DNA from: Pseudomonas sp. PSKL.D1
GTDB lineage: Bacteria > Pseudomonadota > Gammaproteobacteria > Pseudomonadales > Pseudomonadaceae
DNA length: 64,000 nt
Assembly: GCF_028898945.1 (NCBI RefSeq)
Contig: NZ_CP118607.1
Span: 1,178,001 to 1,242,000 of the forward strand
Direction of reading: 5' to 3'
The notes under the pieces: model-generated
The model's input: the letters and a program-made list of their open reading frames with translations, nothing else
Told to the model about the DNA's origin: nothing
The model's database searches: none
Program-made: the position numbers and the translations under genes
In this document: piece by piece, positions 1 through 64,000 of the stretch
How the letters are laid out: each line of letters begins with the position of its first letter
Position numbering within the stretch: position 1 is the first letter of the stretch

Positions 1-668
1 TCACCGCAAGCGCCATCGGGGTTGCTGGTATAGAGATAGACCTTGGCGGCGCCACCGGTGGCCAGCACGGTGAACCGGGCACCGTAGGTGTCTACCTCGC
101 CGGTGTTTCGGTTCAGGACGTAGGCACCCAGGCAACGCTCCCCGTCAAGCCCCAGCCTGCGCTCGGTAATCAGGTCGACCGCCACGCGCTGTTCAAGCAG
201 TTCGATGTTAGGGCGTTGGCGTGCCTGCGCCAGCAGTGTGGTGAAGATGGCTGCACCGGTGGCGTCAGCGGCATGGATGATGCGACGGTGGCTGTGGCCG
301 CCCTCACGGGTGAGGTGAAACTCGAAGCCGCCGTCGTCGACGCTGTAATGCTCGTCACGCGTGAACGGTACGCCCTGTTCGATCAGCCACTCGATGGCCT
401 CGCGGCTGTGCTCGACGGTGAAGCGCACGGCGTCTTCGTCGCACAGGCCACCACCGGCGTTAAGCGTGTCCTCGACATGGGACTGCACGGTATCGGTGTC
501 GTCAAGCACGGCGGCAACACCGCCTTGGGCCCAATAGGTGGAACCGTTGGCCAGGTCACCCTTGCTCAGTACGGCAATGCGCAGGTGGCCGGGAAGGTTC
601 AGTGCCAGGCTGAGACCGGCGGCGCCGCTGCCGATCACCAGGACATCATGTTGGAATTGTTGGCTCAT
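1..668 (-). CDS. nadB: L-aspartate oxidase, C-terminal part outside window
   Basis: FAD enzyme oxidising L-aspartate to iminoaspartate, the first step of de novo NAD synthesis. Reading the minus strand from ATG 668-666 gives MSQQFQHDVLVIGSGAAGLS, with the N-terminal FAD-binding GxGxxG. Family motifs follow (STYWAQGGVA, GFEFHLTREGGHSHRRI, ATGGAAKVY). About 222 codons are present; the rest lies before base 1. It is divergent from the algU operon, as in other pseudomonads. The plus-strand reading frame over it is a shadow. Confidence 0.93.
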   Translation of the reverse strand, partial: MSQQFQHDVLVIGSGAAGLSLALNLPGHLRIAVLSKGDLANGSTYWAQGGVAAVLDDTDTVQSHVEDTLNAGGGLCDEDAVRFTVEHSREAIEWLIEQGVPFTRDEHYSVDDGGFEFHLTREGGHSHRRIIHAADATGAAIFTTLLAQARQRPNIELLEQRVAVDLITERRLGLDGERCLGAYVLNRNTGEVDTYGARFTVLATGGAAKVYLYTSNPDGACG

Positions 669-1017
669 GTCGGGACACTAGTAATCTTTGGAAGTGGCAC
701 GGCACAATAGTCACGCGCAGATGGCATTGTGAAACTATCGTGAATGCAGGCCGGGTTGCCTTTATAGCAGCCTGCGGTGGCCAATTTCCATGCCACATGT
801 GATGCGGTGTAGCACTTGCGGGGAACTTTCCGTCATGGCCGGAAATCCTATGAAGGCTGCCCGCACGCCACCATTTGCCGCGGCGACGCAGGGCGGCAGC
901 TCTATCCGGGCTGACACCTGCGTATTCGAAACCTGATTATTGATGCAGCGCGCCGTGACCGCGCCGTGTCTTTCCTGCAAGCCGACCAAGGGCTGCAGGA
1001 ATCTTGCTTGGAGGGGA
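669..1017. other. nadB-algU intergenic region
   Basis: Divergent non-coding stretch between nadB and the algU promoter. No convincing gene is seen; the minus-strand frame at 762-1031 lacks recognisable family features. It should hold the nadB promoter and possibly further algU promoters. Confidence 0.6.
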
Positions 1018-1044
1018 GAACTTTTGCGCAAAGCCCGAGTCTAT
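1018..1044 (+). promoter_or_regulatory. AlgU (sigma-E type) promoter of algU operon
   Basis: GAACTT at 1018-1023, a 16-base spacer, then TCTAT at 1040-1044. This matches the RpoE/AlgU consensus GAACTT-N16/17-TCTGA closely and lies about 60 bases before the algU start. It implies that AlgU drives its own operon. Seen directly; activity is inferred. Confidence 0.8.
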
Positions 1045-1103
1045 GGTTGCAAGCCTGAACGATGGCTGTTGCAACGCTCCTTCGAGTTCACTGAGGAGTG
1101 TTC

Positions 1104-1685
1104 ATGCTAACCCAGGAAGAGGATCAGCAGCTTGTAGAGCGCGTACAGCGCGGTGACAGGCGAGCGTTTGATCTGTTGGTGCTGAAGTATCAGCACAAGA
1201 TTCTCGGGTTGATCGTGCGGTTCGTCCACGACACCCACGAGGCCCAGGATGTAGCGCAGGAAGCCTTTATCAAGGCCTATCGCGCGCTTGGCAATTTCCG
1301 CGGAGACAGTGCGTTTTATACCTGGCTGTACCGCATCGCCATCAACACGGCGAAGAACTACTTGGTGTCCCGTGGAAGACGGCCACCAGACAGCGATGTG
1401 AGCTCCGAGGACGCGGAGTTTTACGACGGCGATCATGGTCTCAAGGATCTCGAGTCCCCAGAGCGCTCGTTGTTGCGGGATGAAATCGAAGGCACTGTCC
1501 ATCGCACCATCCAGCAACTGCCCGAAGATTTGCGCACGGCGTTGACCCTGCGTGAGTTCGACGGGTTGAGTTACGAGGACATTGCCAGTGTCATGCAATG
1601 CCCGGTGGGTACCGTGCGCTCTCGAATCTTCCGCGCTCGGGAGGCCATAGACAAAGCCCTGCAGCCGTTGTTGCAGGAAACCTGA
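1104..1685 (+). CDS. algU: RNA polymerase sigma factor AlgU/RpoE
   Basis: ECF sigma factor of the envelope-stress and alginate regulon, held at the membrane by MucA. The 193-residue product has sigma region 2 (roughly residues 25-90, including DVAQEAFIKAYRAL and the FYTWLYRIAINTAKNYL segment) and region 4 (roughly 130-185, with LREFDGLSYEDIA and GTVRSRIFRAREA helix-turn-helix). Start ATG 1104 is chosen over GTG 1098 because TGAGGAG sits just upstream and the product then begins MLTQEEDQQL as in pseudomonad orthologues. First gene of the mucABD operon, 31 bases from mucA. Confidence 0.97.
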   Translation: MLTQEEDQQLVERVQRGDRRAFDLLVLKYQHKILGLIVRFVHDTHEAQDVAQEAFIKAYRALGNFRGDSAFYTWLYRIAINTAKNYLVSRGRRPPDSDVSSEDAEFYDGDHGLKDLESPERSLLRDEIEGTVHRTIQQLPEDLRTALTLREFDGLSYEDIASVMQCPVGTVRSRIFRAREAIDKALQPLLQET

Positions 1686-1716
1686 GACAGCGGCGACAGC
1701 CAAGAGAGGAACCGCC

Positions 1717-2307
1717 ATGAGTCGTGAAGCTTTGCAGGAATCGCTGTCCGCGGTAATGGACAACGAAGCGGACGAACTGGAATTGCGTCGGGTGTTGAAC
1801 GCCGTCGACGATGCCGAAACCCGTGCTACCTGGTCGCGTTACCAGGTAGCTCGTGCAGCCATGCACAAGGAACTGCTGCTGCCCAAGCTGGACATCGCTT
1901 CGGCGGTCTCTGCAGCGCTGGCTGATGAAGCCGTGCCGGCCAAAACCAAGCAAGGCCCGTGGCGCAGCATTGGCCGCCTGGCCGTTGCCGCTTCGGTCAC
2001 TGTAGCCGTGCTGGCCGGTGTACGCATGTACAACCAGGACGAGATCACGGGCGCCGAGCTGGCTGCTCAGCAACCGGCACAGCAAGGCCTGAGCATGCCA
2101 CAAACTCAAGGCCCGGCTGTTTTGGCAGGCTATAGTGAAAGCAGTGAGCAACCGACCGGGCCGATGGCCAATGGCGTGCTGCAGAACCAGGCCGGCTGGG
2201 ATCAGCGTCTGCCGGGTTATTTGCGCCAACACGCGCAGGAATCCGCGCTCAAGGGCACTGAAAGCGCCCTGCCGTATGCCCGCGCCGCCAGCCTGGAAAA
2301 CCGCTAA
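1717..2307 (+). CDS. mucA: anti-sigma factor MucA
   Basis: Inner-membrane anti-sigma factor that sequesters AlgU and is degraded by regulated proteolysis under envelope stress. The 196-residue product has the RseA-like N-terminal AlgU-binding domain (about 1-75), one membrane segment (about 86-103, GRLAVAASVTVAVLAGV) and a periplasmic tail. An AGGA-type ribosome site precedes the ATG. Full length, with no sign of mucoidy-type truncation. mucB follows after 12 bases. Confidence 0.95.
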   Translation: MSREALQESLSAVMDNEADELELRRVLNAVDDAETRATWSRYQVARAAMHKELLLPKLDIASAVSAALADEAVPAKTKQGPWRSIGRLAVAASVTVAVLAGVRMYNQDEITGAELAAQQPAQQGLSMPQTQGPAVLAGYSESSEQPTGPMANGVLQNQAGWDQRLPGYLRQHAQESALKGTESALPYARAASLENR

Positions 2308-2319
2308 GTAAGGAGGATC

Positions 2320-3285
2320 ATGCGCGCGCTACCTCTCCTGTCGCTGCTTATTGGCAGCTTCATGACGGTGCCAGCATTGGCGGCCAATTCTTCGCCCGAG
2401 GCGAGCGAATGGCTGAACAAGCTGGCACAGGCCGAGCAAAAGCAGAGTTACCAGGGTTCTTTCGTTTACGAACGAAACGGCAGCTTTTCTTCCCACGACA
2501 TCTGGCATCGTGTTCAGGACGGTAAAGTCAGCGAGCGGCTGTTGCAGCTCGATGGCGCCGCCCAGGAAATCGTGCGGGTGGACGGCAACGTGCAGTGCGT
2601 GAGTGGCGCCTTGGTCAGTGGTGTAGGCACCCCGCCCGACTCTGCTCCACGTGTGCTTGATCCCCTTAAACTGATGAGTTGGTACGACCTGCGCCTTGCA
2701 GGCAAGGCTCGGGTAGCCGGTCGCGACGCAGTGATCGTCACCCTTACGCCGCGGGACCAGCATCGATATGCATTCGAGCTGAATCTGGACCGTCAGACAG
2801 GCTTGCCACTGCGCTCGTTGATGCTCAACGACAAGGGCCAATTGCTGGAGCGGTTCCAGGTAACCCGCCTGGATACCGACCGACCACCTACCGACGAAGA
2901 TCTTCAGCCAGGTACTGGCTGCAAGCCCGTTGAACATTTGGCCCGCACCGCTTCCGAAAGCGTTGCGGGTTGGCGCTCGGACTGGCTCCCGCCTGGCTTC
3001 GAGCTGATTAACAGTGCCGTGCGCCGCGACCCTGCACGAGACAGTACTGTCAGCAGCCTGATGTATGACGACGGTCTGGCCCGCTTCTCGGTGTTTCTGG
3101 AACCCGTCAAGGACAATTCCGGTGCAGATGTGCGCACCCAGCTTGGCCCTACCGTGGCTGTTTCGCGCCGCTTGAACACACCCAAAGGCAAGGTGTTGGT
3201 CACCGTCGTCGGTGAAATTCCGCTGGGCACCGCCGAGCGCATTGCGTTGTCAATGCGGCCCCAGGATGCCCAGGCGCGCCAGTGA
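2320..3285 (+). CDS. mucB: periplasmic AlgU regulator MucB (RseB family)
   Basis: Periplasmic protein that binds the MucA tail and protects it from the AlgW protease until envelope or lipid stress is sensed. The 321 residues start with a signal peptide (LSLLIGSFMTVPALAANS, cleavage after about residue 21), followed by the two RseB-like domains. AGGAGG lies before the ATG. mucC, which follows mucB in P. aeruginosa, is absent: about 175 non-coding bases lead straight to mucD. Confidence 0.94.
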   Translation: MRALPLLSLLIGSFMTVPALAANSSPEASEWLNKLAQAEQKQSYQGSFVYERNGSFSSHDIWHRVQDGKVSERLLQLDGAAQEIVRVDGNVQCVSGALVSGVGTPPDSAPRVLDPLKLMSWYDLRLAGKARVAGRDAVIVTLTPRDQHRYAFELNLDRQTGLPLRSLMLNDKGQLLERFQVTRLDTDRPPTDEDLQPGTGCKPVEHLARTASESVAGWRSDWLPPGFELINSAVRRDPARDSTVSSLMYDDGLARFSVFLEPVKDNSGADVRTQLGPTVAVSRRLNTPKGKVLVTVVGEIPLGTAERIALSMRPQDAQARQ

Positions 3286-3460
3286 TGGCGCGCCTTTTCG
3301 GCCCGAAGCAAGGAAGACGGACATGCGGCTGAAATGAAATTAAAGCATTGTCATTTGCAATCCATCCGTAAATTTTTTATAGGTCAGACTTCTTGGAGCC
3401 TGGCCTTTCCTGCGTTTGCAGGGGGCCTTTCTAACTTACGCTCGTTGTGACGGGAGCCGT

Positions 3461-4900
3461 ATGTCAATACCACGCTTGAAAACCTACCTATCGATGTTCG
3501 CCGCCGTGCTCATGCTTGGCCAGGTGCTTACGGCCCAAGCCCAGGAAGCCCTGCCGGACTTCACTACCCTGGTCGAGCAGGCCTCGCCGGCCGTGGTCAA
3601 CATCAGTACCAAGCAGAAGCTGCCGGACCGTCGCATCGCCTCCGGGCAGATGCCGGACCTGGAAGGGCTACCGCCGATGTTCCGAGAGTTCTTCGAGCGT
3701 AATATCCCCCAGCAGCCGCGTTCGCCGCGCGGTGATCGTCAGCGCGAGGCCCAATCATTGGGCTCGGGCTTCATCATCTCCAGCGACGGCTATGTGTTGA
3801 CCAACAACCACGTTGTTGCCGATGCCGACGAGATCATCGTCCGCCTGTCGGACCGCAGCGAGCTGCAGGCGAAGCTGGTCGGCACTGACCCGCGTACGGA
3901 CGTGGCCCTGCTCAAAGTCGATGGCAAGAACCTGCCGACCGTCAAGCTGGGTGACTCCGAAAAACTCAAGGTCGGTGAGTGGGTGCTGGCTATCGGCTCG
4001 CCATTCGGCTTCGACCATTCGGTGACCAAAGGTATCGTCAGCGCCAAGGGTCGTACGCTGCCCAACGATACCTACGTGCCGTTCATCCAGACCGACGTGG
4101 CCATCAACCCGGGTAACTCCGGTGGCCCGCTGTTCAACATGAACGGTGAAGTGGTAGGCATCAACTCGCAGATCTTCACCCGTTCGGGCGGCTTCATGGG
4201 CCTGTCGTTCGCCATTCCGATCGATGTGGCCATCGACGTTTCCAACCAGTTGAAGAAGGACGGCAAAGTCAGCCGTGGCTGGCTGGGCGTGGTGATTCAG
4301 GAGGTCAACAAAGACCTGGCTGAGTCGTTTGGCCTCGACAAACCGGCTGGCGCTCTGGTGGCCCAGGTGCTGGAAGACGGCCCGGCAGCCAAAGGCGGCC
4401 TGCAAGTGGGTGACGTGATTCTGAGCATGAACGGCCAGCCGATCGTCATGTCCGCCGACTTGCCGCACCTGGTTGGTACCTTGAAAGATGGCCAGAAGGC
4501 CAAGTTGGAAATCATCCGTAACGGCAAGCGCCAGAACCTGGATATCACCGTAGGTGCCATGCCGGACGACGACGCCGACATCGCTGCTGGCACCGGTGCC
4601 GATGGCAGTGCCGAGCGCAGCAGCAACCGTCTGGGTGTGTCGGTGTCTGACTTGACCGCCGAGCAGAAAAAGACGCTGGAGCTCAAGGGCGGCGTGGTCA
4701 TCAAGGAAGTCCAGGACGGCCCGGCAGCCATGATTGGCCTGCGTCCGGGTGACGTGATCAGCCACCTGAACAACCAGGCCATCGCTTCGGCCAAGCAGTT
4801 CACCGAAATTGCCAAGGAATTGCCGAAAAATCGTTCGGTGTCGATGCGTGTGTTGCGTCAGGGGCGTGCGAGCTTCATTACCTTCAAACTGGCTGAATAA
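3461..4900 (+). CDS. mucD: periplasmic DegP/HtrA-type serine protease MucD
   Basis: Periplasmic trypsin-like quality-control protease that dampens AlgU activation. Using ATG 3461 (GGGAG upstream), the 479-residue product has a signal peptide ending near residue 28. The catalytic triad is His117 (TNNHVV), Asp147 (RTDVALLKV) and Ser220 (GNSGGPLFN). Two PDZ domains follow (about 260-375 and 385-475). The longer frame from 3416 has no signal-peptide logic. A strong terminator follows. Confidence 0.95.
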   Translation: MSIPRLKTYLSMFAAVLMLGQVLTAQAQEALPDFTTLVEQASPAVVNISTKQKLPDRRIASGQMPDLEGLPPMFREFFERNIPQQPRSPRGDRQREAQSLGSGFIISSDGYVLTNNHVVADADEIIVRLSDRSELQAKLVGTDPRTDVALLKVDGKNLPTVKLGDSEKLKVGEWVLAIGSPFGFDHSVTKGIVSAKGRTLPNDTYVPFIQTDVAINPGNSGGPLFNMNGEVVGINSQIFTRSGGFMGLSFAIPIDVAIDVSNQLKKDGKVSRGWLGVVIQEVNKDLAESFGLDKPAGALVAQVLEDGPAAKGGLQVGDVILSMNGQPIVMSADLPHLVGTLKDGQKAKLEIIRNGKRQNLDITVGAMPDDDADIAAGTGADGSAERSSNRLGVSVSDLTAEQKKTLELKGGVVIKEVQDGPAAMIGLRPGDVISHLNNQAIASAKQFTEIAKELPKNRSVSMRVLRQGRASFITFKLAE

Positions 4901-4917
4901 GCCGTTTCGCAGGTAGC

Positions 4918-4943
4918 AAAGGGCAGCTTCGGCTGCCCTTTTT
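4918..4943 (+). terminator. intrinsic terminator after mucD
   Basis: Perfect 7-bp stem GGGCAGC/GCTGCCC with a TTCG tetraloop followed by five T residues, flanked upstream by AAA. It ends the algU-mucABD transcription unit before lepA. Confidence 0.92.
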
Positions 4944-5081
4944 CATGAAAGTTCACAATTGAAAGCGCGATAGATGTGTACAGTCCGATAGAGGAATCTC
5001 CCATATCCCAGCAGCTTAAGGTACAATTCCCGGCTATTTTTCGGCGGGCGTCCGGCTCGCAGCCTTTTCGAGTGTTGACCC

Positions 5082-6881
5082 GTGAGTGATTTGAGTCATA
5101 TCCGCAATTTCTCCATCATCGCCCACATCGACCATGGCAAGTCGACGCTGGCCGATCGCTTCATCCAGATGTGCGGTGGCCTGTCGGCACGCGAAATGGA
5201 AGCTCAGGTGCTGGACTCCATGGATCTGGAGCGTGAGCGCGGTATCACCATCAAGGCCCACAGCGTCACGCTCAATTACAAGGCGCAAGACGGCAAGGTC
5301 TACCAGCTGAATTTCATCGATACCCCCGGCCACGTGGACTTCACCTATGAAGTTTCCCGCTCGCTGGCGGCCTGCGAGGGTGCGCTGCTGGTAGTGGATG
5401 CGGGGCAGGGCGTTGAAGCCCAGTCCGTGGCCAACTGCTACACCGCCATCGAGCAGGGCCTGGAGGTCATGCCAGTCCTGAACAAGATGGACCTGCCCCA
5501 GGCCGACCCGGACCGCGTCAAGGACGAGATCGAGAAGATCATCGGCATCGACGCCACTGATGCCGTTGCTTGCAGCGCCAAGAGCGGTATGGGCGTGGAC
5601 GAGGTGCTGGAGCGCCTGGTGCAAACCATCCCTGCACCTGAGGGTGATATCGAAGCGCCACTGCAAGCGCTGATCATCGACTCCTGGTTCGACAACTACC
5701 TGGGTGTTGTCTCCCTGGTGCGCGTGCGCCATGGCCGCGTGAAGAAGGGCGACAAGATCCTGGTCAAGTCCACCGGCAAGGTGCATTTGGTCGACAGCGT
5801 CGGTGTCTTCACGCCGAAACACACCCAAACCGCCGACCTCAAGGCCGGTGAAGTGGGCTTCATCATTGCCAGCATCAAGGACATTCACGGTGCACCGGTC
5901 GGTGACACCCTGACTTTGTCCACGACCCCTGAAGTGGAAGTGCTGCCAGGCTTCAAGAAGATCCAGCCGCAGGTTTATGCGGGCCTGTTCCCGGTCAGTT
6001 CCGACGATTTCGAGGACTTCCGTGACGCCCTGCAGAAACTGACCCTGAACGACTCGTCGCTGCAATACATGCCGGAAAGCTCCGATGCACTGGGCTTTGG
6101 CTTCCGTTGCGGCTTCCTCGGCATGCTGCACATGGAGATCATCCAGGAGCGCCTGGAGCGCGAGTACGACCTGGACCTGATCACCACCGCGCCAAGCGTG
6201 ATTTACGAGCTGGAGCTGAAAACCGGCGAAACCATCGTTGTCGACAACCCGTCGAAGCTGCCGGACGTTTCGGCCGTTGCCGACTTCCGCGAGCCGATCG
6301 TCACCGCGACCATCCTGGTACCGCAGGAGCACCTGGGTAACGTCATCACCCTGTGCATCGAGAAACGTGGCGTACAGCGTGACATGCAGTTCCTGGGCAG
6401 CCAGGTGCAGGTGCGTTACGACATGCCGATGAACGAAGTGGTACTGGACTTCTTCGACCGCCTGAAATCCACGAGCCGCGGTTATGCGTCGCTGGACTAT
6501 CATTTCGATCGCTACCAGTCTGCCAACCTGGTCAAACTGGATGTACTGATCAACGGCGACAAGGTCGATGCCCTGGCATTGATCGTGCATCGCGACAATG
6601 CGGCCTATAAAGGCCGTGCGTTGACTGAGAAGATGAAAGAACTGATCCCCCGGCAGATGTTCGACGTAGCGATCCAGGCAGCCATTGGCGGCCAGATCAT
6701 TGCGCGCACAACCGTCAAGGCGCTCAGAAAGAACGTACTGGCCAAGTGTTACGGTGGTGACGTCAGCCGTAAGAAGAAGCTGCTGGAGAAGCAGAAGGCC
6801 GGTAAGAAACGCATGAAACAGGTTGGTAACGTGGAGATTCCACAAGAAGCCTTCCTCGCCGTGCTCAGGTTGGATAGCTAG
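5082..6881 (+). CDS. lepA: elongation factor 4 (LepA)
   Basis: Ribosome-associated GTPase that back-translocates or remodels ribosomes. The 599 residues are the normal length. G1 is [13 protein letters not shown] (about 15-27), G3 DTPGHVDF, G4 NKMDLP; the LepA-specific C-terminal domain ends in the basic [22 protein letters not shown] stretch. Start is GTG 5082. lepB follows 5 bases after the stop, so they are almost certainly co-transcribed. A 603-codon open frame on the opposite strand is a composition shadow. Confidence 0.97.
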
Positions 6882-6886
6882 GTCCT

Positions 6887-7741
6887 ATGTCGCTAAATTT
6901 CCCGCTGTTGCTAGTCATCGCTGTAGCCGTCTGCGGCCTGTTGGGCTTGATCGACCTGCTGTTCCTGGCGCCACGCCGGCGGGCAGCGGTCGCCAACTAT
7001 CAAGGCAGTGTCACGCAGCCAGAAGTGGCCGTTGTCGAGCGCCTGAGCAAAGAGCCGCTGCTGGTGGAATACGGCAAGTCGTTCTTTCCGGTGCTGTTCA
7101 TCGTGCTGGTGCTGCGCTCGTTTCTGGTTGAGCCGTTTCAGATTCCTTCGGGGTCGATGAAGCCGACGCTGGAAGTAGGCGACTTCATCCTGGTGAACAA
7201 GTTCTCCTACGGCATTCGCCTGCCGGTGATCGACAAGAAAGTCATCGAGGTCGGTGACCCGCAGCGCGGCGATGTAATGGTGTTCCGCTACCCGAGCGAC
7301 CCGAACGTCAACTACATCAAGCGTGTGGTTGGCCTGCCGGGCGACCAGATCCGATACACCAGCGACAAGCGGCTGTTCGTCAACGGCCAGCCAATTGCCG
7401 AACAGCTGGTCGGTGCCGAGCCGGGTACCTTGGGCAGCGCTGAGCTGTACAAGGAAAAGCTCGGCGAAGCCGAGCACCTGATCCGCAAGGAAATGACCCG
7501 TTATCGCATGCCCCCGGACCAGCAATGGACGGTACCCGCCGGCCATTACTTCATGATGGGCGACAACCGCGACAACTCCAACGACAGCCGTTACTGGGAT
7601 GACCCTAACATTCCCAAGGAACTGCACGGCATGGTTCCGGACCGGAACATCGTCGGCAAGGCCTTTGCGGTGTGGATGAGCTGGCCAGAGCCCAAACTCA
7701 GCCACCTGCCCAACCTGTCGCGGGTCGGCCTGATCCATTGA
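6887..7741 (+). CDS. lepB: signal peptidase I
   Basis: Inner-membrane protease that removes signal peptides from exported proteins. The 284 residues have two N-terminal membrane segments (about 5-27 and 64-80). The Ser/Lys dyad is Ser90 in PSGSMKPTL and Lys145 in YIKRVVGLPGD. Box E (GDNRDNSNDSRYWG-like, here SRYWDDP) is also present. Co-directional with lepA upstream and rnc downstream. Confidence 0.96.
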   Translation: MSLNFPLLLVIAVAVCGLLGLIDLLFLAPRRRAAVANYQGSVTQPEVAVVERLSKEPLLVEYGKSFFPVLFIVLVLRSFLVEPFQIPSGSMKPTLEVGDFILVNKFSYGIRLPVIDKKVIEVGDPQRGDVMVFRYPSDPNVNYIKRVVGLPGDQIRYTSDKRLFVNGQPIAEQLVGAEPGTLGSAELYKEKLGEAEHLIRKEMTRYRMPPDQQWTVPAGHYFMMGDNRDNSNDSRYWDDPNIPKELHGMVPDRNIVGKAFAVWMSWPEPKLSHLPNLSRVGLIH

Positions 7742-7749
7742 TACCCATC

Positions 7750-7844
7750 GGCGCTGTCCTGCAGACAGCGCCGAATGCATTTCTGACATAGGCTGTGTTC
7801 TCAGGGATCGAGAGATTCGCCGCTCACCGCGACGGACCACAGCC
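7750..7844 (+). promoter_or_regulatory. structured leader upstream of rnc
   Basis: Two stems can be drawn in the 160-base lepB-rnc gap. A perfect 9-bp hairpin GGCGCTGTC/GACAGCGCC (7750-7772, loop CTGCA) resembles a weak terminator without a T-run. A long-range stem GGCTGTG (7791-7797) pairs with CACAGCC (7838-7844). In E. coli, RNase III autoregulates by cutting its own leader; a similar role here is inference. Confidence 0.45.
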
Positions 7845-7902
7845 AAACAGTCTTTCAGGATGTTGATTTGAACAACGCGTTTAGAAAACCACGGGTGGCT
7901 GC

Positions 7903-8592
7903 ATGAGTGCTTCCCTTGCCCGCCTCGAGCGCAAGCTCGGCTACACCTTCAAGGATCAGGACCAGATGCTGCTGGCCCTGACCCACCGCAGCTATGCCGG
8001 GCGCAACAACGAGCGCCTGGAGTTTCTGGGTGACTCCATTCTCAATTTCGTGGCCGCAGAGGCGCTGTTCGAGCGTTTTCCGCAGGCCCGCGAAGGCCAG
8101 CTGTCGCGCCTGCGCGCCCGTTTGGTAAAAGGGGAAACCCTGGCCCGTCTGGCCCGTGGCTTTGACTTGGGCGAGTACCTGCGCCTGGGTTCTGGCGAAC
8201 TCAAGAGCGGCGGCTTTCGCCGCGAGTCGATCCTGGCCGATGCGCTGGAAGCCCTGATCGGTGCCATCTACCTGGATGCCGACATGGAAACCGCGCGCGA
8301 GCGCATCCTGGCCTGGCTGACCGATGAATTCGACAGCCTGACCTTGGTCGACACCAATAAAGACCCGAAAACCCGCCTGCAGGAGTTTCTGCAGTCGCGT
8401 AGCTGCGAGCTGCCACGTTACGAGGTGGTGGATATCCAGGGCGAACCGCACTGCCGTACCTTCTTCGTCGAATGTGAAGTGGTGCTGCTGAACAACAAGA
8501 GCCGTGGCCAGGGCGTGAGCCGGCGTATTGCCGAGCAAGTCGCTGCCGCCGCTGCATTGATCGCCCTGGGCGTGGAGAATGGCAATGACTGA
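7903..8592 (+). CDS. rnc: ribonuclease III
   Basis: Double-stranded RNA endonuclease for rRNA maturation and mRNA decay. 229 residues: the RNase III signature [11 protein letters not shown] (about 38-48) with the catalytic acidic residues, a second acidic cluster at [12 protein letters not shown], and a C-terminal dsRNA-binding domain (about 155-225). Its last 8 bases overlap the era start in an ATGACTGA arrangement, indicating translational coupling. Confidence 0.97.
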
Positions 8593-9487
8593 TATCAACC
8601 CGACCCGTTGCGGCTATGTGGCCATCGTCGGCCGCCCCAACGTGGGCAAGTCGACCCTGCTGAACCACATTCTGGGTCAAAAGCTTGCGATCACTTCGCG
8701 CAAGCCGCAAACCACCCGCCACAACATGCTCGGCATCAAGACCGAGGGTGATGTGCAGGCGATCTACGTCGATACGCCCGGCATGCACAAGGCCAACGAC
8801 AAGGCGCTGAACCGTTACATGAACCGTAACGCGTCGGCTGCGCTCAAAGACGTCGACGTGGTCATTTTCGTGGTCGACCGTACCCGCTGGACCGATGAGG
8901 ACCAACTGGTGCTGGAGCGCGTGCAGTATGTGACCGGCCCGCTGATCATCGCGGTCAACAAGACCGACCGCATGGAAGAGAAGGCTGAGCTGATCCCACA
9001 TCTGCAGTGGTTGCAGGAACAATTGCCAAACGCTGAAGTGATGCCGATTTCGGCGCAGCAGGGGCACAACCTCGAGGCGCTGGAAGCCCAGATCGCCAAG
9101 CACCTGCCGGAGAATGATCACTTCTTCCCGGAAGACCAGATCACCGACCGCAGCAGCCGCTTCCTGGCAGCCGAACTGGTACGCGAGAAGATCATGCGCC
9201 AGTTGGGTGCGGAGCTGCCGTACCAGATCACCGTCGAAATCGAAGAGTTCAAGCAGCAAGGCCATGTGTTGCACATCCATGCGCTGATCCTGGTTGAGCG
9301 TGACGGCCAGAAGAAGATCATCATTGGTGACAAGGGCGAGCGTATCAAGCGCATCGGCTCCGAAGCGCGCAAGGACATGGAAGTGCTGTTTGATGCCAAA
9401 GTGATGCTCAACCTTTGGGTGAAAGTGAAAGGCGGCTGGTCCGACGACGAGCGCGCCCTGCGTTCGCTGGGTTACGGCGACCTGTAA
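8585..9487 (+). CDS. era: GTPase Era
   Basis: Essential GTPase for 16S rRNA 3' end and 30S maturation. G1 is [10 protein letters not shown]3 DTPGMH, G4 NKTD; the C-terminal KH domain carries [25 protein letters not shown] 8585 is preferred over ATG 8579 because GGAG at 8574-8577 lies at proper spacing only for the former, giving 300 residues. Overlaps rnc by 8 bases. Confidence 0.96.
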
Positions 9488-9509
9488 GCCCCGAGCAATC
9501 GGCTTATCC

Positions 9510-9581
9510 TGTGGGAGCGGGTTTACCCGCGAATGCGATGGTGGATTTACCGCCGCATTCGCGGGTAAACCCGCTCCCACA
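9510..9581. repeat. paired REP elements (BIME-type hairpin)
   Basis: A 28-base arm at 9510-9537 is the inverted complement of 9554-9581, built on GTGGGAGCGGGTTTACCCGC. This is the abundant extragenic palindrome of the P. putida group, placed between era and recO. It may act as a 3' mRNA stabiliser or attenuator and as a target for REP-associated transposases. Confidence 0.88.
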
Positions 9582-9608
9582 GTTGTTTGTGAAGCATAGA
9601 GATCTCAT

Positions 9609-10292
9609 ATGGATCAACCCTCCCCCCTGCCGGCCTACGTCCTGCACAGCCGCCCCTACAAGGAGACCAGCGCGCTGGTGGACTTGTTCACGCCCCAGGG
9701 CCGCCTGCGGGCGGTGCTGCGCCGTGCGCGCGGTAAGGGTGGCAGCCTGGTGCGGCCATTTGCGCCGCTGGAAGTGGAACTGTTCGGCAAGGGTGAACTT
9801 AAAAACGTCAGGCGCCTGGACACCGTCGGCATCGCCGCCTGGCTGCATGGCGACGCGCTGTTCAGTGGCCTCTACCTCAACGAATTGCTGATGCGCCTGC
9901 TGCCCGCCGAGGCACCGCAGCCCGAGCTGTTCGAGCATTACGCCCTGACCCTGCAGGCGCTGGCTGGCGGACGACCACTTGAGCCTTTGCTGCGCTCGTT
10001 CGAGTGGCGGTTGCTGGAAGACCTGGGCTACACCTTTTCGCTCGACCATGACGTCAACGACTATCCGGTCGAAGCCGACGGCCTGTACCGCCTGCGGGTC
10101 GATGCGGGCCTCGAGCGCGTATACCTGGCCCAACCCGGCCTTTTCAACGGCACCGAGCTGCTGGCACTGGCCCAGGCCGACTGGGAAGCGCCCGGGGCGT
10201 TGTTGGCAGCCAAGCGCCTGATGCGTCAGGCATTGGCGGTACATTTGGGGACAAAACCCTTGGTCAGCCGGGAACTGTTTCGCAAGCGTTGA
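9609..10292 (+). CDS. recO: DNA repair protein RecO
   Basis: RecFOR mediator that anneals single strands and loads RecA. 227 residues: N-terminal OB fold (about 5-80, [32 protein letters not shown]), then the helical domain with [20 protein letters not shown]. The zinc cysteines of some RecO proteins are absent, as is usual in this lineage. Downstream of era across the REP pair. Confidence 0.93.
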
Positions 10293-10335
10293 TCACGACG
10301 TATGCTGTGGGGCTAAATCTTCAGGAGAGCCTTTC

Positions 10336-11076
10336 GTGACTCACAGCAACCGCATGCTTCTCGGCGTCAACATCGACCACGTGGCGACTCTGCGTCAGGC
10401 TCGGGGTACACGCTATCCGGACCCGGTCAAAGCCGCGCTGGACGCAGAGGAAGCGGGTGCCGACGGCATCACCGTGCACCTGCGTGAAGACCGCCGTCAT
10501 ATCCAGGAACGCGATGTACTGCTGCTCAAGGATGTGCTGCAAACCCGCATGAACTTCGAAATGGGCGTCACTGAAGAGATGATGGCCTTTGCCGAGAAAA
10601 TCCGCCCGGCGCATATCTGCCTGGTGCCTGAAACCCGCCAGGAACTGACCACTGAAGGTGGCCTGGACGTGGCTGGCCAGGAAGCGCGTATCAAGGCGGC
10701 AGTCGAGCGTCTGGCACGTACCGGTGCCGAAGTATCGCTGTTCATCGATGCCGATGAGCGGCAGATCGAAGCTTCGCGCCGCGTGGGTGCGCCCGCCATC
10801 GAACTGCACACTGGCCGTTATGCCGATGCCGAAACCCCGACCGAGGTGGCTGAAGAACTCAAGCGCATCGTTGACGGTGTCGCATTTGGCGTTGGCCAAG
10901 GCCTGATCGTCAATGCTGGCCATGGCCTGCACTATCACAACGTCGAGGCAGTGGCGGCGATCAAGGGCATCAACGAGCTGAACATTGGCCATGCGTTGGT
11001 GGCCCACGCCTTGTTCGTCGGCTTCAAGGCGGCGGTGGCGGAGATGAAGGCGCTGATCGTGGCAGCTTCGCGCTGA
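10336..11076 (+). CDS. pdxJ: pyridoxine 5'-phosphate synthase
   Basis: TIM-barrel enzyme joining 1-deoxyxylulose 5-phosphate with 3-amino-2-oxopropyl phosphate in vitamin B6 synthesis. 246 residues with the family signatures [17 protein letters not shown] near the N-terminus, [15 protein letters not shown], and GHGLHYHNV near the end. Start is GTG with AGGAGAG at good spacing. Last gene of the lepA-to-pdxJ run. Confidence 0.96.
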
Positions 11077-11086
11077 TTGTTCGATT

Positions 11087-11116
11087 GCCTGTACCGGCCC
11101 TTTCGCGGGTACAGGC
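11087..11116. terminator. hairpin between convergent pdxJ and sensor kinase
   Basis: Stem GCCTGTACC/GGTACAGGC around an 12-base GC-rich loop, located between two convergent genes. No T-run follows, so it may be a weak bidirectional terminator or only an mRNA 3' hairpin. Confidence 0.4.
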
Positions 11117-11123
11117 AGCCTCT

Positions 11124-12506
11124 TCACTCTGCTCGAAATACCAAGGTGAACCGGGTCGGCCCTGAAGGGCTGCTGCTCACCTCGACCCTCCCCCCATGCA
11201 ACTGCATGATTGACTTGACGATCGCCAGCCCTAATCCGGTCCCGCCTTCCAGCCGCGAACGCCCGGACCCCACCCGGTAGAAGCGCTCGAACAATTGCGG
11301 CCAATGTTCCTCGGCAATTCCTGGCCCCTGATTTTCCACCCACATCAGCGCCTCGCTGCCGCGGCGTTCGACGCCCAACTGCACCGGCATTCCCTGCGGC
11401 CCATGGCGAATGGCATTACTCAGCAGGTTCGACAGCGCCCGCTGAAACATCAAGCGATCTGCCAGCGCTGTTCCCCAGCCTTGTATGCGCAATTCGATGG
11501 CCTTCAGTTCGGCGCTAAAGCCAAACAGCTCCAGCACCTGCCCGGCCTCGTCGGCCAGCGCCAGCGGCTTGAACCCAACTTGCACCTGCGGCTGGCTGAC
11601 CTGGGCGAGAAACAGCATGTCATTGATGATGCGGTTGAGCCGGGTAAGTTCTTCGATGCTGTCTTCCAATACTTCCCTGTAGTTTTCACTGTCGCGCTCG
11701 CGGGCAAGGGTGACCTGTGCCTTGCCCATCAAGTTGCTCAACGGTGTGCGAAGCTCGTGGGCGAGGTCGTCGGAAAATTGCGACAGCTGCTGCACTCCTT
11801 GGTCCAGCCGGTCGAGCATGACATTGATGCTGCCCGCCAACTCGGCCAGCTCCAACGGCAGCCCGGTGGCGGGTAAGCGGTGCTGCAAATCCTGGGCTGA
11901 AACGCGCCCGGCAATACGCCGAAAGTGGCGCAGCGGTTTAAGGCCACGCTGCATCAGCCACCAGGCTCCCGCACCGATCAATATCAGCAGCAACGGCAAG
12001 GCCAGCAGGGTCGAATGCAGGTAAGCCTGGAGTAAATCGTTGTCATCCGCGCGGTTAAGCGACATCGCCACCCGCACCGGCGTGTCATCGCGCAGACGCA
12101 TCACCCTCGTCACAGTCAGTATCTGGTTGCCTGTGCTGTCGCGCCACTCATGGTAAGTCAGCCGTATTTCGGCAGGAAACTCGCCCACACGTGACTCCAG
12201 TGCCGGGCCGAGGCTCAGAAGGTGAGGGTGCCGCCCATCCAGTGCCAGCACGCTGAGGCTGAGGTTGTCATGGCCCATGACCAGGTCGAGCAGCGGGTGG
12301 GCGCGGGTGCCGAGGTCTTCGCTGCGCAGGTCTACCCGAAGGTTGTGCTCCACCTGCAGCATCTTGCGCGCGAGGTCCTTGCGGGCGCGGCTATCAAGCT
12401 CGTGATCGAGCGCGAACACGGCCAGGCAGGCCAACAGCAACACCAGTGCTGCGCCCATCAGGGTTACACCCAGGCCCAGGCGCAGAGACAGGCTGGCCTG
12501 TTTCAA
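11124..12506 (-). CDS. heavy-metal-type sensor histidine kinase
   Basis: 460-residue membrane kinase. Two membrane segments (about 10-32 and 165-190) flank a periplasmic sensor; HAMP follows ([21 protein letters not shown]). The phosphoacceptor box is [20 protein letters not shown] and G boxes are [12 protein letters not shown] and [18 protein letters not shown]. It resembles CusS/CopS/IrlS kinases. It overlaps its response regulator by 4 bases (ATGA). The inducing signal cannot be read from sequence. Confidence 0.88.
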
Positions 12507-13177
12507 GGGCGTGCCTCCAGCACATAGCCAACCCCACGCAGGGTGTGGATCAGTTTGTCTACGAACGGGTCGTCAATTTTTGCCCTGAGGCGGCGAATCG
12601 ACACTTCGACCACATTGGTGTCGCAGTCGAAATTCATGTCCCACACCAGCGAGATGATCTGGGTACGCGAAAGCACTTCGCCGCTCTGGCGCATCAGTAG
12701 ATGCAGCAGCGCGAACTCCTTGGCTGTGAGATCGATCCGTTGCCCGGCGCGGTAGGCCCGGTGGCGGCCAGGGTCCAGTTCAAGGTCGGCAACGCGCAGG
12801 GTGCTGGGCTGCAATTGTTGATCGTTACGCCGCAGCAGGGTGCGAATACGCGCCAACAGTTCAGGAAACTCGAAGGGCTTGAGCAGGTAATCGTCTGCCC
12901 CCAGGTCCAGCCCCTTGACCCGGTCTGCCAGGCGGCCGTGGGCGGTGAGCATCATGATGCGGGTAGCCGAGTCGCTGCGCAGCCGCTGCAGGACTGTCCA
13001 GCCATCAAGCTCCGGGAGGTTGACGTCGAGAATGATCAAGTCGTAAGGCTGTTGGCGGGCCAGGTGCAGGCCATCGGTGCCGGTGTGGGCGCAGTCCACC
13101 ACGTAGCCGTTTTCGCGCAGGCCTTGTTGCAGGTAATCGGCGGTGCGCAGTTCGTCTTCGATGATCAGCAGGCGCAT
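12503..13177 (-). CDS. OmpR-family response regulator (heavy-metal type)
   Basis: 224 residues from ATG 13177 ([16 protein letters not shown]). The receiver domain carries acidic pocket ED, phosphoacceptor Asp in [14 protein letters not shown], the Thr of MLTAHG and Lys of [11 protein letters not shown]. The winged-helix output domain spans about 130-222 ([30 protein letters not shown]). Closest by eye to CusR/CopR. First gene of the pair, divergent from the small periplasmic gene at 13425, a likely target. Confidence 0.9.
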
Positions 13178-13424
13178 AACAGGCTCGTGAGGTGATAGGG
13201 AGGGCGATTGTTGACCCTGAAGTGGGATCAGGGTCAACGGGCGGGATGTTACGGCATGAGAGTGCTTGGGTTGGGTAGATAACGGAATTGTAATGTTGAC
13301 GTTATGTGGCCGGCTGTTTCGGCGTTTGCGGCACATTGCAAGACTGTAATGCCCACCTCACCTTCGTGTTAGCTGACCCTCGATACGATGGCCCTGTCAG
13401 ATCGGTTATCACGAGGCAAACACG

Positions 13425-13628
13425 ATGAAACTGAGCAACTACCTGCTGCTGGCCACCTTGGCCTTGAGCAGTGCCGGCGCCTATGCCGAAGGCGGGGCCG
13501 AGCGCGCGCAGCAGTTTTGGGAGGCTTTCCGCCAGGACCAGCAGCGCCTGCATGGTGACAAGCAGCAAGCGATCGCAGAGCGCGAGCGCAAAGTGCAGGA
13601 AGTTGCCCGCGAGGTGGCCAAGGATTAA
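13425..13628 (+). CDS. small secreted protein, unknown function
   Basis: 67 residues: a clear signal peptide (MKLSNYLLLATLALSSAGAYA, about 21 residues) and a short, charged, probably helical mature part (QQFWEAFRQDQQRLHGDK...). No cysteines, and no metal motif beyond one His. Divergent from the two-component pair 250 bases away, so it may be its target; proteins of this size near metal two-component systems can be signalling or chaperone partners. Function not assigned. Confidence 0.75.
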   Translation: MKLSNYLLLATLALSSAGAYAEGGAERAQQFWEAFRQDQQRLHGDKQQAIAERERKVQEVAREVAKD

Positions 13629-13676
13629 GGCAGCAGCCCTTGCGTTGCGACAGCTCCTCAACGCAAGTGTGACTTC

Positions 13677-13700
13677 GGCGCCCCGAGGGGCGCCTTTTTT
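13677..13700 (+). terminator. intrinsic terminator of small periplasmic gene
   Basis: Perfect 8-bp stem GGCGCCCC/GGGGCGCC with a two-base loop, then a T-run beginning at 13695. It touches the stop codon of convergent cmoB. Confidence 0.85.
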
Positions 13701-14655
13701 ACTTGCGAGCCAGCAGCGTGGCGCGGCGTGGCGCGGGCAGGCCCTCGACGGTTTTGCTGTGGTCGTTCGGGTCGAGGAAATCGCCCAGCGACTGGTAGCG
13801 CATCCACTCTGTACTGCGCTGCTCCTCGACGCTGGTCACGCTGACGTCCACACAGCGCACATCACTGAAGCCGGCCCGGCGCAGCCAGCGCTCCAGCGCC
13901 GGGACCGAAGGCAGGTACCAAACATTACGCATTTGCGCATAACGGTCTTCTGGCACCAGCACATGCTGCTCGTCACCTTCGATAACCAATGTCTCCAATA
14001 CCAGTTCGCCACCTTTCACCAGGCAGTCTTTGAGCGCCAGCAGGTGCTCGATCGGCGAGCGGCGATGGTAGAACACGCCCATGGAGAAGACGGTATCGAA
14101 CCCTTCCAGGTTGGCCGGCAAGTCTTCCAGCGCGAACGGCAGGTGCCAGGCAGGCAGGTCGGGCAGGTATTGTTGCACTGCCTGGAACTGGCAGAAGAAC
14201 AGCCAGTTGGGGTCTACGCCGATGACCATGTCGGCCCCGGCCCCAAGCATGCGCCACTGGTAATAGCCGTTGCCGCAACCCACATCCAGCACTCGCTTGC
14301 CCTTGAGGTCCAGGTGCGGACCGACGCGTGACCACTTCCAGTCCGAGCGCCATTCGGTGTCCACGTGTACGCCAAACAGGTCGAATGGCCCTTTGCGCCA
14401 CGGCGAAAGCCCCATCAGCGCCTGGCGTACTTGCGCGCGCGTGGCGTCGTCGCAGTCGCAATCAAGGCGTAGGCCTTCTTTGAGGTCGATTTCGGTCGGC
14501 TGCAGGGCCGGCAGTGCGTCCAGTGCACCGCGCCAGCGATCCAGGTCGCCATGGCCTTTTTCCAGTTTGGCATCCAGTTGCGCTTGCAGGCCTTGCGACC
14601 AGGAAGCCAGCGGCGTGCCCGCCAGGCGGCGGGTGAGGGGGGACAAATCGATCAT
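13699..14655 (-). CDS. cmoB: tRNA U34 carboxymethyltransferase
   Basis: Transfers the carboxymethyl group of carboxy-SAM to 5-hydroxyuridine at tRNA position 34, forming cmo5U. 318 residues; Rossmann methyltransferase core with [20 protein letters not shown] (about 120-140), [14 protein letters not shown] and [16 protein letters not shown]. Its ATG overlaps the stop of cmoA (ATGA), so the two form one operon. Confidence 0.95.
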
Positions 14656-15413
14656 GGCAGGGCTATCAGCGAGGCGAAATTAAGGCATTGGAACCACGGC
14701 ACCACCTTGGAGAAGCCCGCGGCGTGCAGACGTTCGGTGTGGGCTTCGAGGGTGTCCGGTTTCATGACGTTTTCTATGGCACTGCGCTTCTGGGCGATTT
14801 CCAGTTCGCTGTAGCCATTGGCGCGTTTGAAGTCCAGGTGCAGCTCGTTGAGCAGGGCTTGCTGATCGTCATCGGCAAAGCGCAGTTTTTCCGAGAGGAT
14901 CAGCGCGCCGCCCGGTAGCAAGGCTTGATGGATACGGGCGAGCAACGCCTGGCGCTGGTCAGGTGCGATGAACTGCAGGGTGAAGTTCATCGCCACTACC
15001 GAGGCTGGCTCAAGGGGCAGGGCAAGAATATCGGCCTCCAGCACTTGCACGGGCAGCAGTTCCTGGAACATCGAATCCTGTGCGGTCAGGTACTGGCGGC
15101 AGCGTTCGACCATCGCCGCGGAGTTGTCTACAGCGATGACCCGGCAACCGTCGCTGCGCACATGGCGGCGCAGCGACTGCGTCACTGCACCGAGCGAGGC
15201 GCCCAGGTCGTACAGTGCTGTATGCGGCTGGGCAAAGCGGGCTGCGAGCACGCCCAGATTTTCCACGATGGTGGGGTAACCCGGCACCGAGCGCTTGATC
15301 ATGTCCGGGAACACGCGCACCACGTCTTCGTTGAAGGCGAAGTCGGGCACTTGCTCCAGGGGTTGAGAGAAAAGGCGGTCAGGGGATTGGGTCACAGGAG
15401 GCTCAGCAGACAC
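14652..15413 (-). CDS. cmoA: carboxy-SAM synthase
   Basis: Makes carboxy-S-adenosylmethionine from SAM and prephenate for CmoB. The core contains [31 protein letters not shown] and [10 protein letters not shown]. The frame gives 253 residues from GTG 15413; an internal GTG giving MTQSPDRLF is equally possible, and the start is not settled. Operon with cmoB. Confidence 0.94.
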
Positions 15414-15641
15414 TGTCGAAGGCCGTCATTCTATCCAAAAGACTCCCTGGCTGCCTATTTATCGGACCAGAGCACACGGGGAGGGAGCGCGGTTCCACTA
15501 CTCATGAATCTGTCATTGCAAGGCGAACTTTCTGTCAAGTAATTATTGATCGCCTGATCTCTGCAATACGGTCTGAATATTAATATTCATCCACGAATGG
15601 CTTGGGCCGATCGTATTGGCTTGAATATTTTGGAGATCTTC

Positions 15642-16817
15642 ATGGGTGATGATGTTATCGAAAGTTCGATATTGATTGAGGCTGCTGAAGGCGTGATGCC
15701 GGAACACAAGCCATATACCAAACTGACGGAGGAAGAGCAGGTTTTGCTGGTGCCGGATCAAATTTTCAGATTCAAGGAAAATGAGCCGGCATTCATTTTT
15801 AGCAAGGAGAACCTGGTTTCGATCAGGCGGTATGTAAAAAAAATACGTCAGCTGCCTCAAGAGGAAGAAGTTTCAAATAATGTAGTGTTTCCCTCCATGG
15901 GGATTCAGGCCGTTGATGTGAACGGCTTTTACAATAATTTGCGCTCCCATGCGGGTATGTGGGACGGCATTGAAAATTTGTGCAAAACAACGGGGGCTGA
16001 CCTACAGGTATTCGCCGAGGATTTGCTCGCTGAGGGCGGAGCATTTATTGATGAAATAAAAGGCATGGAAAGTTGGGGTGTAGGGGGCTCCACCGAGCCG
16101 TCCAAAGATCAGGATTTGCCTGCTGACGAAGAGGCGCTATTCAAGGAAAGCGTGGAAAATTATCTGGGTGGTCTTTCAGATAATATAAAAGATAAGCTGG
16201 AAGGTATTCGTACACTTAAGAAGATTATCGATGTGTTTGGTAATGATATCTTTAATGTCTTGGAGCCTACCGCAACGAGTTTGTCGCTGGCCATTGCGCA
16301 GAATGATAACTCCGGAATGCTGGCTGATTTGGAAGAAAAGATTGGAACGCTGGATGTTGAAATAAAACAACTCCTTGATGAATATAATTCTCTTGTTGGG
16401 ACATCCTTTGCGGGTTTGGTTTTTGGCCCCATCGGGCTGCTGGTGACTGGGGGTATCTACGGGGCGCAGGCCGAGACAGTGAGAGCCCAGAAGAACGAAA
16501 AGATAGCCGAGCGGGAAGAATTGGCTAAATCCAAAAACCTGTTAATCGTGGGGGGTGGAGATTTCGATTTCATACGAGCAGATGTAGAGGATATAAAATT
16601 CCGCTTGGTGGATGTCGGCACGGCTGTCAAGAACCTCGAGGATGTATGGGTGCTGCTGGAAAGCTACATGACTACATCATTGGCTAAGGCAGGGCGGGTT
16701 ACAACCCAGCTTGCTTTAAAGCGCTTCGTACGGAATTTCGAACTTGTCATAAAGCCGTGGGAAAAGATCCAGGGTGTTACTAAAAACATATCGAAGCTGT
16801 TCAATGAGGTCATGTGA
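15642..16817 (+). CDS. XaxA/PaxA-like binary cytotoxin subunit A
   Basis: 391 residues from ATG 15642 (TTGGAG upstream; the ATG at 15597 has no ribosome site). Mostly helical and coiled-coil, with a hydrophobic hairpin near residues 245-272 (GTSFAGLVFGPIGLLVTGG) typical of alpha-pore-forming toxins. Length, helical layout, hairpin position and a smaller coiled-coil partner directly downstream match the alpha-xenorhabdolysin A family, which pairs with XaxB to make pores. No signal peptide, as in the family. Codons are AT-richer than in cmoA or lon, suggesting transfer. Assigned by pattern and memory only. Confidence 0.72.
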   Translation: MGDDVIESSILIEAAEGVMPEHKPYTKLTEEEQVLLVPDQIFRFKENEPAFIFSKENLVSIRRYVKKIRQLPQEEEVSNNVVFPSMGIQAVDVNGFYNNLRSHAGMWDGIENLCKTTGADLQVFAEDLLAEGGAFIDEIKGMESWGVGGSTEPSKDQDLPADEEALFKESVENYLGGLSDNIKDKLEGIRTLKKIIDVFGNDIFNVLEPTATSLSLAIAQNDNSGMLADLEEKIGTLDVEIKQLLDEYNSLVGTSFAGLVFGPIGLLVTGGIYGAQAETVRAQKNEKIAEREELAKSKNLLIVGGGDFDFIRADVEDIKFRLVDVGTAVKNLEDVWVLLESYMTTSLAKAGRVTTQLALKRFVRNFELVIKPWEKIQGVTKNISKLFNEVM

Positions 16818-16829
16818 CGAGGGGGAGTT

Positions 16830-17774
16830 ATGGTTGACGGTAAACACGTATTGCCCGAGCTTGAAGTGATGTATCAGGTGGAAACAGAAATGCGTGCTAT
16901 CTACTACGGTGGTACGGCAAATATGCTGCCTGCCGTGCGTGAGCAGCTGCTGGATCTTGTGAGTTACATTGTTGTTGCTAACAACACACTACGAGAGAAG
17001 ACGGTGTTGGCACTTGTGATGTTGGATAATGAGCTTGATAGCCCGGGGTCGAGCGTTCATGAAGATGATCTGGTTGCGCTGCGTTATGCAGTTCAAACAG
17101 AGGTTTCTCAAGTTGTGGCCGCGATGGAAAAGGTTGCAGGCTACCGAGCACCCAGTATTCAGACGTTAAAAAACCAGCAAGAGGAGTTGGTTGCGACGCG
17201 CCGCGAATCCATGGCAAGAGTTCAGGAACAGGTGATAAAAAAAGAGCAGGATCTAAAGGGCCTGGATGAAATTTTAAAGACACTGGATCGGCCTTCTGTG
17301 CATAAAGCGCTGAGCAACGCGATTCCAAAGGAGAGTGATATTGATGTGGCGCTTGCCACATTCAAAGACCCTACGGTGAGCCCGGAATTGGTCAAGGCTG
17401 CTCTGCACAATCTCAATAAAAATATGGAAGTATTGGCACAAGGGCGTGAATTTGCTGATGTTCTCAAGGCCAGGCGGACGCTGTGCAAAGCCAGGGACGA
17501 GAGTGCCAAGACACAGCGGGAGCTTGAGCTAAAACTTGGGCAGGCGGAGGAGGCGCTCACCCAGTTTGACAATGCGAATGAGTTTCTTGAAAAGCGCAAA
17601 CCGTGGGTGGTACAGGCAGAAAAATTTGCTGGCAGTTGGCAGGCCCATGAGCAGGCGCTGAGTAAGACCAAGGAATGTGAATCGCTCCAGATCGCGTTGA
17701 CCAATGCACGCGACTACCTCCTGGCCTTGCGGCGCCATTTTGAGAAAGGCGCAAGTTCAGCTATCTCACCTTGA
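16830..17774 (+). CDS. XaxB/PaxB-like binary cytotoxin subunit B
   Basis: 314 residues, start ATG 16830 behind GAGGGGGAG, 12 bases after subunit A. Strongly helical with long heptad-like runs (about 115-160 and 205-265) and a central segment rich in short hydrophobics, as in XaxB. In the xenorhabdolysin model, B activates and orients A for membrane entry. The 3' end overlaps the convergent inhibitor-like gene by 14 bases. Confidence 0.68.
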   Translation: MVDGKHVLPELEVMYQVETEMRAIYYGGTANMLPAVREQLLDLVSYIVVANNTLREKTVLALVMLDNELDSPGSSVHEDDLVALRYAVQTEVSQVVAAMEKVAGYRAPSIQTLKNQQEELVATRRESMARVQEQVIKKEQDLKGLDEILKTLDRPSVHKALSNAIPKESDIDVALATFKDPTVSPELVKAALHNLNKNMEVLAQGREFADVLKARRTLCKARDESAKTQRELELKLGQAEEALTQFDNANEFLEKRKPWVVQAEKFAGSWQAHEQALSKTKECESLQIALTNARDYLLALRRHFEKGASSAISP

Positions 17775-18153
17775 TCTCGCAGTCAAATGTTTGCACTGGC
17801 TTAACTTCTGGTGCCCAGGGCTGCTGATAAACCAGCACCAAATGCCCTTCGCCGGCGGCGCGGGCCTCGAAGCGCCAGGTAGAAACACCCGCGCTGCCAA
17901 CGATGCCGGCGTCTTCCGGAGCGCTGTATACCTCTGGGCCGAGGTTACGCATTATCTGTGACGCAGGGTTTTGCAGCAGCCAGCGGTAACCGGTGGATGG
18001 GTTGCTCGGCAAGGAAAGCGTAAGTACCTGCCCAACCTGCAAGCGCTGGGGGCACTCGCTTTCGGCGTCCAGTTCGACCGGTTGCTGTGGATATTGGGCG
18101 CAGGCGGTGAGCAAAGCGAGGCTCAGGGGTACAAGCAGGCGAGGGCTGGTCAT
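17761..18153 (-). CDS. chagasin-like (I42) protease inhibitor lipoprotein
   Basis: 130 residues with a lipoprotein signal (SLALLTACAQ, lipobox Cys near residue 18). The three loops of cysteine-protease inhibitor family I42 are present: NPSTGYRW, STWRFEARAAGEG and YQQPWAP, matching the chagasin NPTTGY / GxG / RPW loops. Probably an envelope-anchored inhibitor. Convergent with, and overlapping, the toxin B gene. Confidence 0.85.
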   Translation of the reverse strand: MTSPRLLVPLSLALLTACAQYPQQPVELDAESECPQRLQVGQVLTLSLPSNPSTGYRWLLQNPASQIMRNLGPEVYSAPEDAGIVGSAGVSTWRFEARAAGEGHLVLVYQQPWAPEVKPVQTFDCEIKVR

Positions 18154-18223
18154 GGTGGCTCCGGAGACTGGCGGTGGCCTGAGGATAACCGAAGCATCTG
18201 GTTTTTTGTGCTGGGCTTGATGG

Positions 18224-18278
18224 CCCTTTTCGCAGAGGAGTAAGTCGGTGCGTTGATCCGACTTACTCCGCGAAAGGG
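18224..18278. terminator. long bidirectional hairpin downstream of lon
   Basis: Nested inverted repeat: CCCTTTTCGC...GCGAAAGGG outside and a perfect 12-bp GGAGTAAGTCGG/CCGACTTACTCC inside, 10 bases from the lon stop. No T-run on the lon side; it probably protects or terminates the lon transcript. Confidence 0.55.
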
Positions 18279-18288
18279 CAGGTACAAG

Positions 18289-20709
18289 TCAAAACAGCAC
18301 TTTAGCCACGTCGGCAAAGCGCTTGGCAAAATGCACAGTCAGCCCGTCACGCAGGTAATCCGGCAACTCTTCAAAGTCTCCGCGGTTAGGTTCGGGCAAG
18401 ATCAGTTCGAAGATCTTCTGCCGGCGCGCGGCAATCACCTTTTCGCGTACCCCACCAATGGGCAGTACTTGGCCGGTGAGGGTCAGCTCGCCAGTCATGG
18501 CCACGCCTTTCTTGGGTGCCTGGTCGCGTGCGAGGGACAATAGCGCACTGGCCATGGTGATACCCGCACTCGGGCCGTCTTTGGGGGTAGCGCCTTCAGG
18601 CACATGCAGGTGGATGAATGCTTCGTTGAAGAAGCCCGGGTCGCCACCAAACTGTTTGAGGTTGGAGCTCACGTAGCTGTAGGCAATTTCTGCGGACTCT
18701 TTCATCACATCCCCAAGCTTGCCGGTAAGCTTGAAACCGCGGTTCAGCGTATGGATGCGGGTTGCCTCGATCGGCAGGGTCGCCCCCCCCATGCTGGTCC
18801 AGGCCAGGCCGGTGATAACGCCCTTGCCAGCTAGTACCTGCTCGCTGCGGAACACTGGCATGCCAAGTGCCGGCTCCAGGTCTTTGGTGCCGATCTTGAG
18901 TTTGGCATCCGGGTTATCCAGCAGCTTGACCACGGCTTTACGCACCAGTTTGCCCAGCAGTTTTTCAAGCTGGCGTACGCCGGCTTCGCGGGCGTAACCC
19001 TCGATGACCATGCGCAGGGCGCTGTCGCTGATGCTCAGGCTGGCCTTGGCCACCCCGGCCTTGTCCAATTGTTTGGGCCATAGGTGGCGTTTGGCGATGG
19101 CGAGCTTTTCTTCGGTGATGTAGCCCGACAGGCGAATCACCTCCATGCGGTCGAGCAACGGGCCGGGGATCGAGTCCAGGGTATTGGCGGTGCACACGAA
19201 CAGTACTTTGGACAGGTCCAGGCGCAGGTCGAGGTAGTGATCGAGAAAGTCGACGTTCTGCTCTGGATCCAGGGTTTCCAGCAGCGCCGACGCCGGGTCG
19301 CCCTGGTAGCTCTGGCCCATTTTGTCGATCTCGTCGAGCATGATGACCGGGTTCATCACCTCGACGTCCTTGAGCGCCTGCACCAGCTTGCCCGGCTGGG
19401 CGCCGATGTAGGTGCGGCGGTGGCCCTTGATCTCGGCTTCATCGCGCATACCGCCGACGCTGAAGCGGTAGAACGGCCGGCCCAGGGATTCGGCGATGGA
19501 TTTGCCAATACTGGTCTTGCCCACGCCAGGTGGGCCCACAAGCAGTACGATCGAGCCGCTGATTTCGCCTTTCCAGGCACCTACGGCAAGGAACTCAAGA
19601 ATGCGCTCCTTGATGTCGTCGAGGCCTGCATGGTGCTGATCCAACACCTTGCGTGCATGCTGCAAGTCGAGCTTGTCCTTGCCGTAGACGCCCCACGGCA
19701 GGGCGGTTGCCCACTCCAGGTAGTTGCGGGTAACGGCGTACTCGGGCGAGCCTGTCTCAAGGATGGCCAGCTTGCCCATTTCTTCATCAATACGCTTTTG
19801 GGCCTGAGGGGGCAGGGTTTTGCCCTCCAGGCGCTGCACGAACTGTTCAAGGTCGGCACTGCGGTCGTCCTTGGTCAGGCCAAGCTCTTGCTGGATGACC
19901 TTGAGCTGTTCCTTGAGGAAAAACTCCCGCTGGTGTTCGCCAATCTGGCGATTCACCTCTGCAGAAATCTCATTTTGCAACCGCGCGACTTCAACTTCCT
20001 TGCGCAGCATGGGCAGGACTTTTTCCATGCGTTTGAGCATGGGCACACAGTCGAGTACTTCCTGCAGCTGGTTACCGGTGGCGGAAGTCAGTGCTGCGGC
20101 AAAGTCGGTGAGTGGCGAGGGGTCGTTGGGACTGAAGCGGTTGAGGTAGTTCTTCAGCTCTTCGCTGTACAGTGGGTTAAGGGGCAGCAGTTCCTTGATC
20201 GCGTTGATCAGGGCCATGCCATATGCCTTCACCTCGTCGGTGGGTTCAGCCGGTTGTCGCGGGTACTCGACCTCGACCAGATACGGCGGACGATGATGTT
20301 TGAGCCAGGTGCGGATGCGCACGCGAGACAGGCCCTGGGCGACGAACTGCAGCTTGCCGTTTTCCCTGCTGGCGTGGTGTACCTTGACCAGCGTGCCATA
20401 TTGCGGCAGGGCCGAGGTGTCGAAGTGGCGGTGGTCTTCTGGTGGCGTGTCCATGAAAAACAGCGCCAGGGCGTGATCCGGGGTTTTTGCCACCAGGTCG
20501 AGAGTCTCGGCCCAGGGTTCTTCGTTGACGATGACTGGCAGCACTTGCGCGGGGAAGAATGGGCGGTTGTGAATCGGGATCACGTAGACCTTGTCCGGCA
20601 GCTGCTGGCCGGGCAGGGCCAGGGCGTGGCCAGGTTCGGTCTTGGGATCGAGGTGTTCGACTTCGCTGTGTTCGTCGGGTTGTTCCGGGAAATCCTGCTG
20701 GTCGCTCAT
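18289..20709 (-). CDS. lon: ATP-dependent protease La (second Lon)
   Basis: 806 residues from ATG 20709. N-terminal substrate domain (about 55-250), AAA+ module with Walker A VGPPGVGKTS and Walker B VIMLDEIDK, then the Ser-Lys protease domain with PKDGPSAGITMASA (catalytic Ser) and the KGVAMTGELTLTG segment (Lys). Pseudomonads carry two Lon-type genes; this one, next to gcd, fits the accessory paralogue rather than the copy beside clpX/hupB. Confidence 0.93.
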   Translation of the reverse strand: MSDQQDFPEQPDEHSEVEHLDPKTEPGHALALPGQQLPDKVYVIPIHNRPFFPAQVLPVIVNEEPWAETLDLVAKTPDHALALFFMDTPPEDHRHFDTSALPQYGTLVKVHHASRENGKLQFVAQGLSRVRIRTWLKHHRPPYLVEVEYPRQPAEPTDEVKAYGMALINAIKELLPLNPLYSEELKNYLNRFSPNDPSPLTDFAAALTSATGNQLQEVLDCVPMLKRMEKVLPMLRKEVEVARLQNEISAEVNRQIGEHQREFFLKEQLKVIQQELGLTKDDRSADLEQFVQRLEGKTLPPQAQKRIDEEMGKLAILETGSPEYAVTRNYLEWATALPWGVYGKDKLDLQHARKVLDQHHAGLDDIKERILEFLAVGAWKGEISGSIVLLVGPPGVGKTSIGKSIAESLGRPFYRFSVGGMRDEAEIKGHRRTYIGAQPGKLVQALKDVEVMNPVIMLDEIDKMGQSYQGDPASALLETLDPEQNVDFLDHYLDLRLDLSKVLFVCTANTLDSIPGPLLDRMEVIRLSGYITEEKLAIAKRHLWPKQLDKAGVAKASLSISDSALRMVIEGYAREAGVRQLEKLLGKLVRKAVVKLLDNPDAKLKIGTKDLEPALGMPVFRSEQVLAGKGVITGLAWTSMGGATLPIEATRIHTLNRGFKLTGKLGDVMKESAEIAYSYVSSNLKQFGGDPGFFNEAFIHLHVPEGATPKDGPSAGITMASALLSLARDQAPKKGVAMTGELTLTGQVLPIGGVREKVIAARRQKIFELILPEPNRGDFEELPDYLRDGLTVHFAKRFADVAKVLF

Positions 20710-20819
20710 GGGGCACCTGCGTGAATGACTATGGTGCTTAGATGGGGCGGGGGGGATGGGTTTCAATGGTAGACGATGGGCGTGGGGTGGGGTTTCATCT
20801 TTGCCGGGCGGTGTTGGAT

Positions 20820-20936
20820 GGCACCGGCTTCGCCGGTTCGCGGCTGAAGCCGCTCCTACAAACTACGGCGCCAATCCCGAAATCGGCGCTATTTCTGTAG
20901 GAGCGGCTTTAGCGGCGAACCGGCGAAGCCGGTGCC
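20820..20936. repeat. inverted REP pair (BIME) between lon and gcd
   Basis: Arms at 20820-20860 and 20896-20936 are near-perfect inverted copies built on GGCACCGGCTTCGCCGG and GGAGCGGCT, joined by 35 bases. This is a second putida-type REP family, different in core from the copy at 9510. Confidence 0.85.
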
Positions 20937-20954
20937 ACCCAACGCTGCAAAAGG

Positions 20955-23366
20955 TTACTCAGCCAATTTGTAAGCGATGATGTAATCGCCCATTTTTGTG
21001 CCCAGCGAACCATGGCCGCCAGCAACGATCAACACGTACTGCTTGCCGTCCTTGCCGGTGTAAGTCATGGGCGTTGCCTGGCCACCTGCTGGCAGGCGGG
21101 CTTTCCACAGCTCCTTGCCATTGTTCACGTCATAGGCGCGCAGGTACTGGTCCAGGGTGCCGCTGAGGAAGCCGACACCGCCAGCTGTGACGATCGAGCC
21201 ACCCATGCTCGGCACGCCAACCGGCAGGCCGATCGGCACCGGGGTGCTGTCGCGGGTGGTGCCGTTCTTGCGCTTCCACACCACTTTGTTGGTGAATAGG
21301 TCGATGGCGGCCACGTAGCCCCAGGAAGGCGCCTGGCACGGCACGCCCAGTGGCGACATGAATGGGTGCATGATCACAGCAAACGGGGCGCCGGTATTGG
21401 GCTGCACGCCACTGGTCTCGCTTTCGCGCTTGCTGCCAGCCGCCACTTGCTCACGCGGCACCATCTTCGACACGAACGCCATGTAGTTGGGCGAGGTGAA
21501 AAGCAGTTGGCGCACCGGGTCGACGGACACGCCACCCCAGTTGAACACGCCGACGTTGCCCGGGTACACCAACGTGCCTTGTTCGGACGGAGGGGTGTAC
21601 TGGCCTTCGTAGCGCAGTTCGCGGAATTGGATGCGGCAGAGCATCTGGTCGAACGGCGTCGCGCCCCACATGGCCTGTTCGGTCAGTTCCGGAGCCAGCA
21701 GGTTGAGGTCGGAGCGTGCTTGGGTCGGCGCGGTGTGGTCACCCTCGACGGCGCCCTGCGGCACCGGGATCTCGCGGATCGGCACGATCGGCGTACCGTC
21801 GCGGCGGTCGAGCACGTACAGGCTGCCTTGTTTGGTCGGTACGATGATGGCGGGCTTCACACCTTCCTTGGTTTTCAGGTGCACCAGGGTGGGTTGACTG
21901 CCCACGTCCATGTCCCACAGGTCGTGGTGGGTGAACTGGTAGTTCCAGCGGGCCTTGCCGGTGGCGAGGTCCAGCGCGACCACGCCGGCGCTGTATTTTT
22001 CGGCGCCGGGGGTACGGTTGGCGCCGTACTGGTCGGGCGTCTGGTTGCCAAGAGGCAGGTACACCATGCCCAGGTCTTCATCGACACTGGCCAGCGACCA
22101 CATGTTGGCCGAATTGCGGCTGTAGGTTTTGCCGGGGGCCAGGGGCTTGGTGTCGTCGGGGTTGTTGCTGTCCCAGTTCCACACAAGGTGGCCGTCGTGT
22201 ACATCGTAGGCGCGAATCACACCGGACGGTTCGTTGGTCGACTCGTTGTCGGTGACGTGGCCACCGATGATCACCAGGCTGCGGGTCACGGCCACCGGCG
22301 AGGTGGAGTAGTAGCCGCCTGCGGTGAACGGGCCGATGCCGGTGGTCAGGTCGATGGCGCCCTGATTGGCGAAGCCTTCGCAGACCTTGCCGTTGTCGGC
22401 GTTGATCGCGATCAGGCGCGCGTCGGCGGTCGGCAGATAGAGGCGGCGTGGGCAAGCCTGGGCGACAACCTGGCCTGCATCGGAGATTTTCGGCGCGGGG
22501 CTGCCGTCGCGGCTCACGTAGGCATTTTCGTCAAAGTACGAGACACCGCGGCAGGTCATGTGGGCAAAGCCCTTGAAGGTGCCCACCGGGGTTTTGATTT
22601 GTGGGTCGAAACGCCAGATCTCGGCGCCGGTGTCCGGGTCCAGGGCCAATACCTTGCTGTGGGCGGTGCAGGCATAGAGCATGCCGTTGGCTTTGAGCGG
22701 GGTATTTTCGTTGGTGAGTTCTACCGGGTCGTTGTCGGTTGGCAGGTCACCGGTGCGAATGCGCCAGGCTTCTTCCAGGCGATAGGCATTTTGCGGAGTG
22801 ATCTGGCGCAGTGGGGAATAGCGGTCGCCATGCTCGGTACGGCCATAGGCCTGCCAGTCGCCATCAGGCATGGCGGGTGCGGCGCTGCCCATTTCGCTGT
22901 TGTCACGGCCGAGTTCACCGAACACTTCACCGGGGTGAGTGAATTGGCTACCCAGTGCGCTGGCGCCGGAGGCCACTACGGCAACACTGAGCAAGGCGAT
23001 GTTGGCTTTGTTTGCCGGCCCGGTCAGTGGGCGGCGCGCCCAAGGCAGCAGCAAGACCACGCCGATGGCAAACCAGATGGCCAGGCGTGGCACCAGTTGC
23101 CACCAGTCCAGGCCCACTTCGAGCAGGGCCCATACAGTGCTGCCCAGCAGCACCAGGCCGTAAAGGCCAAGGGCGATGCGGCGCTGTGCCAGCAGTAGAA
23201 CGCCCGACAATGCAAAGCCGATACCGGCAATCAGGTAGTACAGCGAGCCGCCCACCTGGCTCAATTTTATGCCGCCCGCCAGCAGGGCAAGGCCCATCAG
23301 CAACAGCAATACGCCCAGTGTGCGCGGTAGCCAGCGGCTTCCATTCTTGGCACCGTCAGTGCTCAT
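20955..23366 (-). CDS. gcd: membrane-bound PQQ-dependent glucose dehydrogenase
   Basis: Periplasmic-facing quinoprotein oxidising glucose to gluconate and passing electrons to ubiquinone. 803 residues: five N-terminal membrane segments (about 15-150), then an eight-bladed PQQ propeller (DWQAYGRTEHGDRYSPLRQI, QTPDQYG, THHDLWDMDVGSQPTL). Length matches Gcd. Feeds the peripheral glucose route used by P. putida and supports phosphate solubilisation. Confidence 0.96.
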   Translation of the reverse strand: MSTDGAKNGSRWLPRTLGVLLLLMGLALLAGGIKLSQVGGSLYYLIAGIGFALSGVLLLAQRRIALGLYGLVLLGSTVWALLEVGLDWWQLVPRLAIWFAIGVVLLLPWARRPLTGPANKANIALLSVAVVASGASALGSQFTHPGEVFGELGRDNSEMGSAAPAMPDGDWQAYGRTEHGDRYSPLRQITPQNAYRLEEAWRIRTGDLPTDNDPVELTNENTPLKANGMLYACTAHSKVLALDPDTGAEIWRFDPQIKTPVGTFKGFAHMTCRGVSYFDENAYVSRDGSPAPKISDAGQVVAQACPRRLYLPTADARLIAINADNGKVCEGFANQGAIDLTTGIGPFTAGGYYSTSPVAVTRSLVIIGGHVTDNESTNEPSGVIRAYDVHDGHLVWNWDSNNPDDTKPLAPGKTYSRNSANMWSLASVDEDLGMVYLPLGNQTPDQYGANRTPGAEKYSAGVVALDLATGKARWNYQFTHHDLWDMDVGSQPTLVHLKTKEGVKPAIIVPTKQGSLYVLDRRDGTPIVPIREIPVPQGAVEGDHTAPTQARSDLNLLAPELTEQAMWGATPFDQMLCRIQFRELRYEGQYTPPSEQGTLVYPGNVGVFNWGGVSVDPVRQLLFTSPNYMAFVSKMVPREQVAAGSKRESETSGVQPNTGAPFAVIMHPFMSPLGVPCQAPSWGYVAAIDLFTNKVVWKRKNGTTRDSTPVPIGLPVGVPSMGGSIVTAGGVGFLSGTLDQYLRAYDVNNGKELWKARLPAGGQATPMTYTGKDGKQYVLIVAGGHGSLGTKMGDYIIAYKLAE

Positions 23367-23829
23367 CGTAGGTTCTCCGTCAGGTTGAAAGTGGTCAGTA
23401 AGTGCTTTGAATTTTCGTTGCCAAAGACAGCGGCGCTGGTGGCGGGTGGCTGGCGGTTCACGTGCCTTGGAACATCGTGTGCATTGGCATTACTGTAGTA
23501 GCAGCCAGCGTGTTATTCCGCCTTTCAGGCCATTGCCTTAGTGCTCCAGCCCCTTCCTCTTCCACCATGGCGCCGGGTGAGACAGGCGTTGATGCGGCAT
23601 GAGATAGCGCTATCTTCTGATTGCGAAAACAACGAGAAGCGCGCCCGACAACGGACGTCTCAAGATCATGGCGGCACGGTTTGGAGGTGAAGCGTTTCAG
23701 CTTGGGCCGGGGAGGATATAGAGGAAATCGTCAGAAAAAAAGACAAATTGTCGCAGGGGATTGTTGCTAAATCGGCAACAGTAATTCGCAGGCGCGCCCT
23801 CGCGGCGCACCTGCGAAATGGCCACGATG
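23367..23829. other. gcd upstream / receptor downstream intergenic region
   Basis: 463 bases without a supportable gene. It holds the gcd promoter (not resolved by eye) and the 3' end of the TonB receptor unit. A small minus frame at 23666-23956 runs into the receptor gene in another frame and is not believed. Confidence 0.5.
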
Positions 23830-25869
23830 TCAGAACGTCGTGCGCAGTCCAACTTCGACACTGCGGCCCGGTGCTGGCGCGATGTCTCGCAGGATCGAAC
23901 TGGCATAGCGCACTGTCTGGTCCGTGAGGTTCTCGCCACGCACAAACGCCAGCCACTCGCTTTGCCCGATATCGAAGCGATAGCCGACGCTGGCGCCCAG
24001 CGTGGTATAGCCATCGGTGCTGGTTTCGTTGTCGGGTTTGCGGTGTTGTGATGCAGCATGCTGCACATCGACCCGCGCCTGCCAGCGGTCCAGTTCCCAG
24101 ACCAGGCCGCTGTTCAGCCGCAGTGGCGCAATGCGCGGTAGTGGCTCGCCGCTGTCGAGGTTCTTGGCGCGAGTGTAATCGCCCGACAGTTCCAGCGCGA
24201 AGCTGCCGAAGCGGTTCTCCAGCAGTTGCCAGCGGTCCTGGGCTTCGATGCCATAGAAGCGTGCGCGTACGCCTTGGTACTGGTATTCGGGGAAGCCTTC
24301 GTCATCGTGATCATGTTCTTCCTCTGCGTGGTCATGATCATGGCCTTCACGCACATTACCTGTGCCAATCAGGCCGATGTAATTACGGAAGTGGCTGTAG
24401 AACACGCCAACGCTGCCCTTGTGGGTGCCGTTGTCGAAGCGCAGCGCCAAGTCGGCGGAAATGGCCTTTTCCTTGTTCAGGCTGGCATCGCCCACTTCAT
24501 AGGCTCCGGTGGCTACGTGGGGGCCATTGGCATACAGCTCGTAGAAGGTGGGAGCGCGTTCGGTGTAGGCAAGGTTGGCTGCCAGCGACCAGATCGGGTC
24601 AAGCTGGTAGACCGCGCCGGACGACAAGCTGAAGGCATTGAAGCTGCTGGCGCTGTCGGCGTCGATGAAGTTTTCGTTGCCTTTGGCGTCGGGGTCTACG
24701 CGGGTATGCTCCAGCCGCGCGCCCAGGCTCAGGTTGAGGCGTTCGGTGGCTTGCCATTGTTCAAGCATGAACAGGGCCAGGCTGTCGGTGTCGGTGTGGG
24801 GTACGAATGCTTCCTCACCCAATGCCGAAAATTCGTTGCGGCTGACTTGCGCGCCGATTACACCTTCGACTGGGCCAAGCGGTTGATGACGGGCTTCGAT
24901 GCGCGCCTCGTAGCCTTTGTTCTTGAATGTGGTGTGCACCTCACCGCTTTCGATCTCGCTGTGCTCGTAGTCGGTGTAGCCAGCATCGACCTTTACTGAG
25001 CTGAACGGGCCTTCCAGGTCTCGCAGTTCGGAGGCGAAGGCATAGTGGTCCTGTTTCATGTCCAGGCGTACGCCAGATTCTGCTACCGAGCCGTAGTTGC
25101 TGTCGTAATTGCTGTAGGAAAGGCCTGCATAGCCGTGGTCCCAATGGTAGGAGCCGCCGATGGCTCCTCCGTCCTGACGACCGTCGCTGTTTTCCAGGCG
25201 GTGCTTGCTGCCTGGCTCGTCGGCATCACGCACTTTGCTGCTGCGCGCGTAGCCTGGGATGCGCAGGTCATTGAACTGCCGGCTGTTGGCGTCCAGGTGC
25301 AGGGCGAATGTGCCGTCGCCCGCCTCAAGCTTGCCGGCGCTGCTGCGGGTGGTGTCGGCACCGCCGTAGCGCAGTTCACCGGCGCCGTGGATGCCTTCGA
25401 TGGGGGCGTCGGGAATGCGATTGTCGAAGGTGTTGACCACGCCACCAATAGCATTGCCACCATAGAGCAGCGCGGCAGGGCCTCGGACGATTTCGACGCG
25501 CTCTACGTTTACCGGGTCCAGCGGCACGGCATGGTCGTAGGAAAGCGACGATGCGTCCAGCGCACCTACACCGTTGCGCAAGATACGGATGCGATCACCG
25601 TCGAGGCCCCTGATCACCGGGCGGCTGGCGCCAGGGCCGAACCAGGTGGAAGCCACGCCAGGCTGCTTGTTAAGGGTTTCGCCCAGGCTACCGTGTTGCT
25701 GCTGCAGCAGGTTTTCACCTTCCAGCACGGTACTCGGCGCTGCCAGCTGGCGGTTGCCCAACGGGTTGGCGGTAATGACTTGAGGTTCAAGTTCCACGGC
25801 ATGGCTGAGGGATGAAGCGAGCCAAAGGGCGATGGCGAGGGGGGAGAGACGCAAGGGAGAGGACAGCAT
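23830..25869 (-). CDS. znuD: TonB-dependent receptor, ZnuD-like zinc transporter
   Basis: 679-residue outer-membrane gated barrel: signal peptide (about 1-24), plug domain with [12 protein letters not shown] and [25 protein letters not shown], then a 22-strand barrel ending in the aromatic residue Phe. An extracellular loop near residue 500-520 is packed with His and acidic residues ([17 protein letters not shown]), typical of zinc-capturing ZnuD receptors. A palindrome resembling a Zur box lies before the start. Zinc is the favoured substrate but not proven. Confidence 0.82.
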
Positions 25870-25903
25870 GGTGAAATGACGTTCCTTGGCAGAGACTTTA
25901 TAT

Positions 25904-25918
25904 TGTTACTATATAACA
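25904..25918. promoter_or_regulatory. candidate Zur box
   Basis: TGTTACTATATAACA, an imperfect palindrome with GTTA and TAAC half-sites, 35 bases before the receptor start. It resembles the Zur operator core GTTATnnnATAAC. Zinc-Zur would repress the receptor when zinc is ample. Confidence 0.6.
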
Positions 25919-26013
25919 TCTCTATTTCAGCACGGACGATTCGCCACTGGCCAGCGGTTTTTGCGCGGTCACTACACTCGTGTAAGGTGCGCATCTTTAA
26001 ATCGGAGCACAGC

Positions 26014-26235
26014 ATGAGCACGGCCCAACACAACGCGTTGCACGGCAAGACCCTCGAACAGATCCTCACCGAACTGGTGGCGCACTACCAATGGCAGGGC
26101 TTGGCTGAACGCGTGGATGTGCGCTGCTTCAAGAGCAACCCGAGCATCAAGTCGAGCCTGACGTTTCTGCGCAAAACGCCTTGGGCGCGGGAAAAGGTCG
26201 AGCAGCTCTACGTGAAAATGCAGCGCCAGGGCTGA
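26014..26235 (+). CDS. VF530-family small DNA-binding-like protein
   Basis: 73 residues from ATG 26014. The family pattern is clear: [28 protein letters not shown], then [24 protein letters not shown]530 proteins are small helical proteins proposed to bind DNA; role unknown. The longer frame from 25876 runs through the promoter region and is rejected. One base separates its stop from the next start. Confidence 0.85.
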
Positions 26236-26236
26236 G

Positions 26237-26851
26237 ATGCTGCGCCGCCCGTGGTTGACCCTGGCCGCCATGCTCGGCTGGCTGGGCCTGACTGTGCAGA
26301 TTGACTTGGTGCTGGTGGCGCGTTGGCAGGAGCAGGCCAGCCTGATGGGTGGGCTGATCACTGTGTTCAGCTACTTCACGGTGCTGAGCAATACCCTGGT
26401 GGCGACTGTGCTGAGTTACGCGGCCTTTGGCCGTGAGGGCACCGCCAAACGGTGGTTCCTGTCGCCGTCGGTGAGTTCGGCAGTGTGCGCGAGCATCGTG
26501 CTAGTGGCACTGGCCTATAGCGTGTTGCTGCGGCACCTGTGGCAACCGCAGGGCTGGCAATGGCTGGCGGATGAGCTGCTGCATGATGTGATGCCGCTGC
26601 TGTACGTTTTGTATTGGTGGTTCGAAGTGCCCAAGGGGGCATTGCGGCTATGGCATCTTGGGCTGTGGACGGCTTACCCGGCGGCCTATTTTGCCTACGC
26701 CCTGTGGCGGGGGAGCGAGATTGGTGTGTATCCCTATCCGTTCATCGATGTGGCGAATTTGGGGTATGACCAGGTGATGCTCAATGCCCTGGGCGTGTTG
26801 GCGGGGTTCTGGGCGATTGGTCTGGTGTTGTTGTGGCTGGACCGGTGGTAG
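26237..26851 (+). CDS. Pr6Pr-family six-helix membrane protein
   Basis: 204 residues, six hydrophobic segments, with the family-typical LMGGLITVFSYFTVLSNTLVA near the second helix and a conserved HLGLWTAYPAAYFAYALWRG-type segment in the fifth. Function unknown. Translationally coupled to the VF530 gene. Confidence 0.8.
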   Translation: MLRRPWLTLAAMLGWLGLTVQIDLVLVARWQEQASLMGGLITVFSYFTVLSNTLVATVLSYAAFGREGTAKRWFLSPSVSSAVCASIVLVALAYSVLLRHLWQPQGWQWLADELLHDVMPLLYVLYWWFEVPKGALRLWHLGLWTAYPAAYFAYALWRGSEIGVYPYPFIDVANLGYDQVMLNALGVLAGFWAIGLVLLWLDRW

Positions 26852-26903
26852 GGGCGCCTGCGCCGGCCCGCTCGCACTTAGGGGGCAGGGCCGCCGCCAT
26901 GAA

Positions 26904-27662
26904 TCACTCGTCGTCTGCAGTCCCATCCGCACGCCAGTAAGCGGCCGCCTTGAGGGCATCTTCCGCTATCCCTCTGTGCAGCAGCAGCGCTTTGGCTTGT
27001 CGGGTTAACGATTTCTCGAGCGCTACCCAGCTGTAAAGCTTGCCGTCTGGCAGTGGCAACGCCTGCAGCCGCGCCAGCAAGTCCTCGTCACGTTTGATCC
27101 AGATGATCTCGACCTGCGCCTTGCTCGGCAGCGGCTGGCGTTCGTGGTCATCTTCAATCTGGATCACCGCCAGCACCTTGCGGCCCGCTGCTAGCTCTTC
27201 AAGGCGCCGGCCAATTGCCGGAATCGCTGTCTCGTCACCCACCAGCAGGTAGCTTTCGAAGATGTGCGGAACCACCATCGAGGCCCTCGGCCCGGCGATG
27301 TTCAGTATGTGCCCTGGCTCAGCCTGAGCTGCCCATGTCGAGGCAGGGCCATCGCCATGCAACACAAAGTCGATATCCAGTTCATTGGCCACCAGGTCGA
27401 TACGCCGAGGCGTGTATTCGCGCATGGTTGGCCGTGCACCGCCATCCCTGCCCAGGTTGCGGGCGTCAATGGCGGCCTGCTGCTCGGCGCTTTCGGCAAA
27501 CAGCAACTTGATATGGTCATCGCTGCCCAGGCTGGTGAAACCTTGCAGCTCTTCACCACCCAAGGTGATGCGGCGCATGCGGGGGGTGAGGTCGGTCACT
27601 TTCAGCACCTGCAGGCGGCGCTGGCGGATTTCGTGATTAACGCGGTGAATGGTGTCAGTCAT
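26904..27662 (-). CDS. siderophore-interacting FAD protein / ferric reductase
   Basis: 252 residues from ATG 27662. FAD-binding SIP/ViuB family: RMRRITLGGEELQGF, REYTPRRID (FAD loop), DFVLHGDGPASTWAAQA and GDETAIPAIGRRLEEL (NAD(P)H side). Cytoplasmic reduction and release of iron from ferri-siderophores. Overlaps the padR gene by 8 bases (ATGACTGA), so both are one unit. Confidence 0.9.
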   Translation of the reverse strand: MTDTIHRVNHEIRQRRLQVLKVTDLTPRMRRITLGGEELQGFTSLGSDDHIKLLFAESAEQQAAIDARNLGRDGGARPTMREYTPRRIDLVANELDIDFVLHGDGPASTWAAQAEPGHILNIAGPRASMVVPHIFESYLLVGDETAIPAIGRRLEELAAGRKVLAVIQIEDDHERQPLPSKAQVEIIWIKRDEDLLARLQALPLPDGKLYSWVALEKSLTRQAKALLLHRGIAEDALKAAAYWRADGTADDE

Positions 27663-28191
27663 GGGAATTCTCCGTGGCAGGCACAGCGGCGATGGCCTTG
27701 GCTGTGTCGTTGAGCAGGGTGCGCACCCGCTCGATTTCTTCCGGCGTCCAGCGGCCACTGTGCATGTGCAGGGCATGGCGCAGGTTGCCGACCGCTTCGT
27801 GGATTTCGGGCGGGCGGTCGTGGCCGCGCAGGGCGCGCTTGCTGACTTCTATGCGCAGGCGCATGCCATCCAGAGCGACGGCCTGGTCAGCCAGGGCATT
27901 ACGGCCTGCTTCGGTGATGGCATACAGGCGCTTGCTGCCCTGCACCTGCCCGCCGATCAGTTCGGCTTCTTCAAGAAAATTCAGGGTGGGGTAGATCACA
28001 CCGGGGCTTGGTGTGTAGCTGCCGTCGAACAGGTTTTCGATCTGGCGGATCAGGTCGTAACCGTGGCCCGGTTGCTCCGCGAGCATCGACAGCATCAGCA
28101 GTTTGAGGTCACCAGGGGCGAAGACCCGGGGGCCTCGTTCACCCCGTCCAGGGCGGCGTTCGAACAAGTCATGGGCGCTATGGTCGCGCAT
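27655..28191 (-). CDS. PadR-family regulator (YqjI-like)
   Basis: 178 residues: PadR winged helix (about 24-100, GDLKLLMLSMLAEQPGHGYDLI, YTPSPGVIYPTLNFLEE) and a helical dimerisation tail. A partner SIP reductase gene in the same operon mirrors E. coli YqjI-YqjH, where the PadR protein responds to nickel. The N-terminus has three His residues, fewer than in YqjI, so metal sensing is uncertain. Palindromes upstream suggest autoregulation. Confidence 0.85.
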   Translation of the reverse strand: MRDHSAHDLFERRPGRGERGPRVFAPGDLKLLMLSMLAEQPGHGYDLIRQIENLFDGSYTPSPGVIYPTLNFLEEAELIGGQVQGSKRLYAITEAGRNALADQAVALDGMRLRIEVSKRALRGHDRPPEIHEAVGNLRHALHMHSGRWTPEEIERVRTLLNDTAKAIAAVPATENSHD

Positions 28192-28213
28192 GATTTCAAG
28201 GCTCCATCTGTTT

Positions 28214-28247
28214 CGATATATCGCAAGATATTACTCAAGATATATCT
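28214..28247. promoter_or_regulatory. candidate PadR operator (two palindromes)
   Basis: CGATATATCG at 28214-28223 and AGATATATCT at 28238-28247, centre to centre 24 bases, with GATATTAC between, 23 bases before the padR start. AT-rich palindromes of this kind are typical PadR operators. Confidence 0.6.
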
Positions 28248-28280
28248 AAAGACAAGCCTTAAAATGCGGATGATTCTCAT

Positions 28281-31200
28281 CTATGTTTTCGATGCATCAC
28301 TCCCATGCATCGCTACTTCGGGCGCTTTGCAGGCGTTTGGATTGCCCGGTTCCAGGTAGGGCATGAGGATCGGCGCCATGCCCTTGAGCACCTGCACCGG
28401 TAACGCTGATGTGAACTTGAAGGCCTCGGCAGAACGCCCCGGCACAAACGCCGTGAGCGTGCCGAAGTGGTTGTCGCCCAGGAAGAAGACGAACGTGGCG
28501 GTGCGGTTCAGCGAGCGGGAGCCGATCAGCCGGCCCCCGGCCCCGAAGCTTTCGATACGGTTGTCACCGGTACCGGTCTTGCCACCCATCACCAGTGGGG
28601 TGCCATCGTGCAGCTTGAAGCTGCCGGAAATGCGCCGCGCCGTCCCGGCGTCGACCACCTGCGACATGGCGCCTTTGAGCGCCCGCGCCACCTCCACCGG
28701 GAGGATGCGCACCCCGCGGTCAGGGTCGCTGACCAACTTGGTTTCGTACGGGGTGTTGGCAGCGAAGTGCAGGGTGTCGATGCGAAGCGTGGGCAGGCGC
28801 ACGCCATCGTTCTGGATGATCCCGACCAGCTCGGACAGTGCCGCCGGGCGATCGCCCGAGCTGCCGATGGCGGTGGCCAGCGAAGGTACCAGGTGGTCGA
28901 ACGGGTAGCCTACACGCTTCCAGCGTTGGTGAATGTCGAGGAAGGCTTCGATCTCGACCATGGTACGAATGCGGCTGTCACGCGCGCCTTGGTGACGGCT
29001 CTTGAACAGCCAGCCATACACTTCCTGGCGCTCGAAGCGGCTGGCGTTGACCATTTCGGTCAGCGTGGCGCTGGGGTGCTTGAGCAGGTAACCGAGCAGC
29101 CAGAGGTCCAGTGGGTGCACTTTGGCGATGAACCCCTGGTCGGGCAGGTCGTATTTGCCAGGGCCATAGGCTTCGTACATTTCGGCAAGGCGGCCATCAG
29201 TCAGCTTGCCCAAGGCAATCTTGTCCGCTTTGCTGTGCGCACGGACGAAGGCGTTGAACGTCTCCTGGCCTGCCTCCGGGAACAGGTATCGGTGTACAGC
29301 AGCCAAGCGCTGCGGGGTCACGCGCATGCTGTCCAGGAAGGTGTCCAGGCGCTGTTGTGAAGTCTTGCGCTGGTACTTCTTCCAGAAGCGCATCAGGTAG
29401 TTGGTGCCTTCCTTGTCGGCAAAGCGCGCCAGGTACTCCTGGCGACGAGGGTCGGCATCGTCCTTGAGCAGTGGTACCCGGTTGAATGGCTGCTGGTAGG
29501 TGACATAGCGCACCAGGTCGCGCATCAGGCGGATGAAGGGCAGGTTGATCGATTCGCGCAGCGCTTCCTTGAGCGTAGGGTTGCGGCTGTTGTCTTCCTT
29601 GCGGAAGTTGTTGAACACATGCATGCCACCGCCGGTGAAAAAGGCCTCGCCGGTATTGGCCGAATACTTGCGCTCCAGCGCGGCATCGAGCATGGCATCC
29701 AGGCTCTGGTTCTTGCTGTTCAGTGCCAGCCACTCCAGCGACCATTGGGTGATGCGGTCCAGCTCGGCGACTTCGACTTTCTTCAGTTCCGCGGCGGGTT
29801 TGCCAGCGTATTTGTCGTGCAGTTCGGCAATGATTTCCAGGTAGGTGGTCAGCACCCGCAATTTGGCGGTGGAGCCCAGTTCCAGCTTGCTGCCTTCGTT
29901 GATATCGAAGGGTTGGTCAGTGCTGTCGGTTTGCACCCGCACCCGCGAGCCGTCTGCGGTGCGCTCGAACAGCGTGAAGCTGTAGCGCACCTGGTCGGTG
30001 GTTTTGCTGGTCAGTAACCGCTCACCGATCAGACCGATCTGTGCCGCAAATTCCGGGTCGGACAGGTTTTTCAAGTACTGACTCACTTGCATCTGCAAGT
30101 CGGCCTGCAAGGTGCTGGTGGCCGAGACGTCGAGGCGATCCAGGTCATACAGCGGGCGGTTGAGCATGGCCGCCATGCGGTTGCGCGCCAGGCTGATGCC
30201 TTTGTTGGTGATGATGGGCACGATGGTCGGTTGCGCTACCCAGTCGCGGTACACGGCCTTGCTGGCGAGTGCCGCTTCTGCCAGTGGAGCGTCGACGATG
30301 CCATTGGCGGCGAGCACACGAATGTGCGAGTCGGTCAGTTCGGCCAGTTCGACCCGGCCTTTGGACAGGTAATGCGAAGGCCTGCGCTGGGCGATCATCA
30401 GCGACAGCACCTGGCGCAGGGCCAGGCCGCGCACCGCCATGCTTTCAGGGTCGGTTGCGGTCGACGTCAGCGCCTGGTTGACCTGGTCGAAATCAGCGCC
30501 GTACCACACGCGCAGGCCTTCAGCCATGCCATGCACCTCACCGTGCCCCGGGACGGCCGACAGCGGCACGCTGTTGAGGTAGTCGCGCACGATGCGTTGA
30601 CGCGCCTCGGTCGTATCCGCGCCGCCCTGATAGGCGCGCACGCTGGCAGAAATCATCTGGCGAATTTTTTCGGCACCTGAAACGGTCAGGCCGTCAGGCG
30701 AGTGACGGTACTTTTCCAACTGCGTGGCCAAGGTGCTGCCACCGGCGGACTGGCCGGGCAGCGCGAGGTATTTGGCTATTTGGCTGTAGGCGGCCTTGGC
30801 GAAGCGCGGCCAGTCGACGGCCGGGTTGTTTTTCGGGTCTTTCGGGTCCAGCAAGTCGCGGTTTTCGATGAACAGCAGGCTGTTCACCATTACCGGCGGG
30901 ATCGCCGCAAAGTCCGGGTAAAGGTGCTGCGGGTAGTTGTACTGGTAGAGCGTGTCGCCACGGCAGTCGGTGATCGACAGGCCGGCCTGAATCTTCTCGA
31001 TATAGGGTGCGAACAGGCCATGGTCGACATAATTCATGAGGGCCGGCGAAAACTTCACCTGCTCGCTGATCAGGTAGTCGCGCTTGAGCAATCGCGGCAG
31101 AAACTCCCCCAAGGCGCTATAACCCAAGCGTTTGTCGAATGGCCCTTCACCCGGGTACACGATGGCATCGCTGGGCCCAGGCTGCAGCGAATAGGTGAGA

Positions 31201-31424
31201 GTGGTAGCCAGCTTGCTGAACTCGCGCGATTGAATTTCGGAGGTGCGAAACTCTTCATAGGCGGCATAACCCACCGCAACAATCGCCACCAGCAAGATCA
31301 GCAGGATCAGACGCCACCATAGCCGACGCTGACGGGGGGACTTTGGCTGTGGCGTCTCGGCCAGAGGTGATTCGGGTGCTTCCGTTCTGGTTGGTTCCGA
31401 TTGCCACAGTGCGCCCATAGTCAT
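28281..31424 (-). CDS. large bifunctional penicillin-binding-protein-like glycosyltransferase
   Basis: 1047 residues, one N-terminal membrane anchor (about 37-58). The GT51 transglycosylase domain (about 150-330) carries LLFIENRDLLD, GGSTLATQLEKYRHSP and RIVRDYLNSVPLS. The transpeptidase part retains a SxxK-like GSTAK and a KTG motif in VMGGKTGTGDNR, with long insertions and no clean SxN seen, so penicillin binding is uncertain. It belongs to a pseudomonad-type large PBP1-like group distinct from PBP1a/1b. Stands alone downstream of the degraded glutamate-synthase-like gene. Confidence 0.82.
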   Translation of the reverse strand: MTMGALWQSEPTRTEAPESPLAETPQPKSPRQRRLWWRLILLILLVAIVAVGYAAYEEFRTSEIQSREFSKLATTLTYSLQPGPSDAIVYPGEGPFDKRLGYSALGEFLPRLLKRDYLISEQVKFSPALMNYVDHGLFAPYIEKIQAGLSITDCRGDTLYQYNYPQHLYPDFAAIPPVMVNSLLFIENRDLLDPKDPKNNPAVDWPRFAKAAYSQIAKYLALPGQSAGGSTLATQLEKYRHSPDGLTVSGAEKIRQMISASVRAYQGGADTTEARQRIVRDYLNSVPLSAVPGHGEVHGMAEGLRVWYGADFDQVNQALTSTATDPESMAVRGLALRQVLSLMIAQRRPSHYLSKGRVELAELTDSHIRVLAANGIVDAPLAEAALASKAVYRDWVAQPTIVPIITNKGISLARNRMAAMLNRPLYDLDRLDVSATSTLQADLQMQVSQYLKNLSDPEFAAQIGLIGERLLTSKTTDQVRYSFTLFERTADGSRVRVQTDSTDQPFDINEGSKLELGSTAKLRVLTTYLEIIAELHDKYAGKPAAELKKVEVAELDRITQWSLEWLALNSKNQSLDAMLDAALERKYSANTGEAFFTGGGMHVFNNFRKEDNSRNPTLKEALRESINLPFIRLMRDLVRYVTYQQPFNRVPLLKDDADPRRQEYLARFADKEGTNYLMRFWKKYQRKTSQQRLDTFLDSMRVTPQRLAAVHRYLFPEAGQETFNAFVRAHSKADKIALGKLTDGRLAEMYEAYGPGKYDLPDQGFIAKVHPLDLWLLGYLLKHPSATLTEMVNASRFERQEVYGWLFKSRHQGARDSRIRTMVEIEAFLDIHQRWKRVGYPFDHLVPSLATAIGSSGDRPAALSELVGIIQNDGVRLPTLRIDTLHFAANTPYETKLVSDPDRGVRILPVEVARALKGAMSQVVDAGTARRISGSFKLHDGTPLVMGGKTGTGDNRIESFGAGGRLIGSRSLNRTATFVFFLGDNHFGTLTAFVPGRSAEAFKFTSALPVQVLKGMAPILMPYLEPGNPNACKAPEVAMHGSDASKT

Positions 31425-31506
31425 CTATCCGGCCAGGTTATTTCGTCTTGCTTGTCTGAAGCTTAGACGCTGACGGGAAGAGGTGAAAAATTTGTAGGAG
31501 CGGCAA

Positions 31507-31530
31507 AGCAGGGGCAAGCACGCCCCTGCT
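31507..31530. terminator. hairpin downstream of glutamate-synthase-like remnant
   Basis: Perfect 9-bp stem AGCAGGGGC/GCCCCTGCT, loop of six bases, just beyond the stop of the minus-strand gene. Only a short TTT follows on that strand. Confidence 0.5.
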
Positions 31531-31540
31531 AAAGGCCCTT

Positions 31541-32976
31541 TCAGGCCGCCACCTCACTGTGCGGCTCGAAACTGTCGGCCCGGGCCAGTTGCCACATGCG
31601 CGAATAGAACTGCCCGTTTACCTCGCCGGTCAGCAACTCGCCTGGCTTGAGGAATACGTGCATCTGCGAAAACAGTTTGATTTCAGTGGCCGAAATGCGC
31701 CGCACCAGGTGTTTGGCCTCCAGCTGCGCCGGGTGCTCCAGCCCGGCTGCTGCCAGCATTTCTGCCAGTGCGCGCAGCGTGTTGTGGTGGAAGTTCAGTA
31801 CCCGTTGCGCCTTGTCCGGCACCACCAGTGCGCGTTGGCGCAGCGGGTCCTGGGTGGCCACCCCGGTCGGGCATTTGTTGGTATGGCAACTTTGCGACTG
31901 GATGCAACCGATGGCGAACATGAAACCACGCGCCGAGTTGGCCCAGTCGGCACCGATGGCCAGCACGCTGGCGATGTCGAAGGCGCTGACGATCTTGCCG
32001 CTGGCGCCGAGCTTGATCTTGTCGCGCAGGTTCAACCCGACCAGCGTGTTGTGCACGAACAGCAAACCTTCGCGCAGCGGTACGCCGATATGATCGGTGA
32101 ACTCCACTGGCGCAGCCCCCGTGCCGCCTTCCTTGCCGTCCACCACGATGAAGTCGGGCAAGATGCCGGTCTCCAGCATGGCTTTGGCAATGCCCATGAA
32201 CTCCCAAGGGTGGCCCAGGCAGAACTTGAAGCCCACCGGCTTGCCTCCCGAAAGCTCACGCAATTGGGCAATGAACTGCATCATTTCGATGGGCGTGGAA
32301 AAGGCGCTGTGGCGTGATGGAGATATGCAGTCTTCGCCCATCAGCACGCCACGGGTTTCGGCAATTTCCTGGGTCACCTTATGCTTGGGCAAAATGCCGC
32401 CGTGCCCCGGTTTGGCGCCTTGGCTCATCTTGATTTCGATCATTCGTACCTGTGGGCTGAGGGCCTGGGCGGCGAAGCGTTCCGGGTCGAAGCGCCCGTC
32501 CGCGGTGCGGCAGCCGAAGTAGCCACTGCCCAGCTCCCAGACCAGATCGCCACCATGCTCCCGGTGATAGGGGCTGATGCTGCCTTCGCCGGTGTCGTGA
32601 TGGAAGTTCCCCAACTTGGCACCCTGGTTCAGCGCGCGGATGGCATTGGCGCTGAGTGAACCGAAGCTCATGGCCGAAATGTTGAAGATCGACGCCGAAT
32701 AAGGTTGGCTGCATTGCGGGCCGCCGATGATGACCCTGAAGCTTGAAGGGTCGGCCAGCGGCGCGGGGCGCATGGAGTGGCCAATGAATTCGAAGCCAGA
32801 CTCGTACACGTCAATCAGTGTGCCGAAAGGCTTGTCCGAAGCTTCGTTCTTGGCCCGGGCATACACGAGCGAACGCTGGGCACGGGAGAAGGGCAGAGCG
32901 TCGCTGTCGGCCTCCAGCAGGTACTGGCGGATTTCCGGGCGAATGCCCTCAACCAGATAGCGAATGTTGCCCAGGT
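31541..32976 (-). pseudogene. FMN-binding glutamate-synthase-family protein, N-terminus lost
   Basis: About 478 codons with the GltB-like FMN/central domain: PYSASIFNISAMSFGSLSANA, KLGNFHHDTGEGSISPYH, and the Fe-S-type CIQSQSCHTNKCPTGVATQ. The frame stays coding-like upstream of the first possible start GTG 32866, through LGNIRYLVEGIRPEIRQYL, and then loses homology at about 32976 where AT-rich DNA starts. Complete family members are roughly 530-550 residues, so some 60-80 N-terminal residues are missing. The junction marks the core/accessory boundary. Confidence 0.85.
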
Positions 32977-33042
32977 GTAAGACACACCAGTAAATGAGAA
33001 AAACAGCATTAAAGAAGATTTCCTCTAATTAAATGAGAAAAA
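32972..33042. repeat. possible element end with 13-bp direct repeats
   Basis: TGTAAGACACACC follows directly on the broken gene, and TAAATGAGAAAAA occurs twice, at 32991-33003 and 33030-33042 (39-base period). Tn7/Tn5053-like elements start 5'-TGT and carry repeated transposase sites at their ends, so this may be such an end. No matching opposite end was found in the window. Confidence 0.45.
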
Positions 33043-33078
33043 TGTGACTTAGCTGGGACCTATGCTCCGTCCACGCGT

Positions 33079-33957
33079 TCACAATATCGATAGCCCCTCC
33101 GATTGAAGGCTTTTTTGTACGGAAAATACACGCGTCGACTCATGAATCTTTTCAACAATTAGTGAGTGTAGTTGACACTTATCGTTACGGCTTGGCTTTA
33201 TAGTTTTCCCTGTAATTCGAAGCTCAGCACGACTACCAAATGGCATCTTAAATTTTAGCAACATATTTTTTCTGGAAAGCATCAAGCTATTATTCAGACT
33301 TGTAACCTGAAGGTTTTTATATGGCAGCACTCCTGAAGCAACAGACCTCACAGACAATGAAAGTAGCTGCGTAGCAGAAATCTCATTTTTGCTGAACTTG
33401 TTTCGACCACTCGGCATCAAAAGGCCACCCCCCCCCCTATGCATGCGAGGTAGCCATGACTGAAACTCAGAGGTTAGTACAAAGTTCGCATACGTCTTTG
33501 AAGGACACAGATAATGCCTGAACAGTTCAGCACAAGGGATGAGAATTCTAGCGAAGTAACTTTCAAATCGAACATAATTTATATGGGATAGGAACTCAGC
33601 TCTCGAACACTTGGCACGAAGAAGTCGTTGATTCATCTCTTCAGGTGGCAGATGATGGGCTGCGTCCACATAGGTTACGTCATAGCTACTGAGATCCACC
33701 CAGTGCCCCCCATAAGTATGTGCTGAGATTCTTCGCCCGTTCTGCCATAGTGATCCTGGAATGAGCACACGAATCGCGTCAATTGGAAGCGTCACATAGA
33801 TACTGGACCCAGACCAGACTTTTTCTTTCAAATCTTTTACAGAACGACAGTAAAATACCGCTTCGAACCCCTCTTTATTCCTCGACAAAACCAACTGCCC
33901 AACGCCCATAACCTCCAAAATTGTTGAACCACGATCCAACTGGGGGACATATTTCAT
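33079..33957 (-). CDS. unknown island protein
   Basis: About 292 residues from ATG 33957 (the frame opens at 33993, and neither start has a convincing ribosome site). No family recognised. Visible: many basic residues in the C-terminal third, aromatic-rich central part (YVRFESYFARILIPCAELFRHY), no membrane segment, no signal peptide. Base composition is clearly AT-richer than the core. Lies between the putative element end and a recombinase-like gene, divergent from the latter, so an element-maintenance role is possible but unproven. Confidence 0.55.
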   Translation of the reverse strand: MKYVPQLDRGSTILEVMGVGQLVLSRNKEGFEAVFYCRSVKDLKEKVWSGSSIYVTLPIDAIRVLIPGSLWQNGRRISAHTYGGHWVDLSSYDVTYVDAAHHLPPEEMNQRLLRAKCSRAEFLSHINYVRFESYFARILIPCAELFRHYLCPSKTYANFVLTSEFQSWLPRMHRGGGGLLMPSGRNKFSKNEISATQLLSLSVRSVASGVLPYKNLQVTSLNNSLMLSRKNMLLKFKMPFGSRAELRITGKTIKPSRNDKCQLHSLIVEKIHESTRVFSVQKSLQSEGLSIL

Positions 33958-34058
33958 ATTCAAAACGAAAAACCTATCCCAATAACAAGTCAAGACATAC
34001 CATTAAAGTAGCTGATCCTAGCACGTAATATTGACATACCTATGTCGGCAACATCATA

Positions 34059-34766
34059 TTGCGCTCACCCTCGCAGTCGACAGGTAAATTACCCTTGAAC
34101 AATTTTTCTAAGTCCTCCGTCCTAACCAATACGCAAGTCGCGCACGCCGCGAATCTAGCAAAGTCAATTAGCCATGAAAACGGTAACCGAGACGCCGCGT
34201 TAGTTTTAACCTGCTTCTCAAGTGGACTAACAATCACTGAGATTGCACGACTGACCATCAAAGATTATTTAGCTGCGAACGGGGAGGTTTTACATGAATC
34301 TGAGGTTAGAGAAAAGATTTCCTACAACGGCCGAAGCCGACCACTTTTCTGGGCAAATGCAAAAACAAATTCTGCAATTGACGCACATTTAGCAGAGCGT
34401 TCAATTCGCAATCACGGCACCACATCACACAAAACATTTCGAGGACTAGAACCAGACTCTGCATTGTTCGTGTCCGGCCGAACCGGGGCTGCCTTGAAAA
34501 TCAGTGTCAAGGTAAGAGATGGTCAAACTTACTATAGCTGCAACCAACTAAGTAGGCTCATTACTAGGCTGTTTGAACTCTCGGGAGCACAGGGAGTAAC
34601 TGCACAATCTGGTAGACGAACATTAGCCTGCAAAATGGCGAAACATGGAATTAAGTACAGCTACATAGGTGAAGTCTTAGGCATTGAAAGCCTAGAAGCG
34701 GTAAAAAGATTGTGCCAAGGCTCGCCTCCATGCTTCAAAACAATCATGAAATCGATTTATAAGTGA
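34059..34766 (+). CDS. degenerate tyrosine recombinase-like protein
   Basis: 235 residues from TTG 34059 (true start unclear). The catalytic-domain fold of phage integrases shows in SSGLTITEIARLTIKDY, where box I normally reads GLRxxE, and in TAQSGRRTLACKMAKHGIKYSYIGEVLGI, where box II normally reads HxLRR...LGH. The first catalytic Arg is Thr, the box II His is Gln, and no Tyr is seen at the expected distance. Probably inactive or a structural relative. Confidence 0.6.
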   Translation: MRSPSQSTGKLPLNNFSKSSVLTNTQVAHAANLAKSISHENGNRDAALVLTCFSSGLTITEIARLTIKDYLAANGEVLHESEVREKISYNGRSRPLFWANAKTNSAIDAHLAERSIRNHGTTSHKTFRGLEPDSALFVSGRTGAALKISVKVRDGQTYYSCNQLSRLITRLFELSGAQGVTAQSGRRTLACKMAKHGIKYSYIGEVLGIESLEAVKRLCQGSPPCFKTIMKSIYK

Positions 34767-34984
34767 ATCGCCCCTGGTTTCGCCAACCCCGCAACCGTTG
34801 ATACACCGTCGAGAAGGGCCGAAGCGTTCGGGCTTATTTCGCCACGCAGCGCCCTAACAGAGTACCCAGAGCGCGCCATCAAGCATTAGGCGGTCGCTCA
34901 AGCGGGGCCGCCCTAGGCCGTGGGTTTCCGTGAAGAAATCGGCGACCAGAGTCCAGGCCTCATATGAGAGTTCGTAACGCTTTA
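34767..34984 (-). mobile_element. decayed IS5-family transposase fragment
   Basis: Aligns by eye with bases 36970-37190 of the intact IS (same orientation) at roughly 80 percent identity, covering the first ~70 codons of orfA. Internal stops and no terminal repeats. It comes from a related but different IS, so an older insertion. Confidence 0.8.
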
Positions 34985-35370
34985 CGGATACCGTCATCGC
35001 TCTGCGCGGTCAGCGAATAAATCCAGTAGTCGGCTGTCTCCGTTCGACGCGAATTTTTCTCCGGGTTTGGCGATGGGCGGTCTTTGAAGCCGAAGCGGAC
35101 TCTGAGCCGCTTTCCGCTCTTACACAGGAAGTCGGCGTAGTCACGACCGTTTCGCGTGACGCTCAGGTCGTTGCTTGCGGCTACTGCGAGTAACCGCTGT
35201 CGAGTTCGAATCAGCCCAGCATCAATCGCGGCCTGCATGGCGCTCTTCAGCCGCCTAGCATGTTCGATCGCCTCCCGGTCCATTTGGGCTACTGATGGCT
35301 TTTTGCAATCGGAGCCTACGGTCAACAGCGCGAGGATGGCAACTCGCGCGTGTAGTAAAGCAGTCCCCAA
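34960..35370 (-). pseudogene. relaxase (MobA-type) C-terminal-like fragment
   Basis: 136 codons open. The core DREAIEHARRLKSAMQAAID, GLIRTRQRLLAVAASNDLSVTR and GRDYADFLCKSGKRLRVRFGFK resembles the region after the catalytic domain in MobA/relaxase proteins, where a helix pair is followed by a V.RxGK.YI.. strand. The catalytic Tyr/His domain is absent, and the C-terminus runs into the IS remnant. Tentative; it may be only a plasmid or ICE relic. Confidence 0.35.
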
Positions 35371-35457
35371 AAACGCACCGGCCCCATTTCTCGACTACTG
35401 TTTGATGGCTATTGGCCTTGCTATCTGAGGCTTACATGGGATCGGGAGCGGACGGAT

Positions 35458-38218
35458 ATGCGGGTTGCACGGCTACAGATTGAGAATTTTCGGGGTATTA
35501 AGCGTGCGGATGTCTTGTTGCCCAAGCATGCCGTTATCGTCGGTGACAACAACATCGGTAAGTCTACGCTGCTGGAGGCGATTGATCTCGTCCTAGGCCC
35601 CGAGCGACTCTCGCGTCGGCCGGTGATCGATGAGCACGATTTTTATGCGGGGGAATATGTCGATCCACAGAGGCAGCCAGTCAACATCACCATTGAAGCA
35701 GTGATCACTGATCTGAACCTGGATCAGGAAATGCGCTTCCGGGATCACATAGAGTGGTGGGATAACGGTACGGGAGATCTGCTCGGTGGCCCGCCAGCAG
35801 AGGGTACTGACGAACAGATGGTTCAGGCCTGTTTACGCGTCGTTTTTGTCGGCAACTACGACGCTGATGAGGATGATTTCACTGGCACCACGTACTTCTG
35901 CTCGCCGATGAAACAGGATGGGTCCTACGATTTCTTCAGGACGGCCGATAAGCGTGTCTGTGGATTTCTGTACCTGCGCACGATCCGAACCGGCAGTCGT
36001 GCGTTGAGCCTCGAGCGTGGCTCGCTCCTGGACATTATTTTGCGGTTGCAGGACGACAAGAACTTCAAGATCTGGGAAGGACTCCTAGTCGAGCTTCGAC
36101 AGTTGCAGGTTGCAGCTGATCCAGAGATTGGGATCAACGACATCCTGGCGAATGTGCAGGCCTCAATCCGCGGCTACATGCCCAGCGATGACGGCAGCGA
36201 TCCCCAAATGCGAGTCACGCAACTGACACGTGAGTCTCTGCGGAAAGCGTTAACTGTCTTCATGGCAACCGGGGCTCAGCGCAGTGATGGCGAAGCGCAT
36301 GCAGCACCATTCCAGAGCCAAGGCACCGGTACTATTAGGCTCTGTACGAAAAGAGATGTCGCAAACATCGCATGGAACAAGCCAGCGAGACCATGGCGGC
36401 ATAGCTTTTTGCGAGCTTGTCGAAGCGTGTCACGATCCGGCGGTTCTCTTTCAGCCAGCCGAACATGCGTTCGATGATGTTGCGCTGTCGATACTTGGGG
36501 CGGTCAAACAGCCTGGGTAAGCCAGGCTTGGGCTTGCGCTTCATCGAACGCATCGGAATGACGGGTTGCATTCGATATTGGTCGCAGTAGCGGCGCAGCG
36601 CTTCGGCGTCGTAGCCCTTGTCGGCAAGCAACCACTTGCAGCGTTTACGCGGGCGGCCTCGTTGGCTCGATGGAATGCTGACTTCGTCCAGCAGAGGTTG
36701 CGCGTAGCTGATGTCACTGGCTTGGCCGCCAGAGAGGAGGAAGCGCAACGGTGTCCCGTTGGCGTCGCAGAGCATGTGAATCTTGGTTGTCAGGCCACCG
36801 CGACTGCGGCCTAGAGCGTGATCGGCAGGCTCGTCAGGCCCCCTTTTTTCCCGGCGCCAGAAGAGGCTCGGGTTGCGCGTACTGCGGTTGAGTCGATCAT
36901 CCAGGTTTGCAAATCAATCAAGCCTTGCTCATTCAGTCTCAGGTGCAAGCGTTTGAGCATCTGATCGAATGTGCCCTGGTTTCGCCAGCCCCGGAACCGT
37001 TGATACACCGTTGACCAAGGGCCAAAGCGTTCCGGCATATCTCGCCACGCTGCACCCGAACAAAGTACCCAAAGCACGCCATCGAGCATCAGACGGTCGC
37101 TCAGGCGGGGCCGCCCCCGGCAATGGGTTTCTGTGAAGAGATCGGCGACCACAGTCCAAGCCTCATCCGAGAGTTCGTAACGCTTTGCCATCACAGAATT
37201 CCTTTCCGTAGATGGCCGGGAACCCTACAGAAATTCAGCGTCCGAAGGGTGGCGATTGGGTTTCTCGGGATTTCGTACAGAGCCTAACATGATGGTATTG
37301 GCACTTCTGTCGCTAATCGCGGAACTGAAGCAAAACGTGATTTTTGCGATGGAGGAGCCTGAGATAGCAATCCCGCCGCACATTCAGAAACGCATCATCA
37401 ACGGCGTGCGCAGCAAGTCAGCCCAGGCGCTGTTTACCTCGCATTCGCCCTACGTGCTCGAAGAGTTCGAACCCGAGCAAGTTATCGTCATCAGCCGAAA
37501 CGATGGGGAACTGAGTGCCATGCCTGCAGGGCTACCGCCGGGCATCAAAGCAAAAATGTACCGGCAGGACATGCGGCTGCGTGTTTGTGAGGCCCTTCTG
37601 GCACGTCGGGTACTGATTGCAGAAGGCCGGACAGAATACGACGCTTGGCCCGCCGTAGCTCGACTGCTTCATCAGCAGGAGCCAGAGTCATTCATGCCGC
37701 TTGAGGCCTTGGGCATTCCAATCATCGATGCGACGACAGATTCCCTGATCGCGCCGATGGGGGCTTATTACCGCAGACTCGGAAAGAAGGTCTACGCCGT
37801 GTTCGACGAACAGTCACCCGAGCAGCTCGAAGCTATCAAGGCGTCGGTTGACTACCCCTATCAGGCGCCTCAAAAAGGTTTCGAGAACGTCGTTCTCAAA
37901 GGAACCGATGAGGAAGTTTTGCGTGGCTGGGTAGCGTCTTTGATCGACAGCGGTGCTTGGCCTTCAGACTTAAAGGACAAGGCCCCGGGCCCTGATGCCA
38001 CGAAGGATGAGGTAGTAGTGATTCTAGGGGTGCTGCTGAAGCGCTGGAAAGGCGATGGTGCTGCTGCCAGTTTGCTTTGTACCGCCATGACCCGACACCA
38101 CCTGCCGGAATTCATTGTCAGTACCCTCGAGAGCATTACAGCCACAATTGTCCCCAAGAAGCCCGAGCCTGAACCTCCAGAACTGGATGATGACCTTCTC
38201 GATTTGGTCGGGCCTTAA
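35458..38218 (+). pseudogene. GajA/OLD-family ATPase-TOPRIM nuclease, split by IS
   Basis: First part 35458-36337: AAA/SMC-like ATPase with Walker A GDNNIGKST (residues 29-37) and signature start QGTGTI. Second part 37287-38218: Walker B region VIFAMEEPEIAIPPH, H-loop FTSHSPYVLEEF, TOPRIM motif VLIAEGRTEYDAW and an acidic tail. Removing the IS and one TA duplicate restores one open frame of 604 codons (603 residues), reading GTGTINMMVLALL across the join. With the UvrD-like gene 3 bases downstream this is the Gabija (GajA-GajB) or class 2 OLD arrangement; GajA is close to this length. Inactive as it stands unless the IS excises. Confidence 0.82.
36338..37284 (-). mobile_element. IS5-family (IS427-type) insertion sequence, copy 1
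   Basis: 947 bp with terminal repeats GGCTCTGTACGAAA / TTTCGTACAGAGCC and a TA target duplication (36336-36337 and 37285-37286). Two frames on the minus strand: orfA 37194-36811 (127 residues, YELSDEAWTVVADLF) and orfB 36775-36335 (146 residues, GGQASDISYAQPLL, ERMFGWLKENRRIVTRFDKL). orfB starts in the -1 frame relative to orfA. A run of six A then five G in orfA is the likely frameshift site. Encoded proteins are identical to those of copy 2. Confidence 0.95.
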
Positions 38219-38221
38219 CAG

Positions 38222-39940
38222 ATGATGGTGCTTGATCAGTCTCGACGGGATGTTATCGAATCCCCCAGCCATCTGATTGTGATGGGGGGGCCTGGCTCAG
38301 GGAAAACCACAGTCGCATTGCTTAAAGCTGAAGCATTTCTAGGCCGACTAGACCTCACAGAGTATCAGCAGGTGCTGTTCCTGAGCTTCGCCAGAGCAAC
38401 GGTCGCAAGGGTTGCGGAACAGGCTGGGAAAATGCTGCCGAAACTCGAGCAGGCTCGGCTCGAGGTCAACACCTACCATGGCTTCACGTGGAATTTGCTA
38501 CGCAGCCATGGCTACTTGCTCCGCAACGGTCGGCCCTTATCGCTGCTTCCTCCGCCAGAGGCTGCAGCCCGATTGTCCACATTGAGCGAAGAACAGATAG
38601 CCTTGGAGAAAATCAGGCTGCTCGAGGAGGAGGGACTGTTGCACTTCGACCTGTTCGCCGGCAATGCTGCCATGTTGCTGGAGAGAAGCAAGTCGCTGCA
38701 GCGCATCTACGGCAACACCTATCCACTTGTCATACTCGACGAGTTCCAGGACACGAACGAGGATGAGTGGCGTTTCATTCGAGCGCTGACTCGACATAGC
38801 CAGGTGCTGGCTTTGGCTGACCCGGAACAACGAATCTACGAATTCCGCGGTGCTAGTGCTAACAGGATTCAAGAATTCGAAGACGCCTACCGCCCCGCCT
38901 CCTTTTCTTTTGGAATGGAAAATCACCGGAGCACAGGGACCGACATCGTGCAGTTCAGCAACGATCTGCTGACAGGAGCCAATAAGAGCAGAGCCTACAC
39001 CCATGTGTCGGTGACACCCTATGCGCCGCGCAAAGGGATGCTTCATCGGGCTTTCAAATTTGCCGTTCTGACCGCCATTGCACGGTTGAACAGAGGCGAA
39101 CGTGATTGGTCGCTAGCAATTCTGGTGCCCAGCAAGAGCTTCATGGCAGAGGTTTCCGCGTATCTGTCGAGTGACTCGGATAATTTGCCGAGACTTTCCC
39201 ATGAGGTAGCGTTCGACCAATAGGCTGCGGCGCTTTCTGCTACGGCTATCGCCGCGCTTCTCGAGGGCGGCGCGACTGCAGAGATCATTACTGAACGGCT
39301 GCTCAGAAATTTATGTGCTCACCTGCGTGGTAGGAAAGGCGAGAAGGCCCCCAGCAAACCGCATTTGGAATTGGTGCTCGCCCTAGAGCAGTTGTTCGGT
39401 GGACAAGCTCTTCGTCGAGTGCCGCACAAGCGGGTTCTTGCTGCCGCGCAGGTCATCGCGGTCCAGCGTCTTGATCTGCAATTGACTGGCGCCCCCCAGC
39501 TTGACTGGATTGCCGCGCGCCAGCTGCTGGATTCAAGCACCGAGCAGGTCTTCAATCAGATAGGTATCGATGGCCGCTATGTGCGCTTGCTGGGGAAGGG
39601 ATCCCTACTTCGAAGCCGCTTGAGCGAATTGTGGCGCTCAGCCGAGGGTTACCCAGGAGCAGAGAGGCTAGTACGAGATGCTCTTATTCAGGATCACTTC
39701 CAAGCTGTCACCAAGGACTGGAAGGGTCTCCATCTCATGACCATGCACAAGTCAAAGGGAAAGGAATTCACGGAGGTCATTCTTTATGAGGGCGTCATGA
39801 AGGGACGCTTTTTACCGGCCGAAGCAACTCCAGATCGCGTGCGCCAGGCCCGTTTGGCCATGCGTGTCGCTGCCACCCGTGCTATGCAGAAAGTGACCAT
39901 TTTGACGCCGACTGGACGAAATCGCTGCCCGTTGCTTTGA
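38222..39940 (+). pseudogene. GajB-like UvrD/PcrA-family helicase with amber stop
   Basis: One frame of 573 codons interrupted by TAG at 39221-39223. Motif I GGPGSGKTT (residues 22-30), Ia LSFARATVARV, Ic VNTYHGFTWNLL, II VILDEFQDT, III ADPEQRIYEFRGA lie before the stop; V LMTMHKSKGKEF and VI MRVAATRAMQKVT lie after it. Read through, the product is 572 residues, all superfamily 1 motifs present and in order, so the stop looks recent. Starts 3 bases after the GajA-like stop. Confidence 0.85.
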
Positions 39941-40449
39941 ATGCAAAAGGATTCATCAAATGGTGAAACCGCCTGGGATCATCGGGTCATTACCGACGTG
40001 CGACTGATTGGGCGTAGATGCCCGCCAGGTGTAGGTTTTCGAATTAAATGCGAAACTTTGGATATTAATGCGACCAGTTTGGTGGTGCAGGCTCATCCTG
40101 GCCGTGCCTAAAGCCTCCAATCTCATATCCAAGTGATAGTCGATGTACGCAGTGGCCTTGGCGCGGATTCTCTTGTTCCGCCGATAGAGTGCGATGCCTA
40201 CACGTATTTGTGTACCACGAGGCGCAGGCCTCTGGCTGTCACGCCGAAGAAATCGAGCGGCTTCGTCAAATCGCAGAATCACAGTTCCGAGCGGTGAACG
40301 AGTATCAGCTCAGAGCCTTGGGTTGCCATTCTCGAAAGCCCCACTGATAGGATTGACCAAATCGGCCCCCGTTGTGGGCACATGACTGCCCCCCAAGACA
40401 CTCAACATGCCATGCATGTCCGGAGAGATCAGTTCCTGCCAAAGTGCGC
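39941..40449. other. intergenic region with a doubtful short frame
   Basis: About 500 bases between the helicase and the transporter unit. A minus-strand frame at 39956-40282 (108 codons) matches nothing recognised, has no ribosome site, and is not called as a gene. No repeats or IS ends were identified. Confidence 0.4.
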
Positions 40450-40479
40450 AGACCGGCCCAAGAAATGACTTGAGCCGGT
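40450..40479. terminator. hairpin ending the dioxygenase-transporter unit
   Basis: Stem GACCGGC/GCCGGTC extended by partly paired CTCAAG/CTTGGG, 16 bases beyond the transporter stop. No T-run, so a modest call. Confidence 0.45.
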
Positions 40480-40494
40480 CCTACACTAAATGGT

Positions 40495-41799
40495 TTAGGC
40501 GGTAGCCGGCTTACCAGCTAGCTCAGGTTGTGAAGGACGAATCGTCAACAGGGTGAGCGTTGTTACTGCGCCGAACAGCATCAGCATTACTGCAACTGGC
40601 CACGCGTCCTTGTAGGCTGCAAAGAGCGCAGTAGCAATTAGCGGTGCGAAACCACCCGCGAAGATCGATGCGATTTCATGTCCCAGTGCTAGGCCGGTGT
40701 AGCGGACATGCGTCGGGAACAACTCGCCCATCATGGCCGGTTGGGTGCCGATCATTGCGCCATGGCTAAATGGCAGCCCCAGGCAAAGCGCGAGGTAAAC
40801 CAGCAGCGGCTGGTGTGTGTCCATCAACCAGAAAAACGGGAACGCAAATGCAATCAGGCTGACCGAGCCGATCGCGTAGACGGTGCGGCGCCCGATGATA
40901 TCGCTCAACCAGCCCCAGAATAGGATGCTGAACGCTTCGATGATCATGGCCACCATCACGCCGCTGAGGACCACTTGGGTGCTGAGCCCGGTGAACTTGG
41001 CATACGCCATGGAAAACGCCAGGAAGATGTAGCCACCTCCATTCTCTGCCAGACGCAGGCCCATGGCTTGCAATACCGCCTTGGGGTGTTCGCGCAGAAC
41101 CTGAAGAGCAGGCAGATGTTTGGCTTCGTCCTTGGTACTCACATCACGTTCGAATTCGCGGCTTTCCGGTAGGTTACGGCGAATGTAGACGCCCACACCA
41201 AAAATCACCACGCTAGCCAGGAACGGAATACGCCAGCCCCAGCTCATGAAGTCTTCTGTCGGCAGCATCTGCACCAGATAGAACGCTGCGGCCGAGAGCA
41301 CGAAGCCGGCGGATACGCCCAACTGGCTGAAAGCTGCAAAAAAACCAGTGCGATCGGCCGGGGCATTCTCGCTGAGCATCAGTACGCCACCACCCCATTC
41401 GCCGCCAGAGGCGATGCCTTGAACGATCCGCAGGATGACCAGACATACAGGTGCCAGGTAGCCCACTTGCTGGAAGGTTGGCAACAAGCCAATGAGGAAC
41501 GTCGCAACGCCCATCATCGACAGGGTAATGACCAGCGCCTTTTTCCTCCCGTCTCGGTCACCGATATGGCCGAAAATGATGCCGCCCAACGGTCGCGCGA
41601 CAAAACCAACGGCAAAGCCAGCAAAAGCACCCATAGTGCCAAGGATGGGGTCGGTGCCAGCGGGGAAGAACAGCGGCCCAAAGATCAGGGCCGCGGCAGT
41701 GCCGTAGAGGAAAAAGTCATACCACTCGAGTGCATTGCCAATGACGGAGGCGACAACGATTCGCCCGAGTGAGGATTGTTTATCTGAAGCTTGGGACAT
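40495..41799 (-). CDS. MHS-family metabolite:H+ symporter
   Basis: 434 residues, twelve predicted membrane helices. Metabolite:H+ symporter (ShiA/ProP/KgtP-like) motifs: GNALEWYDFFLYG at the first helix, GxxxDRxGRKK-type loop GHIGDRDGRKKAL, and RIVQGIASGGEWGG. Lies at the end of the dioxygenase cluster on the same strand, so it probably imports the aromatic or acidic substrate. Confidence 0.85.
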   Translation of the reverse strand: MSQASDKQSSLGRIVVASVIGNALEWYDFFLYGTAAALIFGPLFFPAGTDPILGTMGAFAGFAVGFVARPLGGIIFGHIGDRDGRKKALVITLSMMGVATFLIGLLPTFQQVGYLAPVCLVILRIVQGIASGGEWGGGVLMLSENAPADRTGFFAAFSQLGVSAGFVLSAAAFYLVQMLPTEDFMSWGWRIPFLASVVIFGVGVYIRRNLPESREFERDVSTKDEAKHLPALQVLREHPKAVLQAMGLRLAENGGGYIFLAFSMAYAKFTGLSTQVVLSGVMVAMIIEAFSILFWGWLSDIIGRRTVYAIGSVSLIAFAFPFFWLMDTHQPLLVYLALCLGLPFSHGAMIGTQPAMMGELFPTHVRYTGLALGHEIASIFAGGFAPLIATALFAAYKDAWPVAVMLMLFGAVTTLTLLTIRPSQPELAGKPATA

Positions 41800-41876
41800 T
41801 TTTAGCTCCTAGCGCATTACTTGAACGGTAAAGCTGCGCTTCATGGACTGGAGATACGTTGTGACTGCAGGCTGGC

Positions 41877-43124
41877 TTACCAGACCTGCCACGTGTAGGT
41901 GGTGATCAAGCGGTTCTCATCGAAGTCGTTGCCGTAGCGTTGCTTGACCATCCAGTTTTTCCATTCGAGGCCGAGTCCCTTAAGCGGCCCACTCTGGACA
42001 ACATATTTCAAAGCCATCCCTCGTTCGTTTTCAGCATCATCTGCAAGACCCTGGCCACGATCGATCTGGGTGCCTTTGATGTAGCGGAGAGAAGCGGTCA
42101 GACCAGGGATTCCGGATTGCGCGAAATCGTAGGCGTACCCCACTCCCCAGGAGCGCTCCTGAGGTCGAATGAACGGTTGGTTGGCCCAGTTCATCAAGTA
42201 GAACTGTGGGATTGCACCGTTCAGCGTCGGGAACATGCTTTCGCCCAGCATGCGCTGATAGGTCACGGAGGCTTTATGTCCGCCTTTGGTCAGCGTGAAT
42301 CCACCTGTAACGGCGCGGTTATCGATGTCGCCGCCTTTGGCCTGGCCCGCTTCATCATTGTCGAAGTAGCGCAAATCAGTGCGCAGTGCGAAACCTGCCC
42401 CCAAGTCAGCAGTATGGGCAAACCCTACGTAGTTCTGCTTGTAGATGTCATGAACGAGTGCATGGAAAACACTTGCCTGGAAGCGGGGTGTCACGTTGTA
42501 GGTTGCACCAGCAAAGTCCATGCCTTCACTGTCGAGATCGTCACGAGTGCCGTACTTGTAGAAGCGCTCGTGGTTGGACGATTCGCGGGTGACAGCAGAC
42601 CAGAATCGACCGCCGGTCAGGGTCAAACCATCGATCTCCTTCGACTCCACCACGGCACCTTGGTAAATGGTGTCAAGCTGGCGGCTCGGGTCGTGCCAGG
42701 CGACCGGTAACTCGGGGCGCATGTCACCTATTTTTAGTTCGGTTTTGGAATACCTCAACTTCAGGGTGGCGCCGGCCCGACTGTAGTTATCCACAGCCTC
42801 GCCGTTGTTTTTCATTGGCAGTGATCCATCATTGCCGTCGGAGTCGAAGACATATGCGTACTGGGCGTCGACATCAAGGCCGACTTGCACAGGGGTTTGG
42901 GTGTAACCAGAAGTAAATTGAAGGTCGAAGCCTTGCGACCAGTTACCAACCTGTGAAACCGGCGCATCGCTCTTGGTAAAGTTACGGTTCAAATACAAGT
43001 TCCGCAGATCCACTTTGAAGTGGCTATCTTCAATAAGGTCTGCATGTGCAACCAAGGGCGTAGATACTGCGCCTACGATCCCCATGCACTGAACTCCACG
43101 CACAAGCACCTTTCGCTGAAACAT
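41877..43124 (-). CDS. OprD-family outer-membrane porin
   Basis: 415 residues from ATG 43124 (GAGGA upstream; the TTG at 43139 is less likely). Signal peptide to about residue 29 (ends VAHA), then DLIEDSHFKVDLRNLYLNRNF, typical of OprD/OpdK (substrate-specific) porins, many beta strands, and final aromatic residues (TYTWQVW). OprD porins in aromatic gene clusters usually admit the substrate acid. Confidence 0.88.
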   Translation of the reverse strand: MFQRKVLVRGVQCMGIVGAVSTPLVAHADLIEDSHFKVDLRNLYLNRNFTKSDAPVSQVGNWSQGFDLQFTSGYTQTPVQVGLDVDAQYAYVFDSDGNDGSLPMKNNGEAVDNYSRAGATLKLRYSKTELKIGDMRPELPVAWHDPSRQLDTIYQGAVVESKEIDGLTLTGGRFWSAVTRESSNHERFYKYGTRDDLDSEGMDFAGATYNVTPRFQASVFHALVHDIYKQNYVGFAHTADLGAGFALRTDLRYFDNDEAGQAKGGDIDNRAVTGGFTLTKGGHKASVTYQRMLGESMFPTLNGAIPQFYLMNWANQPFIRPQERSWGVGYAYDFAQSGIPGLTASLRYIKGTQIDRGQGLADDAENERGMALKYVVQSGPLKGLGLEWKNWMVKQRYGNDFDENRLITTYTWQVW

Positions 43125-43336
43125 GTGAGGCGTCCTCAACAGGCGTGCCGAGCACTATTTATTTGAGCAGGTGGAATAATTATTAAAATTGGCAGTCAAA
43201 ACGCCGTGCACTTTGGTGGGTGCTTATTGTGGGGCGGCATAAGCCACGCGCACGGTCGTATTGCCGTGGCGTTGTCGTTATAAGGTGCTGCAGGAAAACC
43301 TGGGAACAGCGCAGGCTTCAACGATTGGCCAAAGAC

Positions 43337-44293
43337 TCAGATGTCGAGTACCAGCCGTTTGGATTTGGCCCGAGAGCAACACACCAGAATCTGGTCGTTG
43401 GCGCGCTTCTCCTCATCAGTGAAATACACATCGCGATGGTCCGGTTCGCCTTCGAGTACATCGCACATGCACGTGCCGCATACGCCTTGCTCGCAAGACA
43501 CCTCGATCTTGATGCCCACCGTCCCCAGGGCTTCGAGGATGGTTTGCCCTTCGGCGACCTGCACAGTCTTGCCGCTGGCCGCTGCGACCACTTCGAAGGC
43601 ACCACCGGTGTTGTCCACTTCGACCTGGAAGAACTCCCGGTGAATATGGTCGTCGCTGTAACCCTGCTGTGAGGCTGTTGCAATGACCCAGTCCATAAAT
43701 CCGGCTGGGCCACAGGTGTAAACATGAACACCGTCGTTACCTTGGCCCAACACGCTGGCGAGGTCCAACCGGGTTTCAGGCGCATCGTCGAAATGGGTGA
43801 AAACGCTGCCCGCAAATACTGCGTTCTGCAGTTCATCCAGAAACGCGCAGTGGCCACGGGAGCGGGCGCAGTAATGCAACTCGAAGGATTTGCCCTGCGC
43901 CTGCAGACTGTACGCCATGGCAATCATTGGGGTAATGCCAATGCCGCCGCCCACCAGAATGGAGCGTTGCGCATCCGGTGCGAGTGGGAACAGGTTGCGC
44001 GGCACGCTGATGGTGACTTCAGCATTTTCGATCAAGGTTTCATGAACTTTGACCGACCCACCCCTGGAAGCAGGATCCTTGAGAATGCCAAGCCGATACA
44101 CTTGCGTATCGGCGGGTGCGCTGCACAGTGAGTATTGGCGCACCAGGCCGGGCTCAATATGCAGATCAACATGCGCACCAGCGTCAAACGCGGGCAAGGG
44201 CATGCCGTTGATAGAAACAAGGTCAATAACAGCGACACCGTCGCCTTGAAGTTGGCGCTTGTGCACCTTTACTTTCAGTAGTTGTTCAGTCAT
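43337..44293 (-). CDS. Rieske oxygenase reductase (VanB/phthalate-reductase type)
   Basis: 318 residues: FMN-binding domain with RQYSLCSAP, NADH domain with ILVGGGIGITPMIAMA and YTCGPAGFMDWV, and a C-terminal plant-type 2Fe-2S domain with Cys cluster CEQGVCGTC and a later Cys in ILVCCS. It passes electrons from NADH to the dioxygenase encoded upstream. Comparable to IacF, VanB and phthalate dioxygenase reductase. Confidence 0.9.
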   Translation of the reverse strand: MTEQLLKVKVHKRQLQGDGVAVIDLVSINGMPLPAFDAGAHVDLHIEPGLVRQYSLCSAPADTQVYRLGILKDPASRGGSVKVHETLIENAEVTISVPRNLFPLAPDAQRSILVGGGIGITPMIAMAYSLQAQGKSFELHYCARSRGHCAFLDELQNAVFAGSVFTHFDDAPETRLDLASVLGQGNDGVHVYTCGPAGFMDWVIATASQQGYSDDHIHREFFQVEVDNTGGAFEVVAAASGKTVQVAEGQTILEALGTVGIKIEVSCEQGVCGTCMCDVLEGEPDHRDVYFTDEEKRANDQILVCCSRAKSKRLVLDI

Positions 44294-44369
44294 CTGGCAT
44301 TACCCGCGTTGCACGTCAAGGTTGTTGTATGCGGCCTTGAATGGCCGTCGCATGGTAGTAAGTGTTACG

Positions 44370-44846
44370 TCAAAGGATGTAGCCGATACCAGCGAGGGTG
44401 TCGTCAGAGTTGATGAGTCGTATCAATTTTCGTTGCAGCGTAAAGGTGTCCGCCTGCCGCCGGAGTTCATAAATGATGTCGGCGCTGTAATGTTTGAGCA
44501 CGTCCTTGCGGAACTCGCGCAGGTCCTGAGCGCAGCGCACGGTCACGTGCTCTCTGTCTTCATAGACAATACGAAAACGCGAGGAGTGGCGTACCGTGCG
44601 CGGTTGCGGGCTGGTGGAAATCGATTCGCCACCGATCAAACGCTGTACGCGTTTTTCACGCATGTGCGCATCGTCGTAGGCGTAGTTCAACGTATTCTCG
44701 AAATCCTGCTCATCGGGATTGATCGGGATGATATAAGTACCGTTCTTTTCCCACAGAGCCAGCCAGGCGTCGTATTCGCCATGGTCGAGCATGTCGCCTT
44801 CCTGCCAGATAAAGGCGGTTACCGCCTGCAGCAATTGCAAATTCAT
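44370..44846 (-). CDS. ring-hydroxylating dioxygenase beta subunit
   Basis: 158 residues, NTF2-like fold of the structural beta subunit: AVTAFIWQEGDMLDHGEYDAW, GTYIIPINPDEQDFE, and RTVRHSSRFRIVYED. 18 bases downstream of the alpha subunit stop. Comparable to IacD and BenB. Confidence 0.9.
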   Translation of the reverse strand: MNLQLLQAVTAFIWQEGDMLDHGEYDAWLALWEKNGTYIIPINPDEQDFENTLNYAYDDAHMREKRVQRLIGGESISTSPQPRTVRHSSRFRIVYEDREHVTVRCAQDLREFRKDVLKHYSADIIYELRRQADTFTLQRKLIRLINSDDTLAGIGYIL

Positions 44847-44864
44847 CAGTGCATACTCCGTCGG

Positions 44865-46139
44865 TCAGGCCGACATCATCTTTTTCCATTGTTGATAGGC
44901 CGCGCGCATGCCGGTCTCAGCGGAGACGTCGCTGATCAGGCCATCTTCGCTGGGCTTTTCACCTGGCAGGCCCCGATTGAGCATGATCCAGAGGTCTTCA
45001 CCGGCGTTCGCACCTTTCTGCACCCGTTCCCACGCTTCGGAATCGTCCGGCGTACCAAAGCCCATCGGCCCTTGGAAGTGTTCGTGTAGGCGCAGGCGGT
45101 ACTGGTTGGCCACTGCTGGGCCCCCATCCATGGTGATCACCGAGTGATGGATCTCGGTTTCGTTGACCGAAATAGGTTGCAGAACCCGGAAGAACGCCAT
45201 CGAACAGGCTACGTTGGGGAATAGATTGAGGTTGAAACCTGTTCCGCCAACGGCGCGGACGATACGACGCACTTGCAGTTCATCGATGCCCTCTTCGCGA
45301 AGTTGCTGAGCCAGTTCCTCGAAGCGCGTGGGGATGGGCGCCTCAAGATCCGCGTCTAGGTCGATCAGTTCCGGGATCATGACCATGACACTGTGACCGT
45401 TACCCAAGTCCTCGACGTATCCGGCCCCATCGACGAAGTCGAGCATGTCCATGGTCTGCTGGTCGACCGAGTGCAGGAACGACTTGTGCACCAGTGGGAA
45501 GTGGTAAGCATCCGTGGTGTTTTCCAGCTGAATCTTCCAGTTACCGGGGAAGCGGAAGCGGTGTTCGCCCGGCACTTTGATGCCGTAGCCAGCCCCCTGC
45601 TTCATGAACAGATCCATCCATTTCTTCGCTGGCCCCAGGAAGTCCACCAGCGGTTCAATATCGTCATTGAATGTCGCGAAAATCATCCCCGCATAGCGTT
45701 CGGTACGCAGGCTGACGAGGGGCAGTTCGCTTTTGTCCAGGCAGTCACCGTAGCTGTCCGGGTGTGGAACGCCGCGCAGCGAACCGTCCAGTGCGTAACC
45801 CCAGCCGTGGTATGGGCAGACGAAGCTGTTGGTTTTGCCTTTTTTGTGCTCGCACACGGTGGCACCCCGGTGGCGGCAGCGGTTGAGCAGCACATGAATG
45901 GCTTGCTTGCGATCGCGCACAACGATGACCGGCTGCTTGCCCACGTAGGTGCTCTTGTAGCTGCCGGCCTCAGGAATCTCACTTTCGTGGGCAACCCACA
46001 CCCAGGTGCGGTAGAAAATCTTGTCCATTTCCTGGTCGAACAGCTTGCTGTCGGTATAGAGCGAGGTGTGGACGCGATCGGCCTGTACGAGCTCGGCAGG
46101 TGAGCTCTCCAGGGTCACGGTTTCTATCAGGTTGGTCAC
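44865..46139 (-). CDS. Rieske ring-hydroxylating dioxygenase alpha subunit
   Basis: 424 residues. Rieske 2Fe-2S ligands Cys88, His90, Cys108, His111 (NRCRHRG and CPYHGW). Mononuclear iron ligands in ENTTDAYHFPLVHKSF: bridging Asp210, His213, His218, with the third carboxylate ligand expected nearer the C-terminus. Belongs to the benzoate/anthranilate/IacC-like large subunits. The substrate is not readable, but the neighbouring amidase and NTF2-like genes favour an IacC-like role on an oxidised indole. Confidence 0.92.
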   Translation of the reverse strand: MTNLIETVTLESSPAELVQADRVHTSLYTDSKLFDQEMDKIFYRTWVWVAHESEIPEAGSYKSTYVGKQPVIVVRDRKQAIHVLLNRCRHRGATVCEHKKGKTNSFVCPYHGWGYALDGSLRGVPHPDSYGDCLDKSELPLVSLRTERYAGMIFATFNDDIEPLVDFLGPAKKWMDLFMKQGAGYGIKVPGEHRFRFPGNWKIQLENTTDAYHFPLVHKSFLHSVDQQTMDMLDFVDGAGYVEDLGNGHSVMVMIPELIDLDADLEAPIPTRFEELAQQLREEGIDELQVRRIVRAVGGTGFNLNLFPNVACSMAFFRVLQPISVNETEIHHSVITMDGGPAVANQYRLRLHEHFQGPMGFGTPDDSEAWERVQKGANAGEDLWIMLNRGLPGEKPSEDGLISDVSAETGMRAAYQQWKKMMSA

Positions 46140-46179
46140 GGTGGTTACCTCTTTTTTTGAATTTGGGTTAAGCCCTGTG

Positions 46180-47292
46180 TCACAGGTATTGGCTGAGTGC
46201 TTTGCCTACCGCGCAGACCTTGGCGTCATCGCCAAGGGCGCCAATGACTTGCAGGCCTGCCTTCAGCCGAGTACCAGGCAGCGGCAGTGGCATCGAAAGT
46301 GCTGGGTGGCCACTGAGATTGAAGGGACGCACCAAGGCGCTGAGTTCAAGTAAGGGCTCGCCGTTGCGCACGCGCTCGACCGACGGAGGCAGGCGAGGCA
46401 GGGTCGGCATCACAAGGGCGTCGAATTGCGTGAGGGTCGACTCGACGTGCGATTGGAACCGTTGGCGTATCTCCTCGGCGTGGGCCAAGGCCTGGCTAGA
46501 TGTTTGCTTTGCCTGAAGCAAACGCGCTTCAACGTCGGCACCCAACAAACCGCGTTCGGTAAAATGGCCGAATGCCGCCCAGGTTTCTGCTGATATGACA
46601 TCGACGGCGGCCTGGAACGCTTCGCGCATCAAGGGCAGTTCGACAATCTCAACCTGCCACCCGGTTTTCTTGAGTACCTGGGTCAATGCCTCGACGATGG
46701 GCGCATCACTGTCAGTGCGCACAAGTGCAATACGCGGGCTTTCGGGAGCTGCTTCAGACTTAAAACTGCTGTCCAACGCTTGCATGACCCGAATCAGGGT
46801 ATTCATGTCTCGGGCAAACGGCCCAACGCAATCCAGCGAACTCTCGGCCGGATGCAGCCCTTTGCGGCTTACTCTGCCGAACGTCGGTTTGAAACCATGC
46901 ACGGCGCAACACGCTGCTGGTAGCCGGATGGAGCCACCGGTATCGGTGCCCAGTGCAGCATCCATAAGGCCTGCACCTACTGCGACAGCACTGCCGCTGG
47001 AAGATCCACCGGTAATCAGGGTTGGATCTTGCGGGTTGAGCGGGGTGCCCGACCATTCGTTGATCCCGCTCATGCCGAACGCAAGTTCGTGCATGGTGAG
47101 CTTACCGACGATGTACCAGCCGTTATCCAGAAGCGCCTGTACCACTGTCGCATGTTCGGCGGCTGGCGGTTGCTCAGCCAATGCCCGACTGCCTGCGAAC
47201 GTTACATGCTGGGCAATATCGATACAGTCTTTGATGCCAATGCTCGGACCTTCACCACCCAGTTCGAAACGCTCTACAAATACACCCTTCAT
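46180..47292 (-). CDS. amidase-signature hydrolase
   Basis: 370 residues from ATG 47292 (GGAGAAG upstream). Ser-cisSer-Lys triad visible: Lys21 in GIKDCID, cis-Ser in GGSSSGSA (about 97-99), Ser121 in TDTGGSIRLPAA. Shares one base with the stop of the preceding gene (TAATG), so translation is coupled. Similar placing to IacH, the amidase of the indole-3-acetate locus. It could open a lactam or hydrolyse an amide made from the dioxygenase substrate or product. Confidence 0.87.
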   Translation of the reverse strand: MKGVFVERFELGGEGPSIGIKDCIDIAQHVTFAGSRALAEQPPAAEHATVVQALLDNGWYIVGKLTMHELAFGMSGINEWSGTPLNPQDPTLITGGSSSGSAVAVGAGLMDAALGTDTGGSIRLPAACCAVHGFKPTFGRVSRKGLHPAESSLDCVGPFARDMNTLIRVMQALDSSFKSEAAPESPRIALVRTDSDAPIVEALTQVLKKTGWQVEIVELPLMREAFQAAVDVISAETWAAFGHFTERGLLGADVEARLLQAKQTSSQALAHAEEIRQRFQSHVESTLTQFDALVMPTLPRLPPSVERVRNGEPLLELSALVRPFNLSGHPALSMPLPLPGTRLKAGLQVIGALGDDAKVCAVGKALSQYL

Positions 47293-47816
47293 TAGTTCTT
47301 CTCCGCAGTTGGGACGCTTGCGCCCAGTGGAAACTCTGCCAGGCGCTCCGTGCGGAAATGACTGATCTTCCAGTGATCGTCGACAAGGGCGAAGTCGATG
47401 TTCAGGCGAGCAACAATCAGTTCGCTGCGCCCATCCTCGTAGCTTGACACTTGTTGCATCAGCCACTGGCCATTGGCACTTACCACGTCAGACTTGATGT
47501 CTTCGGAGGTCAAGAAGTGAGCGTTGAAAACAAAGTGCGGTGAGGGTGGCAGGTAGGAGGCAAGCATGGCGGCGATTGATGTACTGCCAACCAGTCGACC
47601 GAATTTTTGTGCGTACTTACTACCTACGCCTTCCCAGATGGCATCGTCGGTAAACAACGCTTGTAGTGCGAGAGAGGTTCCAAATGGAGCTGGCACATCG
47701 CAAAGCTGCATGTATCGCGCAATGGTCTGACGGACTCCCTGGGCCGACTCGAGCTTGTTGAGGCGTTCGATCAGGAGCTTGCTTGATTCGTGTTCGGGCG
47801 TTGGATCAATCATCAT
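47292..47816 (-). CDS. NTF2/SnoaL-like protein
   Basis: About 174 residues from ATG 47816 (a further ATG at 47846 is possible; neither has a strong ribosome site). SnoaL-like cone fold inferred from YMQLCDVPAPFGTSLALQALFTDDAIWEG and a C-terminal FALVDDHWKISHF strand pair. First gene of the catabolic operon. NTF2-like proteins here act as isomerase, hydratase or dehalogenase-like enzymes; IacI is the closest positional analogue. Confidence 0.75.
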   Translation of the reverse strand: MMIDPTPEHESSKLLIERLNKLESAQGVRQTIARYMQLCDVPAPFGTSLALQALFTDDAIWEGVGSKYAQKFGRLVGSTSIAAMLASYLPPSPHFVFNAHFLTSEDIKSDVVSANGQWLMQQVSSYEDGRSELIVARLNIDFALVDDHWKISHFRTERLAEFPLGASVPTAEKN

Positions 47817-48119
47817 GGCAACTCGATCTGTCCGGTATGGACACATGATGGTTATCCAGTGTCGATCCGCTCAATGACAGGTGGCGCCTAACATGATGCG
47901 TTTTGTGCAACACACTTTTTGGCTTTTTGCACCTTTATGATGCGAAACGTGAAATCGTGCGCAAGACAGGGGCATGATGGGGCCGGCGCTAGATCGACCC
48001 GTTAGCGAACTTCGTTCCTGACCCCACCGGAAGACCGGTGCCGGCGGCTGGCCTGGTATTTGCGTGAATGCAGCAGTTCCAACCACAGCCAACATTCAGA
48101 TTGGCGAAGAGTGCCTACC
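47817..48119. promoter_or_regulatory. divergent control region with LysR-type inverted repeat
   Basis: About 300 bases between the NTF2-like and LysR genes. GTGCAA at 47905-47910 and TTGCAC at 47927-47932 form an inverted repeat, and TGATGCG occurs on both sides (47894 and 47939 regions). A plausible LysR operator for the catabolic operon. Confidence 0.5.
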
Positions 48120-49073
48120 GTGATTACCAATTCCCAAGGAGCTCACCTGGATCTTCAGGACCAGCGGCTCAAATATCTGTATCTCAGTTATCAACTGGGC
48201 TCCATGCGTGCTGCCGCCGATGAGCTTGGGCTTGCGGCGTCGTCAGTCAGTCGACAGATCGGCAAGCTTGAAGCCGAACTAGATATCGACTTGGTAGAAC
48301 AAGGCACCCACCGGATTCGCTTGACCGAAGCGGGACAGGCCGCCATTGCCTATTACCATGCACGCGCCGAGCAGTTCGAGGCGCTATTGAGCCGCCTGGA
48401 TGACCTGCGCGGCCGTTTCCTGGGCACCACAGTCATTGCTGTGGGAGAGGGTTTGCTTGGCGCACGGGCAATAGGCGAGCTGGAGGGGTTCTTTCAAAGT
48501 CACCCAGATGCGCGCACGGAATTCATTACCGCGCCGTCCTTCGAGGTGCAACGTATGATCCTAGAAGATCAGGCTCATATAGGAGTGGTCTTTTCTCCGC
48601 AACAGACTGGTGGCTTGCGGTCGCTCTATCGTTTTGAGCAACCCTTGCGAGCCATCGTCAACCCCAATTCTCCACTTGCTCACAAAGCCTACGTAACACT
48701 GGAGGACCTCGCGAGTGCTTCAGTCGTCCTACCAGGGCCAAAATTTCGTGTCAGGGAATTGGCCGATAAAGCAGGCAAGGGAAAGCCGTTCTCAATAACG
48801 CCGAGCATCACCTCGAACTCGCTGCAGGTCATCCTAGATTGTGTCCGCAGCAACCTTGCGGTAACACTGCTGGCGGAGCTGACGGTTGCTCCAGAATTGC
48901 AAGCAGGGACAGTTACTGCAGTTCCTATCGCAAGCGAAGAAATGAACAGCACCGACATTCAGATTGTCGTGCGCAAGTCGCGGAAATTGTCATCCAATAC
49001 ACGCGACCTGATCCATCATCTGGCACGTACGATTAAAAAGCTGAGTAAGGACACAGCCTTTGGTGGCCGCTAA
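48120..49073 (+). CDS. LysR-family regulator of dioxygenase cluster
   Basis: 317 residues from GTG 48120, chosen because the helix-turn-helix then sits near the N-terminus; GAAGAG precedes it. The HTH is YQLGSMRAAADELGLAASSVSRQIGKLEAEL, followed by an effector domain with ITSNSLQVILDCVRSNLAVTLLAEL. Divergent from the catabolic operon, so its probable activator. Known iac loci often use a MarR regulator, so this is a difference. Confidence 0.85.
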   Translation: MITNSQGAHLDLQDQRLKYLYLSYQLGSMRAAADELGLAASSVSRQIGKLEAELDIDLVEQGTHRIRLTEAGQAAIAYYHARAEQFEALLSRLDDLRGRFLGTTVIAVGEGLLGARAIGELEGFFQSHPDARTEFITAPSFEVQRMILEDQAHIGVVFSPQQTGGLRSLYRFEQPLRAIVNPNSPLAHKAYVTLEDLASASVVLPGPKFRVRELADKAGKGKPFSITPSITSNSLQVILDCVRSNLAVTLLAELTVAPELQAGTVTAVPIASEEMNSTDIQIVVRKSRKLSSNTRDLIHHLARTIKKLSKDTAFGGR

Positions 49074-49399
49074 CTGAAACCTGCGAGTTATTGTTATCAA
49101 TTCAGTTGTTGCAAAACTGGTCTTCGCTGAGCGACCCGGGGATGGGCGAAGCGTTAGGCCTCGGAACTCCTTGAACCGCTCACTTCAGATGAAGCTGCGT
49201 AAAAAGGGTTTTGATGACTATCTTCTCTCACCCCCCAAAGAGCCAAAGCTGGTGGTTTTCGTCAGATTTCGTCACCGACTTTCAAGCTTCAGTAGATACT
49301 GGGCCCGTATGTCTCACTGGGACCTCGCGGGAAGCCTAATTCGCCCCTAACGAACACCCATCGCGGAAGTGCGTCCATAATCTTTACAAAAGGCTAGCT
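49074..49399. other. non-coding gap before tniQ
   Basis: 326 bases. It should contain one end of the Tni-type transposon or its flank, but no clear 5'-TGT...ACA terminus or repeated 19-mers could be picked out by eye. Confidence 0.35.
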
Positions 49400-50551
49400 T
49401 TACGGATATGGAAGCCAAATTTTAATCATTCTTCTTGCTGCGTCCCGTTGGACCCCTAAAACTCGCATAACGTTTTGAGTGCTCAATTGTAGACCGTTTG
49501 AAACTAAATATGCCGCCGCTTGCAGAAATTTCTCTTGGTTTGGCGAGTAGGTCCGATTATCCAAATAATTGGAAAGCGCAGCCTCAAGCCAATAAGGACT
49601 AGCATCAGGCTCTTCAAGGATTCGACTTCTTGATAGTCCAGCGGTGCGGCAGGATGTTACGAAGCGGTCAGGCCAGTTTTGTATTAACCAACATGCACAT
49701 AGCAGCAGATGCAAACGTCTAGCTGGTCCCAGGTATTCAAAGTGCAGAGCGGACGTCTGCACAACTGCTATAGGTAGTTGAGAACATATTGAATTCTGCA
49801 ACCGCTCTCCGTAACGGCCATTAAGCAAATTCAAAATCGCGCGCAATCCTATAAAAAAGGGTAGGGGGCAATCAGCACCGACCGGGAACCCCTGCCATGG
49901 ACAAGAATCAAATTCACGAATCAAGCGCTCAAGCAGAAATTGCGAGCTGAGGTCTGGCCACTGTGGATAAATGGGCTCTACTGCGGCCAAATTATCATTA
50001 CATGCATAACAATACTTAAGGCAATGAGGGTGTAGATATTTCCCTCTGCCGATTCCATGTCTATGGAAAATAATTGGACTATTACATCTCGGGCAATGGT
50101 CCATCAAAACACAGTTATGCACTTCGCATAGCACTATCAGCCCTATTCGCCACTTGAGCCTGTAATATGGGCTCGAATCATTCTTTAGGCAAAGCGGACA
50201 AAATTGCATACCTGCAAGCTTGTGGGTACGATGATAAATTCCTAGCGGCAGCAACCATGGTGCCACGCCATTTACCGAAAGACTGTCATAGAACAAACCT
50301 TCATACTTTTTTAAACTTAGCTCATTAAGCTGGCTTATTGAAGCTTTAGTAACGTGATTAAGGCACTCCAGTAAGCCAATAGGCGGATGCCGATCAATAT
50401 CACGACTCCAGATTGCCTGACGAAAATTTAGCAATCCAGAATAAAAGCTGTGCAGTGGCAGACCATTTGCCAAGGACAGCCTCACCAGCCAAGAGGAAAA
50501 AATCTCGCCCGCTTTTGGCTGAGGATGCATAGGAACCATTTTATATTTCAC
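49400..50551 (-). CDS. tniQ: TniQ/TnsD-like transposition target protein
   Basis: 383 residues. N-terminal TniQ domain (PKAGEIFSSWLVRLSLANGL) and two zinc clusters (FCPLCLKND; CEVHNCVLMDHCPRCNSP). Target-selection partner of TniA/TniB-type transposases. Overlaps the tniB stop by 11 bases. AT-rich compared with the core. Confidence 0.88.
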   Translation of the reverse strand: MKYKMVPMHPQPKAGEIFSSWLVRLSLANGLPLHSFYSGLLNFRQAIWSRDIDRHPPIGLLECLNHVTKASISQLNELSLKKYEGLFYDSLSVNGVAPWLLPLGIYHRTHKLAGMQFCPLCLKNDSSPYYRLKWRIGLIVLCEVHNCVLMDHCPRCNSPIIFHRHGIGRGKYLHPHCLKYCYACNDNLAAVEPIYPQWPDLSSQFLLERLIREFDSCPWQGFPVGADCPLPFFIGLRAILNLLNGRYGERLQNSICSQLPIAVVQTSALHFEYLGPARRLHLLLCACWLIQNWPDRFVTSCRTAGLSRSRILEEPDASPYWLEAALSNYLDNRTYSPNQEKFLQAAAYLVSNGLQLSTQNVMRVLGVQRDAARRMIKIWLPYP

Positions 50552-51434
50552 CCATGATTCTTCGCCGCTGCGAAGGTGGCGTGAACTGGCAGGAGTTTAG
50601 GATTTCGAGATCTATAGCTTCGACTCCAGACTGTATAGCAAGACTTGCTGCTGCATTCAGAAGTTTAGAAAGCTCCCCAATGGTACCTTCGCTCAAGGAC
50701 AGAATTTTTGCCGCCAGCAAAGGCTCACTGAGATTTGATGCTTTTTTGAGCGGCAAAATTTTCTCAAAAGATTTAAGCAGTCTAGTGAATTCTGCCCCTT
50801 TGACCCAACGTGTTAGTATCTGAGGCTCAAATCTATTTTGAATTTGCGAATCAATACTCACAGCATTCAGTAAAGTCTCATCTCCCACCCCGATGATCGA
50901 CACCTGTAGCTCGTTAGTTAAATACTTTATAAGATTCAAAAACTGATGCTGGCTTTGCGACGAATTAGCCAATGTATTATGCATCTCATCTATTATAAGA
51001 ACCTTTAACTGAACCGCCCGAAGTATATCTATTACTTGCGAACGCTTTGTGTCGTTTGACCCCGCGACAGGCTTTATCATCAAGGGCCTGAGGATCTCCG
51101 CATAAAATCCATTTTCAGTCGGCTTTGGCGGTGTCTGGACAAAAATAACAGGAGCCAAGATGTGTTCGCCACCCAAGTTCTCAGCGGCAGGGTGCTTTGC
51201 AGCGAAGCGCTTGACTATGTCGGTTTTCCCATTATTCGTCCGGCCGATCAGTAGCATGTTCGGCATCCGAGTTACTCGCGGATGATTATATAACGATTCA
51301 AGGGCCTCACTGACTTCACGTGCTCGTGTATACCCTATCCATCTTTGCATAGCGAGGTGATCTATACGCTCTTGATCGCTCATGCACGAGACTTTATCAA
51401 TTATCGATGGTAGCAAATGGGAAAAATCACTCAT
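50541..51434 (-). CDS. tniB: TniB/TnsC-like transposition ATPase
   Basis: 297 residues, AAA+ target-DNA regulator. Walker A IGRTNNGKTDIVKRF, Walker B LKVLIIDEMHNTLANS, sensor ISIIGVGDETLLNAV and arginine-finger region IQNRFEPQILTRW. Full length. 2 bases downstream of tniA. Confidence 0.9.
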   Translation of the reverse strand: MSDFSHLLPSIIDKVSCMSDQERIDHLAMQRWIGYTRAREVSEALESLYNHPRVTRMPNMLLIGRTNNGKTDIVKRFAAKHPAAENLGGEHILAPVIFVQTPPKPTENGFYAEILRPLMIKPVAGSNDTKRSQVIDILRAVQLKVLIIDEMHNTLANSSQSQHQFLNLIKYLTNELQVSIIGVGDETLLNAVSIDSQIQNRFEPQILTRWVKGAEFTRLLKSFEKILPLKKASNLSEPLLAAKILSLSEGTIGELSKLLNAAASLAIQSGVEAIDLEILNSCQFTPPSQRRRIMGEI

Positions 51435-51436
51435 GA

Positions 51437-52334
51437 CTAATCGGTCTCTATTTCGTCAAAAGCATCCAGATTTTCATCAACACCCTCATCAAATGTGTCT
51501 ATCGGTTGCGTCGACACATCAGCGTGGACACCTCTCCATCCGGCTCGACGCTCGGCAGTACGTCTTTTACGCTTTTCCGTTGCTCGCGCATTTTTCGCCA
51601 ATCTGGTTTTCTCTATTGCTTCTTCTTCAATTTTGCGCATTCTGTAATACCCTTCACGGATCGCATGCTCGTTTACATGCCCGCGGGGATCAATCTTAAT
51701 TATTCGCCTAACCTCCTTCAGATCCCATTTACTCATTGGGGGCAGCGTAGCGTCGAAATAAGGAATGGGGAAATAGACTTTCTGGTCCGGATCCAAAAAA
51801 TAGATCACGCTAATATCTCGAGGATCCCTGACACAATAAAACTTTCTGCTTTTCCCGTTTGCATCCTTCTGACCAATGCGGTTTTTCAACACTGGCGCGT
51901 AGTAACTTATATAATCCCAGGTTATTCCATGACGCTGCACACTTTTATACTCGAACGGCATAAAATCCAGCCGCAACTTCTCTTCATTCTCAATCGGCTC
52001 CGGCAATCCAACGCCCAATTCTTCATCGTTCCCAAAAACACATTGAGCATAACGCTTTATAGGGAGAAAGTCGCAAATTCCAACATGCTTATTATTATGA
52101 TAAACATATACTATATAAATAGTAAACCATAGCTCAAGCTCAGCTAGCGTTAAGCAAGCACGCCCTTCAGAGTCATAGTCTAACTTTTCCTTAACATTGG
52201 AAAATGTTGTTCCCTTGAGCGTATGCGCTTCGCTCATGAATGTCCGGAAAGCACGCTCGATATGTGGGCCATAGTTTGGCTGACCCTTAGGGCGCCACTC
52301 AAGAGATATACCGTATTCTTCGCACCCCCTACTA
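51437..52334 (-). pseudogene. tniA: TniA/TnsB-like transposase, N-terminal half missing
   Basis: About 298 codons of the C-terminal half. RGCEEYGISLEWRPKGQPNYGPHIERAF carries the last catalytic Glu of the DDE core, followed by the Mu-type beta-barrel domain (YVRDPRDISVIYF-like CVRDPRDISVIYFLDP) and a basic tail. The DNA-binding domain and first two catalytic Asp residues are lost at IS copy 2. The missing half is not found beyond the IS, so a deletion followed or accompanied the insertion. Confidence 0.85.
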
Positions 52335-53281
52335 GGCTCTGTACGAAATCCCGAGAAACCCAATCGCCACCCTTCGGACGCTGAATTTCTGTAGGGTTCC
52401 CGGCCATCTACGGAAAGGAATTCTGTGATGGCAAAGCGTTACGAACTCTCGGATGAGGCTTGGACTGTGGTCGCCGATCTCTTCACAGAAACCCATTGCC
52501 GGGGGCGGCCCCGCCTGAGCGACCGTCTGATGCTCGATGGCGTGCTTTGGGTACTTTGTTCGGGTGCAGCGTGGCGAGATATGCCGGAACGCTTTGGCCC
52601 TTGGTCAACGGTGTATCAACGGTTCCGGGGCTGGCGAAACCAGGGCACATTCGATCAGATGCTCAAACGCTTGCACCTGAGACTGAATGAGCAAGGCTTG
52701 ATTGATTTGCAAACCTGGATGATCGACTCAACCGCAGTACGCGCAACCCGAGCCTCTTCTGGCGCCGGGAAAAAAGGGGGCCTGACGAGCCTGCCGATCA
52801 CGCTCTAGGCCGCAGTCGCGGTGGCCTGACAACCAAGATTCACATGCTCTGCGACGCCAACGGGACACCGTTGCGCTTCCTCCTCTCTGGCGGCCAAGCC
52901 AGTGACATCAGCTACGCGCAACCTCTGCTGGACGAAGTCAGCATTCCATCGAGCCAACGAGGCCGCCCGCGTAAACGCTGCAAGTGGTTGCTTGCCGACA
53001 AGGGCTACGACGCCGAAGCGCTGCGCCGCTACTGCGACCAATATCGAATGCAACCCGTCATTCCGATGCGTTCGATGAAGCGCAAGCCCAAGCCTGGCTT
53101 ACCCAGGCTGTTTGACCGCCCCAAGTATCGACAGCGCAACATCATCGAACGCATGTTCGGCTGGCTGAAAGAGAACCGCCGGATCGTGACACGCTTCGAC
53201 AAGCTCGCAAAAAGCTATGCCGCCATGGTCTCGCTGGCTTGTTCCATGCGATGTTTGCGACATCTCTTTTCGTACAGAGCC
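52335..53281 (+). mobile_element. IS5-family (IS427-type) insertion sequence, copy 2
   Basis: 947 bp, same terminal repeats as copy 1 but in plus orientation, TA on both sides. orfA 52425-52808 (127 residues) and orfB 52844-53284 (146 residues) give one DDE transposase after a -1 shift at the A6G5 run 52770-52780; the shifted frame reads GPDEPADHALGRSRGG into orfB. The orfB stop TAA is formed by the flanking target bases. Inverted relative to copy 1, about 15 kb away. Confidence 0.95.
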
Positions 53282-53529
53282 TAAGCCCACGTGGGTTCAG
53301 CATCTGGTGGGTAGGAATTTTTAATGGTTTAGATTTTTATTTTATGCCTGCGTTTTTAAGTGAGCTGCAACTATTGTCAATTTTTTTGGCCCGGCGTGTA
53401 ATCATGTGCAGGTCATTTAATTGACGTTCACGAAATGTAGATCGAGGCTTTACGATCTGCTGTTGAGTAGTCAGCATTGAAAGAGTAATTTAATTAAAAT
53501 TACCTCACCTGCTCTCATGGAGACTCTCA

Positions 53530-54279
53530 GTGCTCGCCCTTATTATAGATTTTGCGTTCGGCGTAGCCATGGGGGCTTTGGGCGGTTTTTTTGGGATAGG
53601 TGGAGGACTCATTGCCATCCCCGTCATGACTATCATCTTCGAGCAGTCGCAAAAGCTCGCACAGGGCACGGCTTTGGTGATGATGGTTCCCAATCTAGTT
53701 CTTGCGTTCTGGCGGTATCAGCAGCGCACACCGTTAAACTGGCCACTCGTATTTCCTCTTGCTGGAGCAGGGTTCATCTGTGCTGGTGTGGGAGCGCGGC
53801 TGGCTACCAAAATGGATGCTCAAGTCATCCAGTTCGGATTCGCGATTCTGATGATTTTTCTGGCTATGTTGAATCTCGTGAGGGCTCGACTGGCTGCCAT
53901 TTCCAAATCCCTTACGCATCCCACATCGTCACGACTTGCTGTGTTGGGAACTGGCTGCGGTGCATTGGGAGGATTCTTTGGGGTCGGTGCCTCCGTGGTT
54001 GCCGTACCCGTTTTGACCGGCGTTTTTGGATTGACCCAGGTCGCAGCACAAGGGATGGCTCTGTCCCTTGCTCTGCCTAGCTCACTAGTCACCCTCGTCA
54101 CTTACGGTATAGGCGGCCATGTGAATTGGTCGATGGGCTCAGCTATGGCGCTGGGCGGTCTATTAAGCGTCAGCTGGGGTGTGAAGTGGGCGTATAGAGC
54201 ACCCGAGGCAGTGCTGTGTGGGCTGTTTTCGCTTTTTTTACTGGGCTGCGCGGGTTTGCTCATCCTTCGCCAGTTTTGA
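53530..54279 (+). CDS. TauE/SafE-family membrane exporter
   Basis: 249 residues from GTG 53530 (GGAGA upstream), about eight membrane helices. The duplicated family motif is seen as GGFFGIGGGLIAIPV and GGFFGVGASVVAVPVL. Family members move sulfite, organosulfonates or small carboxylates across the inner membrane. Upstream of the hydratase genes on the same strand, so probably part of the hydroxy-acid cluster; its substrate is unknown. Confidence 0.85.
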   Translation: MLALIIDFAFGVAMGALGGFFGIGGGLIAIPVMTIIFEQSQKLAQGTALVMMVPNLVLAFWRYQQRTPLNWPLVFPLAGAGFICAGVGARLATKMDAQVIQFGFAILMIFLAMLNLVRARLAAISKSLTHPTSSRLAVLGTGCGALGGFFGVGASVVAVPVLTGVFGLTQVAAQGMALSLALPSSLVTLVTYGIGGHVNWSMGSAMALGGLLSVSWGVKWAYRAPEAVLCGLFSLFLLGCAGLLILRQF

Positions 54280-54419
54280 TGGATTCACGAAGTGTGAACT
54301 GAGCATCCACTGGGAGCCAGTTGATGTGTGTTCTCGTATCGATATCCTGTTGTTAACACTGCCAAGCAGTGACCGTGATGCCTCAGGGCCTGAACAACAA
54401 CAAAGGGTACGTACTTGCG

Positions 54420-55841
54420 ATGAGCACTCCAAGAACGCTTTATCAGAAGCATATTGATTCCCACACCGTGTGCGAGCTGGATGATCAGGGGCATGTGCTC
54501 CTTTACATTGATCGTCAAGTTGCCAATGAATACACCAGCCCTCAGGCCTTCAGCGGCTTGCGTGAAGCGGGAAGGAAAGTGTGGAGACCCTCCGCGACGT
54601 TGTGTGTTGTGGATCACGTCAACCCAACAGCACCTGAGCGTATTGCGGACATGCCAGATGCTGGGGGTGCACTTCAGGTCAATTACTTCGAGCAGAACTG
54701 TCGAGATTTCGGTATCGAGCTGTTTGACGTATTGGACAAGCGCCAAGGTATCGAACACGTCGTGGCACCCGAGCAAGGTTTCATCTTGCCCGGAATGGTC
54801 GTCGCCGCTGGTGACAGTCACACCACTACCTACGGTGCCCTTGGCGCGTTCGGTTTTGGTATCGGTACTTCAGAAATCGAGCATTTGCTGGCTACCCAAA
54901 CCCTTGTCTACAAGCGCCTCAAAACGATGCGTGTGACGGTCGAGGGTAAGCCTGGTCCAGGATTGGTCTCCAAAGATATCATCATGGAACTCATCCGCCA
55001 GATTGGCGCTGCTGGTGCCACCGGATATGCCATTGAGTTCACTGGGCCTGCTATCACCGACCTGAGCGTCGAGGCTCGGATGACCATCTGTAACATGGCT
55101 GTGGAAGCAGGGGCGCGGGGAGCTTTCATGGCACCTGACGAGAAAGTGTTTGCCTACCTTGAAGACAAACCACGAGTACCCAAAGGTGCACACTGGAGCG
55201 CAGCGATTGAGGAGTGGAAGAAGCTTCACTCTGACCCTGAAGCGACTTTTGACAAAGAAGTCCGAATGCACGTTGCGGATCTTCAGCCGATGGTTACCTG
55301 GGGAACCAGCCCTGACCAAGCTGCTTCAATTACCGGCCTTGTACCAGACCCTATGCAGGAAGCTGATCTGATTCTGCGCCAAGACTTGCAGCGCGCTTTG
55401 CGCTACATGGATTTGCAACCAGGTACTGCTCTGGAAGGCATTCAAATCAGCCATGCATTCATCGGGTCTTGCACGAATGCGCGGATCGAGGACTTGCGCG
55501 ATGCTGCTCGCGTAGTGAAAGGGCGGAAGGTGGCGGATGGCGTACGTGCGATGATCGTACCTGGGTCCACCTTGGTGCGTGATCAGGCTGAGACTGAAGG
55601 ATTGGCACAGATCTTCCGTGACGCCGGTTTCGAGTGGCGACAATCTGGCTGTTCCATGTGCTTGGCGATGAACGATGACGTCCTTAATCCGGGTGATCGT
55701 TGCGCTTCCAGTACAAACCGTAACTTTGAAGGCCGTCAGGGTGCCGGTGCTCGTACCCACTTGATGTCCCCTGCAATGGTTGCTGCGGCTGCGGTCACAG
55801 GTCATTTGGTTGATGTACGTTCTTTGGCGTTGGAGGCGTGA
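54420..55841 (+). CDS. aconitase-family hydratase large subunit (LeuC/HbzI-like)
   Basis: 473 residues from ATG 54420. 4Fe-4S ligands Cys351 (GSCTNARI), Cys411 and Cys414 (SGCSMCLAMN), same spacing as LeuC. GDSHTTTYGALGAFGFGIGTSEIEH and a histidine-rich N-terminal KHIDSHTV are also present. Not in a leuCDB operon; neighbours are a RraA-like lyase and transporters, so it is probably not leucine synthesis. Maleate or citraconate hydratase (HbzIJ-like), or dimethylmaleate hydratase, are the realistic alternatives. Confidence 0.88.
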   Translation: MSTPRTLYQKHIDSHTVCELDDQGHVLLYIDRQVANEYTSPQAFSGLREAGRKVWRPSATLCVVDHVNPTAPERIADMPDAGGALQVNYFEQNCRDFGIELFDVLDKRQGIEHVVAPEQGFILPGMVVAAGDSHTTTYGALGAFGFGIGTSEIEHLLATQTLVYKRLKTMRVTVEGKPGPGLVSKDIIMELIRQIGAAGATGYAIEFTGPAITDLSVEARMTICNMAVEAGARGAFMAPDEKVFAYLEDKPRVPKGAHWSAAIEEWKKLHSDPEATFDKEVRMHVADLQPMVTWGTSPDQAASITGLVPDPMQEADLILRQDLQRALRYMDLQPGTALEGIQISHAFIGSCTNARIEDLRDAARVVKGRKVADGVRAMIVPGSTLVRDQAETEGLAQIFRDAGFEWRQSGCSMCLAMNDDVLNPGDRCASSTNRNFEGRQGAGARTHLMSPAMVAAAAVTGHLVDVRSLALEA

Positions 55842-56452
55842 GCATGGAACCTTTCAAATATGTAGAGGGCTATGCAGCCCCAATGCTGGCAGCCAACGTC
55901 GATACCGATGTGATCATGCCAAAGCAGTTCTTGAAGGGAATCGACCGTAGTGGATTGGACCGAGGGGTATTCTTCGATTTGCGGTTCCTCTTGGATGGCA
56001 CTACCAACCCTGATTTCGTCCTCAACCAAGACCCATGGAACACTGCCACTTTTCTGGTGGTAGGCCCAAACTTTGGCTGTGGATCAAGTCGAGAACATGC
56101 CGTCTGGGGCCTGAAGCAGCTGGGCATTCGAGCCCTGATCGGTACGACCTTCGCTGGCATTTTCTACGATAACTGTCAGCGCAACGGGGTGCTCACGATT
56201 CAGCTTTCACCCGCTGAACTCAAAGAGATCGGCCAGGTTGTGAGCGAGCGTGGGAGTTCCTGTATCGCCATTGATTTGGAGGCTCAGCACATCCTGTTGA
56301 CAGATGGTCGTGCTATCGCATTCAACATCGATTCGTTGCGTAAAGAAGCTCTGATGTTGGGGCTCGATGCCATCGGCACGACGCTCCAGCGCGGCGATGA
56401 AATCCGCGAGTTCGAGAAGCGCCACCTTGCCAGCAATCCTTGGCTGGCTTGA
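55838..56452 (+). CDS. aconitase-family hydratase small subunit (LeuD/HbzJ-like)
   Basis: About 204 residues from GTG 55838, or 202 from ATG 55844. Swivel domain with NVDTDVIMPKQFLKG, GPNFGCGSSREHAVWGLKQLGIRALIG and ISFADIF-like TFAGIFYDNCQRNGVL. Overlaps the large-subunit stop by 4 bases, so the two are coupled. The substrate-loop residues that separate IPM from maleate/citraconate cannot be judged by eye. Confidence 0.88.
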   Translation: MSMEPFKYVEGYAAPMLAANVDTDVIMPKQFLKGIDRSGLDRGVFFDLRFLLDGTTNPDFVLNQDPWNTATFLVVGPNFGCGSSREHAVWGLKQLGIRALIGTTFAGIFYDNCQRNGVLTIQLSPAELKEIGQVVSERGSSCIAIDLEAQHILLTDGRAIAFNIDSLRKEALMLGLDAIGTTLQRGDEIREFEKRHLASNPWLA

Positions 56453-56506
56453 GAGCCATACGTCTGATGGGCGGGATGCGCTGCTTCCCGCTTAGGAGCT
56501 ACCGCA

Positions 56507-57202
56507 ATGTTGAATGTGATAAGTCATGGTGATTGGCCAGCAGGTTATCTGATCAAACCGTGCGCCCCATCACTGTTAAAGGATTGGCATGAGGCGTTTC
56601 AAGGTATGCCATCCGCAATTGTCAGTGATTGCCTAGGACGAAATACGGGCGGTCTAGGTTTGAAGCCCTATCATGGCCTTCGTCATCTGTGCGGCACAGC
56701 CTTAACGGTAAGGGTTCGTCCTGGTGATAATCTCCTCGTGCTCAAGGCTATACAGATGGCACGTCCTGGCGATGTACTTGTGATCGATGGCAGCGCAGAT
56801 CTCAGCAGGGCTGTCATTGGTGGCATCATGCGTGCGATGGCTATCAAGGCGGGCATCGCTGGTGTCGTGATCAACGGTGCGATACGCGACCGTGAGGAAT
56901 GGCTAGACGGAGAGTTGCCGGTTTATGCGCTTGGGTATGTACATCGGGGGCCAAGCACTGATGGAGGCGGAGAAATTAACGTTCCGATTGCTTGCGCCGG
57001 TATGCTGGTAAACCCAGGTGACCTTATAGTCGGCGACGCAGATGGTGTGGTAGCGGTCAGGACCGATGAGTTGGCAAAGGTTCATGCCCGTTGCACTGAG
57101 CTTTTGGACAGGGAAGCAAGCATCCTGAAGGCCGTGGCATCCGGTGAACTGGACCCATCCCGATTTGATGAGATTCTGCGCAGCAAGGGCTGCCCCATTT
57201 AA
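56507..57202 (+). CDS. RraA-like aldolase / oxaloacetate decarboxylase
   Basis: 231 residues. RraA/HMG-aldolase fold: FQGMPSAIVSDCLGRNTG, GTALTVRVRPGDNLLVLKAI, GDVLVIDG and GVVINGAIRDREEW with the catalytic Arg-Asp pair. The family includes 4-hydroxy-4-methyl-2-oxoglutarate aldolases, which also decarboxylate oxaloacetate. 54 bases after the small hydratase subunit, same strand. Confidence 0.85.
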   Translation: MLNVISHGDWPAGYLIKPCAPSLLKDWHEAFQGMPSAIVSDCLGRNTGGLGLKPYHGLRHLCGTALTVRVRPGDNLLVLKAIQMARPGDVLVIDGSADLSRAVIGGIMRAMAIKAGIAGVVINGAIRDREEWLDGELPVYALGYVHRGPSTDGGGEINVPIACAGMLVNPGDLIVGDADGVVAVRTDELAKVHARCTELLDREASILKAVASGELDPSRFDEILRSKGCPI

Positions 57203-57221
57203 CTGGGGCACCGAGCATGGT

Positions 57222-58148
57222 TCAGTCTGCTTTCAGTCTACTGAACCATGCCTCTAAAAACTCAACACATGCTCTCAGCTTTCCCGACTCGCCCAGCCTC
57301 GTAGGGTAGACAGCCCAGACGTTAGCACTCTGGCTGTAGTCGTGAAGCACTTGCACAAGGCGCCCTTGTTCTAAGAGCGGTTTAACATCCCACATTGAAC
57401 GTAACAATAAGCCCCGATGCCTGAGCGCCCATTGCAATACAATTTCGCCATTATTTGAGGATAGCTTTCCGTTCACGCGCACAGCCATGTCTTTTTGACC
57501 ATTACGTAATTGCCAAACACCGAAACTATTATTGCGCTCCTTAAGAACGAGGCAGTCGTGGTCTGCTAAATCCTCAATGGTGTTTGGGGTGCCGCGTGCT
57601 GCCAAATACTCCGGAGTCGCACAAATTACGCGACGGTTTGCTACCAGCAGACGACTGATGTGTTGGCCGGGGATATCATCACCTACACGAATCTCAAGGT
57701 CGAACCCCTCAGCTACTATATCCACCACCCTATCAAACACATCCATACGAACTTCAAGGTCTGGATATTCCTCTGAAAGCTCTGCAATAGCTGGGGCTAC
57801 ATAATTACGTCCAAAGCCGAAGCTGCTACAAATGTGTAGAAGCCCGCGAGGTGCTTTCCGCACCTGGCTCAGATCACCCATGAAATCGTCAATGTCATTG
57901 AGGATTCTCGTGGCCCACTGTTCAGCACGGACACCAGTATCCGTCAGCGCTATGCGTCGAGTGGATCTGTGGATGAGTTTCGTTCCCAGGGTTTCCTCTA
58001 GGATTTTTATGCGTTTACTCACATAGGCGGGAGACTGCTGAAGCTCAGCTGCTGCCGCTGCGAAGCTGGATTTCCTGATCACGGTCAGGAACACCCGCAG
58101 ATCCTCTGGGAGCGGCGCTTCTTCATGAATCGTGTTCATAGTCTTCAT
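57222..58148 (-). CDS. LysR-family regulator, DmlR/CrgA-like
   Basis: About 308 residues from ATG 58148. HTH in VFLTVIRKSSFAAAAAELQQSPAYVSKRIKILEE; the short effector domain (VGDDIPGQHISRLLVANRRVICATPEYL) is that of the CrgA/DmlR branch. E. coli DmlR activates D-malate use, which fits the neighbours. Divergent from the 2-hydroxycarboxylate transporter. Confidence 0.82.
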   Translation of the reverse strand: MKTMNTIHEEAPLPEDLRVFLTVIRKSSFAAAAAELQQSPAYVSKRIKILEETLGTKLIHRSTRRIALTDTGVRAEQWATRILNDIDDFMGDLSQVRKAPRGLLHICSSFGFGRNYVAPAIAELSEEYPDLEVRMDVFDRVVDIVAEGFDLEIRVGDDIPGQHISRLLVANRRVICATPEYLAARGTPNTIEDLADHDCLVLKERNNSFGVWQLRNGQKDMAVRVNGKLSSNNGEIVLQWALRHRGLLLRSMWDVKPLLEQGRLVQVLHDYSQSANVWAVYPTRLGESGKLRACVEFLEAWFSRLKAD

Positions 58149-58261
58149 GGTATTCGTATTTTTCCACGGTTCGTTAAAGGATAGCATGTACTTAGCCTCG
58201 GAAAACCGTGATCCGGGCAGAAATTAATTCTCCTCACACAAAAATAATTGAGGACCCGCGT
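58149..58261. promoter_or_regulatory. divergent promoter region of LysR and transporter
   Basis: 113 bases between divergent genes. CACGGTT near 58166 and AACCGTG near 58204 form an inverted repeat about 45 bases apart, and GAGGACC before ATG 58262 is the transporter ribosome site. A possible LysR operator. Confidence 0.4.
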
Positions 58262-59581
58262 ATGACTTCCGCTACTCTTGCCTCGACCCCAAAAAGCCGT
58301 TTCAGCGCAATAATGAGTTACGAAATCGGGGTCATCCCGTTTCCATACTTCCTCGGTATCTCGCTGATCGTGTTTCTATCTGCCCATTTCGGAATGTTGC
58401 CTAAGACCATGATTGGTGGCTTAGCCGTGATCATGACGCTTGGCATGTTTCTGGGCCAAATTGGCCAGCGCTTACCAATTTTAAGAGATATCGGTGGAGG
58501 CGCAATCCTCTGCCTTTTGTTACCTTCAGTTCTAGTGTTTCATGGGTTCTTTGGTAGCACCACCATTGATGCCACGAAGATGTTGATGAAGGATGCAAAT
58601 TTCCTCTATTTCGTGATCGCAAGTTTAGTAGTTGGTAGCATCCTGGGTATGAATCGCACTATCCTTGTACAGGGTATGATTCGTATGTTCGTACCGTTAG
58701 TAGCTGGTACGCTAGCCGCGATACTAGCTGGTGTTCTTGTCGGAGTCTGTTTCGGTTACACCGTGCACCATACTCTCTTCTTTATTATTGTTCCAATTAT
58801 TGGTGGTGGTATCGGTGAAGGTATTTTGCCTCTTTCGCTCGCCTATGCGCATATCTTAGGCGGCACTCCAGAACAGTTTGTAGCGCAGTTGGTCCCTGCT
58901 GCTGTGGTAGGGAATATAGTTGCAATCATCTGTGCAGGAGTACTTGCCCGCCTGGCTGTGCGTAAGCCGCATCTGAATGGTGACGGTATGCTGATTCGTG
59001 CCAAGGAAGAAAATGACAAATTCAAAGTAGAAGAGCAGGAAGACAAAGAAATTGACTTCCGTTACATGGGTGCGGGTGTATTGCTAATCTGCTCCTTCTT
59101 CGTTCTGGGTGGTTTGCTGGAGAAGCTAGTCCACATTCCTGGTCCAGTCATGATGATCGTTGTCGCTGTACTGTTCAAATATCTCCGGGTCTTGCCTGAC
59201 CGGTTGGAAAAGGGCAGCAAGAAATTCTACAAGCTGGTATCTACAGTCTTTATTTGGCCGACCATGATTGGACTTGGAATGCTCTACGTGCCACTGGAGA
59301 GTGTGGCGAGCGTGTTTTCAGTCGGTTACGTGATGGTCTGTGTTTCCGTTGTGGTGGCAATGGCGCTCGCTGGTTTCTTGGTGGGGAATCTGCTCAAGAT
59401 GTACCCCATTGAATCCGCCATCGTGACCAGTTGCCACAGTGGCCTTGGAGGCACCGGAGATGTGGCAATCTTGTCCGCTTGCAACCGTATGTCCCTGATG
59501 CCATTCGCTCAAATCTCGACCCGGATTGGAGGCGCGGCGACGGTCATCGGCGCGACAATCCTGCTGGGTCTCTGGCACTGA
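58262..59581 (+). CDS. 2-hydroxycarboxylate transporter (2HCT family)
   Basis: 439 residues from ATG 58262. Eleven or so helices; the two family re-entrant motifs are GGGIGEGILP and GLGGTGDVAIL. Relatives are CitS (citrate), MleP (malate) and CimH (citrate/malate). Supplies a malate- or citrate-type substrate to the cluster. Followed by a strong terminator. Confidence 0.9.
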   Translation: MTSATLASTPKSRFSAIMSYEIGVIPFPYFLGISLIVFLSAHFGMLPKTMIGGLAVIMTLGMFLGQIGQRLPILRDIGGGAILCLLLPSVLVFHGFFGSTTIDATKMLMKDANFLYFVIASLVVGSILGMNRTILVQGMIRMFVPLVAGTLAAILAGVLVGVCFGYTVHHTLFFIIVPIIGGGIGEGILPLSLAYAHILGGTPEQFVAQLVPAAVVGNIVAIICAGVLARLAVRKPHLNGDGMLIRAKEENDKFKVEEQEDKEIDFRYMGAGVLLICSFFVLGGLLEKLVHIPGPVMMIVVAVLFKYLRVLPDRLEKGSKKFYKLVSTVFIWPTMIGLGMLYVPLESVASVFSVGYVMVCVSVVVAMALAGFLVGNLLKMYPIESAIVTSCHSGLGGTGDVAILSACNRMSLMPFAQISTRIGGAATVIGATILLGLWH

Positions 59582-59616
59582 TCGGCAGCCAAATCACTGC
59601 TTGAAGTGCCATTTTG

Positions 59617-59674
59617 CTCCCATCATTCTTCCCTTCGCCACGCACTCGGGGAAGAATGATCGGGAGTTTTTTTT
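59617..59674 (+). terminator. intrinsic terminator after 2HCT gene
   Basis: ATCATTCTTCCC (59622-59633) pairs perfectly with 59649-59660, extended by CTCCC/GGGAG, followed by eight T residues. Strong rho-independent terminator. Confidence 0.93.
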
Positions 59675-59744
59675 AATTTTAGATTTGGCCTTTCGCAGCT
59701 TGGCTGTTGATCCGTAAGAAATTATGTGCGCGCACAGAGCCAAC

Positions 59745-61250
59745 TTAATGTAGAGGATCGATGTTTAGAGCGTTACGTAAGCTTAACATCGCCGGCCTTA
59801 TGATTTGTGTGTAACGTTTCCAGTCAGCAGCTTTGGATGCTAGCTTTACTATTCGAGAAAGTGCGATTGCCCTAGACTCACCAGTGTGGGCAACGATAGT
59901 ACTTACTAAGCTATGATCATCCCTGGCATTTACTACATTTCTCGCTATTTCCAGCAAATCGATCTCGTCAGGCGATAAATTATCGTTAGGTATGCTTCTG
60001 AGAAGATTGTTGATAGCACGTTCGGGAGACTCAAGATTTTTCGGTTTGAGCGGTCTGATCCGACCTAGCACATTTTTTCGTTGTTGCGCTCTAAACACTT
60101 CAGTGCCGGTAATTTCTTGTGAGACTCTATCTCGGCGCTCGCATTTACTGGAATATAAGTCGCCATCTTGAACAATGAGCACACTATCAAGCGGGCGACC
60201 TGCCAGAACGAGGCCGGAAGCAAGTTTGAATGCGTTTATGGCTGCGCCATACATGACGATATCAACTTGAGGTCGCATTCTCAAATCAAGAGCAATCTGG
60301 CCAATGATCGCTGAGGCTAAATCATCTTCAACGTAAATTGTTATTTCTCTGCTCAGCTCTCCAGTTATGTGCCTCAAAGCCGCTAGAGAATAACCACTCC
60401 AGTACACTGTTTTTTCAGGTGTTCGATGAAGGGTGGTGATCGAAACATTATTGTACATTTTTGCAATTGGCGGGAAGTGCGTGGTCATTACAAGTTGTTT
60501 GTTCTTTTTGCTGCAATGATCATGCAAAGATTCAATGAGGCGGCTCAAGGCATCTTGATGTAAAAATAAATCGATCTCATCAATTAGAATTAAGGCATAG
60601 TCTGGAGCAGTGAAAACGGCTTCAAGTATGCGAAATACACGTTGCTCACCAGCGCTCATCGAAAGCGCAGGATAAGTAAGTCCTCCCGCTGTAACTCCAA
60701 ATGATGCTCTTCCGCCTCGATCATAATTTACACTGTGGTAAGCTCAATAGTCACGATTAAGAATTCTACCAGCGCTATCCAAAATCGCCAGGTCAGTAGC
60801 TGAATCACGCACTACTCTGCTGTACTTTATTAGGCCAGTCGCACTCACGAACTCCACCTCAGGAACAGATTCTCTGATGGTGATCAGCCTTGTGAAGCGT
60901 GTTGGTCTTCTCTCATATCTGGGAGTCCAGCGATCAGCTGCTTTAGCATAATTCTGAACAAGTCCTTCTCTGTAATTAGTTCCTTCTCTTTCATTGTATT
61001 TAACTGTGAAGGAGCTGCCTCTCCAGGTAGAGTCTCGTGTTGGATTGAAAAAAGTTGATAGCTTGTAATTGGGAGAGATTTCATTCGGCGGTGAATATAC
61101 GCAGGCTAGCGCATGAAGAACCGTTGTTTTTCCGCAACCATTTGTGCCCATTAGAGCCGTAAGTGGTGTGCTGTCGAGCTGAAGTGGAAAATCTTTTAGG
61201 TTCTTTAAAGAATCAAAGTAAATCTCTATGAGCTTTTGCTGTGTTGGCAT
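59745..61250 (-). pseudogene. AAA-ATPase/TOPRIM (OLD- or PARIS-like) with opal stop
   Basis: A 502-codon frame with one TGA at 60746-60744. Before it: Walker A MGTNGCGKTTVLHAL (about residue 34). After it: ABC signature LSMSAGEQRVFRI, Walker B YALILIDEIDLFLHQ, H-loop VMTTHFP, then a TOPRIM-like part with IYVEDDLAS and LIVQDGDLYS (acidic metal ligands). The ATPase-TOPRIM fusion is typical of OLD nucleases and of fused AriA-AriB (PARIS). The TGA probably replaces TGG. It separates the transporter from the dehydrogenase on the opposite strand, so it is not part of the metabolic unit. Confidence 0.78.
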
Positions 61251-61704
61251 TTTTGTAGTAGATCCATGACGTCATACGGCCATCATGACATACGGCTGGG
61301 CTCTAGAAAAGTGAGGTCTGGCGCATCAGATCTTCAGGCAGTGGTCCAAGAACCGGGGGACCACGATATAGCTGTAGCGCTAGGGGGCAGGCTAACGGTC
61401 ATGGATGATTGCGAGACACGCACTACTCGGCATGACAATGCTCAACGCATAAGGTGCGGCAGCCCTAATGCTGCGCGAGGAAAGGGTTTATATCTTAACT
61501 TAAAGGCCTGCTCTGGAGCAGGCCATGATGTTCAATGGAATAGATTCCGCGAGTATCTAATTCAACCTGAGTGCTTACCGACTTCTGAGCTTTGGTGAAC
61601 TCCCAGTGTCCTGGCTTCACAGTGCTCTATGGTTTAAGTTAAAGTTAAATGTTCTTATCTCAAAATTTTTTCTAGTAAGCCCTAGTCGTATTCCAGATAA
61701 GCAG
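61251..61704. other. intergenic region, nothing firm
   Basis: About 450 bases. One hairpin GGCCTGCTC/AGCAGGCC near 61505-61524 is the only structure noticed. The plus frame 61236-61598 has no family features. Probably contains the ATPase-gene promoter. Confidence 0.4.
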
Positions 61705-62676
61705 TTATCTGGTGGCTTCGCGATTGACTAAGTCTACGGGGACTTGCCCCCGGAGGCCGTCCAGTAAATTTTTAAGTGCCCGTTGCGCCATTGCCAATCG
61801 TGTTTGAGTCGTAGCAGAGCCGATATGAGGCACTGTGACGGCATTTGTCAGCTTGAACAGTGGTGATTCCGACATTGGCTCCTTGGCGTACACGTCTAAG
61901 CCGGCAGCACGGATGCGATGATTCTGAAGGGCATCTATCAGAGCTTCCTCGTCCACCACAGCGCCGCGAGAGACGTTAATCAGTATGGCTTCGGACTTCA
62001 TCAGTGACAGCTCTTTGCGGCTGATGAGATTCCTGGTCTGGGCGGAGAGCGGCACAACCGGGCAAACAAAATCTGCCTCGCGGAGCAGATGCTCCTGGGG
62101 AACGTACCGTGCATCAAGTTCCTTTTCCAGCTCAGGTTTACGGCTGTTGCCAGAATATAGGATTTCCATTCCGAACCCGAAGCGCCCTCGGCGGGCGATG
62201 GCTGCACCAATTTTTCCGAGTCCGATAATGCCTAGGGTCTTGCCATGGACGTCACAGCCGAAAGCCGACTCGTCGATGGTTTTGCTCCATGACCCAGACT
62301 TTGTCCATGCATCCAGCTCTGGAATGCGCCTAGCAGTGGCCAGAATCAAGGCGAGCGCCAGGTCTGCTGTTGTCTCATTCAGAACGTCCGGAGTGTTGGT
62401 TAGCATGATCCCGCGACGGTTGAGGTAGGCCAGATCATAGTTGTCGTACCCCACGGAGATACTGGAAATGATTTCCAGATTTTCTGCTGCCTCTAGGTCT
62501 CTCTCGCCAAACTTACGATTCCCTCCGATCAGTCCATGCGCCTTCGGTAGCGCGGCCTGGAATTGTGCGTCGAGGTCTCCCTCCTTGGGATCAAGCACGA
62601 TGATGTTGAACTGGTCAGCATAAGGTGCGAGCAGGCTTGGGTGAACACGGCTAAATGCGAGAATCGTCTTTTTCAT
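61705..62676 (-). CDS. D-2-hydroxyacid dehydrogenase (GhrB/GyaR-like)
   Basis: 323 residues. NAD(P) motif LGIIGLGKIGAAIARRG, catalytic Arg in LINVSRGAVVDE, Glu in AKEPMSESPLF and His in VPHIGSATTQTR. The family interconverts D-2-hydroxy acids and 2-oxo acids. In this setting D-malate to oxaloacetate is a plausible direction, with glyoxylate/hydroxypyruvate reduction as the default alternative. Upstream neighbour on the same strand is the decarboxylase. Confidence 0.88.
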   Translation of the reverse strand: MKKTILAFSRVHPSLLAPYADQFNIIVLDPKEGDLDAQFQAALPKAHGLIGGNRKFGERDLEAAENLEIISSISVGYDNYDLAYLNRRGIMLTNTPDVLNETTADLALALILATARRIPELDAWTKSGSWSKTIDESAFGCDVHGKTLGIIGLGKIGAAIARRGRFGFGMEILYSGNSRKPELEKELDARYVPQEHLLREADFVCPVVPLSAQTRNLISRKELSLMKSEAILINVSRGAVVDEEALIDALQNHRIRAAGLDVYAKEPMSESPLFKLTNAVTVPHIGSATTQTRLAMAQRALKNLLDGLRGQVPVDLVNREATR

Positions 62677-62698
62677 AACCCTGTATAACCTTATTTAC

Positions 62699-63571
62699 TT
62701 AGTTAAAGCCGCCTTCGGCTTTGAGATAGAGGTCCGCCAACCGCTGGTATTTGTCTGAAAGGGAGTACTTAGCAACCAGTTGGTTGGGAGAGAGTTGGGA
62801 AGGATCGTGCTCAGATTCGGCGCATAATGCTTCGTATGTAGCTTGAAGAGCAGCGAAATAGGGTTTGTGACCATTTACGACAATCCGTACGTTTGCGGCG
62901 CTCAGCTTTTCGGCATCTGCAAGTTCTGGATTGCCGTAGTTAATCAGCATAATTGGCAGCGACAAATGCGATGTGAGCGCTTCCAGGTGCAGGAAATCGG
63001 TCACTCCCACAAAGCAAATCGCATCGGCCCCTGCCTTTTGATAAGCAGTGGTCCTAGCGATGGAGTCACTCAGTGAAGTAGCGCCGGCGTGTGTACGCGC
63101 AATGATGCTGAGAGACTCGTCGGTTCGAGCAAGCCTTGCCGCGTAAATCTTGCTCGCAGCTTCATCGAGGCTGATCAGATGCGTTGATGGCTGGTTAAAT
63201 TTTGCGGGGAGGTGAGTGTCCTCCAGGGTCAGCGCTGCCACGCCTACCTTCTGTAACTCACTCACGGTGCGCATCACATTGAGGGAATTTCCATAACCAT
63301 GATCAGCATCCGCAATGACCGGAATTTGACTAGCACGGCCTAGCCTCGATGCTTGCTCAGCAAACTCATCCAGGGTGATCAGCGTGATGTCTGGTGCGCC
63401 GAGTACTTGGAGCGAGGCGACAGACCCTCCAAGAATGCCAACCTCAAAGCCCAAGTCAGCTGCCATTCGTACGGAGATCGGATCGAACACAGAAGCAGCG
63501 AACTTGCACGATTGGCCTTGCAAAATAGCGCGGAAGTCGCTTCGGAGTTCTGGGTGAGATCGTTCGTTCAT
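62699..63571 (-). CDS. oxaloacetate decarboxylase, PEP-mutase superfamily
   Basis: 290 residues from ATG 63571. ICL/PEPM barrel with FAASVFDPISVRMAADLGFE, VIADADHGYGNSLNVMRT and ALTLEDTHLPAKF. The Cys-bearing KKCGH loop of true lyases is absent and the sequence closely follows the PA4872-type oxaloacetate decarboxylase, so decarboxylation of oxaloacetate to pyruvate is favoured over isocitrate-type cleavage. 22 bases upstream of the dehydrogenase. Confidence 0.85.
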   Translation of the reverse strand: MNERSHPELRSDFRAILQGQSCKFAASVFDPISVRMAADLGFEVGILGGSVASLQVLGAPDITLITLDEFAEQASRLGRASQIPVIADADHGYGNSLNVMRTVSELQKVGVAALTLEDTHLPAKFNQPSTHLISLDEAASKIYAARLARTDESLSIIARTHAGATSLSDSIARTTAYQKAGADAICFVGVTDFLHLEALTSHLSLPIMLINYGNPELADAEKLSAANVRIVVNGHKPYFAALQATYEALCAESEHDPSQLSPNQLVAKYSLSDKYQRLADLYLKAEGGFN

Positions 63572-63637
63572 CTTGTAGCTCCCAAAAACGGAATGCCAGC
63601 TTTCGCGAGGGGGCGCGAAGCTGGCATCTGCGTACAC

Positions 63638-64000
63638 TTACTCTTGGATGGCGTAGGATTTGGCTTTGGTTTCGGTCTTTTCGGTCTTCAACGCCGCGAT
63701 TTCCCTCTTGGCAGTTTCGACGTCGAACGCGTTGTCCCATTTGGCGATAGCGATGGTGCCGATGCCGTTCCCAATCAGGTTGGTGACCGCCCGAGCCTCA
63801 TTGAGGAAACGGTCTATACCGAGCAGCAGAACCAGGCCGACCAGTGGGATTGAGTGAATGGTGGTCAGCGTGGCGGCCAGGGTGATGAACCCGGCTCCCG
63901 CAACCCCTGCCGAGCCTTTCGAGGTGAGCAGAAGCACGCCTAGCAAGATCATCTGATCCATAAGTGAGAGAGGCGTATTCGTTGCTTGCGCAACGAAGAT
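63638..64000 (-). CDS. dctA: C4-dicarboxylate transporter DctA, C-terminal part
   Basis: Runs off the right edge; about 120 C-terminal residues are present. Matches Dct[39 protein letters not shown] and [20 protein letters not shown] proton-coupled symporter for succinate, fumarate and malate. Same strand and upstream of the decarboxylase, 66 bases away, so probably one operon. Confidence 0.92.

What the first reader, a model, noticed from the sequence alone, without database searches (positions are those of the whole stretch)
35458..39940. Gabija-like defence pair disabled by an IS insertion, exactly reversible in silico
The OLD-type ATPase/TOPRIM gene is cut by the IS right after its signature motif. 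Deleting 36338-37284 plus one TA restores a single 603-residue frame (880 + 932 bases = 604 codons) with all expected motifs, so the insertion is simple and recent. The adjoining UvrD-like helicase completes the GajAB arrangement. Pairing of families is established knowledge; the reconstruction is direct reading.
Basis: partly seen in the sequence, partly recalled or inferred. Interest (0 to 1): 0.72.

Follow-up and report, generated by a model that had tools for sequence, protein, structure and literature searches.

The report
Dead Gabija phage-defence operon
A Pseudomonas genome carries a Gabija anti-phage operon that is broken in both of its genes (one by a jumping DNA element, one by a premature stop), so it is a fairly ordinary, recently dead copy of a well-known immune system and not a switch that one excision could turn back on.

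Summary
gajA (35458-38218) is split by a 947-bp IS5-family element (36338-37284) flanked by TA. The two halves match one GajA profile end to end, and three relatives carry an uninterrupted gene of 603-604 residues in the same order with gajB. The interpretation needs a correction: gajB (38222-39940) is also broken, by an in-frame TAG at codon 334 of 572 (39221-39223), so losing the IS would not give a working system. A third, divergent gene present upstream in those relatives (GIY-YIG nuclease) survives here as a 100-codon stub cut by a diverged IS remnant. The locus lies near the left end of a ~37-kb island. Five of 5 full IS copies in the genome are identical, so its spread is recent; dN/dS is low. 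Of 10 Pseudomonas genomes (199 searched) with this GajA type, 3 have broken it by different routes. Known kind, defunct member. Side findings: this GajA subfamily has D-x-Q or D-x-P, never D-x-D, in 19 of 19 aligned relatives, and the linked GIY-YIG gene.

The parts
35458..36337 (+). gajA 5' part (293 codons plus one base): ABC-ATPase N half with Walker A, ending before Walker B (motif names recalled)
   Evidence: PDLC00086 GajA 1-288/600, 445.9 bits; Pfam AAA_15
36338..37284 (-). IS5-family (IS427-like) insertion sequence, 947 bp, two transposase ORFs (orfA 36811-37194, orfB 36335-36775) with an A6G5 run
   Evidence: Pfam DUF4096 and DDE_Tnp_1; terminal repeats; 5 identical copies; A6G5 run
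36336..36337 (.). TA target duplication, left copy (right copy 37285-37286)
   Evidence: TA flanks 5 of 5 full copies
37285..38218 (+). gajA 3' part (with the right TA copy): Walker B, rest of the ATPase and the Toprim domain
   Evidence: PDLC00086 288-589/600, 375.8 bits; PF20469 OLD-like Toprim
38222..39940 (+). gajB (UvrD-like helicase), one frame of 572 codons with an internal TAG at 39221-39223
   Evidence: PDLC00141 1-572, 1113 bits, 1 TAG; split ORFs
39221..39223 (+). premature in-frame stop of gajB, codon 334
   Evidence: absent in L008, L009, L010
34984..35283 (-). 5' stub (100 codons, start inferred from relatives) of a divergent GIY-YIG nuclease gene, full length (about 230-250 aa) in three relatives
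34772..34983 (.). internal fragment of a related, diverged IS (86% identical to positions 637-849 of the IS), which truncates the GIY-YIG gene
34059..34766 (+). tyrosine-recombinase-like ORF (235 aa) at the left end of the island
   Evidence: Pfam Phage_integrase 9.2e-07
32928..32975 (.). left copy of a 45-48 bp direct repeat that bounds the island; right copy at genome C1:1248170-1248217, about 6.2 kb beyond the window end

Best explanation
This is a recently inactivated Gabija (GajAB, class 2 OLD nuclease plus UvrD-like helicase) operon on a genomic island of a Pseudomonas. When intact, by analogy with studied Gabija systems, GajA tetramers and GajB would form one complex that cuts phage DNA, with both proteins required. 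Here GajA is cut in two by a mobile IS427-like element between its Walker A and Walker B parts, and GajB ends after 333 of 572 residues, before its C-terminal helicase domain. Neither full-length protein can be made, so the cell should have no Gabija from this locus. Shown: anatomy, family, both lesions, intact relatives. Inferred: recency, loss of function. Not shown: which lesion came first.
For: Halves of each gene match one profile in register. Uninterrupted gajA-gajB in the same order in P. mosselii SC006, P. capeferrum 20A1 and Pseudomonas sp. RIT409. Single gajB frame with one TAG. IS: TA duplication and 5 of 5 full copies identical. 84 of 84 testable subfamily-invariant GajA residues kept in the two halves (85 listed, one lies at the junction and was set aside). 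dN/dS 0.064-0.176 against 20A1, so constraint ended recently. No other copy found in the genome: the GajA profile hits only these two halves, one Toprim hit, one full GajB hit (its other hits are short, to other frames). Both genes are needed in B. cereus Gabija and in P. aeruginosa PA14 Gabija (PMC10822852, PMC12407980, passages seen).
Against: The TAG could be an assembly error; no reads and no second isolate of this strain were available. The GajA C-terminal fragment has its own open frame (37256-38218), and partial activity cannot be ruled out without a test.
Confidence: 0.93

Rival explanations
1. Reversible switch: the IS turns Gabija off and on by precise excision.
For: Clean TA duplication and an open frame on each side; low dN/dS.
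Against: gajB carries an independent stop and the third gene is truncated, so excision alone restores nothing. The assembly holds only the filled form, though a mixed population would not show in it.
Confidence: 0.03
2. The gajB stop is a sequencing error and only the IS disables the system.
For: A single stop in an otherwise open frame of 572 codons; the part after the stop shows no excess of amino-acid changes (9 synonymous to 3 non-synonymous unique codons).
Against: The part before the stop has a raised share of non-synonymous unique changes (4 to 4, against 51 to 6 summed over three relatives; Fisher p = 0.016, uncorrected, one of several comparisons). The genome is one contig rated 100% complete.
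Confidence: 0.12
3. The operon was already dead (gajB stop, truncated GIY-YIG gene) when the IS landed, so the IS insertion was neutral and says nothing about selection. This is a version of the best explanation, not an alternative to it.
For: The IS copies are identical, while the IS remnant in the GIY-YIG gene is 86% identical to them; gajB 5' part shows more amino-acid change than gajA.
Against: Counts are small; the 3' part of gajB shows no such excess; the remnant may have been diverged when it arrived.
Confidence: 0.45

Closest known systems
Gabija (GajA + GajB), class 2 OLD nuclease with UvrD-like helicase; type B. cereus VD045
   Different: Both genes broken; Toprim motif D-x-Q or D-x-P in place of D-x-D; identity to 8sm3 only 18% or 15%.
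Intact gajAB of P. mosselii SC006 (L008) and P. capeferrum 20A1 (L009)
   Same: 93% DNA identity from 34974 to beyond 39940, IS apart; same order; same upstream GIY-YIG gene.
   Different: Both genes open; no IS; GIY-YIG gene full length.
gajAB of megaplasmid p12939-PER (P. aeruginosa)
   Same: 90.8% identity over the matching part; full-length GajA and GajB.
   Different: On a plasmid; no GIY-YIG match at E 1e-3 in the 15.6 kb fetched.
IS427 group of the IS5 family
   Same: Two ORFs with a possible frameshift run, 2-bp duplication, DDE transposase (PMC3281130 passages).
   Different: No element name was assigned; 947 bp is longer than the 832-865 bp of the IS427-group elements in the passages seen.

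Membership tests
Gabija (class 2 OLD + UvrD-like helicase) | GajA-type ABC-ATPase plus Toprim protein | tested here: met
   Both halves hit PDLC00086 in register; PF20469 Toprim; the intact relative's model matches OLD and GajA structures over residues 1-585
Gabija (class 2 OLD + UvrD-like helicase) | UvrD-like helicase gene directly adjacent | tested here: met
   gajB starts with 3 bases between it and the gajA stop; PDLC00141; GajB match just after GajA in 36 of 37 loci L008-L044 (L027's contig ends inside gajA)
Gabija (class 2 OLD + UvrD-like helicase) | Both genes able to make full-length protein (a working system) | tested here: not met
   IS in gajA and TAG in gajB; so it is filed as a defunct member, not as a functional system
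Gabija (class 2 OLD + UvrD-like helicase) | GajA-GajB 4:4 complex and phage resistance | not testable with these tools
   Needs bench work; known for B. cereus (PMC10781630 passages)
B. cereus-type GajA active site (sub-type feature, not used to define Gabija) | Complete Toprim D-x-D (D432, D434) | tested here: not met
   D467 in 19 of 19, residue +2 is Q in 16 and P in 3, D in 0; D467 follows strand 461-466 in the model
IS427 group, IS5 family | DDE transposase in two frames, 2-bp target duplication | tested here: met
Three-gene Gabija with GIY-YIG partner | GIY-YIG gene regularly beside gajAB | tested here: not met
   Long match to the L009 GIY-YIG protein in 3 of the 38 Gabija-type loci L008-L045 (L008-L010, E 1e-3, so other kinds of GIY-YIG gene would be missed, and L020, L027 and L043 have little upstream DNA); a short 43% match over 42 residues in L053/L112; in the genus 4 of 198 genomes incl. 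the own stub, one of them (G149) without gajAB in the 15 kb fetched around it

The most novel reading that the evidence does not exclude
This Pseudomonas lineage of Gabija is a distinct variant: GajA with a D-x-Q Toprim site that works with a changed metal arrangement, helped by a divergently transcribed GIY-YIG nuclease, and costly enough to the host that it is repeatedly shut down by independent hits (IS plus stop here, deletion fusion in SID14000, stop in 39A2).
Probability: 0.08. Interest if true: 0.5.

Novelty: new member of a known kind. Interest (0 to 1): 0.22.

Why it matters
It warns that a motif-level reading or a profile hit (both gajA halves and gajB score very highly) can count a dead defence system as present, and that an IS insertion need not be the only lesion. 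If the altered Toprim motif holds up, intact relatives give a test of whether GajA needs the second aspartate of D-x-D.

Tried and rejected
Third component: the GIY-YIG gene looked like a possible new Gabija partner, but a long match stands beside gajAB in only 3 of 38 Gabija-type loci and a degraded copy occurs apart from gajAB in G149; rejected as a core part. Backup Gabija elsewhere in the genome: none found. Relaxed selection as a clock: inconclusive (the script stopped with an error in its last part because two relatives' stretches were too short, and that part was redone with four sequences, G057 and G190 left out). Single-sequence PDB search of the C half: nothing; the N half hit only 6p74; a profile was needed. 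A profile of the Toprim part alone gave only weak hits to class 2 OLD domains (0.0086 and 0.061), so the place of D467 rests on the model's strand and the motif. Phage records: only fragments of the IS in 2 records. RecBCD loss as a reason to discard Gabija (self-targeting in recB mutants, PMC12407980 passages): a frame of 1228 aa that looks like RecB (inferred from its length and helicase match) is present without a stop, so no support. Papers on Gabija with GIY-YIG: 3 listed, passages of one seen (PMC10952713), which lists GIY-YIG under other systems; the other two seen as listing only. Papers on Gabija with IS, pseudogenes or disruption: listings, plus passages of PMC12322248, PMC12479173 and PMC10250203; none of the passages seen describes an IS inside gajA. 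PMC10568477 was seen in passages. The library holds only open-licence papers, so this is not proof of absence.

Full report
What is there. The window is G000 C1:1178001-1242000 of a 5.88-Mb one-contig genome. The genus is Pseudomonas by inference: genomes that the search calls 'same genus' have contigs of the same length as named Pseudomonas records (for example G024 C63, 280027 bases, and P. mosselii SC006, NZ_VAUO01000008.1). The species was not determined.

gajA. ORF 35458-36477 matches the GajA profile PDLC00086 at 1-288 of 600, and ORF 37256-38218 matches it at 288-589. Between them lies a 947-bp element, 36338-37284, with inverted terminal repeats, transposase domains, two reading frames with an A6G5 run and TA on either side. 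Five full copies exist in the genome; 5 of 5 are 100% identical and 5 of 5 have TA on both sides; two partial matches are 86% identical. Passages of PMC3281130 describe a frameshift motif for the IS427 group of IS5 and list mostly 2-bp duplications (one element with 4). L008 (P. mosselii SC006) and L009 (P. capeferrum 20A1) have a 603-residue GajA and L010 (Pseudomonas sp. RIT409) 604, with DNA contiguous at the insertion point.

gajB, the missed lesion. One search lists the helicase as two ORFs, 38222-39223 and 39365-39940. They are in one frame. The profile PDLC00141 runs through 1-572 with one TAG inside, at 39221-39223, codon 334. L008, L009 and L010 have an open 572-residue GajB. The UvrD C-terminal domain match lies after the stop. 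According to passages of PMC10822852 and PMC12407980 both proteins are needed for defence, so the locus would be inactive even without the IS.

A third broken gene. The block shared with L008 and L009 starts at 34974, upstream of gajA. In L008, L009 and L010 it holds a divergent gene with a GIY-YIG domain (PF01541, E 1.3e-07, 4.6e-07 and 3e-05). In the window about 100 codons remain, 35283 down to 34984, ending at an 86%-identical internal fragment of a related IS. The gene is not a general Gabija component: a long match stands beside gajAB in 3 of the 38 Gabija-type loci L008-L045, 4 of 198 genomes of the genus have it, the own stub included, and the copy in G149 has two stops and no gajAB within the 15 kb fetched. 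A short 43% match upstream of gajA in L053/L112 (42 residues) may be a remnant or another GIY-YIG gene.

Setting. In three relatives (G024, G016, G007) the sequence that ends at window 32975 runs straight on into the equivalent of genome position 1248170, over a stretch that in our genome is present twice (45-48 bp, 94-96% identical). So an island of about 37.2 kb sits inside a GltB-like gene (Pfam Glu_synthase), and the Gabija locus is near its left end next to a recombinase-like ORF. A NucC/PD-DExK-like gene lies near the right end, outside the window.

Age. 84 of 84 testable invariant residues of the GajA subfamily are kept. dN/dS against 20A1 is 0.078 and 0.064 for the two gajA parts, 0.176 for gajB before the stop and 0.106 after it. 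Codons unique to the window in gajB before the stop are 4 synonymous and 4 not, against 51 and 6 summed over SC006, 20A1 and G190 (Fisher p = 0.016, uncorrected); after the stop 9 and 3 in a four-sequence set, no excess. This hints that gajB decayed first but does not settle it.

How often. In the genus search 199 genomes were examined, at most six candidates scored in each; 115 gave some match to the GajA profile, by their scores and partial coverage mostly other AAA/OLD proteins (my reading of a capped list). I counted as this type the nine with E below 1e-100 (own genome included) plus G103 (5e-33, first 75 positions, the deletion remnant); G138 and G005 (1e-47, positions 1-420) were left out as other OLD proteins. 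Among the named loci L008-L045 five of 38 look broken: L017 and L036 by frame change in gajA, L020 by frame change in gajB, L026 by a stop in gajA, L045 by deletion. L017 and L020 are MAGs and may be assembly errors; L026 and L045 are the same cases as G053 and G103. Four (L018, L024, L027, L043) run off their contig and could not be judged in full. L032 and L041 show a stop inside the alignment only near its end, with open frames of 585 and 578 residues, and were not counted.

Verdict. The description is correct and well reasoned, but the system is dead twice over in its core genes. Known kind, ordinary decay; low interest, with two modest leads.

Noticed in passing
32928-32975 to genome C1:1248217 (about window 70217): About 37.2-kb island bounded by a 45-48 bp direct repeat, inserted inside a GltB-like (glutamate-synthase family) gene; empty site in three relatives.
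   Followed up: partly
L098:6718-7752 (-), outside the window: 344-aa protein with NucC/PD-DExK-like similarity near the right end of the same island.
   Followed up: no
52335-53281: Second, identical copy of the IS in the same island, opposite orientation.
   Followed up: partly
L008:7110-7901, L009:7110-7868, L010:7071-7847 (-): Divergent GIY-YIG nuclease gene beside gajA; 52 homologous protein clusters found, the named ones nearly all Pseudomonas; degraded copy with two stops in G149 without gajAB nearby.
   Followed up: yes
L009 GajA D467-Q469; alignment A1: This GajA subfamily has D-x-Q or D-x-P in place of the D-x-D of B. cereus GajA, 19 of 19.
   Followed up: partly
L045:8001-8628: Pseudomonas sp. 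SID14000 has a deletion that brings the start of gajA next to the middle of gajB.
   Followed up: partly
L096; L097:6001-7114: P. aeruginosa megaplasmid p12939-PER carries full-length gajAB; nine other P. aeruginosa plasmid records match only a 3' part of gajB, in the one of nine looked at next to IS6100 and a KPC gene. Described only.
   Followed up: no
34059-34766 and 33079-33993: Recombinase-like ORF (weak XerC and Phage_integrase matches) and a 304-aa ORF without any family match in Pfam, NCBIfam or PADLOC.
   Followed up: no
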